A stretch of 61,447 nt of DNA from Candidatus Nanopelagicaceae bacterium (GTDB lineage Bacteria; Actinomycetota; Actinomycetes; Nanopelagicales; Nanopelagicaceae): contig VERH01000003.1 in assembly GCA_018882735.1 (NCBI GenBank), positions 1-61,447 on the forward strand, in the 5' to 3' direction. Both the position numbers and the translations under genes were made by a program. Shown in pieces: positions 1 through 61,447 of the stretch (positions within the stretch are counted from its first letter, which is position 1; every line of letters starts with the position of its first letter). The notes under the pieces were generated by a model. It saw only the letters and a program-made list of their open reading frames with translations, was not told the DNA's origin and searched no databases.

Positions 1-408
1 ATCCTCACCGATTGCATAAATCCAGCGACGCCGGACCATCTGGCCAGAACCAATGACGAATGCTTCAAAGAATAGGGCTGATGTAAACCAGAGAATGGTG
101 GGAGCATCGTTCTTTAGAAGAAAGACAAATGCACCCATGAAGAAGATATGAAGTGGTGCGGTAATGCTAAGAATCCGCCGCTGTCCGAATTGATCGGCCG
201 CTCGAGACCAGAGTGGTGATGCGATTGAAAGCACAATTGAAGCGGCCATAGATAGAGCGCCAGCAGTGGCATAAGAATTGGTCTCAGCGACTACGAATAG
301 AACTATTGCTAGGTAGAGCATTGAGATTGGAAGCCGGAGAATGAATGCTGCAAAGGAAAACCGCCAACCCCCTGGAACTTTGAAGAGCTTTTTGTAAGGG
401 GTAAGCAT
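1..408 (-). CDS. MFS-type transporter, N-terminal part (cut by window edge)
   Basis: The first 136 codons of an integral membrane transporter; the rest lies before base 1. The start is the ATG at 408-406. The visible part has about four hydrophobic segments, and between segments two and three a loop with the look of the major facilitator superfamily A-motif (SRAADQFGQRR). A TAGACT element at 421-416 sits 7 nt before the ATG with no Shine-Dalgarno sequence, which suggests a leaderless mRNA. It is transcribed away from the inositol-phosphatase gene across a 32-bp gap. The substrate cannot be told from this fragment. Family call is fairly secure; function is open. Confidence 0.75.
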   Translation of the reverse strand, partial: MLTPYKKLFKVPGGWRFSFAAFILRLPISMLYLAIVLFVVAETNSYATAGALSMAASIVLSIASPLWSRAADQFGQRRILSITAPLHIFFMGAFVFLLKNDAPTILWFTSALFFEAFVIGSGQMVRRRWIYAIGED

Positions 409-440
409 GATGGTGAGTCTACTTGTGATTAGATTCAACT

Positions 441-1232
441 ATGACTATTAATCAGCAACTCCTTGATTTAGCTGAAGAGATAGCGATTAGTGCCGGCGAG
501 ATATTGATGAAGCGACCCTCAAATTTTGAACTTGATCAAAAGAGTGGCGTTCTCGATTTTGCCACCCAGATGGATCACGAAAGCGAGAAGTTAATTGTCA
601 GCGCAATTCTTAAGGCGCGACCAGATGATGGAATTATTGGTGAAGAAGGCGCAAATCGAAGTGGCACAAGCGGTTACACCTGGGTTATTGATCCAATTGA
701 TGGAACAGTCAATTATCTCTATGGGATTCCAGGCTGGTGTATCAGCATCGCGATTAAAGATGAAGTGGGCGGGTTGATCGGAGTTGTTCATGCCCCTTCA
801 ATTCAAATGACTTGGACAGCTATTCGAGGTGAAGGCGCGTTCTGTAACGGTGCGCCAATCAAATGTAACCAACAAGTCCCATTAAATCGCGCACTTATCG
901 CTACCGGATTTGCCTACGACATCGAACGTCGTAAACCTCAAGCTGACTTTATCCGCGAACTTCTTCCTAAGATTCGCGATGTAAGAAGAATTGGCGCTTG
1001 CGCAGTTGATATCTGCATGGTTGCCTCCGGATCCATCGATGCGCATTTCGAAGCCGGTGTTAATGAGTGGGATTATGCGGCCGCGGGTTTGATCGCCGAG
1101 GAATCAGGCGCACGATTTAAATACATAAAGGGAATCTGGAATGGCGAGAAGTACTTCGTCTTAGCTGCAGGTTCGGGGCTATTCGAGGCCCTTGCCGAGG
1201 AGCTGGCCCCACACGGATTTGACCTTCGATAA
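441..1232 (+). CDS. Inositol-1-monophosphatase family phosphatase
   Basis: A 263-residue Mg2+-dependent sugar-phosphate phosphatase of the IMPase/FBPase superfamily. Visible metal-site motifs are GEEG (67-70), DPIDGT (84-89) and the C-terminal WDYAAAG starting at W210, so the active site looks complete. Length is normal for the family. Possible substrates are inositol-1-phosphate, histidinol phosphate or PAP; sequence alone does not separate these, and no his or inositol genes are adjacent. The start ATG follows a TAGATT element (430-435) by 5 nt with no Shine-Dalgarno, suggesting a leaderless transcript. It is followed by rplS after about 100 bp. Confidence 0.88.
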   Translation: MTINQQLLDLAEEIAISAGEILMKRPSNFELDQKSGVLDFATQMDHESEKLIVSAILKARPDDGIIGEEGANRSGTSGYTWVIDPIDGTVNYLYGIPGWCISIAIKDEVGGLIGVVHAPSIQMTWTAIRGEGAFCNGAPIKCNQQVPLNRALIATGFAYDIERRKPQADFIRELLPKIRDVRRIGACAVDICMVASGSIDAHFEAGVNEWDYAAAGLIAEESGARFKYIKGIWNGEKYFVLAAGSGLFEALAEELAPHGFDLR

Positions 1233-1334
1233 CTCCAAAGTTGTAGCGTAAAAAAGCCCGGATTTAACAGCGGCCGGCTCTTATGGCAGGATACGGCGGC
1301 TAGCAAAGAACAACCTCTATCTAAGGATTCAATT

Positions 1335-1847
1335 ATGAACGTGCTTGATGCGGTAGATGCCGCCTCCCTCCGTAAGGACATCCCTAACTTCCGCCCTGGC
1401 GATGAGTTGAAGGTTCACGTCCGCGTTATCGAAGGTAACAAGAGTCGCGTTCAGGTCTTCCAAGGTCTTGTGATCTCACGTCGTGGCTCCGGTATCCGAG
1501 AGACATTTACCGTCCGCAAGATTTCCTACGGTGTTGGCGTCGAGCGCGTATTTCCGGTTCATGCACCTGTCATTGAAAAGATTGAAGTAGTACGAAAGGG
1601 CGAAGTTCGCCGTGCGAAGCTTTATTACCTCCGCGATCTTCGCGGTAAGGCTGCCAAGATTCGTGAGCGACGTGGTGGCGAAGAGCTCGAAGCTATTTAT
1701 GCTGAGGCCGCACCTGTCGTCGAGGCTCAAGTGGCCGAGACTCCAGCCGTCGAAACACCAGTTGTTGAAACACCAGTTGTTGAGACACCGGTGGCCGAAG
1801 CTGAAGTTGAAGTTGCGCAAGAGTCTTCAGAGAAGCCACAAGCTTAA
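1335..1847 (+). CDS. rplS: 50S ribosomal protein bL19 with acidic C-terminal extension
   Basis: Large-subunit protein bL19, which sits at the 30S/50S interface. Residues 1 to about 116 match the normal family, including [19 protein letters not shown] and the [12 protein letters not shown] motif. The family is usually about 113-120 residues; this one has 170. The last 50 residues are a low-complexity acidic tail rich in Glu, Val, Pro and Thr with the unit ETPVV repeated. An AAGGA Shine-Dalgarno precedes the ATG. The 102-bp upstream leader could hold a promoter but I cannot define one. It leads the plus-strand block lepB-rnhB, with lepB starting 3 nt after its stop. Confidence 0.97.
1749..1793 (+). 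repeat. 15-bp tandem repeat, three copies, coding ETPVV in rplS
   Basis: Three consecutive near-identical 15-bp units at 1749-1763, 1764-1778 and 1779-1793 (unit close to GTTGAAACACCAGTT). Each adds five residues to the acidic tail of bL19. The first two copies differ by one base. The arrangement is typical of replication slippage, so copy number may vary between strains. Confidence 0.9.
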
Positions 1848-1850
1848 GGA

Positions 1851-2525
1851 ATGTCTCCTCGCGGAAAGGGTTCCGCACTTCGGGAACTGCCGATACTTTT
1901 AGTCTCGGCGCTAATTCTCTCGATGATTGTGAAAACTTTCTTTGTTCAATTCTTTTATATCCCATCCGGCTCGATGGAGAACACCCTCTTAGTTAACGAT
2001 CGCGTCGGAGTTAATAAATTTGGCGCATTGTTTAGTGATATCAAGCGCGGTGAAGTCGTCGTCTTTAGAGATCCGGCTGATTGGCTCAGCGTGCCCACAA
2101 ATGAAGAGACGGGCCTAAAGAAAGTTGCAAAAGATGCGCTGGTCTTCGTTGGAGTGCTTCCTGATCCAGCTAAGCAGTATCTGATCAAACGAGTAATCGG
2201 AGTAGGTGGCGACCGAGTGGTCTGCTGTAACGCTAGCGATCAGATTGAAGTGAACGGAACTGCGATTACTGAGCCCTATATCTATCCAGGCGATAAACCT
2301 TCTGATAGCGAGTTTGATGTGACTGTTCCGAAAGGTTTTATCTGGGTGATGGGTGATCATCGCGGCGCCAGTGCAGATTCAAGATTTCACACTCAAGATC
2401 CCAATAAAGGAATGGTTCCATTGGATAAAGTCACAGGACGGGCGCTCTTTGTTATCTGGCCACTGTCTAATCTGGGAATTCTAGAAGTTGGTAAGGATTT
2501 GTCGAAGATTCCCGTAGCAGGATGA
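1851..2525 (+). CDS. lepB: Signal peptidase I
   Basis: Membrane-anchored serine protease that removes signal peptides from exported proteins. One N-terminal membrane segment (about 13-31) is followed by the catalytic serine S41 in IPSGSM and the general-base lysine K113 in YLIKRVIGVGGDRV. The conserved GDHR box, followed by ASADSR, lies in the second half. Length (224) is typical of a short actinobacterial type with a single anchor. It lies between rplS and rnhB, the usual actinobacterial order. Its TGA overlaps the rnhB ATG as ATGA, so the two are probably translationally coupled. Confidence 0.96.
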   Translation: MSPRGKGSALRELPILLVSALILSMIVKTFFVQFFYIPSGSMENTLLVNDRVGVNKFGALFSDIKRGEVVVFRDPADWLSVPTNEETGLKKVAKDALVFVGVLPDPAKQYLIKRVIGVGGDRVVCCNASDQIEVNGTAITEPYIYPGDKPSDSEFDVTVPKGFIWVMGDHRGASADSRFHTQDPNKGMVPLDKVTGRALFVIWPLSNLGILEVGKDLSKIPVAG

Positions 2526-3121
2526 TCGAACGGAGACTTCTCGATTCCGGCATGAAGGTAATTGCTGGAGTTGATGAAGCTGGCCGCGGTGCGTGTGCCG
2601 GACCTCTCGTCGTAGCAGCTCTAATACTCAAGAACCCGAACGATCCATCTTTACGGCAAGTTAAAGATTCGAAATTACTCTCACCAATCCAACGAGAAAA
2701 TCTCTATCAGGTAATCCTTGATCAAGTAAGCGGGCATGCAATCATTGAAATCCCAGCTGAGGAGATTGATGCGACCGGATTGCATAAATCAAATATCGAA
2801 GGAATGCGCCGAGCAGTTAATGCGCTGGGCTTAACTCCAGATTACGTACTAACCGATGGTTATGAAGTACCAGGTATGTCCTATCCAAATCTCGCGGTCT
2901 GGAAAGGTGATCAGGTAGCTCTTACGATCTCGGCAGCTTCAATTATCGCCAAGGTTTACCGAGATCGATTGATGGTGGAGCTAGATCAAAAATACCCAGG
3001 TTATGGCCTGGCCGACCATAAGGGTTACGTCACAAAGATCCATAGCAATGCGATGAAGAAGCTTGGGATTACTCCAATTCATCGTAAGAGTTATGCCAAT
3101 GTGGCCAAGTTAATCAAGTAA
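2522..3121 (+). CDS. rnhB: Ribonuclease HII
   Basis: Cleaves the RNA strand of RNA/DNA hybrids and nicks at ribonucleotides misincorporated in DNA. The N-terminal GVDEAGRGACAGPLV motif holds the first two catalytic acidic residues (D18, E19); further motifs ASIIAKVYRD and GYGLADHKGY complete the fold. Length (199 residues) is normal. The ATG overlaps the lepB stop codon. It is separated from yraN by 56 bp, a relatively large gap in this block. Confidence 0.95.
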   Translation: MIERRLLDSGMKVIAGVDEAGRGACAGPLVVAALILKNPNDPSLRQVKDSKLLSPIQRENLYQVILDQVSGHAIIEIPAEEIDATGLHKSNIEGMRRAVNALGLTPDYVLTDGYEVPGMSYPNLAVWKGDQVALTISAASIIAKVYRDRLMVELDQKYPGYGLADHKGYVTKIHSNAMKKLGITPIHRKSYANVAKLIK

Positions 3122-3177
3122 TCCACAGTTCCACAGATTTCTCACCAACGCTTCTTGAGCCTGCGTACCTTCGCGCC

Positions 3178-3546
3178 GTGGCAAAGAATCCAAATGCAGC
3201 AAAGCTCGGCGAAGTCGGTGAAGAGTTCGTAGCGAGATCCCTCACTACAAAAGGAATGCGTGTTTTAGATCGGAATTGGCGGATCAAAGAGGGTGAAATC
3301 GACTTAGTTGTAGTAGATCGAGAAGGAACCATAATTTTCGTAGAGGTAAAGACGCGCTCTAGCATTTCACATGGCGATCCACTCGAATCAATAAATAACG
3401 AGAAAGCATTTCGAATCCAGCGGCTAGCCCTTGCCTGGCTTGCTACCCATCAAAGGCTTGGTAGTCGATATCGGATCGATGTTGCGGGAATTCTCGTGGC
3501 CCGCTCCGGCGAGTTCTTGATGGACTATCGCGAGGGGATTTTATGA
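3178..3546 (+). CDS. YraN/UPF0102 family nuclease-like protein
   Basis: A small (122 residues) member of UPF0102, a PD-(D/E)xK-fold family of uncertain role that is often next to rnhB and comM/dprA. Candidate catalytic residues are in EGEIDLVVVDREG and the following FVEVKTRSS. The start is a GTG at 3178, chosen because the family begins shortly before AAKLGEVGEEFVARSL. There is no Shine-Dalgarno, but a TACCTT element (3166-3171) lies 6 nt upstream, so an internal leaderless promoter is plausible. The stop overlaps the next gene by ATGA. Confidence 0.88.
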   Translation: MAKNPNAAKLGEVGEEFVARSLTTKGMRVLDRNWRIKEGEIDLVVVDREGTIIFVEVKTRSSISHGDPLESINNEKAFRIQRLALAWLATHQRLGSRYRIDVAGILVARSGEFLMDYREGIL

Positions 3547-5060
3547 CCCTGGCCCGCACAATTTCGATAAATCTTCTTGGGCTAAAAGGCGAACCGATAG
3601 AGATTGAGGTTGATGTCTCTAATGGCCTTCCGGCTTATTCATTACTCGGACTTCCGGATGCGACTTTAAGTGAATCTCGAGATCGCATCAGAGCTGCGAT
3701 CTTAAATAGCGGTAGGAATTGGCCGAATCGAAAAGTTACAGTTTCACTATCACCAGCATGGCTTCCAAAGAGCGGCTCAGCCTTCGATCTTCCGATAGCA
3801 CTTTCCATCCTCACGGCATCAGGCCAATTAAAAGAGAGCGATTTATCGAAAGCCTTCTTTCTCGGTGAACTTTCACTAGAGGGAAATTTACGACCGGTCC
3901 GCGGAGTGCTCCCAACTCTTATTGCTGCTAGAGATCGAGGAGTAAAGCGGGTGATCGTTCCAAAGGAGAATTTCCAAGAAGCTGGACTTTTAAAGGATTT
4001 AGAGGTTCTTGCATTTTCTAAGTTATCTCATGTGATTAATTTTTTAGAGAGTGGAGTTCGCGCCGAGAATCCAACGCTTATTGATGCCCCCAAAGAAGTC
4101 GCAAAGCACGATATGTCTGAAGTGGCTGGACACATAGAAAACAAAGTTGCTCTTGAAATTGCTGCGGCCGGCGGCCACAACTTGTTAATGATTGGCGCGC
4201 CTGGTTCTGGTAAGACGATGTTGGCGGAGCGATTTTCAACAATCTTGCCACCTCTTGATGAGGACGAAGCAATCGAAGTGAGCGGCATTCACTCCATTGC
4301 CGGGACTCTGAAGGATCGAAATGTACTTAGCACCGAACCGCCATTTATTGCTCCGCATCACTCCACGACCATCCCAGCGTTAGTCGGAGGTGGAAGTAAC
4401 TTAATAAAGCCAGGCGCATGTTCGCTTGCCCATAGAGGCGTACTTTTCATCGATGAGGCTCCGGAGTGCGATAGCGGATTGCTGGATGCGCTACGACAAC
4501 CGATGGAGTCTGGTTCAATAACTATCTCTCGCTCCGCCCTAACCGCTAGTTTTCCGGCTCGATTCATACTCTTGCTTGCAGCAAATCCATGTCCATGTGG
4601 GCGATTTGCAGGACGTGGTCGTGGTTGTCAATGCACTTCACTACAGGTTCGAAGGTATTTAGCAAAGCTCTCTGGCCCGCTTTTGGATCGAGTCGATATT
4701 CGGCTACGAGTTGAGAACCCAACTCGAGTTGAGCTATCCACTTCTAGCACCGAGCGGAGCGAAACAATTCGAAATAGAGTGATTCGAGCGCGAGCGATTG
4801 CTGCTGAGAGATTTGCTCAAGAGCCATTTAGATTGAACTCCCAGATTCCGCCAAGTTTCCTTCGAGAGAAATATCGCCCCAGCAAAGATGGAATGGCTTT
4901 ATTGCACGCTCTCTTAGATAAAGAGGAACTGAGCGCAAGAGGTTTTCATCGCACCATCCGGCTTAGCTGGAGCATCGCTGACATGATTGGAGCAATTGTT
5001 CCGGGTAAGGCTGAAGTAGAACGTGCTCTCTTATTAAGAAGTGGAATCCCAGGCGAATGA
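3543..5060 (+). CDS. ComM/YifB-family Mg-chelatase-like AAA+ ATPase
   Basis: A 505-residue AAA+ protein of the ComM/YifB family. ComM of Vibrio is a hexameric helicase that helps branch migration during natural transformation; the role here is inferred. Order: an N-terminal Lon-protease-like domain (about 1-165), the ATPase with Walker A GAPGSGKT (218-225), Walker B VLFIDEAPE, and a zinc-type cluster in ANPCPCGRF plus GCQC, then the C-terminal Mg-chelatase domain. It overlaps yraN by ATGA and dprA by ATGA, so these form one operon with a DNA-uptake or recombination flavour. No comEA/comEC is present in the window. Confidence 0.93.
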   Translation: MTLARTISINLLGLKGEPIEIEVDVSNGLPAYSLLGLPDATLSESRDRIRAAILNSGRNWPNRKVTVSLSPAWLPKSGSAFDLPIALSILTASGQLKESDLSKAFFLGELSLEGNLRPVRGVLPTLIAARDRGVKRVIVPKENFQEAGLLKDLEVLAFSKLSHVINFLESGVRAENPTLIDAPKEVAKHDMSEVAGHIENKVALEIAAAGGHNLLMIGAPGSGKTMLAERFSTILPPLDEDEAIEVSGIHSIAGTLKDRNVLSTEPPFIAPHHSTTIPALVGGGSNLIKPGACSLAHRGVLFIDEAPECDSGLLDALRQPMESGSITISRSALTASFPARFILLLAANPCPCGRFAGRGRGCQCTSLQVRRYLAKLSGPLLDRVDIRLRVENPTRVELSTSSTERSETIRNRVIRARAIAAERFAQEPFRLNSQIPPSFLREKYRPSKDGMALLHALLDKEELSARGFHRTIRLSWSIADMIGAIVPGKAEVERALLLRSGIPGE

Positions 5061-5935
5061 ATTTGGCTCTACTTAGACTCTTCTTTGCAACAGATCCTGG
5101 CGATAAGTTCTGGACGCTTGAAGTATCTGAAAGAGGCGCTGAAGAAGTGATTGAGCGGATTGAATCTGCAAGTTATAAATCATCAAAACGCTCCTTCGAA
5201 AGAGTTCGCAAGCGGCTACAAGAACGAAGCGTTGCATCCCTTGAAGATGAAGTTGGTAAATCTGGGGGCGAATTTGTAACTCGAGGGGATAAGAAATGGC
5301 CGCACGCACTTAATGACCTAATTTCACCGCCACTCGGGATAATCATTAAAGGATCTCCGCCTAAGTGTGATTCGGTCGCGCTGGTCGGTACTCGAAATCC
5401 AACGCAATATGGAGCGCGGATCGCAAGTGAATTTTCTTCGGGGTTCGCAGATCGCGGTATTGAGATTATTAGCGGTGGCGCATATGGGATTGATACTCAC
5501 GCTCATAGAGGTGCGATTGCTGCGGAAGGAAGAACTACCGCCGTCCTTGCCTCAGGTATCTCAGTTAGATATCCCGCCGGAAATGAGCGACTCTTCGAAG
5601 AGATCCTTACTAACGGATCTCTCATTTCAGAGGTTATGCCTAATGAGAAGGCGCGCCCAGAAAGATTTTTAACAAGAAATCGCCTAATTGCTGCGCTATC
5701 ACGGGCGACAATTGTCATAGAGGCGGCATTTAGAAGCGGTTCACTTCGTACCGCGCACGATGCATCGGAATTGATGAAGGTGGTTCTCGCAGTCCCTGGC
5801 CCAATAACTTCACCTACTAGCGATGGCTGTCATCGATTAATTGGTGAGCGATGTGCAGAAATCGTCACATCAGTCTCGGATGCGATGGAGTTCTTACCTC
5901 AAAGTGCATGTACCCTATGCATTGATGACGCATAA
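5057..5935 (+). CDS. dprA: DNA-processing protein DprA
   Basis: Binds incoming single-stranded DNA and loads RecA during transformation. The Rossmann-like core carries VALVGTRNPTQYG and SGGAYGIDTHAHRGAI, both diagnostic. At 292 residues it is shorter than many actinobacterial DprA proteins (often 350-400); the protein stops soon after the core, so the C-terminal winged-helix domain seems missing. The N-terminal 75 residues are a poorly conserved helical region. The start ATG overlaps the comM-like stop. The last 11 bases overlap the start of era. Confidence 0.93.
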   Translation: MNLALLRLFFATDPGDKFWTLEVSERGAEEVIERIESASYKSSKRSFERVRKRLQERSVASLEDEVGKSGGEFVTRGDKKWPHALNDLISPPLGIIIKGSPPKCDSVALVGTRNPTQYGARIASEFSSGFADRGIEIISGGAYGIDTHAHRGAIAAEGRTTAVLASGISVRYPAGNERLFEEILTNGSLISEVMPNEKARPERFLTRNRLIAALSRATIVIEAAFRSGSLRTAHDASELMKVVLAVPGPITSPTSDGCHRLIGERCAEIVTSVSDAMEFLPQSACTLCIDDA

Positions 5936-6836
5936 ATCTGCATTTGTATCAATTGTAGGTAGACCCAATACCGGTAAATCAACTCTCATAAATGCCCTGG
6001 TAGGGGAGAAGGTCGCAATAACTTCACATCATCCAAACACGACCCGCGGCGCAATTAGGGGAATAATTACCGAACCTGATTTCCAATTAGTTTTGGTCGA
6101 CACCCCAGGTCTGCATAAGCCAAAGACGACTCTGGGTTCAGCGCTTAATCAAGTAGTAAGTGAGAGCATTGGTGATGTTGACATCATCATCCAATGTATT
6201 CCTGCGGTTGAAGCGGTTGGTGATGGCGATCTATATATCGCAAAACAAATTGGCAGTTCTAAAAGTACTATCAAGATTTGCGTTGTGACCATGATTGATA
6301 TGGGCAAAGAGGATGAATTACCAAAACAGCTAATCGCCGCCTCAGAGTTGGCAAAACGAGCCGGCTTTTCCTGGGATGAAATAATCCCTGTATCTGCTTT
6401 TACTGATACCCAGATTGGGTTGCTTATAAAGCTATTAGCAAAACATGCAAAAGAGGGACCGGCTTTCTATCCAGCTGAGATGAGATCTGATCAAGAGCTA
6501 GAACTGACCATCTCAGAATTAATCCGCGAAGCGGTAATTTCGGAGCTTTTTGAAGAAGTTCCCCATTCGATCGCAGTAGTAATTGATGACCTCTCGAAAC
6601 GTGAAGAGAAAGAGCTTTTTGATATCCACGCTTCGATAATTGTTGAGCGAGATAGCCAAAAGGGCATCATTATCGGCGCAAAGGGAGCGCACCTGAAAGA
6701 TATCGGAACTCGAGCCCGTAAAGAGATTGAGAAGAAATTGAATTCAAAGGTATTTCTAGCTTTACACGTGAAAGTTATACCAAATTGGCAGAGCGACCCT
6801 AAGGCGCTATCCAAACTGGGCCTGCTAAATAACTAA
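5925..6836 (+). CDS. era: GTPase Era
   Basis: Ribosome-assembly GTPase that binds the 3' end of 16S rRNA. G1 is GRPNTGKST near residues 12-20, G3 is DTPGLHKP, and the C-terminal KH domain carries GIIIGAKGAHLKDIGTRAR. I chose the ATG at 5925, giving 303 residues, because the family begins just before the FVSIVGRPN strand; a longer frame extends upstream through dprA but lacks homology. The gene thus starts inside the dprA 3' end in another frame. Era is more often next to ybeY/recO in Actinobacteria, so its place after dprA is unusual. It converges on the EamA gene with an 8-bp gap. Confidence 0.95.
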   Translation: MTHKSAFVSIVGRPNTGKSTLINALVGEKVAITSHHPNTTRGAIRGIITEPDFQLVLVDTPGLHKPKTTLGSALNQVVSESIGDVDIIIQCIPAVEAVGDGDLYIAKQIGSSKSTIKICVVTMIDMGKEDELPKQLIAASELAKRAGFSWDEIIPVSAFTDTQIGLLIKLLAKHAKEGPAFYPAEMRSDQELELTISELIREAVISELFEEVPHSIAVVIDDLSKREEKELFDIHASIIVERDSQKGIIIGAKGAHLKDIGTRARKEIEKKLNSKVFLALHVKVIPNWQSDPKALSKLGLLNN

Positions 6837-6844
6837 GTTATAAA

Positions 6845-7723
6845 TTAAGCGGGAATTGGTTGTGCAGAAGGTCTCCGGCTAGCAAAGTAAGAACCGATAA
6901 GAACGAGCGGAAGCCCAATCAAGATTGCAAGAGTAATTGGCTCGCTTAAGATGATTATTCCTAGGATTACAGCTACAGCGGTGTTTGGATAAACCACCAA
7001 AGATGCTCGCGCAGGTCCAATTTCGGCAAGCACCAGGAAGAAGATCCAGAAAGCCATTCCGCTACATAAGACTCCTAGACCTAGCGTTGCAAGTGTTACA
7101 TCAAGTGATGGCATCGAGTCTGGTCTACTCAAGAAAGCGAAAGGTGCAAAAATTACTGATGAGATTGTCATGGCGATGCCATTTATCGCGAGCCCCGAGA
7201 CGCCCGGAGCTTTTCTAGTAATCATATTTACTGCCCAGGCGTAAGAAACTGAAGCAATCAAGACTTGAGCAAGGGCTCCGAAGTTTCCAAAATCGGAGAA
7301 GCTCTCAATTCCAACAATCAATGAGATGCCAATCAAGCCAATAACAATTCCAAAGATTCGGATGCGATGTGCGGCGGTTGAATCCCCGGTCTGGTGAGCA
7401 AACAGAGTTGCCCAGATTGGGACAGTAGCAACTAGAAGTGCGACTACACCAGAAGAGAGATCTCGTTGCGAGCTAGTGATCAGCGACCAAGGGATCACCA
7501 TCTCCAAAACGGCGTAGAGCAATATGTAACGCCAATAAGGAAGTGCTTTCTTTAGAGAGCCTTCTCGCATCGCCAATGGGACCAAAAGGGCTGCGCCAAT
7601 TAACAAACGCGAAAATACAATCATTGGAGTAGAGAGTTCCTCCACGGCAACCTTCATAAATAGATAGGGAATTCCCCAGAGAAGACCGACCAGGCTGAAG
7701 AGCAACCAGCCTTTACGCGACAT
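6845..7723 (-). CDS. EamA/DMT-family permease
   Basis: A 292-residue drug/metabolite-transporter family protein with about ten hydrophobic segments arranged as two EamA repeats. Such proteins export amino acids, nucleosides or other metabolites; the substrate is unknown. The ATG at 7723-7721 overlaps the glgA stop by one base, so it is co-transcribed behind glgA, although a link to glycogen is not implied. A second unrelated EamA gene lies at 15673-16536. Confidence 0.88.
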   Translation of the reverse strand: MSRKGWLLFSLVGLLWGIPYLFMKVAVEELSTPMIVFSRLLIGAALLVPLAMREGSLKKALPYWRYILLYAVLEMVIPWSLITSSQRDLSSGVVALLVATVPIWATLFAHQTGDSTAAHRIRIFGIVIGLIGISLIVGIESFSDFGNFGALAQVLIASVSYAWAVNMITRKAPGVSGLAINGIAMTISSVIFAPFAFLSRPDSMPSLDVTLATLGLGVLCSGMAFWIFFLVLAEIGPARASLVVYPNTAVAVILGIIILSEPITLAILIGLPLVLIGSYFASRRPSAQPIPA

Positions 7724-8889
7724 TAAATAAGACTCCGATACACATCGATTGTTTGATTGGCAACTTTATCCCATCCAAAGAAATCTACGGCGCGTTTTCT
7801 ACCAGCAATTCCCATTCTTGCTGCGAGAGATTCATCACTTAATACTTTGAGTATTGATTCAGAAAGATTCTTTTCAAAGATCTTTGAGTCCGAACTAAAT
7901 TCAACAAGTAAGCCAGTTTCATTTTCGGAAACAACTTCAGGTATACCGCCGACTTCGCTAGCGACCACGGCAGTCTCACATGCCATCGCCTCTAAATTAA
8001 CTATTCCGAGCGGTTCATAGACTGAGGGACAGACAAAAACTCGCGCAGCTGTAAGAAGTGCGACTAGCTCATCATGAGGAAGCATCTCCTTTATCCAGAT
8101 TACGTTCTCACGGTCTTTGCGTAATTCACTTATCAGCGATTCAACCTCAGCGCCGATTTGGGGTTCATCTGGGCTTCCGGCAGCAAGCACCAATGAATAT
8201 TCCTTAGGTATTGATTTCCAAGACCTTAAGAGATGGGCGAGGCCTTTCTGGCGAGTAATCCTTCCGACAAAAAGGGCATAAGGCGTGGTCACGCCATGTT
8301 TATCCAATATTGATGAGTTCAAAGTGGGTTTGAACTTACTGGTATCAATTCCATTCCTAATAGTCATAATCTTTTTAGGATCAACTTGCGGATAAGATTT
8401 TATGACATCATTTCGCATTCCATCACTCACGGCAATAATGGCATCGGCATTCTCGTAGGCGAGTTGTTCAACCCAAGAAGAGATCACATAGCCGCCACCT
8501 AATTGCTCAGCCTTCCAAGGGCGAAGCGGTTCAAGTGAGTGAGCGGTAACCACATGAGGAATTTTGTAAATCTTACTTGCTAAATATCCAGCAAAGTTGG
8601 CGTACCAAGTATGCGAATGAACAAGGTTAGCTTCTTTAATATTTAGCGCCATATCCATATCGATCAATAAAGTTTGCAGGGCGGGATTGATCTCAGTAAA
8701 TGGAGGCTTCAATTCATATCCGGTCGCATCTATCCGCGGAGCTCCGAAGCAATGTACCTGGGTACTCAACTTGAGAGTGTCCTTGAGCGCCTCAACCAAG
8801 TTCCGGACGTGCACTCCGGCTCCGCCATAGATACTAGGCGGCCACTCTCTAGTTAAGAGCGCTACTGAAAGTGACTTCCCGCTATTCAC
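7723..8889 (-). CDS. glgA: Glycogen synthase, actinobacterial GT4 type
   Basis: Transfers glucose from a nucleotide sugar to alpha-1,4-glucan. It is the short GT4 form known from mycobacteria and corynebacteria (about 387 residues) rather than the GT5 enzyme of enterobacteria. Motifs: [12 protein letters not shown] near the N-terminus, RITRQKG, and the nucleotide-binding E-x7-E region in [14 protein letters not shown] chose the GTG at 8889-8887 (388 residues); longer upstream frames would run into glgC and lack homology. A TACTCT -10 element lies 6 nt before the GTG, implying a leaderless mRNA. In mycobacteria the homologue also makes maltose-1-phosphate; that activity cannot be excluded. Confidence 0.92.
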
Positions 8890-8895
8890 GAAGCA

Positions 8896-8905
8896 AGAGT
8901 ATCGT
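8896..8905. promoter_or_regulatory. Interlocked divergent -10 elements of glgA and glgC
   Basis: Only 22 bp separate the two start codons. On the plus strand TATCGT (8900-8905) is 6 nt before the glgC ATG; on the minus strand TACTCT (8901-8896) is 6 nt before the glgA GTG. The two hexamers share the T-A pair at 8900-8901. Neither gene has a Shine-Dalgarno sequence. The layout predicts leaderless transcripts and that only one polymerase can open this DNA at a time. The motif is short, so this rests on spacing and symmetry. Confidence 0.6.
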
Positions 8906-8911
8906 TCGGAT

Positions 8912-10135
8912 ATGGCGCGCTTAGATCTACCACTGGGAATAGTGCTCGCTGGTGGCGAAGGTAAGCGTTTGATGCCGCTAACCGCAGATCGCGCCAAGCC
9001 CGCCGTTCCTTTTGGCGGCTCATATCGCCTCGTTGATTTTGTTTTATCAAATCTAGTAAATGCAGGATTTCTTCGTATCGCAGTGCTAACCCAATACAAG
9101 TCTCATTCATTAGATCGTCACATCACAACGACTTGGCGGATGTCAACGCTATTAGGTAACTATATAACTCCGGTTCCGGCGCAACAGCGCTTAGGTCCTC
9201 GTTGGTACACCGGAAGCGCTGACGCAATCTTGCAGAATTTCAATTTGATTCATGACGAGAATCCAAAGCACGTCATTGTTTTTGGAGCAGATCACGTGTA
9301 CCGAATGAATCCAGATCAGATGTATCAACAGCATTTGGCCACAGATGCCGGAGTTACGGTTGCTGCTATCCGCGTGAAGCGAAGCGAAGCATCCCAATTC
9401 GGGGTTATCGAATTAGCTGAAGATGGCATAACCATCAAGGCTTTCCACGAGAAGCCAGAAAATCCTCCCGCGATGCCTGGCAACCCTGAGTTCTCACTCG
9501 TATCTATGGGTAATTACATATTCCGGCGCGATGCCATGGAAGAGGCTCTGATACTTGATTCAGAGGATATTGATAGTCGTCACGATCTTGGCGGAAACAT
9601 AATTCCAGCAATGACTAAAGCGGGCTTGGCCAAAGCCTATGACTTTGCAAATAATGTCGTCCCTGGTGAGACCGAGAGAGATCGAGGTTATTGGCGCGAT
9701 GTGGGAACAATAGATTCCTATTTTGATGCGCATATGGATTTAGTTTCAGTTCATCCCATATTCAATCTTTACAACCGCAAATGGCCGATTCTTACAAACC
9801 CACCGTCGCTTCCTCCTGCAAAGTTCTCCGAGCGAGGTATTGCCTTTGATTCCGTAGTTGGTGCCGGCTCAATCATCGCCGGTGGTGAGATGCATAGAAC
9901 TGTTGCTTCTTACGATGTTCTAGTGGGCCGGGATGCTCGGGTGGAGCGGACTGTTCTAATGCCATCAGTTCGGATCGGCGATGGTGCCCACGTTAAAAAT
10001 GCAATCCTAGATAAGAACGTTGTAGTAGAACCAGGCGCTCAAATTGGTGTAAACCTGGAGCGAGATCGAGAACGATTCACAGTTTCCGAGGGTGGAATAG
10101 TTGTTGTTGGTAAGGGTGTAACAGTAACTCGTTAA
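8912..10135 (+). CDS. glgC: Glucose-1-phosphate adenylyltransferase (ADP-glucose pyrophosphorylase)
   Basis: Makes ADP-glucose from ATP and glucose-1-phosphate, the committed step of bacterial glycogen synthesis. The N-terminal nucleotidyltransferase motif [11 protein letters not shown] plus [10 protein letters not shown] and the later [10 protein letters not shown]-like stretch ([10 protein letters not shown]) are visible; a left-handed beta-helix follows in the last 100 residues. Length (407) is normal. It is divergent from glgA with a 22-bp gap, the arrangement known from corynebacteria. Its TAA shares the palindrome TTAA with the stop codon of the convergent photolyase gene. Confidence 0.96.
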
Positions 10136-11622
10136 ATTATTCCTTCTTCCAGGCCCTTAATGACCTGGTTACCCCGCTTGATGGTTGCATCTAAATCACT
10201 TAACTTCTTTAGCCCACTTAGCTGTTGGAACATCCGATGGTTCTTCTTAAATCTCTCACTATTTCTTGCGATGTAATGCCAATAGAGAGTTGTGAATGGA
10301 CATGAGTTCTCTTCGGTACGAGTCTTTGGGTTATAAGTGCAATCACCACAATAATTCGACATTCTTGAGATATAGGCGCCACCCGCGACATAAGGTTTCG
10401 TAGACATCTTTCCGCCATCCGCATGAAGGCTCATCCCAATAACATTCGGAACCATTACCCAATCTGTTGCATCTATAAAAACTTCGCGCATCCAAGCGAG
10501 GAATTCTGCTGGCCTAACGTCCGCAAGAGCGGCTAAGTTGCTAAGCACCATAAGACGGGGGATGTGATGTACCCAGGATCTATCTTCAATTTGCGCGACT
10601 ATTTCACTCACACATCTCATCTTCGTCTTCGAGGAATCCGAGAAGAGTGGCAATAGTTTTCGACTTGAGCCAAGTTCATTTAGATCACGGTAATCACGAC
10701 CAAAATACCAATAGAGCCCATTTATGTATTCGCGCCAACCAATTACTTGGCGGATAAATCCTTCACAGGAGGCAATTGGTACCCCACCCTTCTTAAATCG
10801 CTTTAGAGCCTCGACAACGATTTCATCGGCGCTAATAAGTCCAACGTTCATGTATGTACTGAGTAATGAGTGATTTAAAGACCAACTCTCAGTTGTCATC
10901 GCGTCTTCATATGGGCCAAACTCCTTAAAGGAGTTCCTAAGAAATCTATCAAGTTGGGCCAGCGCGGCTTCTCTAGTTGTGCCCCAAGTTCTATCGGTCA
11001 AATTTCCTACGAGATCCAGAGCCGCGATCTCCGCTATTACCTCAAGATCTATTTCATCTCGATTATGTTCTGGATACTCCGGCCAGCTATGACCAAGTTT
11101 CGGAGGCGGGAGACGGTTATCTTCATCAAAATTCCATTGGCCACCGACAGGCTCACCACCTTCCATCAAGATATCCAGTCGCTCTCTTTGGAAGCGATAG
11201 AAGTTCTCCATCTTGAGAGATTTTTGAGAACTAGCCCAACTTGCAAAGACTTCTCTTGAAGTTAGAAAGAAATCATTTGGTACGAATGTAACGCCAATAT
11301 CCGAGAGGCTTTTAGTGAGGCGATAAGAGGATGGCGCTGCCGCAATTACCCCAGAATAATTTTCGGAGATCTTCTTTATCCCAGTAGCAGTATCGCTCGC
11401 CTTCTCGTAGTGAACTGTAAAACCCTCTTTCCGTAACGATTCAGCGAAGTGTCGAGCCGCAGAAAGTAAGAAGAAGAGTCGCTGTTTATGCCATCTAGCT
11501 CCAGTGAGCATCCGGTAACTTTCAACAAAAATGACCTCATGCTTCTTCGGATCAGCATCTTTAAGCGCACCTTTGTGGCGATTTAGGTTGTCGTGAGCAA
11601 GATAAATCAAGGTCTTTGACAT
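10132..11622 (-). CDS. Fe-S bacterial cryptochrome/photolyase (PhrB-like, probable (6-4) photolyase)
   Basis: A flavoprotein of the iron-sulfur cryptochrome/photolyase family that repairs UV photoproducts or senses light. Counting from the ATG at 11622 (496 residues), cysteines C337, C425, C428 and C441 have spacings 88, 3 and 13. These equal the spacings of the 4Fe-4S ligands C350, C438, C441 and C454 of Agrobacterium PhrB, as I recall them. The HHIPRLMV and [14 protein letters not shown] segments are typical of the FAD domain. A GTG one codon upstream is an alternative start. TACTCT (11635-11630) is 7 nt before the ATG, suggesting a leaderless mRNA. (6-4) repair is inferred from the subfamily. 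Confidence 0.9.
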
Positions 11623-11706
11623 CACGGAAAGAGTAGCGGGGTAGGGGTAGAATTGCGCTCTGGATCAGAGTTGATCAATTATTTGAGTCATCGGAGAAGT
11701 TAAAAA

Positions 11707-12732
11707 ATGCGCTTTGGTGTTCTAACTGGTGGTGGCGATTGCCCAGGTCTTAATGCAGTTATTCGTGCCGTAGTTCGTAAGGGCGAAAAAGAGTATGGCT
11801 ACGAGTTCATCGGATTTAGAGATGGCTGGAAAGGTCCGCTTGAGGGACTAACAATGCCGCTTAACATCAAGGCCACTCGCGGGATCCTCCCTCGCGGCGG
11901 AACCATTCTTGGATCCTCACGAACTAATCCTTTTAAGATTGAAAACGGTGTAGAGCGAATCAAAGAGAACCTCACAAAAATGAGCGTCGATGCCCTGATT
12001 GCGATTGGCGGAGAAGATACCTTAGGCGTTGCTACAAAATTAGATGCGCTTGGCGTAAAAGTAATTGGTGTCCCCAAGACAATCGATAATGATTTGAACA
12101 ATACTGATTACACATTTGGATTTGATACAGCCGTGAACATTGCTGTCGAAGCAATCGATCGACTTCACACGACTGCTGAGTCGCACCATCGCGCTCTGAT
12201 TGTTGAAGTCATGGGTCGCCATGCTGGTTGGATTGCCTTGCACTCTGGACTCGCAGGCGGCGCATCTTGCATTCTCATCCCAGAAGTGCCATTTGATATC
12301 GAAAAAGTTTGTAAGTTAGTCGAATCGCGATTCCAGCAATCATATGCACCGATTTTGGTTGTTGCTGAGGGCGCGCTTCCTAAAGATGGAACTCTAGTAA
12401 CTAAAGATGGTTCGCTCGATGCTTTCGGTCACGTCAAGTTATCCGGAATTGGCGAGTGGCTTGCTAAAGAGATTGAAACTAGGACCGGCGCAGAAGCGCG
12501 TACTTCAATTCTTGGCCATATCCAACGAGGTGGAACGCCAACCGCATTTGATCGCGTACTTGCCACGCGCTTTGGACTTCATGCGATTACTGCTGCACAT
12601 GAAGGCGATTGGGGCAAGATGGTTGCGCTACATGGAACCGATATCGTGCGGGTACCTTTGAAGTCTGCGACCGATAAGTTGAAGACAGTAGATCCACGCC
12701 TACTTGCTGAAGCAGAAGTCTTCTTCGGATAA
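11707..12732 (+). CDS. 6-phosphofructokinase with pyrophosphate-dependent signature
   Basis: Phosphorylates fructose-6-phosphate in glycolysis. The residues that separate donor types, numbered as in the E. coli enzyme, are D104 (GGEDT, 101-105) and K124 (PKTIDND, 123-129). ATP enzymes have glycine at both sites; aspartate and lysine mark the PPi-dependent group, including the Amycolatopsis methanolica enzyme. PPi use would make the step reversible and save ATP. Length (341) fits. A GGAGAAG Shine-Dalgarno precedes the ATG, so this mRNA has a leader, unlike its neighbours. Donor preference is inferred from residues. Confidence 0.93.
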   Translation: MRFGVLTGGGDCPGLNAVIRAVVRKGEKEYGYEFIGFRDGWKGPLEGLTMPLNIKATRGILPRGGTILGSSRTNPFKIENGVERIKENLTKMSVDALIAIGGEDTLGVATKLDALGVKVIGVPKTIDNDLNNTDYTFGFDTAVNIAVEAIDRLHTTAESHHRALIVEVMGRHAGWIALHSGLAGGASCILIPEVPFDIEKVCKLVESRFQQSYAPILVVAEGALPKDGTLVTKDGSLDAFGHVKLSGIGEWLAKEIETRTGAEARTSILGHIQRGGTPTAFDRVLATRFGLHAITAAHEGDWGKMVALHGTDIVRVPLKSATDKLKTVDPRLLAEAEVFFG

Positions 12733-12773
12733 TCAAGTAGCGCCTATAACGCGGTTCTACCTAACCTTCTCCT

Positions 12774-14126
12774 ATGAACGTCTCATCCCCAGCCTCACTT
12801 GAGTCACTCTTCGATAACTCACTTCAGGCTGCGCAACAACCAGAATGGCCGGATCGAGCCAAGCTTGAGATTGCGGTTAAAGAGTTAAAAGCGCTACCGC
12901 CACTGGTATTTGCTGGGGAGTGCGACAACCTAAAAGCAAAGATCGCCCAAGCTGCTCGAGGTGAGGCATTCTGGTTACAGGGTGGAGATTGTGCGGAGAC
13001 ATTTGCAGGAGCAACAGCTGACTCGATTCGAAATCGTATAAAGACAATTTTGCAGATGGCGGCAGTCCTTCAATATGGCGCAAGCATGCCAGTCATAAAA
13101 GTTGGTCGAATGGCAGGACAATTTGCGAAGCCAAGAAGTAATAACATCGAAAAGCGCGGTGAAGTCGAACTTCCCGCCTATAGGGGCGATGCAGTAAATG
13201 ATTTGGAATTTACCGAATCTGCTCGGACCCCAGATCCGGCTCGGCTGGTAAAGGTGTATCACACCTCTTCGGCAACGCTTAATTTGGTACGAGCATTCAC
13301 TCAAGGCGGATTTGCCGATTTACGTTTAGTGCACGAATGGAATAAGGGCTTTATCAAAGATTCTCACACAGGTGCGCGCTATGAAGCTCTCGCAAAGGAG
13401 ATTGGGCGGGCACTGGATTTCATGCGCTCTGCCGGTATTAATCCAGAAGAATTTAAAACCGTTGATTTCTATTCTTCGCACGAAGCGCTAATTCTTGAAT
13501 ATGAAAAAGCACTTACACGAATCGATTCGAGGACCGGACTTCCTTATGATGTATCAGCGCATTTTCTCTGGATTGGGGAGCGCACAAGACAACTTGATGG
13601 CGCTCACATTGAATTCGCGAAGAAAATCAAGAATCCAATCGGAGTCAAGTTAGGACCGAAGACAACCGTCGCAGAGATCAATTCACTCTTCGATGTGTTG
13701 AATCCTGATGATGAACCAGGTCGCCTAACCTTCATTACAAGAATGGGGGCGAAGAACATAAGGAGCGTTCTGCCACCTTTAATTGATGCCGTATCAAAGA
13801 GCGGAAAGAGCGTTCTCTGGGTCTGCGATCCGATGCACGGCAATACATATGAAGCTCCTAGTGGGTATAAGACGAGAAGTTTTGATGATGTTCTAGATGA
13901 AGTACGTGGATTCTTCGAGGTGCATCATTCGAAGGGGACTCACCCAGGCGGTATCCACATAGAGCTAACTGGAGATGATGTAACCGAGTGTGTTGGCGGT
14001 GGCGCTGAAATCTCTCACGAGGACTTAGCCACGCGGTACGAAACTGCCTGCGACCCAAGGCTAAACCACACGCAATCCCTTGAACTCGCCTTCTTGCTCG
14101 CAGAAATGCTTCGAGATCGAAAGTAG
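12774..14126 (+). CDS. 3-deoxy-D-arabino-heptulosonate 7-phosphate synthase, class II
   Basis: Condenses phosphoenolpyruvate and erythrose-4-phosphate, the first step of aromatic amino-acid synthesis. The 450-residue protein is the class II (plant/actinobacterial) type, with FWLQGGDCAETF and KVGRMAGQFAKPRS in the N-terminal half and the CDPMHGNT motif and HPGGIHIELTG near the end. The start ATG is preceded at 6 nt by TAACCT (12762-12767), suggesting a leaderless transcript. It lies between pfk and ogt. Feedback control by aromatic amino acids is common in the class but cannot be read here. Confidence 0.96.
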   Translation: MNVSSPASLESLFDNSLQAAQQPEWPDRAKLEIAVKELKALPPLVFAGECDNLKAKIAQAARGEAFWLQGGDCAETFAGATADSIRNRIKTILQMAAVLQYGASMPVIKVGRMAGQFAKPRSNNIEKRGEVELPAYRGDAVNDLEFTESARTPDPARLVKVYHTSSATLNLVRAFTQGGFADLRLVHEWNKGFIKDSHTGARYEALAKEIGRALDFMRSAGINPEEFKTVDFYSSHEALILEYEKALTRIDSRTGLPYDVSAHFLWIGERTRQLDGAHIEFAKKIKNPIGVKLGPKTTVAEINSLFDVLNPDDEPGRLTFITRMGAKNIRSVLPPLIDAVSKSGKSVLWVCDPMHGNTYEAPSGYKTRSFDDVLDEVRGFFEVHHSKGTHPGGIHIELTGDDVTECVGGGAEISHEDLATRYETACDPRLNHTQSLELAFLLAEMLRDRK

Positions 14127-14168
14127 ATACGACTTTCCGAACCAAGTAGGTAGGCGTAGGCTTTCAAA

Positions 14169-14663
14169 ATGCTCAGTAGGGCGACGCTAAAGACCCCAAT
14201 CGGTTCGCTCTATCTGATATCACACGAGCATCTATTACTTGCAGCTGGATTCTCTAACTTCAAGGAGTTAACCAACCAGTTAGATGAAAAGGATCGCGAG
14301 CAAGGAATCTCAGAAGTGAAGCGATTACCAATCATTACTGACTTGCTCGAAGATTATTTTTCGGGTGAACTTAAAGCATTAGATGGAATTTCCGTTCGCC
14401 AACCTGGTGAGAAATTCTCGCAATCTGCATGGAAGGCAATGCGCAAAGTTTCTCCTGGCAAGACAATTTCATATGGTGAACTTGCAAAGCGAGCTGGTTC
14501 TGCGGATGCCGTGAGGGCCGCGGGAAGCGCGTGCGCTAGAAATCTAATTGCGCTAGTTGTTCCTTGCCACCGAATCGTAAAGACCGGGGGCGCTCTCGGG
14601 AATTATGCCTATGGTTTAGAGGTAAAAGAATGGTTACTTCGCCACGAAGGCGCGCTCAAGTAA
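14169..14663 (+). CDS. ogt: Methylated-DNA-protein cysteine methyltransferase
   Basis: Suicide repair protein that moves the methyl group from O6-methylguanine to its own cysteine. The active site is in VVPCHRIV; the helix-turn-helix region holds YGELAKRAGSADAVRAAGSA. Length (164) matches Ogt-type single-domain proteins. TAGGCT (14157-14162) lies 6 nt before the ATG, suggesting a leaderless mRNA. The 3' end overlaps the convergent threonine aldolase gene by 30 bp. Confidence 0.95.
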   Translation: MLSRATLKTPIGSLYLISHEHLLLAAGFSNFKELTNQLDEKDREQGISEVKRLPIITDLLEDYFSGELKALDGISVRQPGEKFSQSAWKAMRKVSPGKTISYGELAKRAGSADAVRAAGSACARNLIALVVPCHRIVKTGGALGNYAYGLEVKEWLLRHEGALK

Positions 14664-15683
14664 CTTCTTTAGAACCTCTACCGCGCTGTTAAGGCCATTT
14701 TGATCAACATCCATATGGGTCACTAGCCGGACATATTTTGGCCCCAAAGCGCTTATCCAAACACCCTCTTTCTTAGCGGCTTCTGCAAATTCGCCGGCGC
14801 TCCAAGTAGAACCCGCTAGATCAAGGCCGACAATATTTGTCTCAATCTCATCTGGATTCACAATTAAGGGCGCAATCTCATTACATGCGGTTGCAAGAAC
14901 CTTGGCCTTCTTGTGATCATCTGCTAAACGTTCGATGTTGTTATCTAGCGCGAAGTGGCCAGCTGCAGCTAATAATCCGACCTGGCGCATTCCAGCACCA
15001 TAACGTTTACGCCATACTCGAGCGCTCGCTACTCTCTCTTTACTGCTAATCATGAGTGAACCAATTGGAGCGCCCAAACCTTTAGAGAGACAGACGCTTA
15101 TAGTCTCGAAATGTTTTCCATATTCCTTTAGAGCCACCTTTGATGCGACATGTGCATTCCAAATTCGAGCGCCATCCAAATGAAGCTTTAAGCCGAGGTT
15201 CTTAGCGGATTGTGCCAACTTCTCAATCTCAGAGATTGGCTGGACTGTGCCACCGCCAAAGTTATGTGTGTTTTCTACTGCGATAGCAGCAGTGGAGACT
15301 AAATATGGCCCGGAATTTGGACGTGCCAACTCTAAAGCAGATTGGGAGTCAAGTAGTCCGCGCTTAGAAGTCCAAGTTCTTGTGGTTATTCCACTAAACG
15401 TTGCAGCTGCGCCAAGTTCAGCTCGAACTATGTGAGAGTTACTCTCACATAACAATTCCTCACCAGGTGAGACTAGAGTTCGAATTGCAAGCTGATTAGC
15501 AAGTGAGCCGCTAGGTGTAAACACAGCAGCTTCTTTACCGAACATGTCCGCTACTCGTTCTTCCAACGAGTTAACTGTTGGATCATCGCTGTAAACATCA
15601 TCTCCAACCGGCGCGGCAGCAATTGCAGCGCGCATTCCATCGGATGGGCGCGTGACCGTGTCGGAGCGGAGATCAACTATCAT
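14634..15683 (-). CDS. ltaE: Low-specificity threonine aldolase
   Basis: PLP enzyme cleaving threonine or allo-threonine to glycine and acetaldehyde. The protein opens with IVDLRSDTVTRPSDGMR, the family hallmark; the PLP lysine is in VCLSKGLGAPIGS. Length (349) is normal. It overlaps the upstream EamA gene by 11 bp, pointing to one minus-strand transcript, and runs 30 bp into the end of ogt. The name ltaE is by family; substrate specificity is not readable. Confidence 0.92.
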   Translation of the reverse strand: MIVDLRSDTVTRPSDGMRAAIAAAPVGDDVYSDDPTVNSLEERVADMFGKEAAVFTPSGSLANQLAIRTLVSPGEELLCESNSHIVRAELGAAATFSGITTRTWTSKRGLLDSQSALELARPNSGPYLVSTAAIAVENTHNFGGGTVQPISEIEKLAQSAKNLGLKLHLDGARIWNAHVASKVALKEYGKHFETISVCLSKGLGAPIGSLMISSKERVASARVWRKRYGAGMRQVGLLAAAGHFALDNNIERLADDHKKAKVLATACNEIAPLIVNPDEIETNIVGLDLAGSTWSAGEFAEAAKKEGVWISALGPKYVRLVTHMDVDQNGLNSAVEVLKKLLERAFVAK

Positions 15684-16536
15684 TTTTTACAGGAGTGACT
15701 TTCGGTTGGACGATCATGATCATTGCTACGAGAACCATAGAGCCACCAATAAGTATCCGTAAAGTTAGTGGCTCGGCGCCTAGCGCGACCGAGAAGAGGG
15801 CGGCAAAGACAACTTCCATAGTGAGAATTACGGCGACCTTTGTAGCGGAGATACGAGCTTGTGCCCAGGTCTGGATTACGAAAGCGAAGAAGGTCGCAAA
15901 GACCGCAGTAAAGACCACAACCGACCAGACTTGGGTATCCGGTGGCGCAACGAAACCATTTATTGAAGCTGGCACCCCAGAAACGACCGCACAAGTTGCT
16001 AGCTGCACAAAGGTGAGTGTGTATGCATCAAAGTCTTTGCTCCATCGACTCAACAACAGAATGTGTGCAGCAAATAGAAATGCAGAGATGAGGACAAATA
16101 GCTCCCCAGTTCCAATAGACAGGCCGGTTATTGAGAGAACCCCAAGGCCCACAGTTGCAAGTGCGATATAAAACCAGGCTTGGATAGTTAATTTCTCTTT
16201 TAGTATCAAGGCTCCAATTAGCGGAGTCAATACAACGTATAGGCCAGTTATGAAACCAGTAATTGCCGGAGTGGTCCGCTCTAAGCCTAAAGTCTGGAAA
16301 ATATATCCAAGGCCAAGTGCTGTGCCGATTAATGATCCCTTGATTAACAGTTCACGATTAATTCTTGTTAAGACCTTTGGATTGGCAACCAACATCACTA
16401 GCGCTGCGACTATGAACCGAGAGACTAAGAAACTGTAGACATCTTGCTGATCGAGGATGTCCTTCATCCAAACAAAGGAGATTCCCCACATTGCTGCAAC
16501 AGCAAGGAGCGCCCACGGCGCTAGAACCAGAGCCAC
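15673..16536 (-). CDS. EamA/DMT-family permease
   Basis: A 287-residue membrane protein with about ten hydrophobic segments and two EamA repeats, probably a metabolite exporter. The start is a GTG at 16536-16534 directly abutting the nfo stop, so it is co-transcribed with nfo and ltaE. Position beside a threonine aldolase might suggest amino-acid export, but that is only contextual. The substrate is unknown. Confidence 0.88.
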   Translation of the reverse strand: MALVLAPWALLAVAAMWGISFVWMKDILDQQDVYSFLVSRFIVAALVMLVANPKVLTRINRELLIKGSLIGTALGLGYIFQTLGLERTTPAITGFITGLYVVLTPLIGALILKEKLTIQAWFYIALATVGLGVLSITGLSIGTGELFVLISAFLFAAHILLLSRWSKDFDAYTLTFVQLATCAVVSGVPASINGFVAPPDTQVWSVVVFTAVFATFFAFVIQTWAQARISATKVAVILTMEVVFAALFSVALGAEPLTLRILIGGSMVLVAMIMIVQPKVTPVKNDS

Positions 16537-17415
16537 TTATTTATCTCGTAATTTCTTAAGAAGTGCGACTTCCCGACCATGTTCGGGTTCTTCTCCTGGA
16601 GTCTCAAGAATTAGGGGAGCGTTAATTACAGCTGGATGGCTAAGTAGCTCTTCAAATGGCTTGGTTCCAATTTCGCCTTCACCTAAGTTTGCATGTCGAT
16701 CTTTTAGAGAGCCAAGGACATCCATCGAATCATTTGCATGAATCAATTGAATTCTTTCTTTACCCGCTACCTCTACCAGGAGATCTAAAGTCTTGGTCAT
16801 TCCACCCTTACTTTTTATGTCATGGCCAGCTGCAAATACATGGCAGGTATCCAGGCAAACTCCAACTTTTGGATGCCATTCCAATGCCTCAAAGTAATTC
16901 TTAAGATCATCTAACTTCTTCACAAGAGATTGGCCTTGACCAGCGGTGGGCTCAAGCAGTAGCCAGGGATCCTCATCGGTTAACTTCTCTAGGATTGGCA
17001 TAACGCCACTTTTTATCTGTTTCCAAGCTTTGGGCACGTGAGCTTCATCAACAGCAGAGCCAGTATGAATTACGACTCCGAGCGCTCCAATCTCGCGGCC
17101 ACGTCGGAGCGAGTAAGAAGTTGAGGCGACTGAGTTCTTATATGTTCCTTCTGTAGGTGAGCCAAGGTTTATGAGAAATGGTGCATGAACGTAAGTTTCA
17201 ATTCCAAGTTCGCTCGCTCGCTGACGAAATGCGGAATCTGCTTCTGGGTTTGCATCAGGCATTGCCCAGCCACGCGGGTTGGAGGCAAAGACTTGAATCG
17301 CCTCAGCCTTAATAGTTGAGGCATATTCGATGGAACGTTTTGCCATTCCACCAGAAGTAGGAACATGAGCTCCGATTAAGGGGCGTTTCACTCCCGTACT
17401 TGCCTGCTTATTCAC
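16537..17415 (-). CDS. nfo: Deoxyribonuclease IV (AP endonuclease)
   Basis: Zinc-dependent endonuclease IV of base-excision repair, cutting 5' to abasic sites. The TIM-barrel motifs are all present: GAHVPTSGGM at the start, LLLEPTAGQG, VCLDTCHVFAAGHD, HANDSMD and DRHANLGEG. Length (292) is typical. Start is GTG at 17415-17413. A TAGGGT element (17427-17422) overlaps the end of pknB and lies 6 nt before the GTG, so nfo may have its own leaderless promoter besides read-through from pknB. Confidence 0.95.
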   Translation of the reverse strand: MNKQASTGVKRPLIGAHVPTSGGMAKRSIEYASTIKAEAIQVFASNPRGWAMPDANPEADSAFRQRASELGIETYVHAPFLINLGSPTEGTYKNSVASTSYSLRRGREIGALGVVIHTGSAVDEAHVPKAWKQIKSGVMPILEKLTDEDPWLLLEPTAGQGQSLVKKLDDLKNYFEALEWHPKVGVCLDTCHVFAAGHDIKSKGGMTKTLDLLVEVAGKERIQLIHANDSMDVLGSLKDRHANLGEGEIGTKPFEELLSHPAVINAPLILETPGEEPEHGREVALLKKLRDK

Positions 17416-17419
17416 GCCA

Positions 17420-19345
17420 TCACCCTACTGTGATTGTCACAGTAGAGCCACGTTTAACCTTGCTACCGACCTTAGGAGCGATATTTGTAACAACTTTTGT
17501 CTTCTTATTGCCAACTTTCTTGACAACAACCTTTAACTCAAGATCTTTAAGCGCTGCGACTGCTTTAGCTTCAGTTAAAGCAAAGACATTTGGAATAAAA
17601 ACAAATTCAGTTCCCTTTGACACAATCAAAGTGATTGTGCTGCCTTTATCAGCCTCGCCCTTACCTGGGGTCTGGGAGACAACCGCTCCAGCAGGAAGAT
17701 CTTCGCTAAAGATGTATTGAGTCTTAACTTCAAACCCTGCTTCTACTAACTCATTAAGCGCTTGTTCGCCACTCTTTCCTTTGTATTCTCCTAATGAGAT
17801 CTGCTCAACTCCTTTGGAAACAAAGAGCGTTAGCGAGGTATCTCGCTTAACTCGCTCGCCACTTACAGGCGTAGTCCTAAGAATTAAACCCTTAGGCAAA
17901 TCACTTGAGAACTCTTCAACTATCTCACCAACAACTAACTTGTTTTCTTCTATCAATTCTTGCGCTACATCTGGTTTAAGCCCAACCAAATCGGGGATTA
18001 TGAAACGCTCTTTACCTTTAGAGACGATTACAGTAACCAAGCCTTCTGGGTCAACGCGGCCACCACCAGCAGGATCTGACTTTATGATCTTGCCTTCACC
18101 AACATCTTCACTAAATTCTTCAACGCCAACTTCTAAGCGCAATCCAAGATCAGATAACTCAGAGCGCGCATCTTTCACGGTAAAGCCAGCAAGAGAGGGC
18201 ACGACGACCTTTGAACCAGGTCCGGCCCAGACATACCAAGAGGTGAAGAGCAACGCCATTACGACTAGCGATGCAATCCGGCGATTCCGCTTAACTCTAG
18301 GAGAAACGGCACGTTTTGATTCTTTCGACTTCTGCTTCGCCATTGAACTCTCCTTTTCGCTCTCTGAGTTAACCTCGGTTTTATCTGAATTCTGGGTATT
18401 AGCCTTCTTTGCGCGTGGCTCTTTTTGACGCTCACGCACAGGTTGCTTAAGTGGCAAAGGTGGTAAATCCAACTCCAAACTCAATTGTCTCTTCTTTGGA
18501 TCCAATTTCTCAGAGAGCGTACGTAGCTCCTCCAAAAACAGAGCACCATCAGCAGGGCGCTTATCAGGATTCACATCAGTAGCCCGAAGGACTAGGGCGT
18601 CCAATTCAGGTGTAATCGCGCTATTTAATGTTGAGGGAGCAGGTACGCGATCATTTACATGCCTGATGGCAATTTGAACAGGATCCTCACCTTGGTAAGG
18701 CTTCTCTCCAGTCAATAGTTCAAATAGAACTATCCCAAGTGAGTACACATCACTTCGCGCATCAGCTATTCCTCGCTGAACTTGCTCAGGCGAGAGGTAA
18801 GAAACACTTCCAAGAATCACACTTGACTCGGCTGTCATGGTGCTTCCGAGTAGGGCTCCACGCGCTAACCCAAAGTCGGCAATCTTTATCCGGCCTTCTT
18901 TAGAAACCAAGATATTTTCTGGCTTGATATCTCTATGAACTATTCCAATTTTATGTGCAGCCGCTAAAGCGCTCGCTACGGGAATGATCAAGGGAATTGC
19001 ACGTTCTGGGGGAATCCGTCCCTGTTCATGTAAATAGTCGCGCAGGGTCGCGCCTTCAACTAACTCCATGACGATAAAGACACATGGTGTTCCACCTTGG
19101 TTCCATCCCTGGTCGAGCACCGCAACGATATTTGGATGTGAGAGCGAGGCTGCCGCCTTTGCCTCTCGGATAAATCGCTCTACAAACTTCTCATCTTGAG
19201 CGAGGTGGGGATGCATTATTTTTACTGCTACTTGTCGATCTAAGCGAAGATCTAGAGCGGCATAAATTGTGGCCATGCCCCCAGAAGCAACAACGCGATT
19301 TAACTTGTAACGACTATCTATAACTTCGCCAGTTAAATCAGACAC
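17420..19345 (-). CDS. PASTA-domain serine/threonine protein kinase (PknB-like)
   Basis: A membrane receptor kinase of the PknB/PrkC type, expected to sense peptidoglycan fragments and control wall growth and division. Order: Hanks kinase domain (about 10-275) with HRDIKPEN and DFGLARG, a charged Lys/Glu-rich linker, one membrane segment (about 353-372, VVMALLFTSWYVW), and four extracellular PASTA repeats to the C-terminus. In Actinobacteria pknB usually sits in the pbpA-rodA-stp operon; here it lies between a thiamine-salvage pair and nfo. GTG start at 19345; TAAAAT (19357-19352) lies 6 nt upstream and includes the stop of the preceding gene, a possible own promoter. Confidence 0.94.
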   Translation of the reverse strand: MSDLTGEVIDSRYKLNRVVASGGMATIYAALDLRLDRQVAVKIMHPHLAQDEKFVERFIREAKAAASLSHPNIVAVLDQGWNQGGTPCVFIVMELVEGATLRDYLHEQGRIPPERAIPLIIPVASALAAAHKIGIVHRDIKPENILVSKEGRIKIADFGLARGALLGSTMTAESSVILGSVSYLSPEQVQRGIADARSDVYSLGIVLFELLTGEKPYQGEDPVQIAIRHVNDRVPAPSTLNSAITPELDALVLRATDVNPDKRPADGALFLEELRTLSEKLDPKKRQLSLELDLPPLPLKQPVRERQKEPRAKKANTQNSDKTEVNSESEKESSMAKQKSKESKRAVSPRVKRNRRIASLVVMALLFTSWYVWAGPGSKVVVPSLAGFTVKDARSELSDLGLRLEVGVEEFSEDVGEGKIIKSDPAGGGRVDPEGLVTVIVSKGKERFIIPDLVGLKPDVAQELIEENKLVVGEIVEEFSSDLPKGLILRTTPVSGERVKRDTSLTLFVSKGVEQISLGEYKGKSGEQALNELVEAGFEVKTQYIFSEDLPAGAVVSQTPGKGEADKGSTITLIVSKGTEFVFIPNVFALTEAKAVAALKDLELKVVVKKVGNKKTKVVTNIAPKVGSKVKRGSTVTITVG

Positions 19346-19354
19346 AACCGAATT

Positions 19355-19942
19355 TTAGATGAAGAAGTTGCCATCCACTCGAATTGTGGCGCAATCCCGA
19401 GTGTTTTCGCTCTTGAAGTGCTCTTGCTCACGGATTTGCCAAATGCGCATCTCGGTTTCGAGGTAATCACCATCTCTTCGAAGGACTCTTTGTAGTCCTA
19501 CTTCCAGATCAATATCAATCCAGATCAATTCATCGGTAAATGCCCTAGTTGCTTTTTGTCCCGAACCAACTCCCTCTAAAATCAAAAGATTTGGAGCGGG
19601 ATGTGAGATCAATTCTCCAAATGACTTATTTAGCCAATCGTATTTTCGAAAACCAAGTGCCTTTCCCTGGGTAGCAGGAGTAAGTATTTGATTAACGAGC
19701 GTGCGAGTTAATTGTGAAGTAAGTGCATCCTCCCAACCGTTGTAAAGATCATCCATATGAACGGTTAGTACTGGGCCACCTTTATAGTTTTCCGAAATAC
19801 GACGTGCCAGAGTTGTTTTGCCCGAGCCCGCGGGACCGTCAATCGAGATCGCTCGACTAAATGGAGATTTACGCGCCTCGGCATTTAGCCGCTCCAAGAT
19901 CTCCTCGAGGGAAGTACTTGTTACTTTTTTATCTTCAGCCAT
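19355..19942 (-). CDS. P-loop small-molecule kinase (uridine-kinase-like), candidate thiamine-salvage kinase
   Basis: A 195-residue cytoplasmic P-loop kinase. Walker A is GPAGSGKT (36-43) and a later LILEGVGSG strand resembles uridine/pantothenate kinase-like proteins. I chose the ATG at 19942, 22 nt inside the end of pnuT, because the fold starts just after; a longer frame adds unrelated residues. Annotation pipelines would likely say uridine kinase-like. Its place directly behind a TPP-riboswitch-controlled PnuT makes phosphorylation of thiamine or a precursor, trapping it in the cell, an attractive role. That substrate is inference from context only. Confidence 0.82.
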   Translation of the reverse strand: MAEDKKVTSTSLEEILERLNAEARKSPFSRAISIDGPAGSGKTTLARRISENYKGGPVLTVHMDDLYNGWEDALTSQLTRTLVNQILTPATQGKALGFRKYDWLNKSFGELISHPAPNLLILEGVGSGQKATRAFTDELIWIDIDLEVGLQRVLRRDGDYLETEMRIWQIREQEHFKSENTRDCATIRVDGNFFI

Positions 19943-20490
19943 CTGAATAATCCATAGATAGCTACGAGAGCAAAGACTAAATATAAGAGTGCGGTGAAGT
20001 AAAACTCTTGCCGCGCGTAGTGCCAAGTTCCGAATAAGTTGATTAAAAACCATAGCGACCAGGTCTCATGGAATTGACGGACCATAATCAACTGGGTTAC
20101 GGCGCTTGCAACCAGAAGAAGTGAGTCGGGCCATGATGCAGCAGCGCCAATCTCTGCCAGCATGGGAGCGGCGATGAGCCATAGCGCTAGCGCTGCTAAA
20201 GACCAGATCATTCTCTCCTTTGTGGTCATATAACGCGGTTCAACTCCAGTTGGCTTCCAACCAAACCATCCCCAGATTGCAGCAGCTATAAAGATGAGTT
20301 GCAGAATCGCGCTGGCAAATAAATCAACGTTGTAGAAGAAGAGACCATAGAGCGAACTACTTAGAATCCACCAAGGCCAGGCCCATCGAGTGCCTCGAGC
20401 GCCCAAAGTCACTGCTGTTAATGAGGTTATTACGGAGGCAAATTCGAGGTATGAGACTTGATATTCCCAGGCTGTGAAAAATGTATTCAT
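19921..20490 (-). CDS. pnuT: PnuC-family transporter under TPP riboswitch, probable thiamine transporter PnuT
   Basis: A 189-residue membrane protein of the PnuC family, which moves vitamins by facilitated diffusion through seven helices. Aromatic-rich helices such as WAWPWWILSSSLYGLFF and IWGWFGWKP, and GTWHYARQEFYFTALLY near the end, match the family. PnuC proper carries nicotinamide riboside; PnuT members carry thiamine and are recognised by a TPP riboswitch upstream, as here. I chose the ATG at 20490, because 8 codons of possible upstream frame lie inside the riboswitch. A Shine-Dalgarno AAAGGGG ends 6 nt before it. The next gene overlaps its 3' end. Confidence 0.88.
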   Translation of the reverse strand: MNTFFTAWEYQVSYLEFASVITSLTAVTLGARGTRWAWPWWILSSSLYGLFFYNVDLFASAILQLIFIAAAIWGWFGWKPTGVEPRYMTTKERMIWSLAALALWLIAAPMLAEIGAAASWPDSLLLVASAVTQLIMVRQFHETWSLWFLINLFGTWHYARQEFYFTALLYLVFALVAIYGLFRWLKIKK

Positions 20491-20496
20491 GTTGAA

Positions 20497-20580
20497 CCCC
20501 TTTCCAATTCGCATTACCGAACTGGTGCGACGGTCGACCCGAAGGTCCTCTCAGCCAACTTTTGGCTCCCGATTGAAAAG
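20497..20580 (-). ncRNA. TPP (thiamine) riboswitch upstream of pnuT
   Basis: On the minus strand the leader has the conserved TPP elements in order: GGGAGCC, GGCTGAGAGG, then CGGTAATGCG closing the P4 region, then GGAAAGGGG. P1 can form between CUUUUC (20580-20575) and GAAAGG (20504-20499). The Shine-Dalgarno AAAGGGG of pnuT lies in the 3' strand of P1, so ligand-stabilised P1 would hide it and stop translation. A TATGCT -10 element at 20592-20587 predicts a start near 20580, the first base of P1. No separate terminator hairpin is seen. Confidence 0.9.
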
Positions 20581-20585
20581 AAGAT

Positions 20586-20592
20586 TAGCATA
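20586..20592. promoter_or_regulatory. Overlapping divergent -10 elements of pnuT and crtYc
   Basis: TAGCAT (20586-20591, plus) lies 5 nt before the crtYc GTG. TATGCT (20592-20587, minus) predicts transcription of the riboswitch from about 20580. The two hexamers overlap in five bases, so the carotenoid cyclase and thiamine-uptake transcripts would compete for one opening site. Prediction rests on position and the loose TANNNT consensus. Confidence 0.5.
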
Positions 20593-20596
20593 AGCC

Positions 20597-20929
20597 GTGC
20601 TCAAGTTCGCTTACTTTGCGATGTTGACCTTTACCTTTATCGGTTCCATCTGGCTTGAGGTCTTCTTAAAAGTTGGAGTATTGCGGAGATTGAAGCGCGC
20701 CCTGCTAAGTATTTTGCCAGTTTCCATTATTTTTCTGATTTGGGACTACTACGCGGTCGCTCAAGGGCATTGGTGGTTTGACGAAAAACAAGTTGTTGGA
20801 ATTTTCGGACCGAAGGGCGTGCCGCTTGAGGAGTTCCTCTTCTTTATAGTAGTTCCGCTTGCCGCATTACTAACTATTGAGGCCGTCAGAACGCAGAAAC
20901 CACATTGGAAATTTGGTGACGAGAAGTGA
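20597..20929 (+). CDS. crtYc: Lycopene beta-cyclase subunit CrtYc
   Basis: First half of the heterodimeric membrane lycopene cyclase of Actinobacteria. About three hydrophobic segments in 110 residues, with FDEKQVVGIFGPKGVPLEE, the PxE(E) motif typical of these cyclase domains. The start is GTG at 20597 (TAGCAT 5 nt upstream). The stop overlaps the crtYd GTG as GTGA. Acts with CrtYd to close beta rings on lycopene in the cytoplasmic membrane. Confidence 0.9.
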   Translation: MLKFAYFAMLTFTFIGSIWLEVFLKVGVLRRLKRALLSILPVSIIFLIWDYYAVAQGHWWFDEKQVVGIFGPKGVPLEEFLFFIVVPLAALLTIEAVRTQKPHWKFGDEK

Positions 20930-21231
20930 CCTATACACAACTAGCGATACTGAGTGTTCTGGTGGTAATTGTTATTGATAGATATTTCCTTAAGACTCGA
21001 TTGCTCGAGAAGAAGGCCTATTGGACTGCATACGCGATTATCATCTTCTTCCAGCTACTCACAAATTGGTGGTTAACCTCGCGCAAAATCCTAAGCTATA
21101 GTGAAGAAGTAATTATTGGATGGCGGATTGCGTCAGCGCCAGTAGAGGATTTGTTCTTTGGTTTCTCAATGGTAACTCTGACTATGTCGCTCTGGATTTT
21201 CTGGGGGCGTAAAGGAATTCAGCGCGACTAG
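20926..21231 (+). CDS. crtYd: Lycopene beta-cyclase subunit CrtYd
   Basis: Second half of the heterodimeric lycopene cyclase; 101 residues with about three membrane segments and the matching motif SAPVEDLFFGFSMV (PxEx2FF). GTG start overlapping the crtYc stop, so stoichiometric expression is likely. Its TAG shares the palindrome CTAG (21228-21231) with the stop of the convergent crtB. Confidence 0.9.
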   Translation: MTYTQLAILSVLVVIVIDRYFLKTRLLEKKAYWTAYAIIIFFQLLTNWWLTSRKILSYSEEVIIGWRIASAPVEDLFFGFSMVTLTMSLWIFWGRKGIQRD

Positions 21232-22136
21232 CGGGCGCTTATCGCTCTAATCCAAGCGGGTAGAGCAACACTGATTCTTCTTAGCGTTGATGTCTTTGCT
21301 CGATACTTAAAGACCTCATAATTGATCTTTTCCACTTCATCAACAATTCCGCAATAAAGCTCACTCGCCGCTTGGATACACGGCCGTGATTCAGGGGAAA
21401 GCAACGCGATACCTTCATCAGACTCTCGCTTAAGCCTTTGAACTCGATCAATCTGAAACTTCAACGCAGCAATAATCTCTGGGGTGAGAATCCTCCGCTC
21501 CAACATGGCCCGGTTGACACCAAATTCAGCTAACTCGCGACTGGGGAGATATATACGACCTCGATCGAGATCCTCGTTAACATCTCTAATAAAGTTTGCT
21601 AACTGGAAGGCAATACCTAACTTTTCCGCCGCTTGATTTGCCGCTTCCCTTTGACCCGGGAGAGTGCCAAGGATTGGGACCATTTGAAGTCCAATCACCG
21701 CGGCTGATCCATAGACATATTCCATTAGATCATCAAAAGTTTCATATTCAGTCTTATAAAGATCCATGGCCATTGAGTGCAAAAAAGCCTCGAAGTAAGA
21801 AATCGGAAGATCAAATCGATGGACAGTATCTACTAGAGCCCTGCCGATGTGATCATCGCTTCTTCCGGCTTTAATATCTTGAAGTAATTGAAAGCTCCAT
21901 CGCTCTAGCTCTTCACGCTTTTCATGAGGAGAGAGTTTTGAATCTAAATCATCAACGATTTCGTCAGCGTATCTTGCAAAGCCATAGAGAGCATGAACAA
22001 AGGGCCGCTTACTCTTAGGAAGTAGTTGAGTGGCTAGAAAGTAAGTCTTTCCATGTTGTGAATTGAGGCGCTTGCACTCTAAGTAGGATTGACGCAGGTT
22101 TTCATCTTTAATGCCTGCTGCTTTTAACTCATCCAT
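21228..22136 (-). CDS. crtB: Phytoene synthase
   Basis: Condenses two geranylgeranyl diphosphates to phytoene. A 302-residue squalene/phytoene synthase family protein with the two aspartate-rich metal motifs: ARYADEIVDD in the first third and FIRDVNEDLDRGRIYLP in the middle. ATG at 22136, overlapping crtI by 8 bp, as last gene of crtE-crtI-crtB. The preferred C40 substrate is inferred from crtE and crtI being in the same unit. Confidence 0.95.
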   Translation of the reverse strand: MDELKAAGIKDENLRQSYLECKRLNSQHGKTYFLATQLLPKSKRPFVHALYGFARYADEIVDDLDSKLSPHEKREELERWSFQLLQDIKAGRSDDHIGRALVDTVHRFDLPISYFEAFLHSMAMDLYKTEYETFDDLMEYVYGSAAVIGLQMVPILGTLPGQREAANQAAEKLGIAFQLANFIRDVNEDLDRGRIYLPSRELAEFGVNRAMLERRILTPEIIAALKFQIDRVQRLKRESDEGIALLSPESRPCIQAASELYCGIVDEVEKINYEVFKYRAKTSTLRRISVALPAWIRAISAR

Positions 22137-23607
22137 TTCCAGTTATTCGCTCTGCAGCTAACTTTCCTGAGATTAGAACCATCGGAACACCCACTCCAGG
22201 CTGTGTTCCACTTCCGGCGAAGACGACATTCTCAAAGCCTTTAGCCATATTCCCGGGCCTAAATGGACCGGTTTGGAAAAAGGTGTGCGCACTCGCAAAA
22301 GGCGCTCCCATTTCATGTCCCATTGCCTGCCACTCAAGAGGCGTGGTCAGATGTTCAACTTCTATGGAATCACCAAAGCCGGTATATCCGCGTGACTCCA
22401 TCACTCGAACCATCTCATCTCGATAACGAGGCGCTTCACGCTTCCAATCAATGTCAGCGCTTAAATTCGGAGTAGGAAAGAGGACGTAATAGCTCTCTTT
22501 TCCTTTCGGCGCTAGTTGTGGATCATCGTGAGATGGAACTGTGACCAGCAAACTTGGATCAGTCATTAGCTTTTTCTCATCAATCAATTCTTCAAATACT
22601 CCATCCCAGGAGTCACCAAAGTGAATATTGTGATGTGCAATATGGTCGTATCGCTTGCTTGAGCCAGCAAGTAGAACCGCGCAAGAAGGGGAGTAATTCA
22701 ATCGTTGTACTCGTCGAGGAGTCTTGTTTAGGAGATCTCGATATGCAACTGGAAGGTCTGGGCTCAAAATTATGGCATCACAAGAATAGCGGGAGCCATC
22801 TTCGGTAATTGCAGAAGTGACGCGCGCGCCACTCTTTTCAAGTTCTGTTACCTTCGAGTTGTAATGAATCTTTACTCCATGTTTGGTCGCAGCTCCGGCA
22901 AGCGCTCGAGGTAGAGCATGCATTCCACCCTTCGGGAAGAAGACACCGTTTACTGAATCCATGTATGCAATCACCGCATAGATTGCGAGCGCTTGCTGTG
23001 GGGATACCCCGGCATACATTGCTTGGAATGAGTAGACCCGTTGAGTTCTTGGATCCTTTAGGAATTGTGAGACTTTAGGTGCGAGTTTGCGGAACCCACC
23101 TATTGCAATCAAGCGCGCGAGATTGGGAGTTAGGAGATTAAATGGAGTATCAATGTTCTTATCAATGAAATCGTTCATCTCATACTTATAAAGCTTGGTT
23201 ACAAAGTCCACATACCTTCGATAGCCATTAGCCTCATCGCCACCAATTACCTGGGCGATTTCATCTTCCATCTTGGATGTATCGGCGTGAACATTAAGGA
23301 TGCTGCCATCTGAATAAAAAGCTCTATATAACGGTGAGAGTGGCATTAACTCGAGCCAATCTTCCAATCGTTCACCCACACAATTCAGCGCATCTTCTAT
23401 GAGTGAAGGCATAGTTAAAACAGTTGGACCGGTATCGAAGGAGTATCCCTCTTTCTTTAACAATCCATTGCGGCCACCGGGAACCGACTCGCGTTCCAGA
23501 ATTGTTACTTCATGTCCGGCTCCTGCCAATCGCAGCGCAGCGCTAAGCCCAGAGAGTCCGGCGCCGACAATTACAACTCGATCGCGCTTGCCTTTCACTC
23601 TACGCAT
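22129..23607 (-). CDS. crtI: Phytoene desaturase
   Basis: FAD-dependent desaturase that converts phytoene to lycopene. The N-terminal dinucleotide-binding motif is VIVGAGLSGLSAALRLAGAG, followed by GGRNG; the C-terminus carries GSGTQPGVGVPMVLISG, typical of CrtI. Length (492) is normal. ATG at 23607 lies 7 bp after the crtE stop. Membrane-associated. A second CrtI-family protein at 26159-27670 is more diverged and probably acts later in the pathway. Confidence 0.94.
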   Translation of the reverse strand: MRRVKGKRDRVVIVGAGLSGLSAALRLAGAGHEVTILERESVPGGRNGLLKKEGYSFDTGPTVLTMPSLIEDALNCVGERLEDWLELMPLSPLYRAFYSDGSILNVHADTSKMEDEIAQVIGGDEANGYRRYVDFVTKLYKYEMNDFIDKNIDTPFNLLTPNLARLIAIGGFRKLAPKVSQFLKDPRTQRVYSFQAMYAGVSPQQALAIYAVIAYMDSVNGVFFPKGGMHALPRALAGAATKHGVKIHYNSKVTELEKSGARVTSAITEDGSRYSCDAIILSPDLPVAYRDLLNKTPRRVQRLNYSPSCAVLLAGSSKRYDHIAHHNIHFGDSWDGVFEELIDEKKLMTDPSLLVTVPSHDDPQLAPKGKESYYVLFPTPNLSADIDWKREAPRYRDEMVRVMESRGYTGFGDSIEVEHLTTPLEWQAMGHEMGAPFASAHTFFQTGPFRPGNMAKGFENVVFAGSGTQPGVGVPMVLISGKLAAERITGNG

Positions 23608-23614
23608 TTAAATT

Positions 23615-24679
23615 TCAACTCTTTCTTTTGGTAGCAGCAAGAGCCATATCTTCAAGGCACTTTGCAATGTTGATGTCCATTTCTGGATGCTCGAGGGCGG
23701 AAAGAGATTGATTTAACAGCTGTTCAATCAACTCTTCACATTCAGCGAGCGCACCCGAATCCTCTATCAATCCTTGGATTTCTGCGACTTGAAATGAGTT
23801 GAGAGTTGAGTCACCTAGAGAGCGTTCTATTCTCTCCCGAACATTCGAATCCGAACGCTCAGCAGTCATCGCTATCAATACCGTCCGCTTGCCCTCACGA
23901 ATGTCGTCGCCGGAAGGCTTTCCAGTTACCTTGGAATCACCAAATACTCCAAGGATGTCATCCCGCAGTTGGAAGGCTTCACCCAAGGGAAGACCAAAGT
24001 CAGATAGAGATTGCTGTAACGATTCACTTGCTCCAGCGAGCGCTGCGCCGAAACGAAGCGGTCGCTCTATTGAGTATCTTCCGGATTTGTAGCGAGCAAT
24101 CTTCCTTGAGCGATTTAAATCTGATTTACCGAGCGCACCTTCTAAGACATCTAAGTATTGGCCCGCCATCAACTCAGCTCGCATCTCATGAAAAATCGGA
24201 ATAGCTCGCTTTACTTGGAGCTCAGTTATTCCAGATTCGCTTATCATCTGATCACTCCATGCCAACGCTAAGTCGCCAAAAAGAATGGCGGCAGCTTGAC
24301 CGAATCTCTCAGAATTGCCGGAATAACCAGACTGGCTATGAAGCCCTTCGAATCTCTTATGTAGTGCGGGCTTGTTCCTGCGCGAGTCAGAGCCATCCAT
24401 GACATCATCGTGAATCAACGCGCAAACATGCACTAGTTCTAGAGCTGAACAGGCTTTGAGAACTTGCGGCGAAGGGGTTGCACCTGCAGCAAGAAATCCA
24501 AGATAAGCAAAGATGGGTCGAAATCTCTTTCCGCCATCTAAGACATACTCAGATAGCGCTTCGGCTACCGGATTTAGATGAGCATCAATAGCCATTAGTT
24601 CGGATGCTCTACTCCGGGTAAATGAATCCAATTCGCCATCAATAGCGCTACGAATCTCTGAGATTCCTGGCAAAACCAC
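23615..24679 (-). CDS. crtE: Geranylgeranyl diphosphate synthase (polyprenyl synthetase)
   Basis: Trans-isoprenyl diphosphate synthase supplying C20 units to phytoene synthase. The first aspartate-rich motif is HDDVMDGSDSRR and the second is LRDDILGVFGD; length (354) is typical. Start is GTG at 24679-24677. A TACCGT -10 element (24691-24686) is 6 nt before it, suggesting a leaderless transcript crtE-crtI-crtB. Divergent from metF with a 24-bp gap. C20 product length is inferred from the operon. Confidence 0.93.
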   Translation of the reverse strand: MVLPGISEIRSAIDGELDSFTRSRASELMAIDAHLNPVAEALSEYVLDGGKRFRPIFAYLGFLAAGATPSPQVLKACSALELVHVCALIHDDVMDGSDSRRNKPALHKRFEGLHSQSGYSGNSERFGQAAAILFGDLALAWSDQMISESGITELQVKRAIPIFHEMRAELMAGQYLDVLEGALGKSDLNRSRKIARYKSGRYSIERPLRFGAALAGASESLQQSLSDFGLPLGEAFQLRDDILGVFGDSKVTGKPSGDDIREGKRTVLIAMTAERSDSNVRERIERSLGDSTLNSFQVAEIQGLIEDSGALAECEELIEQLLNQSLSALEHPEMDINIAKCLEDMALAATKRKS

Positions 24680-24685
24680 AGCGCA

Positions 24686-24695
24686 ACGGTACCCT
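24686..24695. promoter_or_regulatory. Interlocked divergent -10 elements of crtE and metF
   Basis: Around the GGTACC palindrome, TACCCT (24690-24695, plus) is 8 nt before the metF ATG and TACCGT (24691-24686, minus) is 6 nt before the crtE GTG. They share the T-A at 24690-24691, the same geometry as glgA/glgC. Only 24 bp lie between the two start codons and no Shine-Dalgarno is present for either gene. Confidence 0.55.
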
Positions 24696-24703
24696 CAACC
24701 CGT

Positions 24704-25549
24704 ATGCCGAGCACTCCATCTTTCTCAGTCGAATTCTTTCCGCCAAAAGATTTGGCAGGAGAGGCGCGCCTCTGGGCGTCACTAGATGCGCTCGCTCCTT
24801 ATAAACCTGACTTCGTCTCGGTGACTTACGGAGCAGGCGGAAGCACTCGGGATCGCACGATAAGAATCACTAGCGAGATTACAAAGCGAACCGGGCTTCC
24901 AACAGTTGCGCATCTAACTTGCGTGGGTTCCACCGAAGAAGAATTACGAGAAACATTGAAAAATTATGGCAGCGCCGGAATCACTTCGGTCCTTGCATTG
25001 CGAGGAGATCCCGAAGGCGGTCCTGCATCTAAGTGGCAGAGTACGGCCGGGGGATTAGATCATGCTGATCAACTCGTATCACTTGCTCGCGAACTAGGTT
25101 TTGAAGTTGGAGTTGCGGCATTTCCAGATAAGCATCCAGCTTCAAGTGACCTAAATCAAGATATCGAAGTGCTACTAGAGAAAGAGCGAAGAGGAGCAAG
25201 CTTTGCCACAACGCAATTCTTCTTCGGCATTGAAAAGTATTTAGAACTCAAAGAGCGTCTTCGAGCAAGGAATTCAAAACTTCCATTGATTGCTGGAATT
25301 CTTCCAATCACCAATGTCAAACAATTGGAGCGGATGGCACTTTTGAGTGGTACTCCAATCCCACAAGAAGTCTCATCTCGAATAAACCAACTTGAACCTA
25401 GCCCTGAATTGGTCAAAGCCGAGGGTGTTGCAATTGCTGCTGAGCTTGCTCAAGCTTTGATTGCTGCGGGCGCTCCTGGGATTCACTTCTACACCATGAA
25501 CTCTGCTGATTCGACAATTGAAATTGTAAAACGTGTGGGCCTTCGATGA
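24704..25549 (+). CDS. metF: Methylenetetrahydrofolate reductase
   Basis: FAD enzyme reducing 5,10-methylene-THF to 5-methyl-THF for methionine synthesis. Family landmarks: SVEFFPPK at the start, VSVTYGAGGSTRDRT, ALRGDPEGG and GAPGIHFYTMN near the end. Length (281) is typical of the bacterial single-domain enzyme. ATG at 24704, probably leaderless. Its stop overlaps the next gene as ATGA, so the CDP-alcohol phosphotransferase is co-expressed. Confidence 0.95.
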   Translation: MPSTPSFSVEFFPPKDLAGEARLWASLDALAPYKPDFVSVTYGAGGSTRDRTIRITSEITKRTGLPTVAHLTCVGSTEEELRETLKNYGSAGITSVLALRGDPEGGPASKWQSTAGGLDHADQLVSLARELGFEVGVAAFPDKHPASSDLNQDIEVLLEKERRGASFATTQFFFGIEKYLELKERLRARNSKLPLIAGILPITNVKQLERMALLSGTPIPQEVSSRINQLEPSPELVKAEGVAIAAELAQALIAAGAPGIHFYTMNSADSTIEIVKRVGLR

Positions 25550-26199
25550 ATCAGAATATGAAGAGAGCACTTAAAAAGGAAGAGCTATTCTCTAATTGGA
25601 GCGCGCTTCATGGTGACGCTGAAGTTAAAGGAATTGTGCGCGCTTGGCTAAATATAAGTTTTTGCATCTCCCGACCATTAATACTCTTGAAGTTCTCACC
25701 AAATTCATTGTCGCTACTCTCCATCCTTGCCGCGGCCGGATTTCTACTTGCTGTTGAGAGCCATTCGGCGATTGCACTATTAGTCCTCTCACTTCTATTA
25801 GATGGAATAGATGGAACTGTCGCTATTGCTACTGGGAAGAGCTCAAAATTTGGAGCTCTGGTGGATAGCGTTTCAGACCGATTAGTTGAAGGGTTATGGG
25901 CAATAGCGCTCTATCTCTTAGGCGCTCCTTGGCAAGTAGTTGTAACGGCCTGGTTAGCAGCCTTTGTTCAAGAGTACCTTCGTGCGCGCGTTGGCGGACT
26001 TGGAGTTAATCAGGTTCTCTTCGTAACTTGGTGCGAACGGCCAGTTCGAGCCACGCTGATTTTTATTCCGCTAATTGGAAGGCTCTTTGGTTTTGATTTA
26101 TTCGAATTGGCTTCGTGGGTCTGGGCAACCATGCAAGTAACTAGCGCGCTAATGCTCTTTAACTTGCTTCGATTGCGGCTGAAACAATCTCAGCGCTAA
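25546..26199 (+). CDS. CDP-alcohol phosphatidyltransferase family membrane enzyme
   Basis: A 217-residue protein with about five or six membrane segments. The family active-site motif D-x2-DG-x2-A-x-x8/9-G-x3-D-x3-D is visible as LDGIDGTVAIATGKS followed by FGALVDSVSDR; the usual AR is AI here. Such enzymes transfer a phospho-alcohol from a CDP-activated donor to make phospholipid head groups. The exact product (phosphatidylglycerol, phosphatidylinositol or other) is not readable. The start overlaps the metF stop; the 3' end overlaps the convergent crtD-like gene by 41 bp. Confidence 0.82.
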   Translation: MNQNMKRALKKEELFSNWSALHGDAEVKGIVRAWLNISFCISRPLILLKFSPNSLSLLSILAAAGFLLAVESHSAIALLVLSLLLDGIDGTVAIATGKSSKFGALVDSVSDRLVEGLWAIALYLLGAPWQVVVTAWLAAFVQEYLRARVGGLGVNQVLFVTWCERPVRATLIFIPLIGRLFGFDLFELASWVWATMQVTSALMLFNLLRLRLKQSQR

Positions 26200-27670
26200 G
26201 AGCGACTAACGGTAAGCCCCCACCGGGATGAGCGGAGCCACCAACACAATATAGATTTTCAATCGGGGAGCGATTCCTTGCTCTGAGGAATGCCGAGCGC
26301 ATGCCATTACTTGAAGTTCCATAGATAGAACCACCAGGGGCGCGATAGTCACGTTCTAAATCTGCTGGAGTCCTTATTTCCATCTTCATGATGCGATCTC
26401 TCACTTTTATTCCTTTGCGCTCCAATAAAGAGATGATGTGTTCGGCATATTCCTCTTTAAATCCTGCGCGATCCCAATCTGTTCCGTTTGCTGGATCGTG
26501 TCGCGGCGCATTTATTAGCACAAACCACGCTTCGTGATCGGGGGAGGGCAGCATGGTTTGGTCTTGTGGATTACAGATATAGATTGCTGGGTCCTTTGGC
26601 GGCTCATGGCGACTAAAGATTGCATCAAACTCATCATCGTAGTCTTTGGGAAATAAAACTGTGTGATGCTTAATATCGCTCTTACCTCTTAACGAGAGCA
26701 GAAGTGAGAAGCCAGAAAGTGAGGGAGTGGCTCGCTTCAAATTATTAAGCGCCTTCTTTGCTTTCGGCTCTTCTTTAACAAGTTGGCCATAAAGTTCCGA
26801 GGCATCAGAATTTGAAATGACAACATCACATTCAAAGGTTCTGCCATCGGCCAAGGTAACGCCGGTAGCTCTTCCAGCCTCAGTTTTAATGGCACTCACC
26901 CGCGAATTCAGGTGGATCTCAACGCCCAGATCCCTAACGCGTTGAGATAGTTTGATTCCGAGAGTTCCAATACCACCACTTACGTGCCACGCCCCGAAGG
27001 CCTCTTCAACAAAAGCTATAGTCAAGAGAACTGCAGGCACTTTACGAGGATCAGAACCGGTATAGGTGGCATATCGATCAACTATTTTTCGGAGATACTC
27101 ATTCTCCGTGTAACTTTCTGTCAGAGAACGTAAAGAACGCCACGGCGCAATCGTGAATAAATCATGGAAAAAACTTTTCCGCTTTAGAAATGGCAATAAA
27201 CTCTTCAGTTCGCCTTCAATAAAGCTCTCTCGAGAAGATTCCCACATCGCTTCCGCTCTAGCGAGGAGTCGGTGCCAATCATTACCCGCTGACGCACCAA
27301 AGGAGTCCGAGATAGCTTTGACAGTTCCGTTATGAGAGAGATTTGGAAACACAACTCGTTTTCCATCGTGGAATATGTACTCAAAGGAAGGGTCAACTGG
27401 TTGTAACTCAACGAGATGCTCAAGGCGCTTACCTGTCTTTATAAATAAATCTCGATAAACCGCTGGTAGCGTAAGCAGGGAAGGTCCAGTATCAAATACA
27501 AAGCCATCAATATTCTCAGATTGGCACTTTCCTCCTAACTTATTTCCTGCTTCAAACAACGTTACCTTGTGACCTTTTTTCGCCAATCGTGCCGCGCTGG
27601 CAAGGCCCGCCATTCCGCCGCCAATAACAACAATATTTTTCGGAGCATTAGTTGGAAAGTGATGGCTCAT
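26159..27670 (-). CDS. CrtI-family carotenoid desaturase, CrtD-like
   Basis: A 503-residue FAD oxidoreductase with IVVIGGGMAGLASAARLA at the N-terminus, FDTGPSLLTLP, and SAHPGGGLPLVALSA at the end. I chose the ATG at 27670, which overlaps the CruG stop as ATGA; a frame extends six codons upstream. As the second CrtI-like enzyme, in the same operon as CruF and CruG, it probably carries out a 3',4'-desaturation of a hydroxylated psi end (CrtD role) rather than phytoene desaturation. An oxygenase role as in the CrtO/CrtP branch is an alternative. Confidence 0.85.
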   Translation of the reverse strand: MSHHFPTNAPKNIVVIGGGMAGLASAARLAKKGHKVTLFEAGNKLGGKCQSENIDGFVFDTGPSLLTLPAVYRDLFIKTGKRLEHLVELQPVDPSFEYIFHDGKRVVFPNLSHNGTVKAISDSFGASAGNDWHRLLARAEAMWESSRESFIEGELKSLLPFLKRKSFFHDLFTIAPWRSLRSLTESYTENEYLRKIVDRYATYTGSDPRKVPAVLLTIAFVEEAFGAWHVSGGIGTLGIKLSQRVRDLGVEIHLNSRVSAIKTEAGRATGVTLADGRTFECDVVISNSDASELYGQLVKEEPKAKKALNNLKRATPSLSGFSLLLSLRGKSDIKHHTVLFPKDYDDEFDAIFSRHEPPKDPAIYICNPQDQTMLPSPDHEAWFVLINAPRHDPANGTDWDRAGFKEEYAEHIISLLERKGIKVRDRIMKMEIRTPADLERDYRAPGGSIYGTSSNGMRSAFLRARNRSPIENLYCVGGSAHPGGGLPLVALSAEIVSAAIEAS

Positions 27671-28743
27671 ATTGACCTGCCGCGCCATTGAAGCTGTCCA
27701 CTTCGCTTGTAAAGCAATGATCTAATAATCAATCCAATCCAGATTGCTATTGCGATGGGATGAAGCGGTGCAGAAACTATCGTTGATCTAGTCCTTAAGG
27801 CGACGAGAAGTCTTGATAGGAAAAGGGCAAAGAAGCCATATATTCCCCAGGTTTCACCTTGCAGCGCAGCGATTGTTGGATAGATGGATGAGAAGAAGAG
27901 GATGCCCATTGCTACAAAGGCTCCTATGGTTCCACCGAAGGCGCGCCACTGGGACTTTGAATATCCGGCGATTAACGAATCTGAGTCTTTATACATCTCA
28001 CAAGTTGCGATCTTTGATCCATCGACAACCGAACCAATACCTCCCGATCGCCTGAGCGAACGCGCTAGTTCCAAATCATCTAGAACTTCACTCTTGATAG
28101 CGTCGTGACCGCCAGCCCTTTGGTAACTCGCATTGCGAACTATGAAGAATTGTCCATTAGCCACAACAGTTGACTCGTTCTTGCTCCGCTCAACGAATCT
28201 AAGTGGCAAAGATGCAAACCATGACCACTGCAGTAATGGTTGAACTAATTTGGCAAGCGGGGCGCTCGCTATTTGGCGCGGGTATGGCGAGATGTAATCC
28301 CAGCCTTGCTTATTTAGTAAAGCGATCGAGTCTGCGATTGCGCTCTTCTCTAGCCTGACATCTGCATCGATAAAAACTAAGAATTCTTCATTACTTAGAT
28401 TTGCAAGTTGATGTAGCGCATAATTCTTGCCTAACCACCCATTAGGTAAAGGCGCTGACTTGATTGACTCAAAGCGCCGGTCCTTTACTTTCCTCAATAC
28501 CTCAGCAGTTCCATCCGTTGACCCATCATCAATTACCCGAACCTTAAAATCGTCGAGTTGAACTTGAGCGAAGGCAGTGGCGAGCACTTCCTCGGCGTTA
28601 GATATCTCATTTCTCATCGGAATTAGGAGCGCAACGGATTCAGGTATAGGCAATCCTGTTGGCTTAATGGAGCGAGCGGTGAAGAAATTAAAAAGAGAGA
28701 AGAAAAGTACTAATGCGATAAGCGTCTGGGAAAGTTGATCCAT
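27667..28743 (-). CDS. cruG: Carotenoid glycosyltransferase, CruG-like GT2
   Basis: A membrane family-2 glycosyltransferase of 358 residues. One N-terminal membrane segment, then the GT2 core with LIPMRNE, RVIDDGSTDGT and the metal motif IDADVRL, the acceptor-site region GGHDAIKSEVLDDLELAR, and three C-terminal membrane segments. CruG of cyanobacteria adds the sugar to the 2'-hydroxyl of myxol-type carotenoids. The gene begins TGATG-overlapped with cruF, supporting the assignment. The sugar donor is unknown. Confidence 0.86.
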   Translation of the reverse strand: MDQLSQTLIALVLFFSLFNFFTARSIKPTGLPIPESVALLIPMRNEISNAEEVLATAFAQVQLDDFKVRVIDDGSTDGTAEVLRKVKDRRFESIKSAPLPNGWLGKNYALHQLANLSNEEFLVFIDADVRLEKSAIADSIALLNKQGWDYISPYPRQIASAPLAKLVQPLLQWSWFASLPLRFVERSKNESTVVANGQFFIVRNASYQRAGGHDAIKSEVLDDLELARSLRRSGGIGSVVDGSKIATCEMYKDSDSLIAGYSKSQWRAFGGTIGAFVAMGILFFSSIYPTIAALQGETWGIYGFFALFLSRLLVALRTRSTIVSAPLHPIAIAIWIGLIIRSLLYKRSGQLQWRGRSI

Positions 28744-29549
28744 CAGTCATTACGCCCAAGTTTCACTGATAAGAAATACCAGATCACCACTATGCCAAGG
28801 GCAAAACCGCCTAAGAGAGCTACTCCGGGTCTATCGAAGAAGAAGAGATTGGCAATAATTCCACCCAACCAGCTCCACATAAGGAAGAACTCCGGGACTG
28901 CGCGGCTAGCTCCAAGCGAGCGCCGCTCTTTTGGTAGCGCGAAATTAAGAAGGGCCATCAAACCCATTCCGGTCAAAAGCCATCCGAAGGTATTTGAGAT
29001 TGGAATTTCAGGTTGGAATGGAACAGTTGAACCGGAAATTTCCCAAGTCCATCTCCCGGCTGAAACCATCTGTGGGTCTAAGAAGAGATCCCACGCCATT
29101 AATCCGTAACCACCAACTAGGAAGACCCATTTAGGCGCGATTCTCCGTGCGGCGAGAAAGATTGGATGCGCCATCATTAACCACGCAAATGGAACAACCA
29201 GCGGCACTCCGTAAATTTGATATCCCAGCGAGCCCGAATATTCATAAGTGCCAAATGGCCAACCAGTTCGCATCCCTACTTGTTCAACAATGAGCGCATA
29301 GAAAAAGGTTATTGTTAGAAAACGTATGGCGTAAGTTAGGCGATAAGCGAAGAGCGCATGCAACAACATTGCGCCAGCGCCCCAATACACAGTTGAGATG
29401 GTCACAAGTCGAAGCGGTTCGCCATCCAGAAGTGGATAAGAAATCTGTAGCCCGATGGCAACGGTCAAAACCGCAATCAGCAGAAAATTCTGAAATGGAG
29501 TAATACGACGACGCGAATCGCGCCTAGGTCGGAAGTTGCGAATCGACAC
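28743..29549 (-). CDS. cruF: Carotenoid 1',2'-hydratase, CruF-like membrane protein
   Basis: A 268-residue DUF422/CruF family membrane protein with about seven hydrophobic segments. Conserved stretches include GMRTGWPFGTYEYSGSLGY, YGVPLVVPFAWLMMAHP and MAWDLFLDPQMVSAGRWTW. CruF hydrates the psi end of lycopene or gamma-carotene to give a tertiary hydroxyl, as in myxoxanthophyll and bacterioruberin pathways. GTG start at 29549, 25 bp after the CrtA-like gene. Confidence 0.88.
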   Translation of the reverse strand: MSIRNFRPRRDSRRRITPFQNFLLIAVLTVAIGLQISYPLLDGEPLRLVTISTVYWGAGAMLLHALFAYRLTYAIRFLTITFFYALIVEQVGMRTGWPFGTYEYSGSLGYQIYGVPLVVPFAWLMMAHPIFLAARRIAPKWVFLVGGYGLMAWDLFLDPQMVSAGRWTWEISGSTVPFQPEIPISNTFGWLLTGMGLMALLNFALPKERRSLGASRAVPEFFLMWSWLGGIIANLFFFDRPGVALLGGFALGIVVIWYFLSVKLGRND

Positions 29550-29574
29550 GGGTCAATTCTGCCTTAATCGCCGA

Positions 29575-30240
29575 CTAAAGCACTCCGGATGAATTTACTA
29601 GCGCAAATCGGCCGAAGAGCTCCTCCGCGTACCACTTCTCACGCGCGGTAGCAGCAATAACTTCTTTATGAGCCTCACCCCGGTAGGCAAAGTAACTAAT
29701 TGTCTTAGGGTCTTCCCAGATAGAGAAAGTACCTTGTAGTCCAAGCGGTGCCTCGCCAATTCCAATAGCGCTAATCAAACCTGGTGCGCTTCTTAAGCTC
29801 ATTGTTACTGGAGGTACTGAACGCCAAAAGAGAAAGTTCTTACGCCACTTTATTCGAGCCCTGGTGATTGCTACGACTTTGCCACTCCAATCTATTGGAG
29901 CGATTTCTGACTTAAAAGGATTCTTCTTTGACCATTTACCGTGGACTGCGATTGGCTTAAGCGTTGCCTCGAATCTATCGATTGATTTCTCATTCCAGCG
30001 CTTCATCAATCTAGAACTTTCAAAATCGGCTAGCGAACTTTCTTCGATGTTTATCAGAAGTCCCCAACGTCTTGGATCTGCATCTCGAGGTGTAAACGTC
30101 TCACCCTTTCCAGTTCCCAACAATTTCCAAAACGAGATGCTGGAATTTCTTCTTAACGCTCTTCGATCGAGAGCCATTCGTAATATTGCCCAGAGAATGT
30201 CTTTACTTGAAACTCTCCAGAAATAGATTTTGGTGGTCAT
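29575..30240 (-). CDS. Spheroidene-monooxygenase-like (CrtA-like) protein
   Basis: A 221-residue soluble protein whose second half strongly recalls CrtA: TRARIKWRK, RSAPGLISAIGIGEAPLGLQ, GTFSIWED, FAYRGEAHKEVI and EKWYAEELFGRFALV. CrtA of purple bacteria is a haem-dependent oxygenase that puts a keto group at C-2 of acyclic carotenoids. The neighbours cruF, cruG and a CrtD-like gene make a carotenoid substrate likely. Many actinobacterial homologues have no proven substrate, so oxidation of the psi end is inferred. The ATG overlaps the hydrolase stop as ATGA. Confidence 0.78.
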   Translation of the reverse strand: MTTKIYFWRVSSKDILWAILRMALDRRALRRNSSISFWKLLGTGKGETFTPRDADPRRWGLLINIEESSLADFESSRLMKRWNEKSIDRFEATLKPIAVHGKWSKKNPFKSEIAPIDWSGKVVAITRARIKWRKNFLFWRSVPPVTMSLRSAPGLISAIGIGEAPLGLQGTFSIWEDPKTISYFAYRGEAHKEVIAATAREKWYAEELFGRFALVNSSGVL

Positions 30241-31025
30241 TTCGACTTAGTGGTCTCTCTAATTGCGGAAATTACATCTTGAGGGCTATCCCACATTGGC
30301 GCATGTCCGGTATTAGGAAAAATAATCCATTTTGCATGTGCTGGCGCGATAGAGCGTTCCTGGCAAGTAGTTTCAGGGAGGGTGCGGTCAGTATCACCAA
30401 AAATAATAGTCACCGGAATGTGCTCTGGTATTTTCCCGTCGAAGCGTTTCATCAACATCCCATCCCACGCTGGGTAGTAGCCATCTGCTTTGGCCATGGC
30501 TGTTACTGCGTCTAAACAGAGCTCATATGAGAACTCATTCCACCTAGGGCTCACATCGGCAAAACCCAACTTACGCGCTGCTTCAAAGTGCATCGCTGTT
30601 GGCGCGAATTTGCTAGTGGAGCGGGCAAGAAATCTTGCTAGCGCCGTTGCTGGATACCGCACGTTATAAGGGTTTAGCCATAGCCCCGCCGGCGCGAGTC
30701 CAATAACGCTTTTCACTCGATTAGGAGAAGAGCTTGCAATTTCTAGCGCAACCCATCCGCCTAGTGAGTTCCCAACGACATGGAATTCTTCAATTCCCAA
30801 TTCACTCATCTCATGTAACACGGCAAGTGCCAAGCTATGAGGATCCATAGGCGCACCTTTAATCAACGGAGTATCTCCATGTCCGGGCAGATCCACGGTA
30901 ATCACTTTGAAATTAACTGCGAGCTCATCTTGAATCAACTTCCAGGCAGTACTTGCCGATCCCATCCCATGAATGAGTAATAGCGGTTCACCATCACCAA
31001 AGACTCTATGACTGAGGCGTTGCAT
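30237..31025 (-). CDS. Alpha/beta hydrolase in the carotenoid operon
   Basis: A 262-residue alpha/beta-hydrolase-fold protein with oxyanion motif LLIHGMGSAST, nucleophile elbow GNSLGG (Ser in VVGNSLGGWVAL), a later acid near FGDTDRTLPE and the histidine in NTGHAPMWD, so the triad looks intact. No signal peptide. The ATG at 31025 is TGATG-coupled to the YbaK gene; the stop is ATGA-coupled to the CrtA-like gene. The tight coupling suggests a job linked to the carotenoid, for example ester formation or cleavage, but the family is too broad to name a substrate. Confidence 0.85.
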   Translation of the reverse strand: MQRLSHRVFGDGEPLLLIHGMGSASTAWKLIQDELAVNFKVITVDLPGHGDTPLIKGAPMDPHSLALAVLHEMSELGIEEFHVVGNSLGGWVALEIASSSPNRVKSVIGLAPAGLWLNPYNVRYPATALARFLARSTSKFAPTAMHFEAARKLGFADVSPRWNEFSYELCLDAVTAMAKADGYYPAWDGMLMKRFDGKIPEHIPVTIIFGDTDRTLPETTCQERSIAPAHAKWIIFPNTGHAPMWDSPQDVISAIRETTKSK

Positions 31026-31513
31026 CAATCACCAACTACCGCTGCAGTTCCGCCCGTGACCCGAAGTAGTTCATCAAAAGTAGTTGGGAAGACTGTATGT
31101 GGATGGCCAGCAGCGGCCCAAACTTCCACATATTCACCGAGCGCTCTATCAATCAAAATAATTTCGGGCTGATTTAGCCAACCTACGGGCGCGACGCCGC
31201 CAACTGAAAATCCCGAAAGATTTTTGACGTAATCTGCATCAGCTCTTCCAAGTTGAGCCACTCCTAAATCACTTGCTACTAATTCAGTATTTACGCGATG
31301 CCTGCCTGAGGTCACTATTAAAAGCGGATTGCCACTAGGAAGTTTGAAGACGATTGAGGACGCGATCTGTCCTACTTGAATACCAAGTGCGGTTGCGGCA
31401 TCTTGAGCAGTTCGTGCGCTGTCGGAGAGGAGTTTTATCTCACCAGACATTTGAAGCTGTTTAATCGCCTCGGCGGCACGCTTGACTGCAGCCTTCTCTA
31501 ATATGCCATCCAC
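31025..31513 (-). CDS. YbaK/EbsC-family aminoacyl-tRNA deacylase-like protein
   Basis: A 162-residue protein of the YbaK/ProXp family, which clears mischarged Cys-tRNA(Pro) or related species. The conserved lysine-containing strand is SSIVFKLPSGNPLLIVTSGRHRV (long motif spans about 53-75), and GGVAPVGW is typical of the family. Start is GTG at 31513; TAGAAT (31525-31520) lies 6 nt upstream, so this seems to be the promoter of a six-gene unit ending at the CrtD-like gene. Exact tRNA specificity is unknown. Confidence 0.87.
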   Translation of the reverse strand: MDGILEKAAVKRAAEAIKQLQMSGEIKLLSDSARTAQDAATALGIQVGQIASSIVFKLPSGNPLLIVTSGRHRVNTELVASDLGVAQLGRADADYVKNLSGFSVGGVAPVGWLNQPEIILIDRALGEYVEVWAAAGHPHTVFPTTFDELLRVTGGTAAVVGD

Positions 31514-31526
31514 ATCTAGATTCTAT

Positions 31527-32273
31527 TCAGAATAGCCAAGTCTCGATAAGCGTAAATGCAGCTATGGCAAATACGGTGTAAGCAAATGCGCGTTTTAGTG
31601 ATTGTGGGCTCATCGAAGTGCTCCGTTTAGCGGCCAACCTTGAGATAAAGACTGCAATCACAGCGATGAGGATTGGAATCTCCCATGAAACTTCGTTCCA
31701 GTGGCGATAATGAGCAAAGAATCCAGTGAGCGTATTAATTGTGATTATGAAGAGCGAGGTTCCAGCTGCCTTACTAGGGGAGACGTTATAAAAGAGAACC
31801 AGGATTGGGATTGCGATAAACCCACCGCCGATACCAAATAAACCAGTGAGAGCTCCTACCAACAGCGAGAGGCCAATCAACGCCGGAAGTGGCATCTTCC
31901 GCTCACTAGATCCAGTAGGTGGTTTTAGCAGCATTGAGATTCCAGCAGAGATGAGAACGAGTGAAAAGCCGGTCAGAACTATCGAATCAGAAATCTTTGG
32001 AAGAATATATGCGCCACCAAAGTTAGTTGCTAATCCAATTGCCCAAATTGAGAGGGATTCACGAACGAGTACATCCTTACTTTTAAACTTAGAGAGCACG
32101 CCAGATAGCGCTCCACTAAACACAATTATGAGTGAAGCAGTTGTTGCTTGAACTGGATTCATGCCAAAGACGTAAATCAACATAGGAACAGCCACCATCG
32201 ATCCGCCGGCGCCGACAAAGCCCAAGATTGAACCGATTGCAACGCCACAGATTATGGCTAGGACTATTTCCAC
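31527..32273 (-). CDS. TauE/SafE-family membrane permease
   Basis: A 248-residue membrane protein with about eight hydrophobic segments and the paired glycine-rich motifs GFVGAGGSMVAVPML and GLFGIGGGFIAIPIL that mark the TauE/SafE family of sulfite/organosulfonate exporters. I chose the GTG at 32273 because upstream codons run through the doxX terminator hairpin. TACCTT (32285-32280) is 6 nt before the GTG, suggesting a leaderless mRNA. The substrate is likely a small sulfur anion, not proven. Confidence 0.87.
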   Translation of the reverse strand: MEIVLAIICGVAIGSILGFVGAGGSMVAVPMLIYVFGMNPVQATTASLIIVFSGALSGVLSKFKSKDVLVRESLSIWAIGLATNFGGAYILPKISDSIVLTGFSLVLISAGISMLLKPPTGSSERKMPLPALIGLSLLVGALTGLFGIGGGFIAIPILVLFYNVSPSKAAGTSLFIITINTLTGFFAHYRHWNEVSWEIPILIAVIAVFISRLAAKRSTSMSPQSLKRAFAYTVFAIAAFTLIETWLF

Positions 32274-32294
32274 GAGATAAAGGTAGCCTGAAAT

Positions 32295-32328
32295 AAATAA
32301 GACCCCTGAGATACCAGGGGTCTTATTT
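32295..32328 (-). terminator. Rho-independent terminator after the DoxX gene
   Basis: A perfect 14-bp stem: AAATAAGACCCCTG (32295-32308) and CAGGGGTCTTATTT (32315-32328) with a 6-nt loop. Read on the minus strand it follows the doxX stop by 15 nt and is followed by a T-rich run, so it ends doxX transcription and isolates the TauE gene. Confidence 0.9.
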
Positions 32329-32343
32329 GTAAGACTTTTTGAA

Positions 32344-32757
32344 TTAGAGGTTAAAGAATCCATCTGTAACTGAAGGTCCGAAATCAACTCCGCTTCCAAC
32401 GAGTACAAAGATGATTAAGGCGGCGCCAGCAAGAGAGAGGTTCTTGAAGAAATTGATCATCTCGCCCTGCTTAGCCTGTGGATCCTGGATGGTCCAGAAG
32501 TTATGCATCATGAATGCAGTTGGCACCAAGAAGATTGCTAGCAATAGAGCGCCAAGATCGGCATACACGCCAAAGACAATGTAGAGACCGCCGATGATCA
32601 ACATCAATCCGGTCACAATGACGGCCAACTTCGCAGCCGGGACCTTCTTGAATTGAGCATATCCAGTCATGTCATTGAGCTTGGTCAGATGCGCGATTCC
32701 GGAATTGATGAAAATCAACGCAAAGAGCACTCGACCGATTACTAGGAGAATATCCAT
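32344..32757 (-). CDS. DoxX family membrane protein
   Basis: A 137-residue protein with four hydrophobic segments. The N-terminal ILLVIGRVLFALIFINSGIAHL and the central GGLYIVFGVYADLGALLL match the DoxX family, whose members are linked to redox or oxidative-stress functions but are mostly uncharacterised. The ATG is preceded by an AAAGGAC Shine-Dalgarno, so it is leadered. It stands alone, closed by a terminator on each side. Confidence 0.85.
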   Translation of the reverse strand: MDILLVIGRVLFALIFINSGIAHLTKLNDMTGYAQFKKVPAAKLAVIVTGLMLIIGGLYIVFGVYADLGALLLAIFLVPTAFMMHNFWTIQDPQAKQGEMINFFKNLSLAGAALIIFVLVGSGVDFGPSVTDGFFNL

Positions 32758-32840
32758 TTACTTTTAGTCCTTTCGAGACAGGTAATTGAAGATTAAACCA
32801 AATTTATTGAAATTTCAACTATCTTCGCGTGTCGCAAAAG

Positions 32841-32867
32841 AAAAACCGCGCCCCTTTCGAGGCGCGG
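32841..32867 (-). terminator. Rho-independent terminator after the 5'-nucleotidase gene
   Basis: On the minus strand, CCGCGCC (32867-32861), an 8-nt loop and GGCGCGG (32852-32846) are followed by TTTTT (32845-32841). The hairpin lies 20 nt after the nucleotidase stop codon. Confidence 0.9.
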
Positions 32868-32887
32868 CTTCTCTCATTCCTTACTAA

Positions 32888-34906
32888 TTAACCTACTTTG
32901 GTGATGCGGCCATCAGCCTTAGGAGTCTGGGTGACTCGCTTAGCGGCAAGATCGGCCTTAATTCCATCAACCAAAATATCTAGCAATAGTTTGCCAGGGA
33001 ATTTAGCGGTTGAAGGATTAAGCATCGTGTAACCATCGCCTCCATAGAGCATGAAGTCATTTGTGGCTACGGTGTAAGTCTTTGCATCCTTTGCAATTGC
33101 AGTTCCATCGAGCTTGGTAACAGCAGTGATTCTTGAACCAACTGCTTTAGAAGTGTCGAAGGAGAACTTGAAACCGGAAATCTGTGGGAAACGACCTCCA
33201 GATGGATGCTGTGATACGCCATTTTCAAGCGCTGCCCAGAGCTGCGTTCCAGTAATCGTTGCAACAGCAACTGAGTTACCGAATGGAAGAACTGAGATTG
33301 CATCTCCAAGAGTTACATCAAATGGTCCGGTAGCTCCGGGTGCTGGACGCTTGTAAGTTGTATCGACAACTTTGTAGGTAGCTGCTGGGAAGGTATCGCG
33401 TAGACCGCCGCCATTTGTTAGCGCGAGATCAGTCTTCAATTCCTTCCGCATCAAATCAGCTAAGTAATTACCCATCGGTGTTTCGCCAGCGCGTTCAACA
33501 GCAGGTGTACCACCACGTGGGAATAGTTCAGAGACTTGACCGATCTTTACATCAAGTTTGGTCACTAGTTGATCTTTATATTTCTTAACTAGCGCCGCGC
33601 CAGCTGTATCGGCGGTTACTCCCTTGAGGTCAGCGGTTGTCACATAGTCGAGCGATGCGCCATGTACCTTGCTTCCGCTAACGCAGAGTTGGATTCGGTT
33701 GTAGCCGACGCCAGCATTCGGGGTCTGTGCGATAAGAGTTGAACCGTAGCGAGCCGAAGTTCCAACGATGCTGCTGTAGCGCTGGTGGCTATGGCCACCA
33801 AGAACTGCTGCTGCACCCTTGATTCCCTTTGCTAGATCAACGAGTTGACCTTTTGCGACTCCTTCAGCATTCTCAGACCAGCCGTAGTGAAGTAGCGCCA
33901 CCACAATGTCAGCGCCATCCGCCTTAGCATCTTTGATCGCTTGATTCACTCCAGCAACCGACGCGGAGATTTTTAGCGTTTTCTTTGCGCCGCTGGCATC
34001 TGTGTAGTCAAGATTTCCAGGGAAGATAACTTCTGGAGTTTCATCGGTGTTCATGCCAACCACGCCAACTTTTACGCCGCCGCGATCGATAATTACATAA
34101 CTCTTGGCTGACTTGGAGCCAGACTTGAGTGGGTCAAGTGAGCTGTAATTGGAGACAACCCAAGCAAAATCAGAAGCTCCGATGACTTTCTGGACGTGAG
34201 CAATATTTCTATCATGCTCATGATTTCCAAATGTAGAGACATCAAACTTCATCAAATTCATTGATTCAATAGTTGGCAGCTCTTCAAATTCGCTAGAGAT
34301 TGCCGGAGCTGCGCCAATGTTGTCACCGCTTGAGAGGGTGATAGTTGATGCAACAGCCTTTCGCTCATTTGCAAATGCAGAAGTCAATAGAGCTGTTCCA
34401 GCATTTGTTGATGAGCCTTCAAGTGCGCCATGGAAATCGCTAAGTGCAAGTAGTTGAACATTTCTTGCGGAAGTCTTTGCAACTTTAGCGAGATCAGTTG
34501 CGGCGAAAGTCTTACTCCACTTCGCAGCAGTTGAGAAACCATAAGCATTTACTGCTTGGACGCTGACAGCAGCAGAAGACTGTCCTTCAAGAATTGGTAG
34601 TCGAACTGAACCGGATGTGGTTGCAGGTACAACTACTGGACATGATCCTTGTCCGCCAGTAACGACATAGTGCGTTACGGCAGGGGATGCGCTAACAGGA
34701 TTGAAACGGACACGGATACCGGAATCGGTTACGTATGCGTTAGTAATTGTCGGTGCTGCAGGAACAGCAAAAGTATTTGCCGAAACCTGCGGGGAAGTGA
34801 GCACTACGAGAGCGGAGGTCACTAGCGCGAGGGAGCTAGCGAGTGCGGATAAACGGACGCGGAGGGACTTGCCCTGGGCGGACGTGGATGGCTTGTGTGT
34901 GATCAC
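32888..34906 (-). CDS. Secreted bifunctional metallophosphatase/5'-nucleotidase (UshA-like)
   Basis: A 672-residue exported phosphoesterase that releases phosphate and nucleosides from extracellular nucleotides or sugar nucleotides. Order: signal peptide (about 1-43, with a long hydrophobic core), a fibronectin-III-like domain (about 50-135), the calcineurin-like metal domain with LSDFHGALE, SSGDNIGA, GNHEHDRN, LLHYGWS and GGHSHQRY, and the C-terminal 5'-nucleotidase domain (about 440-640) with TNGGGLRD. There is no LPxTG sorting signal or C-terminal anchor, so it is probably released or loosely wall-held. GTG start at 34906; followed by its own terminator. Confidence 0.93.
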   Translation of the reverse strand: MITHKPSTSAQGKSLRVRLSALASSLALVTSALVVLTSPQVSANTFAVPAAPTITNAYVTDSGIRVRFNPVSASPAVTHYVVTGGQGSCPVVVPATTSGSVRLPILEGQSSAAVSVQAVNAYGFSTAAKWSKTFAATDLAKVAKTSARNVQLLALSDFHGALEGSSTNAGTALLTSAFANERKAVASTITLSSGDNIGAAPAISSEFEELPTIESMNLMKFDVSTFGNHEHDRNIAHVQKVIGASDFAWVVSNYSSLDPLKSGSKSAKSYVIIDRGGVKVGVVGMNTDETPEVIFPGNLDYTDASGAKKTLKISASVAGVNQAIKDAKADGADIVVALLHYGWSENAEGVAKGQLVDLAKGIKGAAAVLGGHSHQRYSSIVGTSARYGSTLIAQTPNAGVGYNRIQLCVSGSKVHGASLDYVTTADLKGVTADTAGAALVKKYKDQLVTKLDVKIGQVSELFPRGGTPAVERAGETPMGNYLADLMRKELKTDLALTNGGGLRDTFPAATYKVVDTTYKRPAPGATGPFDVTLGDAISVLPFGNSVAVATITGTQLWAALENGVSQHPSGGRFPQISGFKFSFDTSKAVGSRITAVTKLDGTAIAKDAKTYTVATNDFMLYGGDGYTMLNPSTAKFPGKLLLDILVDGIKADLAAKRVTQTPKADGRITKVG

Positions 34907-35018
34907 GGGCGGATACTCGCACCGCCTAGATGAAGAAGAGGCGAGCGACTCGTGTCTAACGGGTCAACATTTTCGGCCATATGCCCGGCCGTATTTGCAG
35001 CCTGTCGGGCCCCTTCGC

Positions 35019-35024
35019 TAGGGT
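35019..35024 (+). promoter_or_regulatory. Candidate -10 element of the SOS translesion operon
   Basis: TAGGGT (35019-35024) directly abuts the LexA box and lies 8 nt before the ATG of the DUF6504 gene. This would put the transcription start inside the LexA box, at or close to the start codon. Confidence 0.5.
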
Positions 35025-35040
35025 TCGAACAAATGTTCGA
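35025..35040 (+). promoter_or_regulatory. LexA-binding SOS box overlapping the DUF6504 start codon
   Basis: TCGAACAAATGTTCGA is a perfect match to the actinobacterial SOS box TCGAAC-N4-GTTCGA. The ATG of the DUF6504 gene (35033-35035) is inside the box, and a -10-like element abuts its left side. LexA bound here would cover the transcription start and start codon of the dnaE2-dinB operon. Confidence 0.93.
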
Positions 35041-35329
35041 AAACCCACCCCAGATCTACCTAATAGGCGGCGAACCGGTCGAGTTCACCTTCCGCGGCCA
35101 GCGCTTCCGTATCCATGCCGTTCTATCTTCTTGGCGCGAATCCGGTGGTTGGTGGAATCGAGCGAGTGATGGCTTCTATCGCCCCGATGATGGTGCGCGG
35201 ATTCTCTGGCGAGTTGAGGCGGCGCCGATTGGAACGATGGCGACTTTCGAGATTGAACGCGAAGAGGTTATCGATCCTCGTAATCCAATCTGGCGGATAA
35301 GGCCCACATCAAGATCTGCCAGCGCTTAA
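35033..35329 (+). CDS. DUF6504 family protein, first gene of SOS translesion operon
   Basis: A 98-residue protein rich in aromatic and charged residues, with RGQRFRIHAVLSSWRESGGWW and RVEAAPIGTMATFEIE. It matches the DUF6504 family, which in many Actinobacteria lies beside imuB and dnaE2; the function is unknown. I chose the ATG at 35033 because it lies right after the -10-like element, and upstream codons lack homology. The start codon is part of the LexA box. Its stop TAA lies in the first degenerate copy of a 14-bp repeat that leads into dnaE2. Confidence 0.85.
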   Translation: MFENPPQIYLIGGEPVEFTFRGQRFRIHAVLSSWRESGGWWNRASDGFYRPDDGARILWRVEAAPIGTMATFEIEREEVIDPRNPIWRIRPTSRSASA

Positions 35330-35371
35330 AAAAACATGAGCTTAAAAACATGAGCTTAAAAACATGAGCTT
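35322..35371 (+). repeat. 14-bp tandem repeat carrying three successive ATGs before dnaE2
   Basis: ATGAGCTTAAAAAC occurs at 35336-35349 and 35350-35363 and begins again at 35364 (ATGAGCTT), with a degenerate copy at 35322-35335. Because 14 is not a multiple of 3, each ATG opens a five-codon frame (MSLKT, then TGA) whose stop overlaps the next ATG as ATGA: 35336-35353 and 35350-35367. The third ATG is the dnaE2 start. There is no Shine-Dalgarno before dnaE2. Confidence 0.92.
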
Positions 35372-38300
35372 CACTCATCTACATGTAGCAAGTGGCTACT
35401 CATTTAAATATGGAACAAATCTTCCCGATCAACTTGTTACTAGAGCTAGCGAGTTAGGGATGAATGCGCTCGCCTTAACTGATCGAGATACTCTCGCTGG
35501 CGCTATCCGTTTTGCTGGAAGTTGTGAATCAAATTCAATCGCTCCGATTATCGGAATAGATATCGAATATGAGAATCAATCTAGGTTAACACTTCTAGCT
35601 ACTCCAAATAATTGGAGCTCATTAGTTCGGCTAGTAACAGCGCTAAAGCGACTTAGTTCACCTCCAGGCGCTGATTTCTTTACCGCTAATCAAAGTTACA
35701 CAGAAAATCTTCTTTTATTACATGGACCAAACTCTGAGGTTAGTCGAGCAATTCTCTCGCGCCGTTACGATAAAGCGCTCGCAATATTAAATAAGACTCG
35801 AGATATATTTAAAGATCAAGCCCTTGAGTGTGTCTCTCATCTAGAGAGCGAGGGAGTCCGCTCTACCGCACATGCTGCTAGGACGCTTGGGTTTGCTAGA
35901 GATAACGATCTAAAAGCTGTATTAAGTAATGCCGTTCGAATGAAAGAGCGCTCCGATGCTCCTATCGCAGATATCTTGGATGCAACTCGTAATCTCCTTC
36001 CACTTCATCGCAATGTCGTAGAGCGTAAGAACGCCGAGGCCTTCTTAAAAAGCAGCGAGGAGATGGCTTATCTAGCGGAAAGTATCGCTAGAGCAGCCGG
36101 GGAGCGGAGTGGAAAGTTTCTACTTCGAGCAACTAGAGAGTGGGCCGAATCGGCCCAACTGTCACCACGAATTGATATCGGAATCGGCTCAATTCACCTC
36201 CCGGAACCAAGCGTTGTTGGCGCATCTAGCCATGAAGAGCTCGTCCGCCAATTAAGGCAGCGTTGCTACTCCGGAATCAGTTGGCGGTACGGCGAAAAAG
36301 AGAATTACCAAGAAAATAGAGAGGTAATTGATCGACTTGAAAAAGAGTTACAGATAATCAAGACCCTTGGCTACGAGTCATATTTCTTAACTGTCGCAGA
36401 TGTGACCGATCGCGCCCGTAACTCTGGAATTCGAGTAGCAGCTCGGGGTAGCGGAGCGGGCTCACTTGTCTGCCACTTGCTTGGGATATCTGGCGTGGAA
36501 CCACTATCACTCGGACTTCTCATGGAGCGATTCTGTTCGCCACTTAGAGCCGCTCTTCCTGATATTGATATCGATGTCGAATCAGCTCGCCGCCTTGAAA
36601 TCTACGATCAAGTATTTGATTTCTACAAAGAGCGAGCCGCAACTGTTGCGATGTTTGATACATATCGTGCTCGCCATGCAATTCGCGATGTTGGAGCTGC
36701 GCTCTCACTTCCGCCAATGGAGATTGATCTAGTAGCAAAGTCGCTACCCCATATAAGAGCGCGAAATATAAGTAAATCTCTAGAAAATCTACCGGAACTT
36801 AAAAGCCTAAATCTCACTTCGCCACTTTGGCGGATGGCGATTGGCTTGGCTGAACGGCTAGATGGGCTCCCAAGAAATCTTGCAATGCATCCTTGCGCTG
36901 TTGTCTTATCAGATATCGGTCTATATGACCGCGCTCCGATTGAAAAGAATGCGAGCGGCTACCCAATGGTCCAATGGGATAAAGATGATGTAGAAGCAAT
37001 TGGCTTATTAAAGCTGGACATCCTTGGGGTACGGATGCAATCCACTCTTGCTTATGCTCTTACCGAGATAGAGCGGACCACTAACAAGAAGATAGATATT
37101 GATTCGATACCTCTTGATAATGGCGCAACCTTCGAGTTAATCCAATCAACTAAGACTTTAGGCCTATTTCAAATCGAGAGCCCCGGACAACGTGAACTAG
37201 TAGGAAAGTTCGCACCCGAGAGCTTTAACGATCTAATAATCGATATCTCTTTATTCCGTCCTGGCCCAGTCAAGAGCGACATGATCACTCCATTCTTAAA
37301 TAGTCGACAAGGTTGGAAACCAAGATCAATGATCCACCCTGATCTTGCCCCGATATTGAGCGATACCGAGGGAGTTGTTGTATTCCACGAACAGGTCATC
37401 GAGATCATCTCGACTATGACTGGAGTCTCGCTAGCTGAAGCCGATGAGAAGCGACGGGCTTTAGGTGATCGCGATAGCCAGCAAGTTATCTGTGACTGGT
37501 TCTTTCCTGCTGCGCTTGCTCGCGGGTACTCACTGGCGGTTGTAACAGAAATCTGGGATGTGCTGCGCGCCTTTGCCTCCTTTGGTTTCTGTAAAGCTCA
37601 TGCTGCCGCCTTTGCGCTACCTACCTATCAATCTGCATGGCTTAAAGCCCATTACCCAGCTGCTTTTCTAGCTGGCGTTCTAACTCATGATCCCGGAATG
37701 TACCCAAAGCGATTGATTATCGATGAGGTCCGCCAATGTGGGATAAAGATCGCCTCGATTGATATCAACCGCTCTGATAGGAGCTATCGAGTGGAGGATG
37801 GATCGATTCGAATCGCGCTATCTGATGTAAGTGGCATAAGCGATAACGAGATTGATTCGATAATAAAGGCCCGGCCATTCTTAGATCTAGCAGATTTTGT
37901 CCATAGAGCTGAAGTAAGTAAACCGATTACCGAATCCCTACTTATGGTCGGAGCCTTTGACTCTTTATACGAAACTAGCCTGAATCGTCGCGACCTCTTA
38001 CTTCACTTAAATGATTTATATAAGTGGTCGCGCTCATCAAGTAAAACCGGTAGCTCCCAACTCACTATGGCTTTTACGCCATCACTAGTTAAGAGTGGCC
38101 TACCTGATTTAAGAAGTGATGAATTGGTAAAGCATGAGATTGAGCATCTAAATATGGATATCTCGCATCACATGATCGAGTTCTACTCCAATTTCCTAAA
38201 TGAGATTGGCGCAGTCCGTTCGAGTGATCTATTAAAGCAACGATCTAAATCCGAAGTCCTTGTTGCTGGCGTAAAAGTAGCCCTACAAACTCCGCCCGTA

Positions 38301-38537
38301 AGATCAGGCAAGCGAGTCATGTTTGTGACCCTTGATGATGGCTTTGGTTGTAGCGATGCTACTTTCTTTGAAGATGCCCAGAAATCCTATGCAAGCACAC
38401 TTCTTAACTCTCAGCTCTTATTAGTTCGAGGGGAGATAAGAAGAACTGGTCCCCGTGGAGTCTCACTCCGAGCCACCGGCGCATGGGGACTACTAGATGC
38501 CTATGAAAAGTGGCGTAATCTCGCATCTTGTGAGTGA
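35364..38537 (+). CDS. dnaE2: Error-prone DNA polymerase DnaE2
   Basis: A 1057-residue C-family polymerase of the DnaE2 (ImuC) group, used for damage-induced mutagenesis. N-terminal PHP domain with HLHVASGYS and ALTDRDTLAG; palm aspartates in LPDIDIDVES; finger region with GLFQIESPGQR; helix-hairpin-helix near LDLADFVHRAE; a C-terminal OB-fold. Length fits mycobacterial DnaE2 (about 1080). Start set at 35364 because the PHP domain begins there. In mycobacteria it works with ImuA' and ImuB; neither is here, and dinB follows 4 nt after its stop. Confidence 0.94.
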   Translation: MSFTHLHVASGYSFKYGTNLPDQLVTRASELGMNALALTDRDTLAGAIRFAGSCESNSIAPIIGIDIEYENQSRLTLLATPNNWSSLVRLVTALKRLSSPPGADFFTANQSYTENLLLLHGPNSEVSRAILSRRYDKALAILNKTRDIFKDQALECVSHLESEGVRSTAHAARTLGFARDNDLKAVLSNAVRMKERSDAPIADILDATRNLLPLHRNVVERKNAEAFLKSSEEMAYLAESIARAAGERSGKFLLRATREWAESAQLSPRIDIGIGSIHLPEPSVVGASSHEELVRQLRQRCYSGISWRYGEKENYQENREVIDRLEKELQIIKTLGYESYFLTVADVTDRARNSGIRVAARGSGAGSLVCHLLGISGVEPLSLGLLMERFCSPLRAALPDIDIDVESARRLEIYDQVFDFYKERAATVAMFDTYRARHAIRDVGAALSLPPMEIDLVAKSLPHIRARNISKSLENLPELKSLNLTSPLWRMAIGLAERLDGLPRNLAMHPCAVVLSDIGLYDRAPIEKNASGYPMVQWDKDDVEAIGLLKLDILGVRMQSTLAYALTEIERTTNKKIDIDSIPLDNGATFELIQSTKTLGLFQIESPGQRELVGKFAPESFNDLIIDISLFRPGPVKSDMITPFLNSRQGWKPRSMIHPDLAPILSDTEGVVVFHEQVIEIISTMTGVSLAEADEKRRALGDRDSQQVICDWFFPAALARGYSLAVVTEIWDVLRAFASFGFCKAHAAAFALPTYQSAWLKAHYPAAFLAGVLTHDPGMYPKRLIIDEVRQCGIKIASIDINRSDRSYRVEDGSIRIALSDVSGISDNEIDSIIKARPFLDLADFVHRAEVSKPITESLLMVGAFDSLYETSLNRRDLLLHLNDLYKWSRSSSKTGSSQLTMAFTPSLVKSGLPDLRSDELVKHEIEHLNMDISHHMIEFYSNFLNEIGAVRSSDLLKQRSKSEVLVAGVKVALQTPPVRSGKRVMFVTLDDGFGCSDATFFEDAQKSYASTLLNSQLLLVRGEIRRTGPRGVSLRATGAWGLLDAYEKWRNLASCE

Positions 38538-38541
38538 AGCT

Positions 38542-39753
38542 ATGAGAGAGCGCTCCACGATCCTTCATGTAGATATGGATGCATTCTTTGCATCGGTATC
38601 TGAACTTGATTACCCGCAATACAGAGGAAAACCACTTGTCGTAGGCGCTGGAGCAAGAGGGGTTGTTCTCTCTGCAAATTACTTAGCGCGAAAATTCGGT
38701 ATTCGCGCCGCAATGCCGGTATCGCGAGCACAACGTATGGCCCCAACTGCGATATTTATCCCACCTGATCATGAGCGTTACTCCGAAGTCTCCCGCCGAG
38801 TCATGGAGATCTTCTTTGATTTCACTCCCCATGTAGAGCCACTATCACTCGATGAAGCCTTCCTTGATGTAAGTGGCTCAAGACGACTATTCGGCGAAGG
38901 TAGAGAGATTGCAGCATTAATAAGAAAGCGTGTTAAGGAGCAAGAGCGGATCACTTGTTCGGTGGGAATTGCAAGTTCAAAATTCATCGCAAAGTTAGCG
39001 TCTGGAAGATGTAAACCAGATGGCATGCTGGAAATCCATGATGAGCGAGTACTTACATTTCTACATCCACTTCCGGTAGGAGAGTTGTGGGGAGTCGGAC
39101 CAAAGACAAATGAGGAGCTACAACGGCTGGGATTGCGAACTGTGGGAGAGATTGCCAATACGCCACTAGCGACTTTAAAGCGCGCTCTAGGTGAGGGAGC
39201 CGGGGAGTCTCTCTACGAATTGGCTTGGGGTAGAGATTTTCGCGAGGTCATAACTGACTCTCCCGAAAAGAGCATCAGCGCTGCTGAGACTTTTGCATAT
39301 GACCTAGAAGATCGCGAAGAGATTTATAGAGAGTTGCTGCGGCTATCTGAGCGGGCAACCCATCGAATGCGAAAGCGTGATTTGCGAGCCCGCACCATCG
39401 GGTTGAAAGTGAGATTCTCTGACTTTACGAACGCGACTAAATCAAAGACGCTCCCGCTTCCGATAAATGGGATGCATGAAGTATTTGAAGTGGCGCGAGA
39501 TTTATTTACTTCACTGAAATTAGACGGCTCGCGAATTCGACTTCTCGGAGTCTCCCTTGAGAACTTAGTTGACGAGGAGGGCGCGGTCGAACAATTACTT
39601 TTAGGTGAGCGCGAGAGCGGCTGGCGCGAGGCTCAAGAAGCAATCGATAGGGCGATTACCCGCTTTGGAAGCGGCTCAGTCCAACCAGCGCGCCTTGTCG
39701 AAGAGCCCTCTCAGGAAGGTGGGAGCGATGACCCAGCCACCTCTGAGCGGTGA
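38542..39753 (+). CDS. dinB: DNA polymerase IV (Y-family translesion polymerase)
   Basis: Y-family polymerase. Catalytic acidic residues are intact: HVDMDAFFASV at the N-terminus and SLDEAFLDVSGS in the palm, with SVGIASSKFIAKLAS and a helix-hairpin-helix at LWGVGPKTNEELQRLG. A likely beta-clamp peptide is EQLLLGE near the C-terminus. I chose the ATG at 38542 (403 residues), 4 nt after the dnaE2 stop. Intact acidic residues show it is a true polymerase and not the inactive ImuB scaffold usually paired with DnaE2. Confidence 0.93.
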   Translation: MRERSTILHVDMDAFFASVSELDYPQYRGKPLVVGAGARGVVLSANYLARKFGIRAAMPVSRAQRMAPTAIFIPPDHERYSEVSRRVMEIFFDFTPHVEPLSLDEAFLDVSGSRRLFGEGREIAALIRKRVKEQERITCSVGIASSKFIAKLASGRCKPDGMLEIHDERVLTFLHPLPVGELWGVGPKTNEELQRLGLRTVGEIANTPLATLKRALGEGAGESLYELAWGRDFREVITDSPEKSISAAETFAYDLEDREEIYRELLRLSERATHRMRKRDLRARTIGLKVRFSDFTNATKSKTLPLPINGMHEVFEVARDLFTSLKLDGSRIRLLGVSLENLVDEEGAVEQLLLGERESGWREAQEAIDRAITRFGSGSVQPARLVEEPSQEGGSDDPATSER

Positions 39754-39803
39754 GTGAGTAATTCGACTTTCCCTCAACAATTCCTTCTACTATTGTCAGC
39801 GCT

Positions 39804-40160
39804 ATGCCACTTTCTGAGCATGAGAAGCGCCTTTTGGCCGAGATGGAAGAAGCTCTCGCTGCCGATGACCCCCGCCTAATCTCTGCCTTTAGCGGCAAGA
39901 CTCCAAGCCGTACCCGCGTCGTTGTTGGGTTCCTATTGATTGTCGTCGGGATTTTTGGACTACTCACTGGAATGGTCTCCCAGACGCCGTTGATTGGAAT
40001 AGCTGGATTTGCAATCTCTCTAAGTGGAGCGGTTCTTGCAATTTCAAACCTTGGAGGGCTAATGAATAGCCTTAAAGATCGAGTCCCACGCGAGAAGAAG
40101 GGGCCCAAATGGAGCGCCCGATTCGAAGAGCGTTGGGATCGAAGAAACCTAGGTGAGTAG
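39804..40160 (+). CDS. DUF3040 family membrane protein
   Basis: A 118-residue protein with the DUF3040 opening MPLSEHEKRLLAEMEEALAA (LSEHE motif), a short soluble N-terminus and two membrane segments (about 44-64 and 67-87). The family is confined to Actinobacteria and commonly lies next to mraZ, as here; its function is unknown. A TACTAT element is 10 nt before the ATG, implying a very short leader. Closed by the terminator at 40189-40212. Confidence 0.88.
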   Translation: MPLSEHEKRLLAEMEEALAADDPRLISAFSGKTPSRTRVVVGFLLIVVGIFGLLTGMVSQTPLIGIAGFAISLSGAVLAISNLGGLMNSLKDRVPREKKGPKWSARFEERWDRRNLGE

Positions 40161-40188
40161 CTAACTCGCCCCAAGTCCGACTTATTGG

Positions 40189-40212
40189 CCCGCCTTTGAG
40201 GCGGGTTTTTTT
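40189..40212 (+). terminator. Rho-independent terminator between DUF3040 gene and mraZ
   Basis: Stem CCCGCC (40189-40194) / GGCGGG (40200-40205) with a 5-nt loop and seven T residues (40206-40212). It separates the DUF3040 gene from the division/wall cluster. Confidence 0.95.
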
Positions 40213-40269
40213 ATGCCCAAAATCAAGTGGAGGAGCGCTAATTCGCCCCCGCATAACAATGGAGAGGGG

Positions 40270-40304
40270 TGGTTGAAAATGGAGTAAAAGGGAGTAAAGT
40301 GGGG
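40270..40304 (+). promoter_or_regulatory. MraZ-box array overlapping the mraZ promoter
   Basis: Four direct repeats start at exactly 10-bp intervals: TGGTT (40270), TGGAG (40280), GGGAG (40290) and TGGGG (40300). E. coli MraZ binds TGGGN repeats separated by 5 bp, the same 10-bp period. The core promoter lies within the array: TTGAAA (40273-40278), a 16-bp spacer, TAAAGT (40295-40300). MraZ binding would therefore compete with polymerase, giving autorepression of the cluster. Confidence 0.82.
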
Positions 40305-40310
40305 AATTAA

Positions 40311-40328
40311 GCAGAACGGGGGTTCTGC
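40311..40328 (+). other. 7-bp hairpin in the mraZ leader
   Basis: GCAGAAC (40311-40317), loop GGGG, GTTCTGC (40322-40328) form a perfect 7-bp stem in the predicted mRNA leader. No T-run follows, so it is not a terminator. It lies 10 nt before the GGGGGAGG ribosome-binding site and may affect mRNA stability or translation. Confidence 0.6.
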
Positions 40329-40351
40329 GGCAAGACCGGGGGAGGTATCAA

Positions 40352-40783
40352 GTGTTTTTAGGCACCCATGAACCTCGTCTCGATGAAAAAGGTCGATTGA
40401 TTCTTCCCGCGAAATTCCGCGATGAATTAGCAAATGGATTGGTAATTACAAAAGGTCAAGAGCGTTGTTTATATGTATTTCCAAGTAGTGAATTTGCTCG
40501 AATCACAGAACAGCTAAAACAAGCGCCATTAACTGCAAAATCAGCGCGCGATTACATGCGCGTGATGTTTGCCGGTGCGCACGATGAAATTCCAGATAAA
40601 CAAGGTCGCGTCATGATTCCAAATGGACTCCGTGAATATGCAGCGCTTGAAAGAGATTGCGTAGTCATCGGCGCAAATACTCGAGTTGAAATTTGGGATA
40701 GCAAATCATGGAAGAGCTATTTGAAAGATCGTGAAAAAGGTTTCGCCGAGGTCTCGGAGGAGGTGTTCCCGGGATTGTTCTAA
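40352..40783 (+). CDS. mraZ: Transcriptional regulator MraZ
   Basis: DNA-binding regulator at the head of the division and cell-wall cluster, forming ring oligomers. The two SpoVT/AbrB-like repeats are seen as [17 protein letters not shown] (11-27) and the later [18 protein letters not shown]. Length (143) is standard. Start is GTG at 40352, chosen for the strong GGGGGAGG Shine-Dalgarno 6 nt upstream. It is expected to repress its own promoter through the repeat array upstream. Confidence 0.96.
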
Positions 40784-40792
40784 ATCTTTAGG

Positions 40793-40890
40793 CCTCTTCT
40801 CTGGCCACCGCCGACCTTCAGCGAGCGACGCCCCTTCCCCGGCGCCGTTCGAACCCCAGATCCGTCGGCCGGCGGTGACCAGAGCAGAGG
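40793..40890 (+). ncRNA. Structured RNA between mraZ and rsmH, candidate mraW RNA motif
   Basis: A long hairpin in GC-rich sequence: CCTCT (40793-40797) pairs with AGAGG (40886-40890), CTCTGG (40799-40804) with CCAGAG (40879-40884), and CACCGCCG (40806-40813) with CGGCGGTG (40870-40877), 19 bp with two single mismatches. About 56 nt lie within the loop, including CTTCCCCGGCGCC. The actinobacterial mraW RNA motif is a conserved structure in this exact place, upstream of mraW/rsmH. Membership is inferred from position and structure. Confidence 0.78.
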
Positions 40891-40917
40891 AAGAGAGGTA
40901 AGGAATTAAGGGAGAAG

Positions 40918-41874
40918 ATGAAAGAGGGGAAGATAATTCACCAATCTGTGATGTTAGAACGTTGCATCACTCTTCTCACTCCATCGATTAATAGAAGCAC
41001 AAATCCGATTGTTGTCGATGCAACTCTAGGTTTAGGTGGACATTCCGAAGCGCTATTAGAGCGATTCCCAAATCTTCGAATCGTCGGATTGGATCGAGAT
41101 ACCGAGGCAATCAGCCTCGCAACTACCCGGTTAGCTAAATTCGGATCACGATTCACAGTAGTTCACGCCGTTTATGACCAGATGCCAGAAGTCTTAAGTG
41201 AACTAGGTATTGATGGCGTTGATGGAATTCTCTTTGATTTAGGAGTCTCATCGCTACAGCTCGATGAGATTGATCGAGGTTTCTCGTATTCAAATACCGC
41301 TCCACTCGACATGCGAATGGACAAGAGCTCTCGGGTTACTGCAAAGGATGTATTAGAGAACTATTCAAAGGAAGATCTAGTACGAGTCCTTCGGACATAT
41401 GGCGAGGAGAGGTTCGCTCCTCGAATCGTAGATAACATCATTAAAGCTCGGAACACCGGAGCGCTTAAGACAACTACTGACCTGGCCGAGATAGTAAAAG
41501 CAAGCATTCCTGCGCCAGCAAGAAGGGTTGGTGGAAACCCAGCAAAGCGCACCTTCCAAGCGCTTCGAATCGAAGTGAATCAAGAACTCTCCACATTAGA
41601 GCGAGCAATTCCAAGAGCGCTTGAACAATTAAGAGTTGGCGGGCGAGTGGTGATTATGTCTTTTCAGTCGCTCGAAGACAAAATCGCTAAACAGATTTTT
41701 GCAGCAGCATCTGAATCAAAAAGCCCAAGAGGGTTACCAGTAGAAATTGATTCCTTGAAGGCCAAGTATCAACTTGTCTTTCGCGGAAGTGAGAGCGCTA
41801 GCCCTGAAGAGATAGAGATGAATTCCCGTGCGAAATCCGTCCGGTTACGTGCGATTGAGCGGGTGGCGATCTAA
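40918..41874 (+). CDS. rsmH: 16S rRNA (cytosine-1402-N4)-methyltransferase
   Basis: Methylates C1402 of 16S rRNA in the decoding centre (old name mraW). SAM site VDATLGLGGHSEALLERFP near the start, DLGVSSLQLD and DRGFSYSNTAPLDMRMD in the middle, GNPAKRTFQALRIEVN later; length (318) is normal. ATG with AAGGGAG Shine-Dalgarno, preceded by a structured RNA. The stop overlaps the ftsL ATG by one base. Confidence 0.97.
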   Translation: MKEGKIIHQSVMLERCITLLTPSINRSTNPIVVDATLGLGGHSEALLERFPNLRIVGLDRDTEAISLATTRLAKFGSRFTVVHAVYDQMPEVLSELGIDGVDGILFDLGVSSLQLDEIDRGFSYSNTAPLDMRMDKSSRVTAKDVLENYSKEDLVRVLRTYGEERFAPRIVDNIIKARNTGALKTTTDLAEIVKASIPAPARRVGGNPAKRTFQALRIEVNQELSTLERAIPRALEQLRVGGRVVIMSFQSLEDKIAKQIFAAASESKSPRGLPVEIDSLKAKYQLVFRGSESASPEEIEMNSRAKSVRLRAIERVAI

Positions 41875-42278
41875 TGGCGCTATCCGCTCTCGCACCGGCC
41901 GTTGCTAAGTCACGTAAAGCAGTCGTGGATCGCTCTGCCCGAGCAGTCCTTCGTTTAGTGCCTGATTTGAAACCTACTCCGGGGGAGCAGGCCAGCGATC
42001 GTCTCTTCTACGGATTGATTGGGTTCATTCTCTCCCTTGGTCTACTTGGATTATTGGGAATCAATATTTTGCTTGGTAATGATGCGGTTCGCATAAAGGA
42101 ATTAAAACTTGAAGCAATTGCAATCAATGAAGAGCGTGAAGCCGCGCTCCGTGAGGTTGCTCGTATCTCTACCCCGGAAAATCTTGCGGCTCGAGCCACA
42201 ACTTTAGGAATGGTACCTAGCACTACGCCGCGATTCTTGGATCTCACCGAAACAGTAGAAGCAAAGGTGAAGCCCTAG
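41874..42278 (+). CDS. ftsL: FtsL-like cell division membrane protein
   Basis: A 134-residue bitopic protein: cytoplasmic N-terminus of about 45 residues, one membrane segment (GLIGFILSLGLLGLLGINILL), then a short coiled coil (RIKELKLEAIAINEEREAAL) outside. No strong sequence motif, as is usual for FtsL; the call rests on topology and on its place between rsmH and ftsI. It should join FtsQ and the FtsW-FtsI synthase at the septum. Stop directly abuts the ftsI ATG. Confidence 0.85.
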   Translation: MALSALAPAVAKSRKAVVDRSARAVLRLVPDLKPTPGEQASDRLFYGLIGFILSLGLLGLLGINILLGNDAVRIKELKLEAIAINEEREAALREVARISTPENLAARATTLGMVPSTTPRFLDLTETVEAKVKP

Positions 42279-44108
42279 ATGCCACACGAACTGCTCTCGC
42301 TACGCCGGATCCGTTATCTAGTGGCGATTTCGTTGGTTCTTATTGTCGCCTTCGCAGTTCGATTGGTTGATGTTCAAGCAGTAAGGGCGGCAGGCTATGC
42401 GAATCGAGCCGATGCCGAGCTCGCCAAGAAATCGATTATTTTGGCGCCCCGAGGGGCGATTACCGATATCAATGGCGTTGAATTCGCTCGCTCTGTAATT
42501 TCCTATCGAATCCTTGTTGATCAGGCAATCATTGACTACCCCAAGAAACTGGCGAACCTGGCAGCGCCGATTCTAGGTATGAGCGAATCTGAGTTATATC
42601 CGAAATTAATTGGTGACCGAAGATATGTAGTAATTAGCAAGAGTGTGAAGCCAGCGATCTGGCGGGAGCTTGAAGCTGCGATTGAAAACTACAACGCCGC
42701 TGTAATGGAGACCGAGAACGGTTTTAGCAAGCGGTTATCTGGTTTCTTCGCCGAGCGAATCTATGCTCGTGAATATCCAGAAGGTGAGCTAGGCGCTGCC
42801 GTTGTAGGTTTTGTAAATCAAGCCGGCAGTGGCGCTGCTGGTCTTGAGTACAGCATGAATTCAACTTTGGCAGGCGTAAATGGCGAGTACACCTACTCCA
42901 ATGCTGGCGGAACGATAATTCCGGGAACCCAGAAGATCACTGCGGAGGAGCGGAAAGGCAACACGATCCATCTAACTATTGATCGAGATATTCAATGGGT
43001 AGCACAGGAAGCAATTACGAAGGCGGTGAAGAAGGCCCGCGCGCTATCTGGAACTGTAATTGTTATGGACCCTGCAACCGGAGAAATTATCGCCCATGCC
43101 ACCTACCCATCATTTACCCCAGGTAAGACGGACGGAGTAGACCCTTATCGCTGGAAGAACCCCTCCGTCCAAGAAGTTTATGAACCAGGCTCTACCGGCA
43201 AGGTTGTGACTTTTGCTGCGGCGATGGAAGAAGGAAAAGTTGAGCCCGAAACTGTTATGACCGTTCCTTATAAATTGAAGCGCTCGATTAAAGTCTTTAA
43301 AGATCACGATCCACACCCCGTCTTACGGCTGACCTTGGCTGGAGCGCTTGCGCAATCAAGTAATACAGCATCAATCAAGATTGGCGAGATGATTACCGAC
43401 GATAAGTTATATAGCTATCTAAAGAAATTTGGCGTCGCCACAAAGACTGGCTCAGGACTTCCAGGTGAGGAAACTGGAAAACTCTTGGAAGTTAAAGATT
43501 GGTCAGGAACAACAGCGCCCACCGTTGCCTTCGGTCAGGGTTACTCTGTAACAGCTATGCAGGCCACCTCAATTTTCGCAACTGTGGCAAATGACGGCGT
43601 AAGAGTTACACCAACGCTGATTGCCGGAGTAAGTGATGCGGCAGGAAGATATACCCCAGCCGATAAGCAATCCTCGCAGCGAGTTATCAGCAGCGAGACG
43701 GCATCCAAGTTGCGGCTAATGATGGAGAGCGTTGTTTCCGCGGCGGGAACTGCTCCGAGCGCTGCGATAAGCGGATATCGAGTTGCAGGAAAGACCGGTA
43801 CCGCGAGAAGAGTGGATGATAGTTGTGGTTGCTATCGAGGATACACCGCTTCTTTTATTGGATTTGCTCCAGCAGATAAACCTAAATTTGTAGCAAGCGT
43901 TACCATTCAAGATCCAAAGGGAATCTATTACGGAGGTTACCTCGGCGGACCAGTATTCAAAGAAGTAATGAGCTTTGTACTCAAGGACCAACATGTTCCA
44001 CCAACTGAAAAATCTGATGGTCTCTATCCACTCGATGAAAAAGCGTTAAAGAAGAAGATTGCCGCGCAGCAAGCTGCGCAAGAGAATCAAACAAAGCGAA
44101 ATCACTGA
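42279..44108 (+). CDS. ftsI: Peptidoglycan transpeptidase FtsI (PBP3 type)
   Basis: Septal class B penicillin-binding protein. One N-terminal membrane segment (about 10-29), the dimerisation domain starting at LAPRGAITDINGVEFARS, and the transpeptidase with the three catalytic motifs: STGK (in YEPGSTGKVVTF), SSN (in AQSSNTASIKIG) and KTG (in VAGKTGTARR). Length 609. A charged tail follows. The stop codon shares one base with the murE start (TGATG). Confidence 0.97.
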   Translation: MPHELLSLRRIRYLVAISLVLIVAFAVRLVDVQAVRAAGYANRADAELAKKSIILAPRGAITDINGVEFARSVISYRILVDQAIIDYPKKLANLAAPILGMSESELYPKLIGDRRYVVISKSVKPAIWRELEAAIENYNAAVMETENGFSKRLSGFFAERIYAREYPEGELGAAVVGFVNQAGSGAAGLEYSMNSTLAGVNGEYTYSNAGGTIIPGTQKITAEERKGNTIHLTIDRDIQWVAQEAITKAVKKARALSGTVIVMDPATGEIIAHATYPSFTPGKTDGVDPYRWKNPSVQEVYEPGSTGKVVTFAAAMEEGKVEPETVMTVPYKLKRSIKVFKDHDPHPVLRLTLAGALAQSSNTASIKIGEMITDDKLYSYLKKFGVATKTGSGLPGEETGKLLEVKDWSGTTAPTVAFGQGYSVTAMQATSIFATVANDGVRVTPTLIAGVSDAAGRYTPADKQSSQRVISSETASKLRLMMESVVSAAGTAPSAAISGYRVAGKTGTARRVDDSCGCYRGYTASFIGFAPADKPKFVASVTIQDPKGIYYGGYLGGPVFKEVMSFVLKDQHVPPTEKSDGLYPLDEKALKKKIAAQQAAQENQTKRNH

Positions 44109-45628
44109 TGAATCGCCCCAAGAGCGCTAGAGAGCGGAGCCTCTCTCAGTTGGCGAACTTCTTGGGAGTTCAATCCTCCACTCAATCCTCCACTCAATCT
44201 GACACGAAGTTCACTGGAGTATGTAGCGATTCTAGAAAGATAGAAGAAGGCGACTTATTCATTGCATTTCCTGGTGCGCGAAGCCATGGAAGTGCCTTCC
44301 TTGCAACCGCATTGGAACGGGGCGCGAGGGCGATACTTACTGATCAGCAAGGCGATGAGGTTGCCTCCCGCATCGCTTCTGCCATCCCCCGATTAGTAGT
44401 GTCGAAGCCCCGCTCCATTTGCGGCTTAGTCGCGAGTTGGTTCTATGGTGAACCAAGCAAATCTCTATTTGTTGCCGGCGTTACTGGCACAAATGGAAAG
44501 ACAACAACTACTTACCTTCTGGAGCAGATCTGGAGAATTGCTGGCTATAAATCGGGTCTAATCGGAACCATTGGTATTCAAGTGGGAGAGCAGAAGTTTG
44601 CTGCCACACATACAACGCCTGAGAGCGATGAACTTCAGCGGCTACTGGCGTTAATGAAGGAGGAGGGCGCACGGGGAGTTGCGATGGAAGTTAGCAGCCA
44701 TGCTCTCGTCCAGGAACGAGTTAAATCAATTAATTTCCAAGCGGTGGGATTTACCAATCTAACTCAAGACCACCTTGACTTTCATGGTTCCATGGAAAAT
44801 TACTTCCAAGCGAAGCGCTCACTTTTTACCCATGACTATGCTGAATTCGGAGTAGTTTCAATTGATAGTGAATATGGAAAGCGGCTCTGGAATGAACTCG
44901 CGATTTCGAAGCAATCAATCTCAATTCATGGAAGAGCTGACTGGTACTTTGAGCGACGAGAGCGTATCGCTACTGGATTTGAGTTGTTAATTCGAGGCCC
45001 AGAGGGAATATCAATAGAAAATTCCTTCCATTTAATCGGGGAACACAATCTTGAAAATCTTCTTGTAGCTATAGCGCTTGCCTTTAGAAGTGGAATTGAT
45101 CCACTAGTAATTGCAAATTCACTTCCAACTTTGACTGGTGCACCAGGAAGGTTAGAAAATGTTGTTGGCCCAGCAACAACATCAATCGGTTTTAAAGTCT
45201 TAGTTGATTATGCCCACACTCCTGATGCCGTCGAACGAGTACTTGCAGCAGTGCGAGAACAAGGTTTTGAACGGATAATTGCGGTTCTTGGTTGCGGGGG
45301 AGACCGCGATACAGCTAAGCGGCCGCTGATGGGGAGCGCTTTAAACAGCGGTGCAGATATACCGATTTTCACTAGCGATAATCCCAGAAGCGAGGATCCA
45401 AAAAAGATCATCGATGAGATGTTAAGTGGAGTTAATTTAAAAGAAGGTGGCGAGGTGATCATTGATCGGCAAAGCGCCATAAAGCGCGCCGTTCAACTCG
45501 CTCAAAAAGGGGATGCGGTCGTAGTTCTGGGCAAAGGTCATGAAACCGGACAAGAAGTAAACGGCGTTAAAAGCCCATTTAGCGATGTTGAAGAGTTGAA
45601 GCGCGCTCTAGCGGAGCGGTCATTATGA
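44108..45628 (+). CDS. murE: UDP-MurNAc-tripeptide ligase MurE (meso-diaminopimelate type)
   Basis: Adds the third residue to the peptidoglycan stem peptide. The ATP site is GVTGTNGKTTTTY; the motif TSDNPRSEDP (DNPR) marks enzymes that use meso-diaminopimelate rather than lysine. Length 506. An imperfect local duplication (SSTQSSTQSD) lies near residues 22-31. ATGA overlap with murF. Confidence 0.96.
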   Translation: MNRPKSARERSLSQLANFLGVQSSTQSSTQSDTKFTGVCSDSRKIEEGDLFIAFPGARSHGSAFLATALERGARAILTDQQGDEVASRIASAIPRLVVSKPRSICGLVASWFYGEPSKSLFVAGVTGTNGKTTTTYLLEQIWRIAGYKSGLIGTIGIQVGEQKFAATHTTPESDELQRLLALMKEEGARGVAMEVSSHALVQERVKSINFQAVGFTNLTQDHLDFHGSMENYFQAKRSLFTHDYAEFGVVSIDSEYGKRLWNELAISKQSISIHGRADWYFERRERIATGFELLIRGPEGISIENSFHLIGEHNLENLLVAIALAFRSGIDPLVIANSLPTLTGAPGRLENVVGPATTSIGFKVLVDYAHTPDAVERVLAAVREQGFERIIAVLGCGGDRDTAKRPLMGSALNSGADIPIFTSDNPRSEDPKKIIDEMLSGVNLKEGGEVIIDRQSAIKRAVQLAQKGDAVVVLGKGHETGQEVNGVKSPFSDVEELKRALAERSL

Positions 45629-47001
45629 AGATGAAAGCGGCGCAGATCGCAAAGGTCATGGGTGGCAGTTTCCACGGTGAAGATTTAGAAATTAACGGAG
45701 AATTCCACTTTGACTCCCGCCAGGTCACACCCGGCTCCGTTTTCATAGCGCTGAATGGTGAAACACAAGATGGACATGATTTTGTGAAATCGGCTTTAAC
45801 TAATGGTGCCGTGCTCTCCATAGTAAATCGCAGCGTTGCCGGCCCTCACATTATTGTTCCAGATGTCTTAGGTGGAATTGCAAAATTGGCTACCAATTTA
45901 CGTAACCAGCTATCGACGCTAAAGATTGTCGCGATTACCGGCTCGCAAGGTAAGACCACAACAAAAGATATGCTCCATTCGATTCTTTCTTCTCAAGGTC
46001 AATGCGTTGCCCCAATCGGTTCGTACAACAACGATATTGGCGTTCCAATCACACTCTTGAAATGCAATGAGAAAACTCAATTTTGCATTCTTGAGATGGG
46101 CGCGCGCCACCTGGGTGATATCGCTCGACTTACCGAGTTAGCGAGCCCTGATGTGGGGGTAGTTCTTAAAGTCGGCACCGCACATCTTGGTGAATTCGGT
46201 TCGAGAGCAAAGATTGCAGAGACAAAGGGTGAGCTAATACTTGGTCTAAAACCGGGGGCAACTGCCGTACTTGGCACTTACGATGAGTTCACGCCCAAGA
46301 TGAATGCAAACTCGTCGGTAAAAACTATTACTTTTGGTGAGAGTACGAGCTGTCTGATTCGTGCCGCCGATCTTGAACTCCATGGAGGTTTTCCTGCCTT
46401 TGACTTAGTCACTCCTGAAGGGCGCGAGCACGTTGAACTTCAATTGTTGGGAGTCCACCAGGTTCCAAATGCACTTGCAGCTGCCGGTGCGGCTTTTGCG
46501 TTAGGGGTCTCTACCGCAGATATTGCAGCCGCCCTATCAACCCACCAGAACACAGGCAAGTGGCGGATGGAACTAACTGATCTCGATGGATTGACTCTTA
46601 TAAATGATTCTTACAACGCAAATCCAGAGAGTATGTCGGCAGCCCTTAGAACTCTCTCTCTGCTAACTCAGGAGCGAGGTGGAAATTCCTGGGCCTTTGT
46701 TGGAAAGATGCATGAACTCGGTAAGGAGTCGGAAGAGTTGCATCGCAAAGTTGGTCAGCTTGCTGGCGAACTTGGAATTGATCACCTAGTTGTGATCGGC
46801 GAGCGGAGCTATATCTCCGATGCGATTTCGCGAAATACGACAATTCATTTTTATCCCGATCAGAACTCAGCAACTGAACTTTTACAGCGCTTTGATTCGG
46901 GCGATGTAGTTTTAGTCAAAGCATCAAGAGCAGAGCATTTAGAGGTAACTGCAGAACAGATAGCTAATAGCTGGAGCGAGAGAATGGGAGCGGGATCTTG
47001 A
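45625..47001 (+). CDS. murF: UDP-MurNAc-tripeptide:D-Ala-D-Ala ligase MurF
   Basis: Attaches D-alanyl-D-alanine to the stem peptide. ATP site [14 protein letters not shown], then [15 protein letters not shown] and [11 protein letters not shown], all MurF hallmarks. Length 458. The start overlaps murE as ATGA, and the stop overlaps the TTG start of mraY. Confidence 0.96.
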
Positions 47002-48053
47002 GAGGTATTCTGATAGCGGGCGCGCTCGCTTTCTTGTTGAGTTTCTTCATGACTCCGTTGTTTATCAAGTTCTTGGCGAGGCGCGGATATGGCCAGCAGA
47101 TACGCGATGATGGTCCGAAGACTCATCATGTTAAACGGGGCACTCCGACAATGGGCGGAGCGGTACTGATCTTCTCGGCGCTAGCTGCATACTTCACTTC
47201 TCACTTGGCAACCGGAGTGCCGGTAACAACTTCTGCCTTACTAGTGATCGGTTTGATAATTGGGCTTGCGGCAGTTGGATTCTTGGATGACTGGTTAAAG
47301 GTCGTCAAACAGCGCTCACTTGGACTTCGGGCGCGAGAGAAACTCTTTGGACAAGCGCTGGTTGCAGGCGTTTTCGGCTATTTCGCGACTAATTTCCCCG
47401 ATGAAGTAGGTAACACTCCACTATCTCTATATCTCTCAACAGTACGAGACACCACTATCAAATTAGGACTCGTTCTTGTAATTCTCTGGGCAATTCTGCT
47501 GGTGCTTGGGACAAGTAATGGTGTGAATTTAACCGATGGTTTAGATGGCTTGGCCACTGGTGCGGCAATTATGTCCTTCCTGGCATTTGTACTTATCGGA
47601 GTTTGGAAGTTTGGTCAGCGTTGCGAAATCGTGGTAGACAATTGCTACAACGCTCGCGATCCACTTGATATGGCAGTTCTAGCAGCCGCGTTAGCGGGCG
47701 CTTGCGCTGGATTCTTGTGGTGGAACGCTTCACCGGCACGAATCTTCATGGGCGATACGGGCTCCCTGGCTCTTGGTGGGGCGCTCGCGGGATTAGCGAT
47801 GACCCTTCGCACTGAACTGTTGTTGATACCAATCGGCGGGCTCTTTGTGATCATCACCCTTTCGGTAATCATTCAAACTACCTATTTTAAAATTTCAGGT
47901 GGCAAACGAGTCTTCAAGATGGCGCCACTTCAGCACCACTTTGAATTACTAGGTTGGGGAGAAGTAACGATCGTCATTCGTTTCTGGATTATCGCGGGAC
48001 TATGTGTAGCTGCCGGTCTTGGACTCTTCTATGCCCAGTGGGTGGTTGCCTAA
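46998..48053 (+). CDS. mraY: Phospho-MurNAc-pentapeptide translocase MraY
   Basis: Membrane enzyme forming lipid I on undecaprenyl phosphate. About ten hydrophobic segments; catalytic aspartates in GFLDDWLKV and [12 protein letters not shown], plus [12 protein letters not shown] and [10 protein letters not shown]. Length 351. The start is a TTG at 46998 that overlaps the murF stop as TTGA; family alignment begins at once after it, so TTG is preferred. Confidence 0.96.
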
Positions 48054-48054
48054 C

Positions 48055-49413
48055 GTGAGCTTTGTCGATTCACTCAGCGAAAAAATATTGGTGTTTGGCG
48101 GCGGCGTAACAGGGGCTTCAGTCAAGCGTTTCTTGGACTCGCGCGGTGCTTCCACATTTCTCATAGATGAGAATGAGAGCGTCGAAGAGACCACTAAATT
48201 TGAAAAAGTTAAATTAGAAGAATTTCAACTAGGAATCGTCTCACCCGGCTGGAAGCTAGACCATCCATTTATCTCACAGAGTAAAGCTGCTGGAATCGAA
48301 TTAATTTCAGAGATCGACCTTGCTTGGAGGGTAAAGAGCGAGTTAAACCCCGCTCAGGTCTGGCTGGGATTAACGGGAACAAATGGCAAGACCACTACCG
48401 TGCAGATGGCTGAAGCTATGTTGCTACAGAGCGGGATTAGGGCTCGGGCTTGCGGAAATGTCGGTGATCCCGTGATTGATTTGGCTACCGAAACAGATCT
48501 AGACATTTTGGTCCTCGAACTTTCCTCATTCCAACTTAACTGGAGCAGCGAAGCCCACTTCAAGGCTAGTGGAATCCTAAATATCGCTGATGATCACATC
48601 GACTGGCATGGGAGCTTTAATAATTATGCGGATGCGAAGCTCTCTATCGCAAAGTTAAGCGAGACACTTATAGCGAATTTAGATGATGAGAATCTCGCAT
48701 CAAGACTCGGCCAAGTCAAATCTAGATTGGTCACTTACACTCTTGAAACCCCAAAACCACACCAAATTGGATTAGTTGAGAATCTAATTGTTGATCGGGC
48801 ATTTGTTTCTGGCGATGCTGAAGTTCTCTTTGAGTTAGGTGATATAAAACCAGCCGTCCCGCATAATGTCTCAAATGCGATGGCGGCTGCGGCTCTGGCG
48901 AGATCGGTTGGTGCCGATGCCACTTCGATTGCAAAGGCAATCTCTGAATTCCGCTTAGATCATCATCGTTTAGAAGTTGTTCTCGAAAAAGATGGGATTA
49001 CTTGGATAGATGATTCAAAAGCGACCAACCCACATGCTGCGCTCGCTGCTTTGAAATCCCAACTTAGGTCGGTATGGATTGCCGGCGGTCTTGCCAAGGG
49101 TGCATCTATGGATCAATTAATTAAAGAGGCGGCTAGTCGAATCAAGTTTGCAATCTTGATTGGAACCGACGCGCAATTGATAGAGGATGCGCTACGCCGT
49201 CATGCACCTCTGGTTGAATACCAAGTTATAGATAAGGCCTTAAAGGGAAGAGAGTTGATGCAAGAAGTAGTGAAAGTTGCGCTCCACAAAGCTCTACCAG
49301 GCGAAAGCGTTTTATTGGCTCCGGCCTGCGCTTCAATGGATCAATTTAAGAATTATGGTGAACGGGGCGATCTATTTGCTTCGGCGGTAAAGGAGCTTGT
49401 AAATGGCAAGTAA
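48055..49413 (+). CDS. murD: UDP-MurNAc-L-alanine:D-glutamate ligase MurD
   Basis: Adds D-glutamate to UDP-MurNAc-L-Ala. N-terminal Rossmann motif LVFGGGVTGASV, ATP site GLTGTNGKTTTVQ, then DDSKATNPHAALAAL. I chose the GTG at 48055, one base after the mraY stop (452 residues); an upstream ATG would lie inside mraY. Last 11 bases overlap ftsW. Confidence 0.95.
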   Translation: MSFVDSLSEKILVFGGGVTGASVKRFLDSRGASTFLIDENESVEETTKFEKVKLEEFQLGIVSPGWKLDHPFISQSKAAGIELISEIDLAWRVKSELNPAQVWLGLTGTNGKTTTVQMAEAMLLQSGIRARACGNVGDPVIDLATETDLDILVLELSSFQLNWSSEAHFKASGILNIADDHIDWHGSFNNYADAKLSIAKLSETLIANLDDENLASRLGQVKSRLVTYTLETPKPHQIGLVENLIVDRAFVSGDAEVLFELGDIKPAVPHNVSNAMAAAALARSVGADATSIAKAISEFRLDHHRLEVVLEKDGITWIDDSKATNPHAALAALKSQLRSVWIAGGLAKGASMDQLIKEAASRIKFAILIGTDAQLIEDALRRHAPLVEYQVIDKALKGRELMQEVVKVALHKALPGESVLLAPACASMDQFKNYGERGDLFASAVKELVNGK

Positions 49414-50581
49414 GGCTTCTTTATTCTCCAAACCATCCTCCGCCTATTTCCTAATACTTGGCTCAGTCTCCATCCTCTCGGCACTTGGAATAGTTATGGT
49501 GTTGAGCGCTTCTTCAGTAAAAGCCCTAAGCGAGTCGGGAAATTCTTTTGCAATCGTCTTTCGTCAAACGATATTCCTGGCACTTTCTGTCTTGGTCACT
49601 TGGCTTGCCATGAATTTGAAGGAGAGTCTCTGGAAACCACAAGCTCGGCTGGCGCTCATCTTTGCTGCTGTATTTCTAACCCTGCCACAAGTTCCGGGCC
49701 TAGGAAAAACAGTCGGTGGTAACACAAATTGGATTCAAATCGGAAGTCTTTCAATTCAGCCAAGTGAGTTTGCCAAGTTTGGATTAATTCTCTGGTGTGC
49801 GCTGCGACTTCGAATCCACGATCAAAAAATGATCGAACGAGGATCAAGTAATCCGCTTCCGTTGGTAGCACCTGGCATTGCGCTAATTCTTGGTCTGGTG
49901 ATGTTAGGAGATGATTTAGGAACGGCGGCTGTTATTGCGGGAATCGTTGGCGGAATGCTCTTCATTGCCGGTATGCAAGCGCGCTTCTTTGCAACCCTCT
50001 TTGCCCTCGGCATAGTTGGCTTTGCAGCATTTGTAGTTACTAGTCCAAATAGATTGAGTCGGTTTTCCGCCTTTTGGGATCCATTCTCCGAAGAGAATTA
50101 CAAGAGCGCTGGTTGGCAGCAAGCGCATAGCATCATGGGGCTTGCATCTGGCGGTCCACTTGGTACCGGTTTAGGCTCTAGTAAACAGAAGTGGGGAAAT
50201 CTTCCAGAAGCCCACACGGATTTCATATTTGCGGTTATCGGCGAAGAGTTGGGTTTACTTGGGACGCTCACGGTCCTAGTTCTTTATGCAATTCTGATTT
50301 TAGGAATCTTCCGAGTGGCGCTTCGCGCTCGTAACAATTTTGATCGATACGTAACTGCCGGAATCGGTTGCTGGATAGCTGTTCAAGTAATTATGAATAT
50401 TGGAACAGTTATAAGCGTAATGCCGGTAGTAGGAGTAACGCTTCCATTCATTTCTTACGGAGGCTCTTCGCTACTTGCAACTTTTGCCGCAATTGGATTT
50501 GTGTTGGGTGTCTTGCGTCGCGATCCAGAGATTGCAGAAGACCTGCGGGCTCGGCGAGCGGCTAAGAGCGCGAGAGGATAG
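49403..50581 (+). CDS. ftsW: Septal peptidoglycan polymerase FtsW
   Basis: SEDS-family glycosyltransferase that polymerises lipid II with FtsI at the division site. About ten membrane segments, QIGSLSIQPSEFAKFG early and EAHTDFIFAVIGEELGLLG in the large loop, then GVTLPFISYGGSSLL near the end. Length 392. It starts inside the murD 3' end and stops 4 nt before murG. Confidence 0.96.
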   Translation: MASKASLFSKPSSAYFLILGSVSILSALGIVMVLSASSVKALSESGNSFAIVFRQTIFLALSVLVTWLAMNLKESLWKPQARLALIFAAVFLTLPQVPGLGKTVGGNTNWIQIGSLSIQPSEFAKFGLILWCALRLRIHDQKMIERGSSNPLPLVAPGIALILGLVMLGDDLGTAAVIAGIVGGMLFIAGMQARFFATLFALGIVGFAAFVVTSPNRLSRFSAFWDPFSEENYKSAGWQQAHSIMGLASGGPLGTGLGSSKQKWGNLPEAHTDFIFAVIGEELGLLGTLTVLVLYAILILGIFRVALRARNNFDRYVTAGIGCWIAVQVIMNIGTVISVMPVVGVTLPFISYGGSSLLATFAAIGFVLGVLRRDPEIAEDLRARRAAKSARG

Positions 50582-50585
50582 CCCC

Positions 50586-51692
50586 ATGGCTAAACGGATC
50601 GTCCTCGCCGGGGGAGGAACTGCAGGGCATATTGAACCGGCGCTCGCTGTAGCAGATGCGGTTCGGCGAATTGATCCAACGATAGAGATTGAATTTATCG
50701 GTACTGCTACCGGCTTAGAAAGTCTCTTGGTGCCGCAACGCGGTTACAGACTCCGCTCTATCCCGAAAGTTGTGATGCCAAGAAGCTTCGCAATAAGTGC
50801 TATTAATTTTCCATTTGCCATCATGAGAAGTGTTTGGCTATCTAGGAAGATATTGAAAGGCGCGAGCGCCATAATCGGCTTTGGTGGATATGTGAGCGCA
50901 TCTGCCTACCTTGGCGCAAGGCTTGCGGGAGTTCCAATTGCAATCCATGAAGCAAATGCCAAGCCAGGTTGGGCTAATCGTTTAGGAAGACATATTGCCA
51001 AGTTGGTAGCGGTTAATTTTGAGGAAGTAAGAAATAACTGGGCCGGTTCGGTACTGACCGGAATGCCAATTCGAAGCGCCTTATCAGAGTTGGCAAAGTT
51101 ATCTAAACCGGAGCAGATAAAGTTTCGCGAATTACAAGCAAAGAGCCTTGGCTTAGATCCAAGTAGGCCGATAGTGGCTCTCTTTGGCGGATCGCAAGGA
51201 TCGTTGCATATGAATAAGGCGATAGAAACTTATCTAGCTACTAGCGCGATGAGTACCGAGTCGAAGGTCCAGATCATCCATGCTGTTGGAATAAACAATC
51301 CACTCCCGCGGCCGCAAAGAGATTATCTTCCGATGGCTTACTTTCACGACATGGCAGCCGTATATGGCGTTGCAGATCTATTAATTACACGAAGCGGTGC
51401 AGTAACCTGCTCTGAATTGATGACAGTAGGAAGATTTGCAATTCTGGTTCCGTTGCCACACGGAAATGGCGAGCAGGTTGATAATGCCCAGGCGCTGGTG
51501 GATCAAGGTAGAGCAATAATGGTCAAAAATGAGGAATTTACGGGTCGCTGGCTCACGGAGAATCTAGAGAGAGTCGTCGCCACGGCAACAAATGATTTGA
51601 AGCCAGCCGAGCTTCACCTTGATGCCGCCAACCGCATTGCGGCTTTGGTACTTAAGGATCTCCTCGGCAATCTGAGTGAGAAAAACCGATGA
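50586..51692 (+). CDS. murG: UDP-GlcNAc:lipid I N-acetylglucosaminyltransferase MurG
   Basis: Makes lipid II at the inner membrane face. N-terminal glycine loop LAGGGTAGHIEPALAVAD, then HEANAKPGWAN, and the donor-site region FGGSQGSLHMN, SGAVTCSELM and PLPHGNGEQVDNA. I chose the ATG at 50586 (368 residues), 4 nt after ftsW; upstream codons would run into ftsW. GGGTAGH in place of GGGTGGH is common in Actinobacteria. ATGA overlap with murC. Confidence 0.96.
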   Translation: MAKRIVLAGGGTAGHIEPALAVADAVRRIDPTIEIEFIGTATGLESLLVPQRGYRLRSIPKVVMPRSFAISAINFPFAIMRSVWLSRKILKGASAIIGFGGYVSASAYLGARLAGVPIAIHEANAKPGWANRLGRHIAKLVAVNFEEVRNNWAGSVLTGMPIRSALSELAKLSKPEQIKFRELQAKSLGLDPSRPIVALFGGSQGSLHMNKAIETYLATSAMSTESKVQIIHAVGINNPLPRPQRDYLPMAYFHDMAAVYGVADLLITRSGAVTCSELMTVGRFAILVPLPHGNGEQVDNAQALVDQGRAIMVKNEEFTGRWLTENLERVVATATNDLKPAELHLDAANRIAALVLKDLLGNLSEKNR

Positions 51693-53056
51693 ACTGGAGC
51701 GGTTTACGCGTACATTTCATCGGAATCGGTGGCTCCGGGATGAGCGGTATTGCAAAGGTCATGGCGGCAAGAGGTGCCATCGTTTCCGGAAGCGATCTAC
51801 AAGATTCGGGAACGTTAGAGGCGCTAAGAACAATAGGGATTTCGGTATTTGTTGGACATTCAGCTTCGCATATCGAGGGCGTGGATTTGATTGTGCGCTC
51901 TAGCGCAATAACTGCTGACAATGTCGAGCTTGCTGCTGCCGCTAATTCGGGAAAGCCGTTATTAGGTAGAGCTGAAGCTTTAAGCAAGTTATTAGTAGAT
52001 AAAAAGTCAGTCGCTATCGCCGGTACTCACGGAAAGACAACTACAACTTCGATGCTGACTGTAGCTCTTCAAAGTTGTGGGCTAGATCCATCATTTGCCA
52101 TCGGTGCCTCTATTCGAAATTCAGGCACAAATGCACACCATGGCTCAGGAGAAATTTTCGTTGTAGAAGCAGACGAGTCGGATGGCTCCTTTACTTCTTA
52201 TAAACCTTTCGGAGCAATCATTACGAATATCGAGTTAGACCATGTTGATAATTTCAAAGATCTAGCGAGTATCGATGATCTCTTCTTGAAATTCGTTGGC
52301 ACAGTCTCTTCAAAGTTAGTCGTGTGTAGCGATGATGAGGGAGTAAGGCGTTTGATTGCTCGAGTGGAAAGCGAGAATTCGCGGGTGGAGATTCTCACGT
52401 ATGGAACCGAAGGGGACCCTGACTTACTAATCGATCGAATTTTCCTAGGCGCTCGCGAAAGTAAAGCCCGCCTAGTCTTTCGGGGGAGGGTTTGGGGCGA
52501 GCTCGAGTTAACAATTCCGGGCAGGCACAATCTCCTCAATGCAGCCGCGGCGGTTGCAATGGGCTCTGAGTTAGGCGCACCCATCGGACCTCTTCTGGCG
52601 GGGTTAGCCAAATTCACGGGTGCGCGTCGTCGCTTTGAGGTTCGCGGTTCGGCAAATGGCATTACGGTGGTTGATGACTATGGTCATCATCCAACTGAGA
52701 TTAAGGCGACTTTAGAGACAGCGCGGAATTTTGTAGGAAGTGGTCGCGTCTTCGTTATCTTCCAGCCGCATAGATTCTCAAGAACAAAGGCTTTTGCTGA
52801 AGATTTCGCCAAAGAGCTTGCCAAGGCTGATCACACCTTTTTACTAGAGGTATATCCAGCCGGCGAAACCCGGCTGCCTGGGGTTAGCTCGCTCTCAATT
52901 TCTTCCCGGATGCCCAAAGAGTTGGTTACGTACGAGCCCTCAATGCCTGAGGTAATTTCCAAAGTTCTTCAAGTCGCAAAGTCCGGAGATCTCATTTTGA
53001 CCTTGGGCGCTGGCGATGTGAGCTCACTCGCGCCGCTAATTGTTGAGAATCTCTAA
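51689..53056 (+). CDS. murC: UDP-MurNAc:L-alanine ligase MurC
   Basis: First stem-peptide ligase. N-terminal HFIGIGGSGMSGIAKV, ATP site IAGTHGKTTTTSML, VVEADESDGSF and DDYGHHPTEIKATL are all family hallmarks. Length 455. The start overlaps murG as ATGA; ftsQ begins 9 bp after the stop. Confidence 0.97.
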   Translation: MNWSGLRVHFIGIGGSGMSGIAKVMAARGAIVSGSDLQDSGTLEALRTIGISVFVGHSASHIEGVDLIVRSSAITADNVELAAAANSGKPLLGRAEALSKLLVDKKSVAIAGTHGKTTTTSMLTVALQSCGLDPSFAIGASIRNSGTNAHHGSGEIFVVEADESDGSFTSYKPFGAIITNIELDHVDNFKDLASIDDLFLKFVGTVSSKLVVCSDDEGVRRLIARVESENSRVEILTYGTEGDPDLLIDRIFLGARESKARLVFRGRVWGELELTIPGRHNLLNAAAAVAMGSELGAPIGPLLAGLAKFTGARRRFEVRGSANGITVVDDYGHHPTEIKATLETARNFVGSGRVFVIFQPHRFSRTKAFAEDFAKELAKADHTFLLEVYPAGETRLPGVSSLSISSRMPKELVTYEPSMPEVISKVLQVAKSGDLILTLGAGDVSSLAPLIVENL

Positions 53057-53065
53057 AACAATTTC

Positions 53066-53803
53066 ATGAGACGTTTGATTCTGATAGCTGCAATTGGCGC
53101 GATTTCTGGGCTGGCCTATCTACTTGGATGGTCGAATGTGTTTCCCGTAAAGAGTATTGAAATTGCCGAAAGCGATCAGTCAATTGTTAAAGAAGTCAGC
53201 GCTCGACTAAATCAATTCCCAGCTCCAGTAGTAATTGGCGAACCGATGGCCCGTGTCGATAAGCGCGAAATTACAAGCAGATTGCGTACTCTGATTTGGG
53301 TAGAGGATGTTCAAGTACGAAGAAGTTTTCTCTCCGGAAAAGTGAGCATTTCGGTAAGCCCGAGGTCCGCTATCGCACAACTTGATTCGAGATGGAGCGC
53401 AAATCCAAATGAATTGGGATTCCTTGGCTCTGACCTTGAATTCTTCTTCGTCCCTCAAAGTGAGGTGGCGAAGGCGGCTAAATCTGGAGATGCGGATTGG
53501 TTATCTCTGCCCAATCTTTCATTGGGCTCCTCCGATCGCGCTCTGATTGAAGATGTTGCTGGCCTGATGGCCGCACTTCCGGGGATTGGGGCTGAGATAA
53601 GAAGCGTCACCGCCCCCAACAGAGAATCAATTAAGACTTTGATCGGCTACAACGAGCGGGAATTGGATATTTCTTGGGGAAGTGTCAAAGAACTAGAGCT
53701 TAAATTTGAAGTAATGGCGCGATTACTTGAATTGAAGGCGAATCGAAATGTAAAGCGGATTGATTTATCTGCGCCATTGGCGCCAATCGTTTCCAATAGT
53801 TGA
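53066..53803 (+). CDS. ftsQ: Cell division protein FtsQ
   Basis: Bitopic division protein: a very short N-terminus, one membrane segment (about 4-20, LILIAAIGAISGLAYLLG), the POTRA domain starting at VFPVKSIEI, and the beta domain. Length (245) is on the short side because the cytoplasmic tail found in many Actinobacteria is absent. It is the last gene before the ftsZ promoter region. Confidence 0.9.
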   Translation: MRRLILIAAIGAISGLAYLLGWSNVFPVKSIEIAESDQSIVKEVSARLNQFPAPVVIGEPMARVDKREITSRLRTLIWVEDVQVRRSFLSGKVSISVSPRSAIAQLDSRWSANPNELGFLGSDLEFFFVPQSEVAKAAKSGDADWLSLPNLSLGSSDRALIEDVAGLMAALPGIGAEIRSVTAPNRESIKTLIGYNERELDISWGSVKELELKFEVMARLLELKANRNVKRIDLSAPLAPIVSNS

Positions 53804-53941
53804 TTCTTAGTAAAAAAAACTTCTCGCAAAACTCTCGTGTCGGTGTTTGCTACCTATTAGGTACCCGCCTACTTTTGCGCGCACACTTTGGGGAAACCCT
53901 AAGTCTAAAGTTGAGAATTAGGGTTAAAAGAGAGGCGTATC
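53804..53941 (+). promoter_or_regulatory. ftsZ upstream region with 8-bp inverted repeat
   Basis: A 138-bp gap, long for this window. It holds a perfect inverted repeat AACCCTAA (53895-53902) / TTAGGGTT (53918-53925) with a 15-nt spacer, ending 16 bp before the ftsZ GTG, and an AGAGAGG ribosome-binding site. The region likely carries an ftsZ promoter, but I cannot assign -35/-10 with confidence. AACCCTAA recurs just before sepF. Confidence 0.6.
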
Positions 53942-55072
53942 GTGGCAACACCACAGAACTATTTAGCAGTAATAAAAGTTGTCGGAATTGGTGGCGGTGG
54001 AGTTAACGCAGTCAATCGAATGATTGATGCAGGACTCAAGGGAGTCGAATTCATCGCAATCAATACTGATGCGCAAGCTCTTCTTATGAGTGATGCAGAT
54101 GTGAAACTCGACATTGGAAGAAAACTAACTCGCGGACTTGGCGCTGGAGCAAATCCAGAAATTGGAAAGCAAGCCGCTATTGATCACACTGAAGAGATTG
54201 AAGAAGTGTTGCGCGGCTCGGATATGGTCTTTGTAACCGCAGGCGAAGGTGGCGGAACTGGTACCGGAGGCGCTCCAGAAGTTGCAAAGATTGCAAAAGG
54301 TCTTGGTGCACTCACAGTTGGTGTTGTTACTCGACCATTTAGTTTTGAAGGAAAGCGTCGCTCCACTCAAGCTGAGATTGGAATTGAAGAACTCCGTAAA
54401 GAAGTCGATACCCTCATTGTTATCCCAAATGATCGCTTGCTCTCAATCTCAGATCGTTCAATTTCTGCACCAGAAGCCTTTAAGACCGCAGACCAAGTAC
54501 TTCTCTCTGGAGTCCAAGGAATCACTGATTTGATTACAACTCCGGGTCTAATTAATCTCGACTTTGCCGATGTTAAGAGCGTCATGGATGGCGCAGGCTC
54601 GGCGCTAATGGGAATTGGCTCAGCTCGTGGTGAAGCGCGGGCCACGCGGGCAGCTGAACTCGCAATCTCCTCACCACTACTTGAAGCCTCAATCGAAGGT
54701 GCGCACGGAGTACTCCTTTCCATCGCTGGCGGCTCTGATATGGGCTTGTTTGAAATTAGCGAGGCGGCCGAATTGGTTGCCAAATGCGCACATCCCGATG
54801 CAAACATCATCTTTGGAACAGTAATTGATGATTCGCTAGGCGATGAAGTTCGGGTAACAGTTATCGCCGCTGGTTTTGATGGCGGCGCACCTAAGCGATT
54901 GTCCGTCCCGGTTCTTTCTACCGCTGGTCTAAATGGCCAAGCAGATCCGATACCTTCAAATGACCCAATCCAGGTAGCGATGGAAGCGCCGGCCCAAGCT
55001 CCAAAGCGTCGGATAACTTTCGAGGAGTTAGTTTCTGAGGACGATATTGATGTCCCAGATTTCATGAAATAA
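53942..55072 (+). CDS. ftsZ: Cell division GTPase FtsZ
   Basis: Tubulin-like GTPase that forms the division ring. [12 protein letters not shown] near the start, tubulin signature [15 protein letters not shown], and [11 protein letters not shown]. After a short linker the C-terminal peptide ends DIDVPDFMK, the actinobacterial form that binds SepF and FtsW. Length 376. GTG start at 53942 with AGAGAGG upstream. Confidence 0.98.
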
Positions 55073-55088
55073 CTCTTAGGGGTTCGGG

Positions 55089-55772
55089 ATGGCCAATACT
55101 CTTTTTACATCTCGCTTAGGTGGCGTTAGTTCCCCACCATTTGATTCTTTTAACTTGGCTTCCCATGTTGGAGATGAAGTGGTGGCGGTCGCCAAAAACC
55201 GGGAGATTCTCGCCTCAATGATTGGCTTGCCGAGGAACCAGATCTTCTTTATGACCCAAGTTCATAGCAACGGTGTTGCTGTCATAGATAAGGACTCTGA
55301 TCCGCAGAGCGCTCCAACCGCAGATGCACTCTTTACAACCACACCAGGTTTTGCGCTGGTTACCTTGATCGCAGATTGCACGCCCCTACTTTTGAAATCA
55401 AAGAGCGCAGTTGCAGCGGTGCATGTTGGCCGGAAAGGGCTAGTCGCAGAAGTCTTTGAAGCGACATTAAAAGTCTTTAATCAACATGGAGTTTCTAATC
55501 AGGAGATAACCGGAGAGATTGGTCCATCAATCTGTCGCGACTGTTACGAAGTGGACTTGGGTACTTATCGGGAAGTGGTTTCACTGAATCCAGCTGCTGC
55601 AACTGATGAGTCGAGACGGTGTTTGGATGTGGCTGGTGGTCTTGCGGCTCGACTAAAGAGCGCAGGTATTGAGTTTTGGGCTTCTCAGTTATGCGTCCGC
55701 CATACACCGGGATACTTCTCTTACCGAAGAGATGAAGTTACTGGAAGACAGGCAGGCGTGGTTTGGCTATGA
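55089..55772 (+). CDS. pgeF: Purine nucleoside phosphorylase/laccase-domain protein PgeF (YfiH)
   Basis: A 227-residue member of the YfiH/LACC1 family. The E. coli protein edits misbuilt peptidoglycan precursors carrying L-serine; other members are purine nucleoside phosphorylases. Motifs: FMTQVHSNGV, LIADCTPLLL, AAVHVGRKGL (usually AAVHAGRRG), IGPSICRDCYEV and HTPGYFSYRRD. The position after ftsZ is the normal actinobacterial place. The TGA overlaps the yggS ATG. Confidence 0.92.
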   Translation: MANTLFTSRLGGVSSPPFDSFNLASHVGDEVVAVAKNREILASMIGLPRNQIFFMTQVHSNGVAVIDKDSDPQSAPTADALFTTTPGFALVTLIADCTPLLLKSKSAVAAVHVGRKGLVAEVFEATLKVFNQHGVSNQEITGEIGPSICRDCYEVDLGTYREVVSLNPAAATDESRRCLDVAGGLAARLKSAGIEFWASQLCVRHTPGYFSYRRDEVTGRQAGVVWL

Positions 55773-56443
55773 GTAATTCGGCCAGGGAGTCTCGAAAATT
55801 GGAGATTTCTTCCGCGCTTACCCGAATACGAAGCGATATTCCAGATTCCGCGACGCTCATTGTGGTCACAAAAACTTTTCCGGTTAGCGATGTTGAGATT
55901 CTCTATGAATTAGGAGAGCGAAACTTCGGTGAAAATCGCGATGAAGAGGGTAGTGAGAAATCAAAGGCGGTACCTGAGGATGTTATCTGGCACTTTCAAG
56001 GTAACATCCAGAGCAACAAGATCCGTTCCATCATTGGGTGGGCAGATTTCATACATTCTCTTGATAATCAATCACATGCTAAAAAGATCAATGAAGTGGC
56101 ATCCTCGCTGGGAAAGTCACAACAAGTATTCCTCCAAGTAAATCTTGATTCAGGTACGGGAAATGAGAATCGAAGCGGAATTGATCCCAAGAACTTTGAA
56201 GAGTTTTCGGATTTTTTGTTATCCCTAAAAAACGTCGAATTGGCAGGAGTGATGGGAGTAGCGCCGCTAGGAATAGACCCAGCCCCAGGTTTTGAACTTC
56301 TCTATGAGCTTTCCCTCAGGTTGCGCACCAAGAAGTCGAGCGCATCCTTCATTTCTGCAGGAATGAGTGGGGATTACCCGATAGCGCTTAGATATGGAGC
56401 GACACATATCCGAATCGGAAGTTCAATCCTCGGTTCAAGATAG
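55769..56443 (+). CDS. PLP-binding protein YggS (PipY/PLPBP family)
   Basis: A 224-residue single-domain PLP protein that balances vitamin B6 and amino-acid pools. The PLP lysine is in LIVVTKTFPV; NFGENRDEE, WHFQGNIQSNK and SAGMSGDYPIALRYGATHIRIG (spread over the last 40 residues) are family motifs. ATG at 55769 overlaps the pgeF stop; an in-frame TTG two codons earlier is less likely. Confidence 0.93.
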   Translation: MSNSARESRKLEISSALTRIRSDIPDSATLIVVTKTFPVSDVEILYELGERNFGENRDEEGSEKSKAVPEDVIWHFQGNIQSNKIRSIIGWADFIHSLDNQSHAKKINEVASSLGKSQQVFLQVNLDSGTGNENRSGIDPKNFEEFSDFLLSLKNVELAGVMGVAPLGIDPAPGFELLYELSLRLRTKKSSASFISAGMSGDYPIALRYGATHIRIGSSILGSR

Positions 56444-56452
56444 CCCAAACCC

Positions 56453-56458
56453 TAAAAT
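56453..56458 (+). promoter_or_regulatory. Candidate leaderless -10 element for sepF
   Basis: TAAAAT (56453-56458) lies 7 nt before the sepF ATG. No Shine-Dalgarno is present. The sequence AACCCTAA overlaps its left side, matching half of the inverted repeat before ftsZ. No clear -35 is seen. Confidence 0.45.
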
Positions 56459-56465
56459 TAACCCT

Positions 56466-56912
56466 ATGGCTAACGGACTTAGAAAAATGACGAACTATCT
56501 AGGGCTTACTGAAGATGATGGTTCAGCAGCGCCTGCTCCAACTCGCGCTCTCAATCCAGTTGTGAAGACCCCAGCACCTAGCGCTCGAACCCAGAAGTTA
56601 AGCGTTGCCCCGGTTGTTGAATCACAACCTGCGATGGATCGAATCGTGACAATCACACCGCGCTTCTACAGTGAAGCTCGCGCGATTGGCGAGTATTACC
56701 GTGAAGGTAATCCAGTAATTATGAATTTGAGCGATATGGAAGAGTCAGAGCGGAAGCGTCTAATTGATTTTGCTTCTGGCCTTGTGTTTGGTCATGCTGG
56801 AACTATTGAAAGAGTTACTTCGAAGGTTTTTCTTCTCACTCCACCTAATGTGATTGTTAGTGGCGAAGAGAAGAGCGCTGCGGCGCAAGCAAGCTTTTTC
56901 AATCAGAGCTGA
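56466..56912 (+). CDS. sepF: Cell division protein SepF
   Basis: Membrane anchor and organiser of the FtsZ ring in Actinobacteria. A short amphipathic N-terminus (MANGLRKMTNYLGL), a disordered Ala/Pro-rich linker (about 15-58), and the globular SepF domain with IVTITPRFYSEARAIGEYYR and LSDMEESERKRLIDFASGLVF. I chose the ATG at 56466 (148 residues); upstream codons overlap yggS and lack homology. Confidence 0.94.
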   Translation: MANGLRKMTNYLGLTEDDGSAAPAPTRALNPVVKTPAPSARTQKLSVAPVVESQPAMDRIVTITPRFYSEARAIGEYYREGNPVIMNLSDMEESERKRLIDFASGLVFGHAGTIERVTSKVFLLTPPNVIVSGEEKSAAAQASFFNQS

Positions 56913-56917
56913 GAGCC

Positions 56918-57196
56918 TTGCTTAATTTCACTTCTTGGATAGTTTTTGCGCTAAACATCTTTCTGCTCGCGCTTTTCGCGCGATTAGTTCTCGACTACGT
57001 CCGGTTGTTCCGGCCGAGTTGGCGGCCACGCGGAATTTTGATGCCGCTAGCTGAAATCATCTACATCCTTACCGATAAGCCGTTGGCATTTGTTCGTCGT
57101 TTCATTCCACCACTTCGAATGGGGCCAGTTGCGCTAGACCTCTCCTTCATAGTGCTTTTCTTTGGAATTCAAATTTTGATTGGAATCTTGCGCTAA
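56918..57196 (+). CDS. YggT family membrane protein
   Basis: A 92-residue protein with two membrane segments (about 7-28 and 72-91) around the conserved YggT stretch RPRGILMPLAEIIYILTDKP. The family lies after sepF in Actinobacteria and may help FtsZ placement or osmotic tolerance; the function is not firm. The start is TTG at 56918, 5 bp after sepF. Confidence 0.88.
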   Translation: MLNFTSWIVFALNIFLLALFARLVLDYVRLFRPSWRPRGILMPLAEIIYILTDKPLAFVRRFIPPLRMGPVALDLSFIVLFFGIQILIGILR

Positions 57197-57215
57197 ATCG
57201 GCTAGGTCATAGACT
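57188..57215 (+). promoter_or_regulatory. Promoter of the kynU-kynA operon
   Basis: TTGCGC (57188-57193), a 16-bp spacer, and TAGACT (57210-57215), which is 6 nt before the kynU ATG. The -35 lies over the end of yggT. No Shine-Dalgarno, so a leaderless mRNA is predicted. Confidence 0.6.
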
Positions 57216-57221
57216 CCACTT

Positions 57222-58487
57222 ATGGAGCGTTCGCAAGCGGTTGCACTTGATCAACAAGATCCGCTACGAGAATTTAAGAAGCGCTTTGTAATCACCGATC
57301 CTGATACCTGTTACCTAGATGGCAACTCTTTAGGTCGACTTCCGCATGAAACCGTGAAAGCCATCAATGATTTCCTCCATGATGAATGGGGAAGAGAAGT
57401 AGTAGTCGGTTGGGGCCATTGGATTGACGAGGCCCAGAACTCCGGAAATTTGATTGGTCGATCGGCTTTGGGCGCTGCACCTGGCCAGGTTTTAGCTTGC
57501 GATACGACGAGTGTAAATATCTATCAATTAGCATCGGCGGCGCTGAAGGCTCGACCTGGTCGCAAAACCATCATCACAGATACGGCAAATTTTCCAACGG
57601 ACCGCTACATACTCGAAGGTCTAGCAAAATCCTACGGAATGAACTTAGTCACGATAGATAATGAAGATACCTCGATTTCAAAGAATGAATTGATTACCCC
57701 AGAACTCCTTGAAAAATATCTGAGTGAGGATGTCGCGCTCGTAAGCCTCCAGGTTATTCAATACCGCTCTGGAGCTAGACAAGATGTAAAGGCGTTAACA
57801 GATTTAGTTCACAGATACGGAGCACTAGTTCTCTGGGATGCTGCACATGCGATTGGTTCGATAAAGCTTGATCTTGATCGGGATGGTGTTGACCTTGCAG
57901 TTGGCTGTACCTACAAATATGGAAATTCTGGTCCTGGTGCTCCGGCATGGTTATATGTGAATAAGCGAATACAAAATGAACTACAAGTTGCAATTCAAGG
58001 TTGGTTTGCGCAACGTGATCAGTTTGCCATGGGCCCGACCTTTGAGAAGGATGATTCAATTCGAGGCTTCCAGATAGCTAGTCCTTCAATTATTGGATTA
58101 CGTTGCATTAACACCTCCTTCTCCATGATAGAAGAAGCGGGAATTGATGAGATTGAAAAAAAGTGCGCAACTGGTACTTCCATGATGGTTGAGTTATTTG
58201 AAGAATGGCTAAAACCGCTCGGCTTTAGCTTGATAACTCCTGCATCACCTACTCAACGGGGCGGCCACATAACTATTGCGCATCCCGATGCAGAGCGCAT
58301 TTCTATTGCTCTCCGTAAGTATGCAAATACAGTGGCGGATTACAGAACTCCCAATTCGATTCGACTCGCAATCTCCCCATTAGCAACCTCCTACACAGAA
58401 GTTTTTGATGGCTTCGCTCGAATTAGAGATCTCGTCGCATCCAAGCAGCACGAGAAAGTTGGCGTGGGGGAGTCCCGAGTAACATGA
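57222..58487 (+). CDS. kynU: Kynureninase
   Basis: PLP enzyme cleaving kynurenine to anthranilate and alanine (or 3-hydroxykynurenine to 3-hydroxyanthranilate). YLDGNSLGRLP near the start, DTTSVNIYQL, LVLWDAAHAIGS, and the PLP lysine in GCTYKYGNSGPGAP. Length 421. ATGA overlap with kynA, so the pair forms a tryptophan-catabolic operon. No formamidase gene is next to it. Confidence 0.95.
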   Translation: MERSQAVALDQQDPLREFKKRFVITDPDTCYLDGNSLGRLPHETVKAINDFLHDEWGREVVVGWGHWIDEAQNSGNLIGRSALGAAPGQVLACDTTSVNIYQLASAALKARPGRKTIITDTANFPTDRYILEGLAKSYGMNLVTIDNEDTSISKNELITPELLEKYLSEDVALVSLQVIQYRSGARQDVKALTDLVHRYGALVLWDAAHAIGSIKLDLDRDGVDLAVGCTYKYGNSGPGAPAWLYVNKRIQNELQVAIQGWFAQRDQFAMGPTFEKDDSIRGFQIASPSIIGLRCINTSFSMIEEAGIDEIEKKCATGTSMMVELFEEWLKPLGFSLITPASPTQRGGHITIAHPDAERISIALRKYANTVADYRTPNSIRLAISPLATSYTEVFDGFARIRDLVASKQHEKVGVGESRVT

Positions 58488-59272
58488 GCAACGAGCAGGC
58501 GCTTAATTACAACAACTATCTAAAGGTTGATGAGCTTCTCGCGCTCCAACAGCCACTATCTGATGGCCCGGAGCATGACGAATTGCTATTCATAATCATC
58601 CATCAAACTTATGAACTATGGTTTAAGGAGTTAATTCATGAATTTGCCGCCTCCCAATTAGCCCTTGAAGCTGGGGATACTCATAGAGCGCTTTCGATAC
58701 TTGGGCGGATCAGAACTATTTTGAAGATTTGCGTTGCCCAGATAGATATCCTCGAAACGATGACGCCACTGCAGTTCAATTCCTTTAGAAGCCGACTTGG
58801 TGAATCAAGCGGTTTCCAATCCGCACAGTTCCGCGAGGTCGAAGCGATTCTGGGAAGACGTGATAAGCGCGCAGCTGCACATCTGCTACCGGAAGATAAA
58901 GTTCGAGTAGAACGTTGGATGGCATCTAGATCGCTCTGGGATTGCGTTCTGCATTACGTTGTAAAGCGTGGTTATAAAATTCCAGATTCAGTTATGAATC
59001 GAGATGTCACCAACGCGTATGAACCGAACCCAGATGTACAAGAGGCTCTAATTGAGTTACATCGCAGAGATCCAGAAGCCGGTCTGGTATTTGAGCGCTT
59101 AGTAGATATCGATGAAGGCTTACAGGAGTGGCGTTACCGACATGTGAAGATGGTCGAGCGGACGATTGGAAGGAAGAGCGGAACTGGCGGATCGGCTGGC
59201 GCGGACTATTTAAGACAGACTCTTTTTACGCCAACATTCCCAGATCTTTGGGAGATTAGGAATCGCTTTTAG
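58484..59272 (+). CDS. kynA: Tryptophan 2,3-dioxygenase
   Basis: Haem dioxygenase opening the tryptophan ring to N-formylkynurenine. LNYNNYLKVDELLALQ, then HDELLFIIIHQTYELWFKEL carrying the distal histidine, and WRYRHVKMVERTIG with the haem-ligand histidine; also GTGGSAGADYL. Length (262) is typical of bacterial enzymes. Its TAG overlaps the stop of the convergent ileS. Confidence 0.96.
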   Translation: MSNEQALNYNNYLKVDELLALQQPLSDGPEHDELLFIIIHQTYELWFKELIHEFAASQLALEAGDTHRALSILGRIRTILKICVAQIDILETMTPLQFNSFRSRLGESSGFQSAQFREVEAILGRRDKRAAAHLLPEDKVRVERWMASRSLWDCVLHYVVKRGYKIPDSVMNRDVTNAYEPNPDVQEALIELHRRDPEAGLVFERLVDIDEGLQEWRYRHVKMVERTIGRKSGTGGSAGADYLRQTLFTPTFPDLWEIRNRF

Positions 59273-61447
59273 AGTTTAGTTAGCTTAAGTGTCAGTCCTA
59301 GCTCTTCACTAGTTAAGGAAAGGCTTTTATCTCGCTCGAAGGAAGTGGCGAGAACTTCTTCTGAGATATGAATCGAAGCGTCAGTAATTGCGTTAGCTAC
59401 ATCTTCATTTGAGTTCCATCGAACTTGAATACGATCACTGACGTCAAAGCCCGACTCCTTGCGAGCATCTTGGATCGCCCGGATAGCTTCACGGACAACA
59501 CCTTTGGCGATAAGACGAGCGTCTAAGGCTAGATCTAAAGCGACGCTCTCCCCGGCGTGAGATGCGACCGACCATCCAGTTCGAGGCGTCTCAGTAATTA
59601 CCAAATCTTCTTCTGAGATATTAGCTACGCCACCGCTGTATTGGAGTTCGGCGCTGCCAGAAATACGGACTTTAGAAACTAATTCCGCGGCATTTAGCGC
59701 AGCAAGTGCTTTTGAGATCTCTTGCACCGCGCCACCGTATTTATTTCCAAGGGAACGGAAATTCGCTTTGATAGAGATATCAACTAAGTCAGGAGCGCTC
59801 GATAGATCATCTAGTTGCTCAACATTCAACTCATCTGAGATCTGATCTTTTAGCTCCGAAGCTAGGTTCTTCCAACCGCTTGCCGCGATGAGTGCTCGAG
59901 ATAGTGGCTGCCTAATCTTTACTTGGGATTGGGCTCGCGCAGCTCTACCAAGCTCTACCAACCGGCGCGCCAAGGAGACATCGCCGGATAGTTTCTCATC
60001 GACGGCGTTTCTATCTGACTTGGGAAAGTTCGCAAGGTGCACTGAGAGAGGTGAGTTCGGATTCACTTTTCGTACCAAGACTTGCCAGACATGTTCGGTG
60101 ATGAATGGAACCATCGGGGCCATTAACAAAGTTACGGTTTCGATGCACTCATGGAGCGTTGCTAGTGCGGTGCTATCGCCATCCCAGAATCTTCTTCGCG
60201 ATCGCCTGACATACCAATTAGAGAGATCATCGACAAACTTGGCGATTGCACTTCCAGCTTTCTGGGAGTCAAAATCTCCATATGAAACATCGACAATTTC
60301 AACGAGTTGATTTAACTCACTCAAAATCCAACGATCCATCATCGGGCGCTTGGAGATCGGAGTTACCTCACCCGGGATGTAATTAGAGGCTGATGCATAA
60401 AGTGCTAAGAATGAGACGGTATTCCAATAAGTTAGAAGGGTCTTTCTCACAACTTCCGAGATGATGTCATGGCCTACACGACGGGCGCTCCAAGGAGAAC
60501 CTGATGCCAACATGTACCAGCGGACCGCATCAGCGCCATGTCGATCCATGAGAGGCATTGGCTCAAGGACATTACCCAAGTGCTTGCTCATCTTCCGGCC
60601 ATCTTTATCGAGAATATGGCCAAGACATAACACGGTCTTGTAAGAGGATTTATCGAAGACCAATGTTCCTATAGCCATTAGCGTGTAGAACCAACCACGG
60701 GTTTGATCGATAGCCTCACAAATAAAGTCAGCTGGATATGCCTCCGCAAACTTCTCTTTAGATCCCGCTTTATGCGGATAGCCCCATTGAGCAAATGGCA
60801 TAGCTCCAGAGTCATACCAACAATCAATTACCTCGGGCGTGCGCACCATTACTTTCTTACATTCATTACACGGGAAAGTGATCTCATCGACATATGGACG
60901 ATGAAGCTCAAGATTCCCAAGATCTCGCCCTACATGCTGTGCTAATTCGCTCTTTGAAGATATCGCTAACTCATGTCCATCTTCACATCGCCAAATAGGA
61001 AGTGGGGTTCCCCAATAGCGGTTGCGAGAGAGCGCCCAATCGATATTGTTGTTTAGCCAATCGCCGTACCTTCCAGTCTTGATAGTTTCAGGATGCCAAT
61101 CTGTTGCGGCGTTTTCTCTAAGTAACTCATCCTTTATCTTTGTGGTGCGGATATACCAAGAAGGTTGCGCGTAGTAGATAAGCGGAGTGTGGCACCGCCA
61201 GCAATGGGGATATGAATGTTGAAATGTTTGGTGTTTATAGAGAGCGCCACTTTCCTTTAGACTCTTGATTAGAATCTTGTCAGCATCTTTGAAGAACTTG
61301 CCACCTACTAAATCCACTTCTTCTAGGAAGTGCCCATTTGGGGCCAATGGATTTACGACGGGCAACTCATAACGTTTACAAGTCGCCAAGTCATCGGCGC
61401 CGAATGCAGGTGCTTGATGAACTAGACCTGTGCCATCTTCAGTAGTG
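59269..61447 (-). CDS. ileS: Isoleucyl-tRNA synthetase, C-terminal part (cut by window edge)
   Basis: Class I aminoacyl-tRNA synthetase; at least 726 C-terminal codons are present and the N-terminus lies past base 61447. The frame continues to the edge through DGTGLVHQAPAFGADD, part of the editing domain, so an in-frame TTG at 61389 is not the real start. KMSKHLGN in the catalytic core and SWYIRTTKIKDELL are seen, with WSARRVGHD and the anticodon-binding domain after it. CNEC and CWRC-like cysteine pairs occur in the core. Confidence 0.96.
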   Translation of the reverse strand, partial: TTEDGTGLVHQAPAFGADDLATCKRYELPVVNPLAPNGHFLEEVDLVGGKFFKDADKILIKSLKESGALYKHQTFQHSYPHCWRCHTPLIYYAQPSWYIRTTKIKDELLRENAATDWHPETIKTGRYGDWLNNNIDWALSRNRYWGTPLPIWRCEDGHELAISSKSELAQHVGRDLGNLELHRPYVDEITFPCNECKKVMVRTPEVIDCWYDSGAMPFAQWGYPHKAGSKEKFAEAYPADFICEAIDQTRGWFYTLMAIGTLVFDKSSYKTVLCLGHILDKDGRKMSKHLGNVLEPMPLMDRHGADAVRWYMLASGSPWSARRVGHDIISEVVRKTLLTYWNTVSFLALYASASNYIPGEVTPISKRPMMDRWILSELNQLVEIVDVSYGDFDSQKAGSAIAKFVDDLSNWYVRRSRRRFWDGDSTALATLHECIETVTLLMAPMVPFITEHVWQVLVRKVNPNSPLSVHLANFPKSDRNAVDEKLSGDVSLARRLVELGRAARAQSQVKIRQPLSRALIAASGWKNLASELKDQISDELNVEQLDDLSSAPDLVDISIKANFRSLGNKYGGAVQEISKALAALNAAELVSKVRISGSAELQYSGGVANISEEDLVITETPRTGWSVASHAGESVALDLALDARLIAKGVVREAIRAIQDARKESGFDVSDRIQVRWNSNEDVANAITDASIHISEEVLATSFERDKSLSLTSEELGLTLKLTKL

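Follow-up and report, generated by a model that had tools for sequence, protein, structure and literature searches.

A predicted thiamine import-and-trap operon with a uridine kinase-like P-loop protein in Nanopelagicales

PnuT-type transporters are facilitators, and it is accepted logic that their cargo is trapped inside the cell by phosphorylation. In a bacterium of the order Nanopelagicales (acI-type), the gene of such a transporter is followed by a gene encoding a P-loop kinase, which raises the question of what this kinase phosphorylates. The locus is part of the window, i.e. the whole stretch of 61,447 nucleotides that was analysed, which lies on contig C28 of a 1.23 Mb metagenome-assembled genome (MAG) with a completeness of 90%; its closest relatives are Nanopelagicaceae MAGs. 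Three elements follow one another on the minus strand: a TPP (THI) riboswitch aptamer (20485..20581), pnuT of the PnuC family (19921..20490), and the kinase gene (19355..19942), the product of which has 195 amino acids. The two genes share 22 bp (19921-19942), and this overlap has the identical length in close relatives (e.g. L002). Our sample of the order comprises 121 genomes that are at least 85% complete and 1.0-2.2 Mb in size, incomplete MAGs among them. In 108 of the 118 kinase-bearing genomes of this sample, pnuT is immediately followed by the kinase gene (103 by coordinates, 4 by tblastn on the loci, and one, G075, counted as such although it is split over two contigs). Such conservation argues against a chance order of riboswitch, pnuT and kinase, and bears out the module with its 22-bp overlap as described in an initial annotation of this DNA.

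The default Rfam scan of the window displayed no RF00059 match at gathering score. A focused scan places RF00059 at 20581-20485 of the minus strand, at full length (positions 1-105), with 38.4 bits and an E-value of 4.7e-6. This is below the Rfam gathering score of 54.3 bits, which is a curator's cut-off and not a structural feature, and it is the sole RF00059 match in its genome. In the relatives that were scored, the PnuT-linked riboswitch has the same position and is also sub-threshold (33-42 bits). Alignment of 14 sequences displays 42 invariant columns, the CUGAGA and UAAUGC core among them, and compensatory changes in three base pairs keep the paired stems. The element upstream of pnuT is hereby confirmed as a TPP riboswitch. 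The purine-rich 3′ strand of the aptamer, GGAAAGGGG, sits just upstream of the pnuT ATG, and because it pairs in the predicted leader fold, pnuT may plausibly be controlled at the level of translation, through masking of the ribosome-binding site. The energy of this leader fold is not unusual relative to shuffled sequences (z -1.0). A U6 match on the strand opposite the riboswitch was taken as chance.

The pnuT product matches PF04973 with 130.8 bits and TIGR01528 with 75 bits, and by its position the gene is under control of the TPP riboswitch, in the window as well as in relatives. These features suggest thiamine as the cargo, and together with the literature they support the original designation of the transporter as a thiamine-type PnuT. 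In four acI strains, according to the passages on this locus in Kang 2017 (PMC5301498), a THI element precedes pnuC, which is probably a PnuT; the same strains are thiamine auxotrophs in which nearly all enzymes of de novo synthesis and salvage are missing. Lineage, riboswitch, transporter, and thiamine auxotrophy are thus the same as here, and those passages make no mention of the kinase. Hence, the riboswitch-PnuT half of the module in acI is already published. Many Nanopelagicales genomes, including that of the window, carry another PnuC-family gene at a distance from the kinase, with riboflavin or nicotinamide riboside as possible cargo.

The kinase displays the Walker A motif DGPAGSGKTT and a weak match to the phosphoribulokinase (PRK)/uridine kinase family of Pfam. 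Its nearest curated family is NF005115/PRK06547, named "hypothetical protein" (E-value 7.1e-31); with 106.9 bits it stays below the cut-off of 173. An AlphaFold2 model based on 32 homologues has a pLDDT of 93.4, and a Foldseek search with this model retrieves uridine-cytidine kinases and phosphoribulokinases at TM-scores between 0.6 and 0.7. According to the model, the kinase is of the UDK/PRK fold, and both this fold and the weak uridine kinase match agree with the earlier description of the gene product as a uridine-kinase-like P-loop protein.

The same two features would also fit an ordinary nucleoside (uridine/cytidine) kinase, or another small-molecule kinase, which pnuT would have come to precede fortuitously, with the gene order then passed on by descent. 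We consider this unlikely. On the uridine kinase profile TIGR00235 (udk), the window kinase reaches 27.8 bits, far under the cut-off of 220.3. Invariant residues of the family include D35, G36, K42, D64, Y67, W70, W103, E123, R152, and R156. Compared with uridine-cytidine kinases, the catalytic Asp is kept, but an invariant Trp (W103) takes the place of the Phe in the Y-D-F motif. In uridine-cytidine kinases, a His or Tyr after this motif recognises the base; in the 32 kinase sequences this position is not conserved, which also argues against a nucleoside as substrate. Among the NCBIfam matches listed for the kinase, TIGR01378 (ThiN/thiamine pyrophosphokinase, TPK) is absent. Nor is the kinase of the ThiK type (TIGR02721, APH fold), as its own fold is P-loop/UDK and the TIGR02721 matches of the genome lie elsewhere, below cut-off. 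Nrk1 is a distant homologue. A plasmid search with the kinase displayed distant homologues only, among them proteins on Priestia (Bacillaceae) plasmids with about 30% identity, annotated as AAA family ATPase.

The inventory of the thiamine pathway in the order narrows the question. A separate thiamine pyrophosphokinase, which had been named beforehand as a finding that would count against a thiamine kinase, is present in 0 of the 121 genomes by TIGR01378, with positive controls. ThiL is encoded in 119 genomes, thiE is above cut-off in five, and thiC is found in two; the kinase is present in 118, including all 116 without thiE. In the genome of the window, thiL is located at G000:C23:26666-27541 (TIGR01379, 196.5 bits, cut-off 184), and neither TPK nor thiE nor thiC was found. 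The expectation that thiL would be missing along with TPK was therefore not borne out, neither in this genome nor in the order. Judging from gene content, cells of the order would import thiamine and convert TMP to TPP without a known enzyme for the step from thiamine to TMP. In genomes without ThiE and with a ThiL that needs TMP, TMP must come from thiamine (or from import). ThiK (TIGR02721) above cut-off was found in none of 61 genomes, and many closed genomes are without even a weak ThiK-like match. The step is thus most readily assigned to the P-loop kinase; it could also be catalysed by another kinase that escaped detection.

Full-length APH-fold kinases that weakly resemble ThiK are present in many Nanopelagicales (e.g. 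G021:C1:1309212-1309907). They were rejected as gap fillers: they are full-length in less than half of the genomes and score far below cut-off, they occur in one kinase-negative genome as well, and they are missing from many closed genomes.

The presence of thiL also bears on the product, in that the enzyme most likely makes TMP and not TPP in one step. The initial annotation had left room for a pyrophosphokinase. Classical TPK is absent in 121 of 121 genomes, which would leave a place for such an enzyme, and in Bacteroidetes pnuT is paired with one, tnr3 (PMC5613172). However, the retention of TMP-using ThiL in 119 of the 121 genomes, although 116 are without ThiE, disfavours a pyrophosphokinase, next to which ThiL would be useless. 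Moreover, the reaction of UDK/PRK-fold enzymes that have a catalytic Asp is the transfer of a single phosphate, and we regard the formation of TPP by the kinase as very improbable.

In the ten kinase-positive genomes without an adjacent pnuT, the kinase occupies the same slot, the gap between carotenoid genes and pknB, wherever the contig shows enough. A TPP riboswitch is found elsewhere in these genomes, preceding ThiB in nine (TIGR01254 above cut-off) and a YkoE-type ECF component in the tenth (G044). The kinase goes with a TPP-switched thiamine importer of whichever kind, and not with one transporter: it is kept where ThiB or YkoE replaces pnuT under the riboswitch, and is thereby tied to thiamine import in general. 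A nucleoside kinase that merely holds its place in the chromosome would likewise be kept in this slot without pnuT. Against that stands the pattern of absence, as the kinase is missing exactly where thiamine phosphorylation is not needed. The three kinase-negative genomes belong to one genus (g8) and carry thiE together with two TPP riboswitches, one before a gene for a CytX-like putative HMP transporter and one before thiO; as they can make TMP by ThiE, a thiamine kinase is not needed. The association between kinase and thiE (Fisher p 3.5e-5) comes from this one clade and is to be read as one event.

The genus g8 (L077, L078, L083-L085, L096, L097, L099) has larger genomes in which thiE is present and the CytX-like and thiO genes are TPP-switched. 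No thiC match was found in its genomes, and by gene content the genus seems to be auxotrophic for HMP and not for thiamine.

Homologues of the kinase also occur far outside the order. Among 388 genomes sampled across the phylum, with the best eight candidates of each scored against the kinase profile, at least 69 match. Five genomes of a distant family (f9), drawn from two genera, have YkoE and the kinase on the same strand, with the kinase some 2.5 kb downstream. The order of these loci is TPP riboswitch, ykoE, ykoD, ykoC, kinase; the riboswitches score 55-64 bits, above gathering score, and the complete YkoEDC subunit set is Pfam-confirmed in L135 only. The homologue in L135 is a full member of NF005115 (200.9 bits). 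In a sister genus of f9 (L137, L139), the kinase is found near dinB, and ykoEDC is absent. In a maximum-likelihood tree, the ykoEDC-linked kinases form a single clade, apart from those of Nanopelagicales and nested among unlinked homologues. Because of this separate and nested placement, pnuT and ykoEDC were, as far as the sequences tell, linked to the kinase independently, i.e. two unrelated thiamine transporters are joined to one kinase family. Co-occurrence of the kinase family with TPP riboswitches, which had been suggested as a check, is hence found twice, linked to pnuT in Nanopelagicales and to ykoEDC in a second family.

The independent, TPP-switched linkage with ykoEDC weighs against a nucleoside kinase; the wide occurrence of the family in Actinomycetes away from thi genes would suit one. 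No thi neighbours of the kinase were found in the stretches examined in Streptomyces-sized genomes and other relatives, outside the ykoEDC cases. Among the YkoE-positive genomes of the class, at least 18 of 19 carry the kinase (best eight candidates each), and G495 is the one without a match. YkoEDC can also import HMP (PMC6593275), and a kinase acting on HMP or HET, as a precursor or breakdown product of thiamine, would be served by such a transporter. This appears extremely improbable, given that 116 of the 121 genomes of the order are without ThiE and unable to use HMP-P or HET-P, and that the genomes with the CytX-like HMP importer are those without the kinase. No strong TPK match was seen in genomes of the same class (Actinomycetes). 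Weak TIGR01378 matches in many other Actinomycetes (1e-4 to 1e-11) were not taken as TPK, because their scores stay weak; they probably stem from a TPK-like domain in a different protein.

The riboswitch, the transporter family, the gene order, a gene content with ThiL but neither TPK nor ThiE, and the co-occurrence pattern are computed features; from them we infer, with a probability of roughly 80%, a compact thiamine import-and-trap operon with a UDK/PRK-fold kinase that makes TMP and works together with ThiL. The hole in the pathway and the thi linkage point to thiamine as the most likely substrate (thiamine + ATP -> TMP + ADP). At low TPP, the riboswitch would permit production of PnuT and of the kinase encoded by the overlapping gene. 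PnuT would equilibrate thiamine across the membrane, and the UDK/PRK-fold P-loop kinase would convert it to TMP, which is thereby trapped inside. ThiL, encoded elsewhere in the genome, would then convert TMP to TPP, and binding of TPP to the riboswitch would turn expression off and close the loop. Translational coupling by the 22-bp overlap would coordinate the production of transporter and kinase.

Apart from the absence of thiL, the earlier reading of module, PnuT, trapping, and an unrecognised thiamine kinase has held up; the pathway hole and the thi linkage favour the kinase assignment, and the trapping of PnuT cargo fits the module, with the trapping step itself deduced. About two independent events (pnuT and ykoEDC) underlie the linkage, and the absence of the kinase traces to one clade (g8), so that the genome counts overstate independence. 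With somewhat less confidence, we favour the broader hypothesis that the PRK06547-like P-loop family may supply the thiamine kinase that the class Actinomycetes has long seemed to lack, as a non-orthologous replacement of ThiK and ThiN from acI to the ykoEDC-linked relatives, and perhaps in much of the remaining class.

Similar systems are known. The PnuT-Tnr3 operons of Bacteroidetes (PMC5613172) are alike in combining TPP riboswitch, PnuT, and trapping enzyme in a single operon; however, their trap is a thiamine pyrophosphokinase, whereas the order studied here lacks TPK, and PnuT is paired with a P-loop kinase dependent on ThiL. ThiK (YcfN) catalyzes the same reaction as proposed here, from thiamine to TMP, with an APH/choline-kinase fold in place of the UDK/PRK-type P-loop fold. 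PnuC and ribosylnicotinamide kinase (NadR, Nrk) likewise combine a Pnu-type facilitator with a P-loop kinase as trap, but for nicotinamide riboside, while thiamine is the predicted cargo here. The B1 salvage enzymes in a published list are ThiK, ThiM, and ThiN only (PMC6593275), and no precedent for a thiamine kinase of P-loop/UDK fold was found in the open-licence papers searched. Bacteria of the acI type rank among the most abundant in freshwater and rely on thiamine from their neighbours. If true, the proposed function would close the gap between thiamine and TPP in acI, for which no first enzyme was known, would give a role to a widely distributed family of "hypothetical proteins" (NF005115/PRK06547, with the window kinase below and the L135 homologue above its cut-off), and may improve auxotrophy prediction and culture media.

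The module is adjoined by a carotenoid cluster (20597-24679 of the window), with two half-size lycopene cyclase genes on the plus strand, and crtB, a crtI-like gene, and a polyprenyl synthase-like gene on the minus strand.
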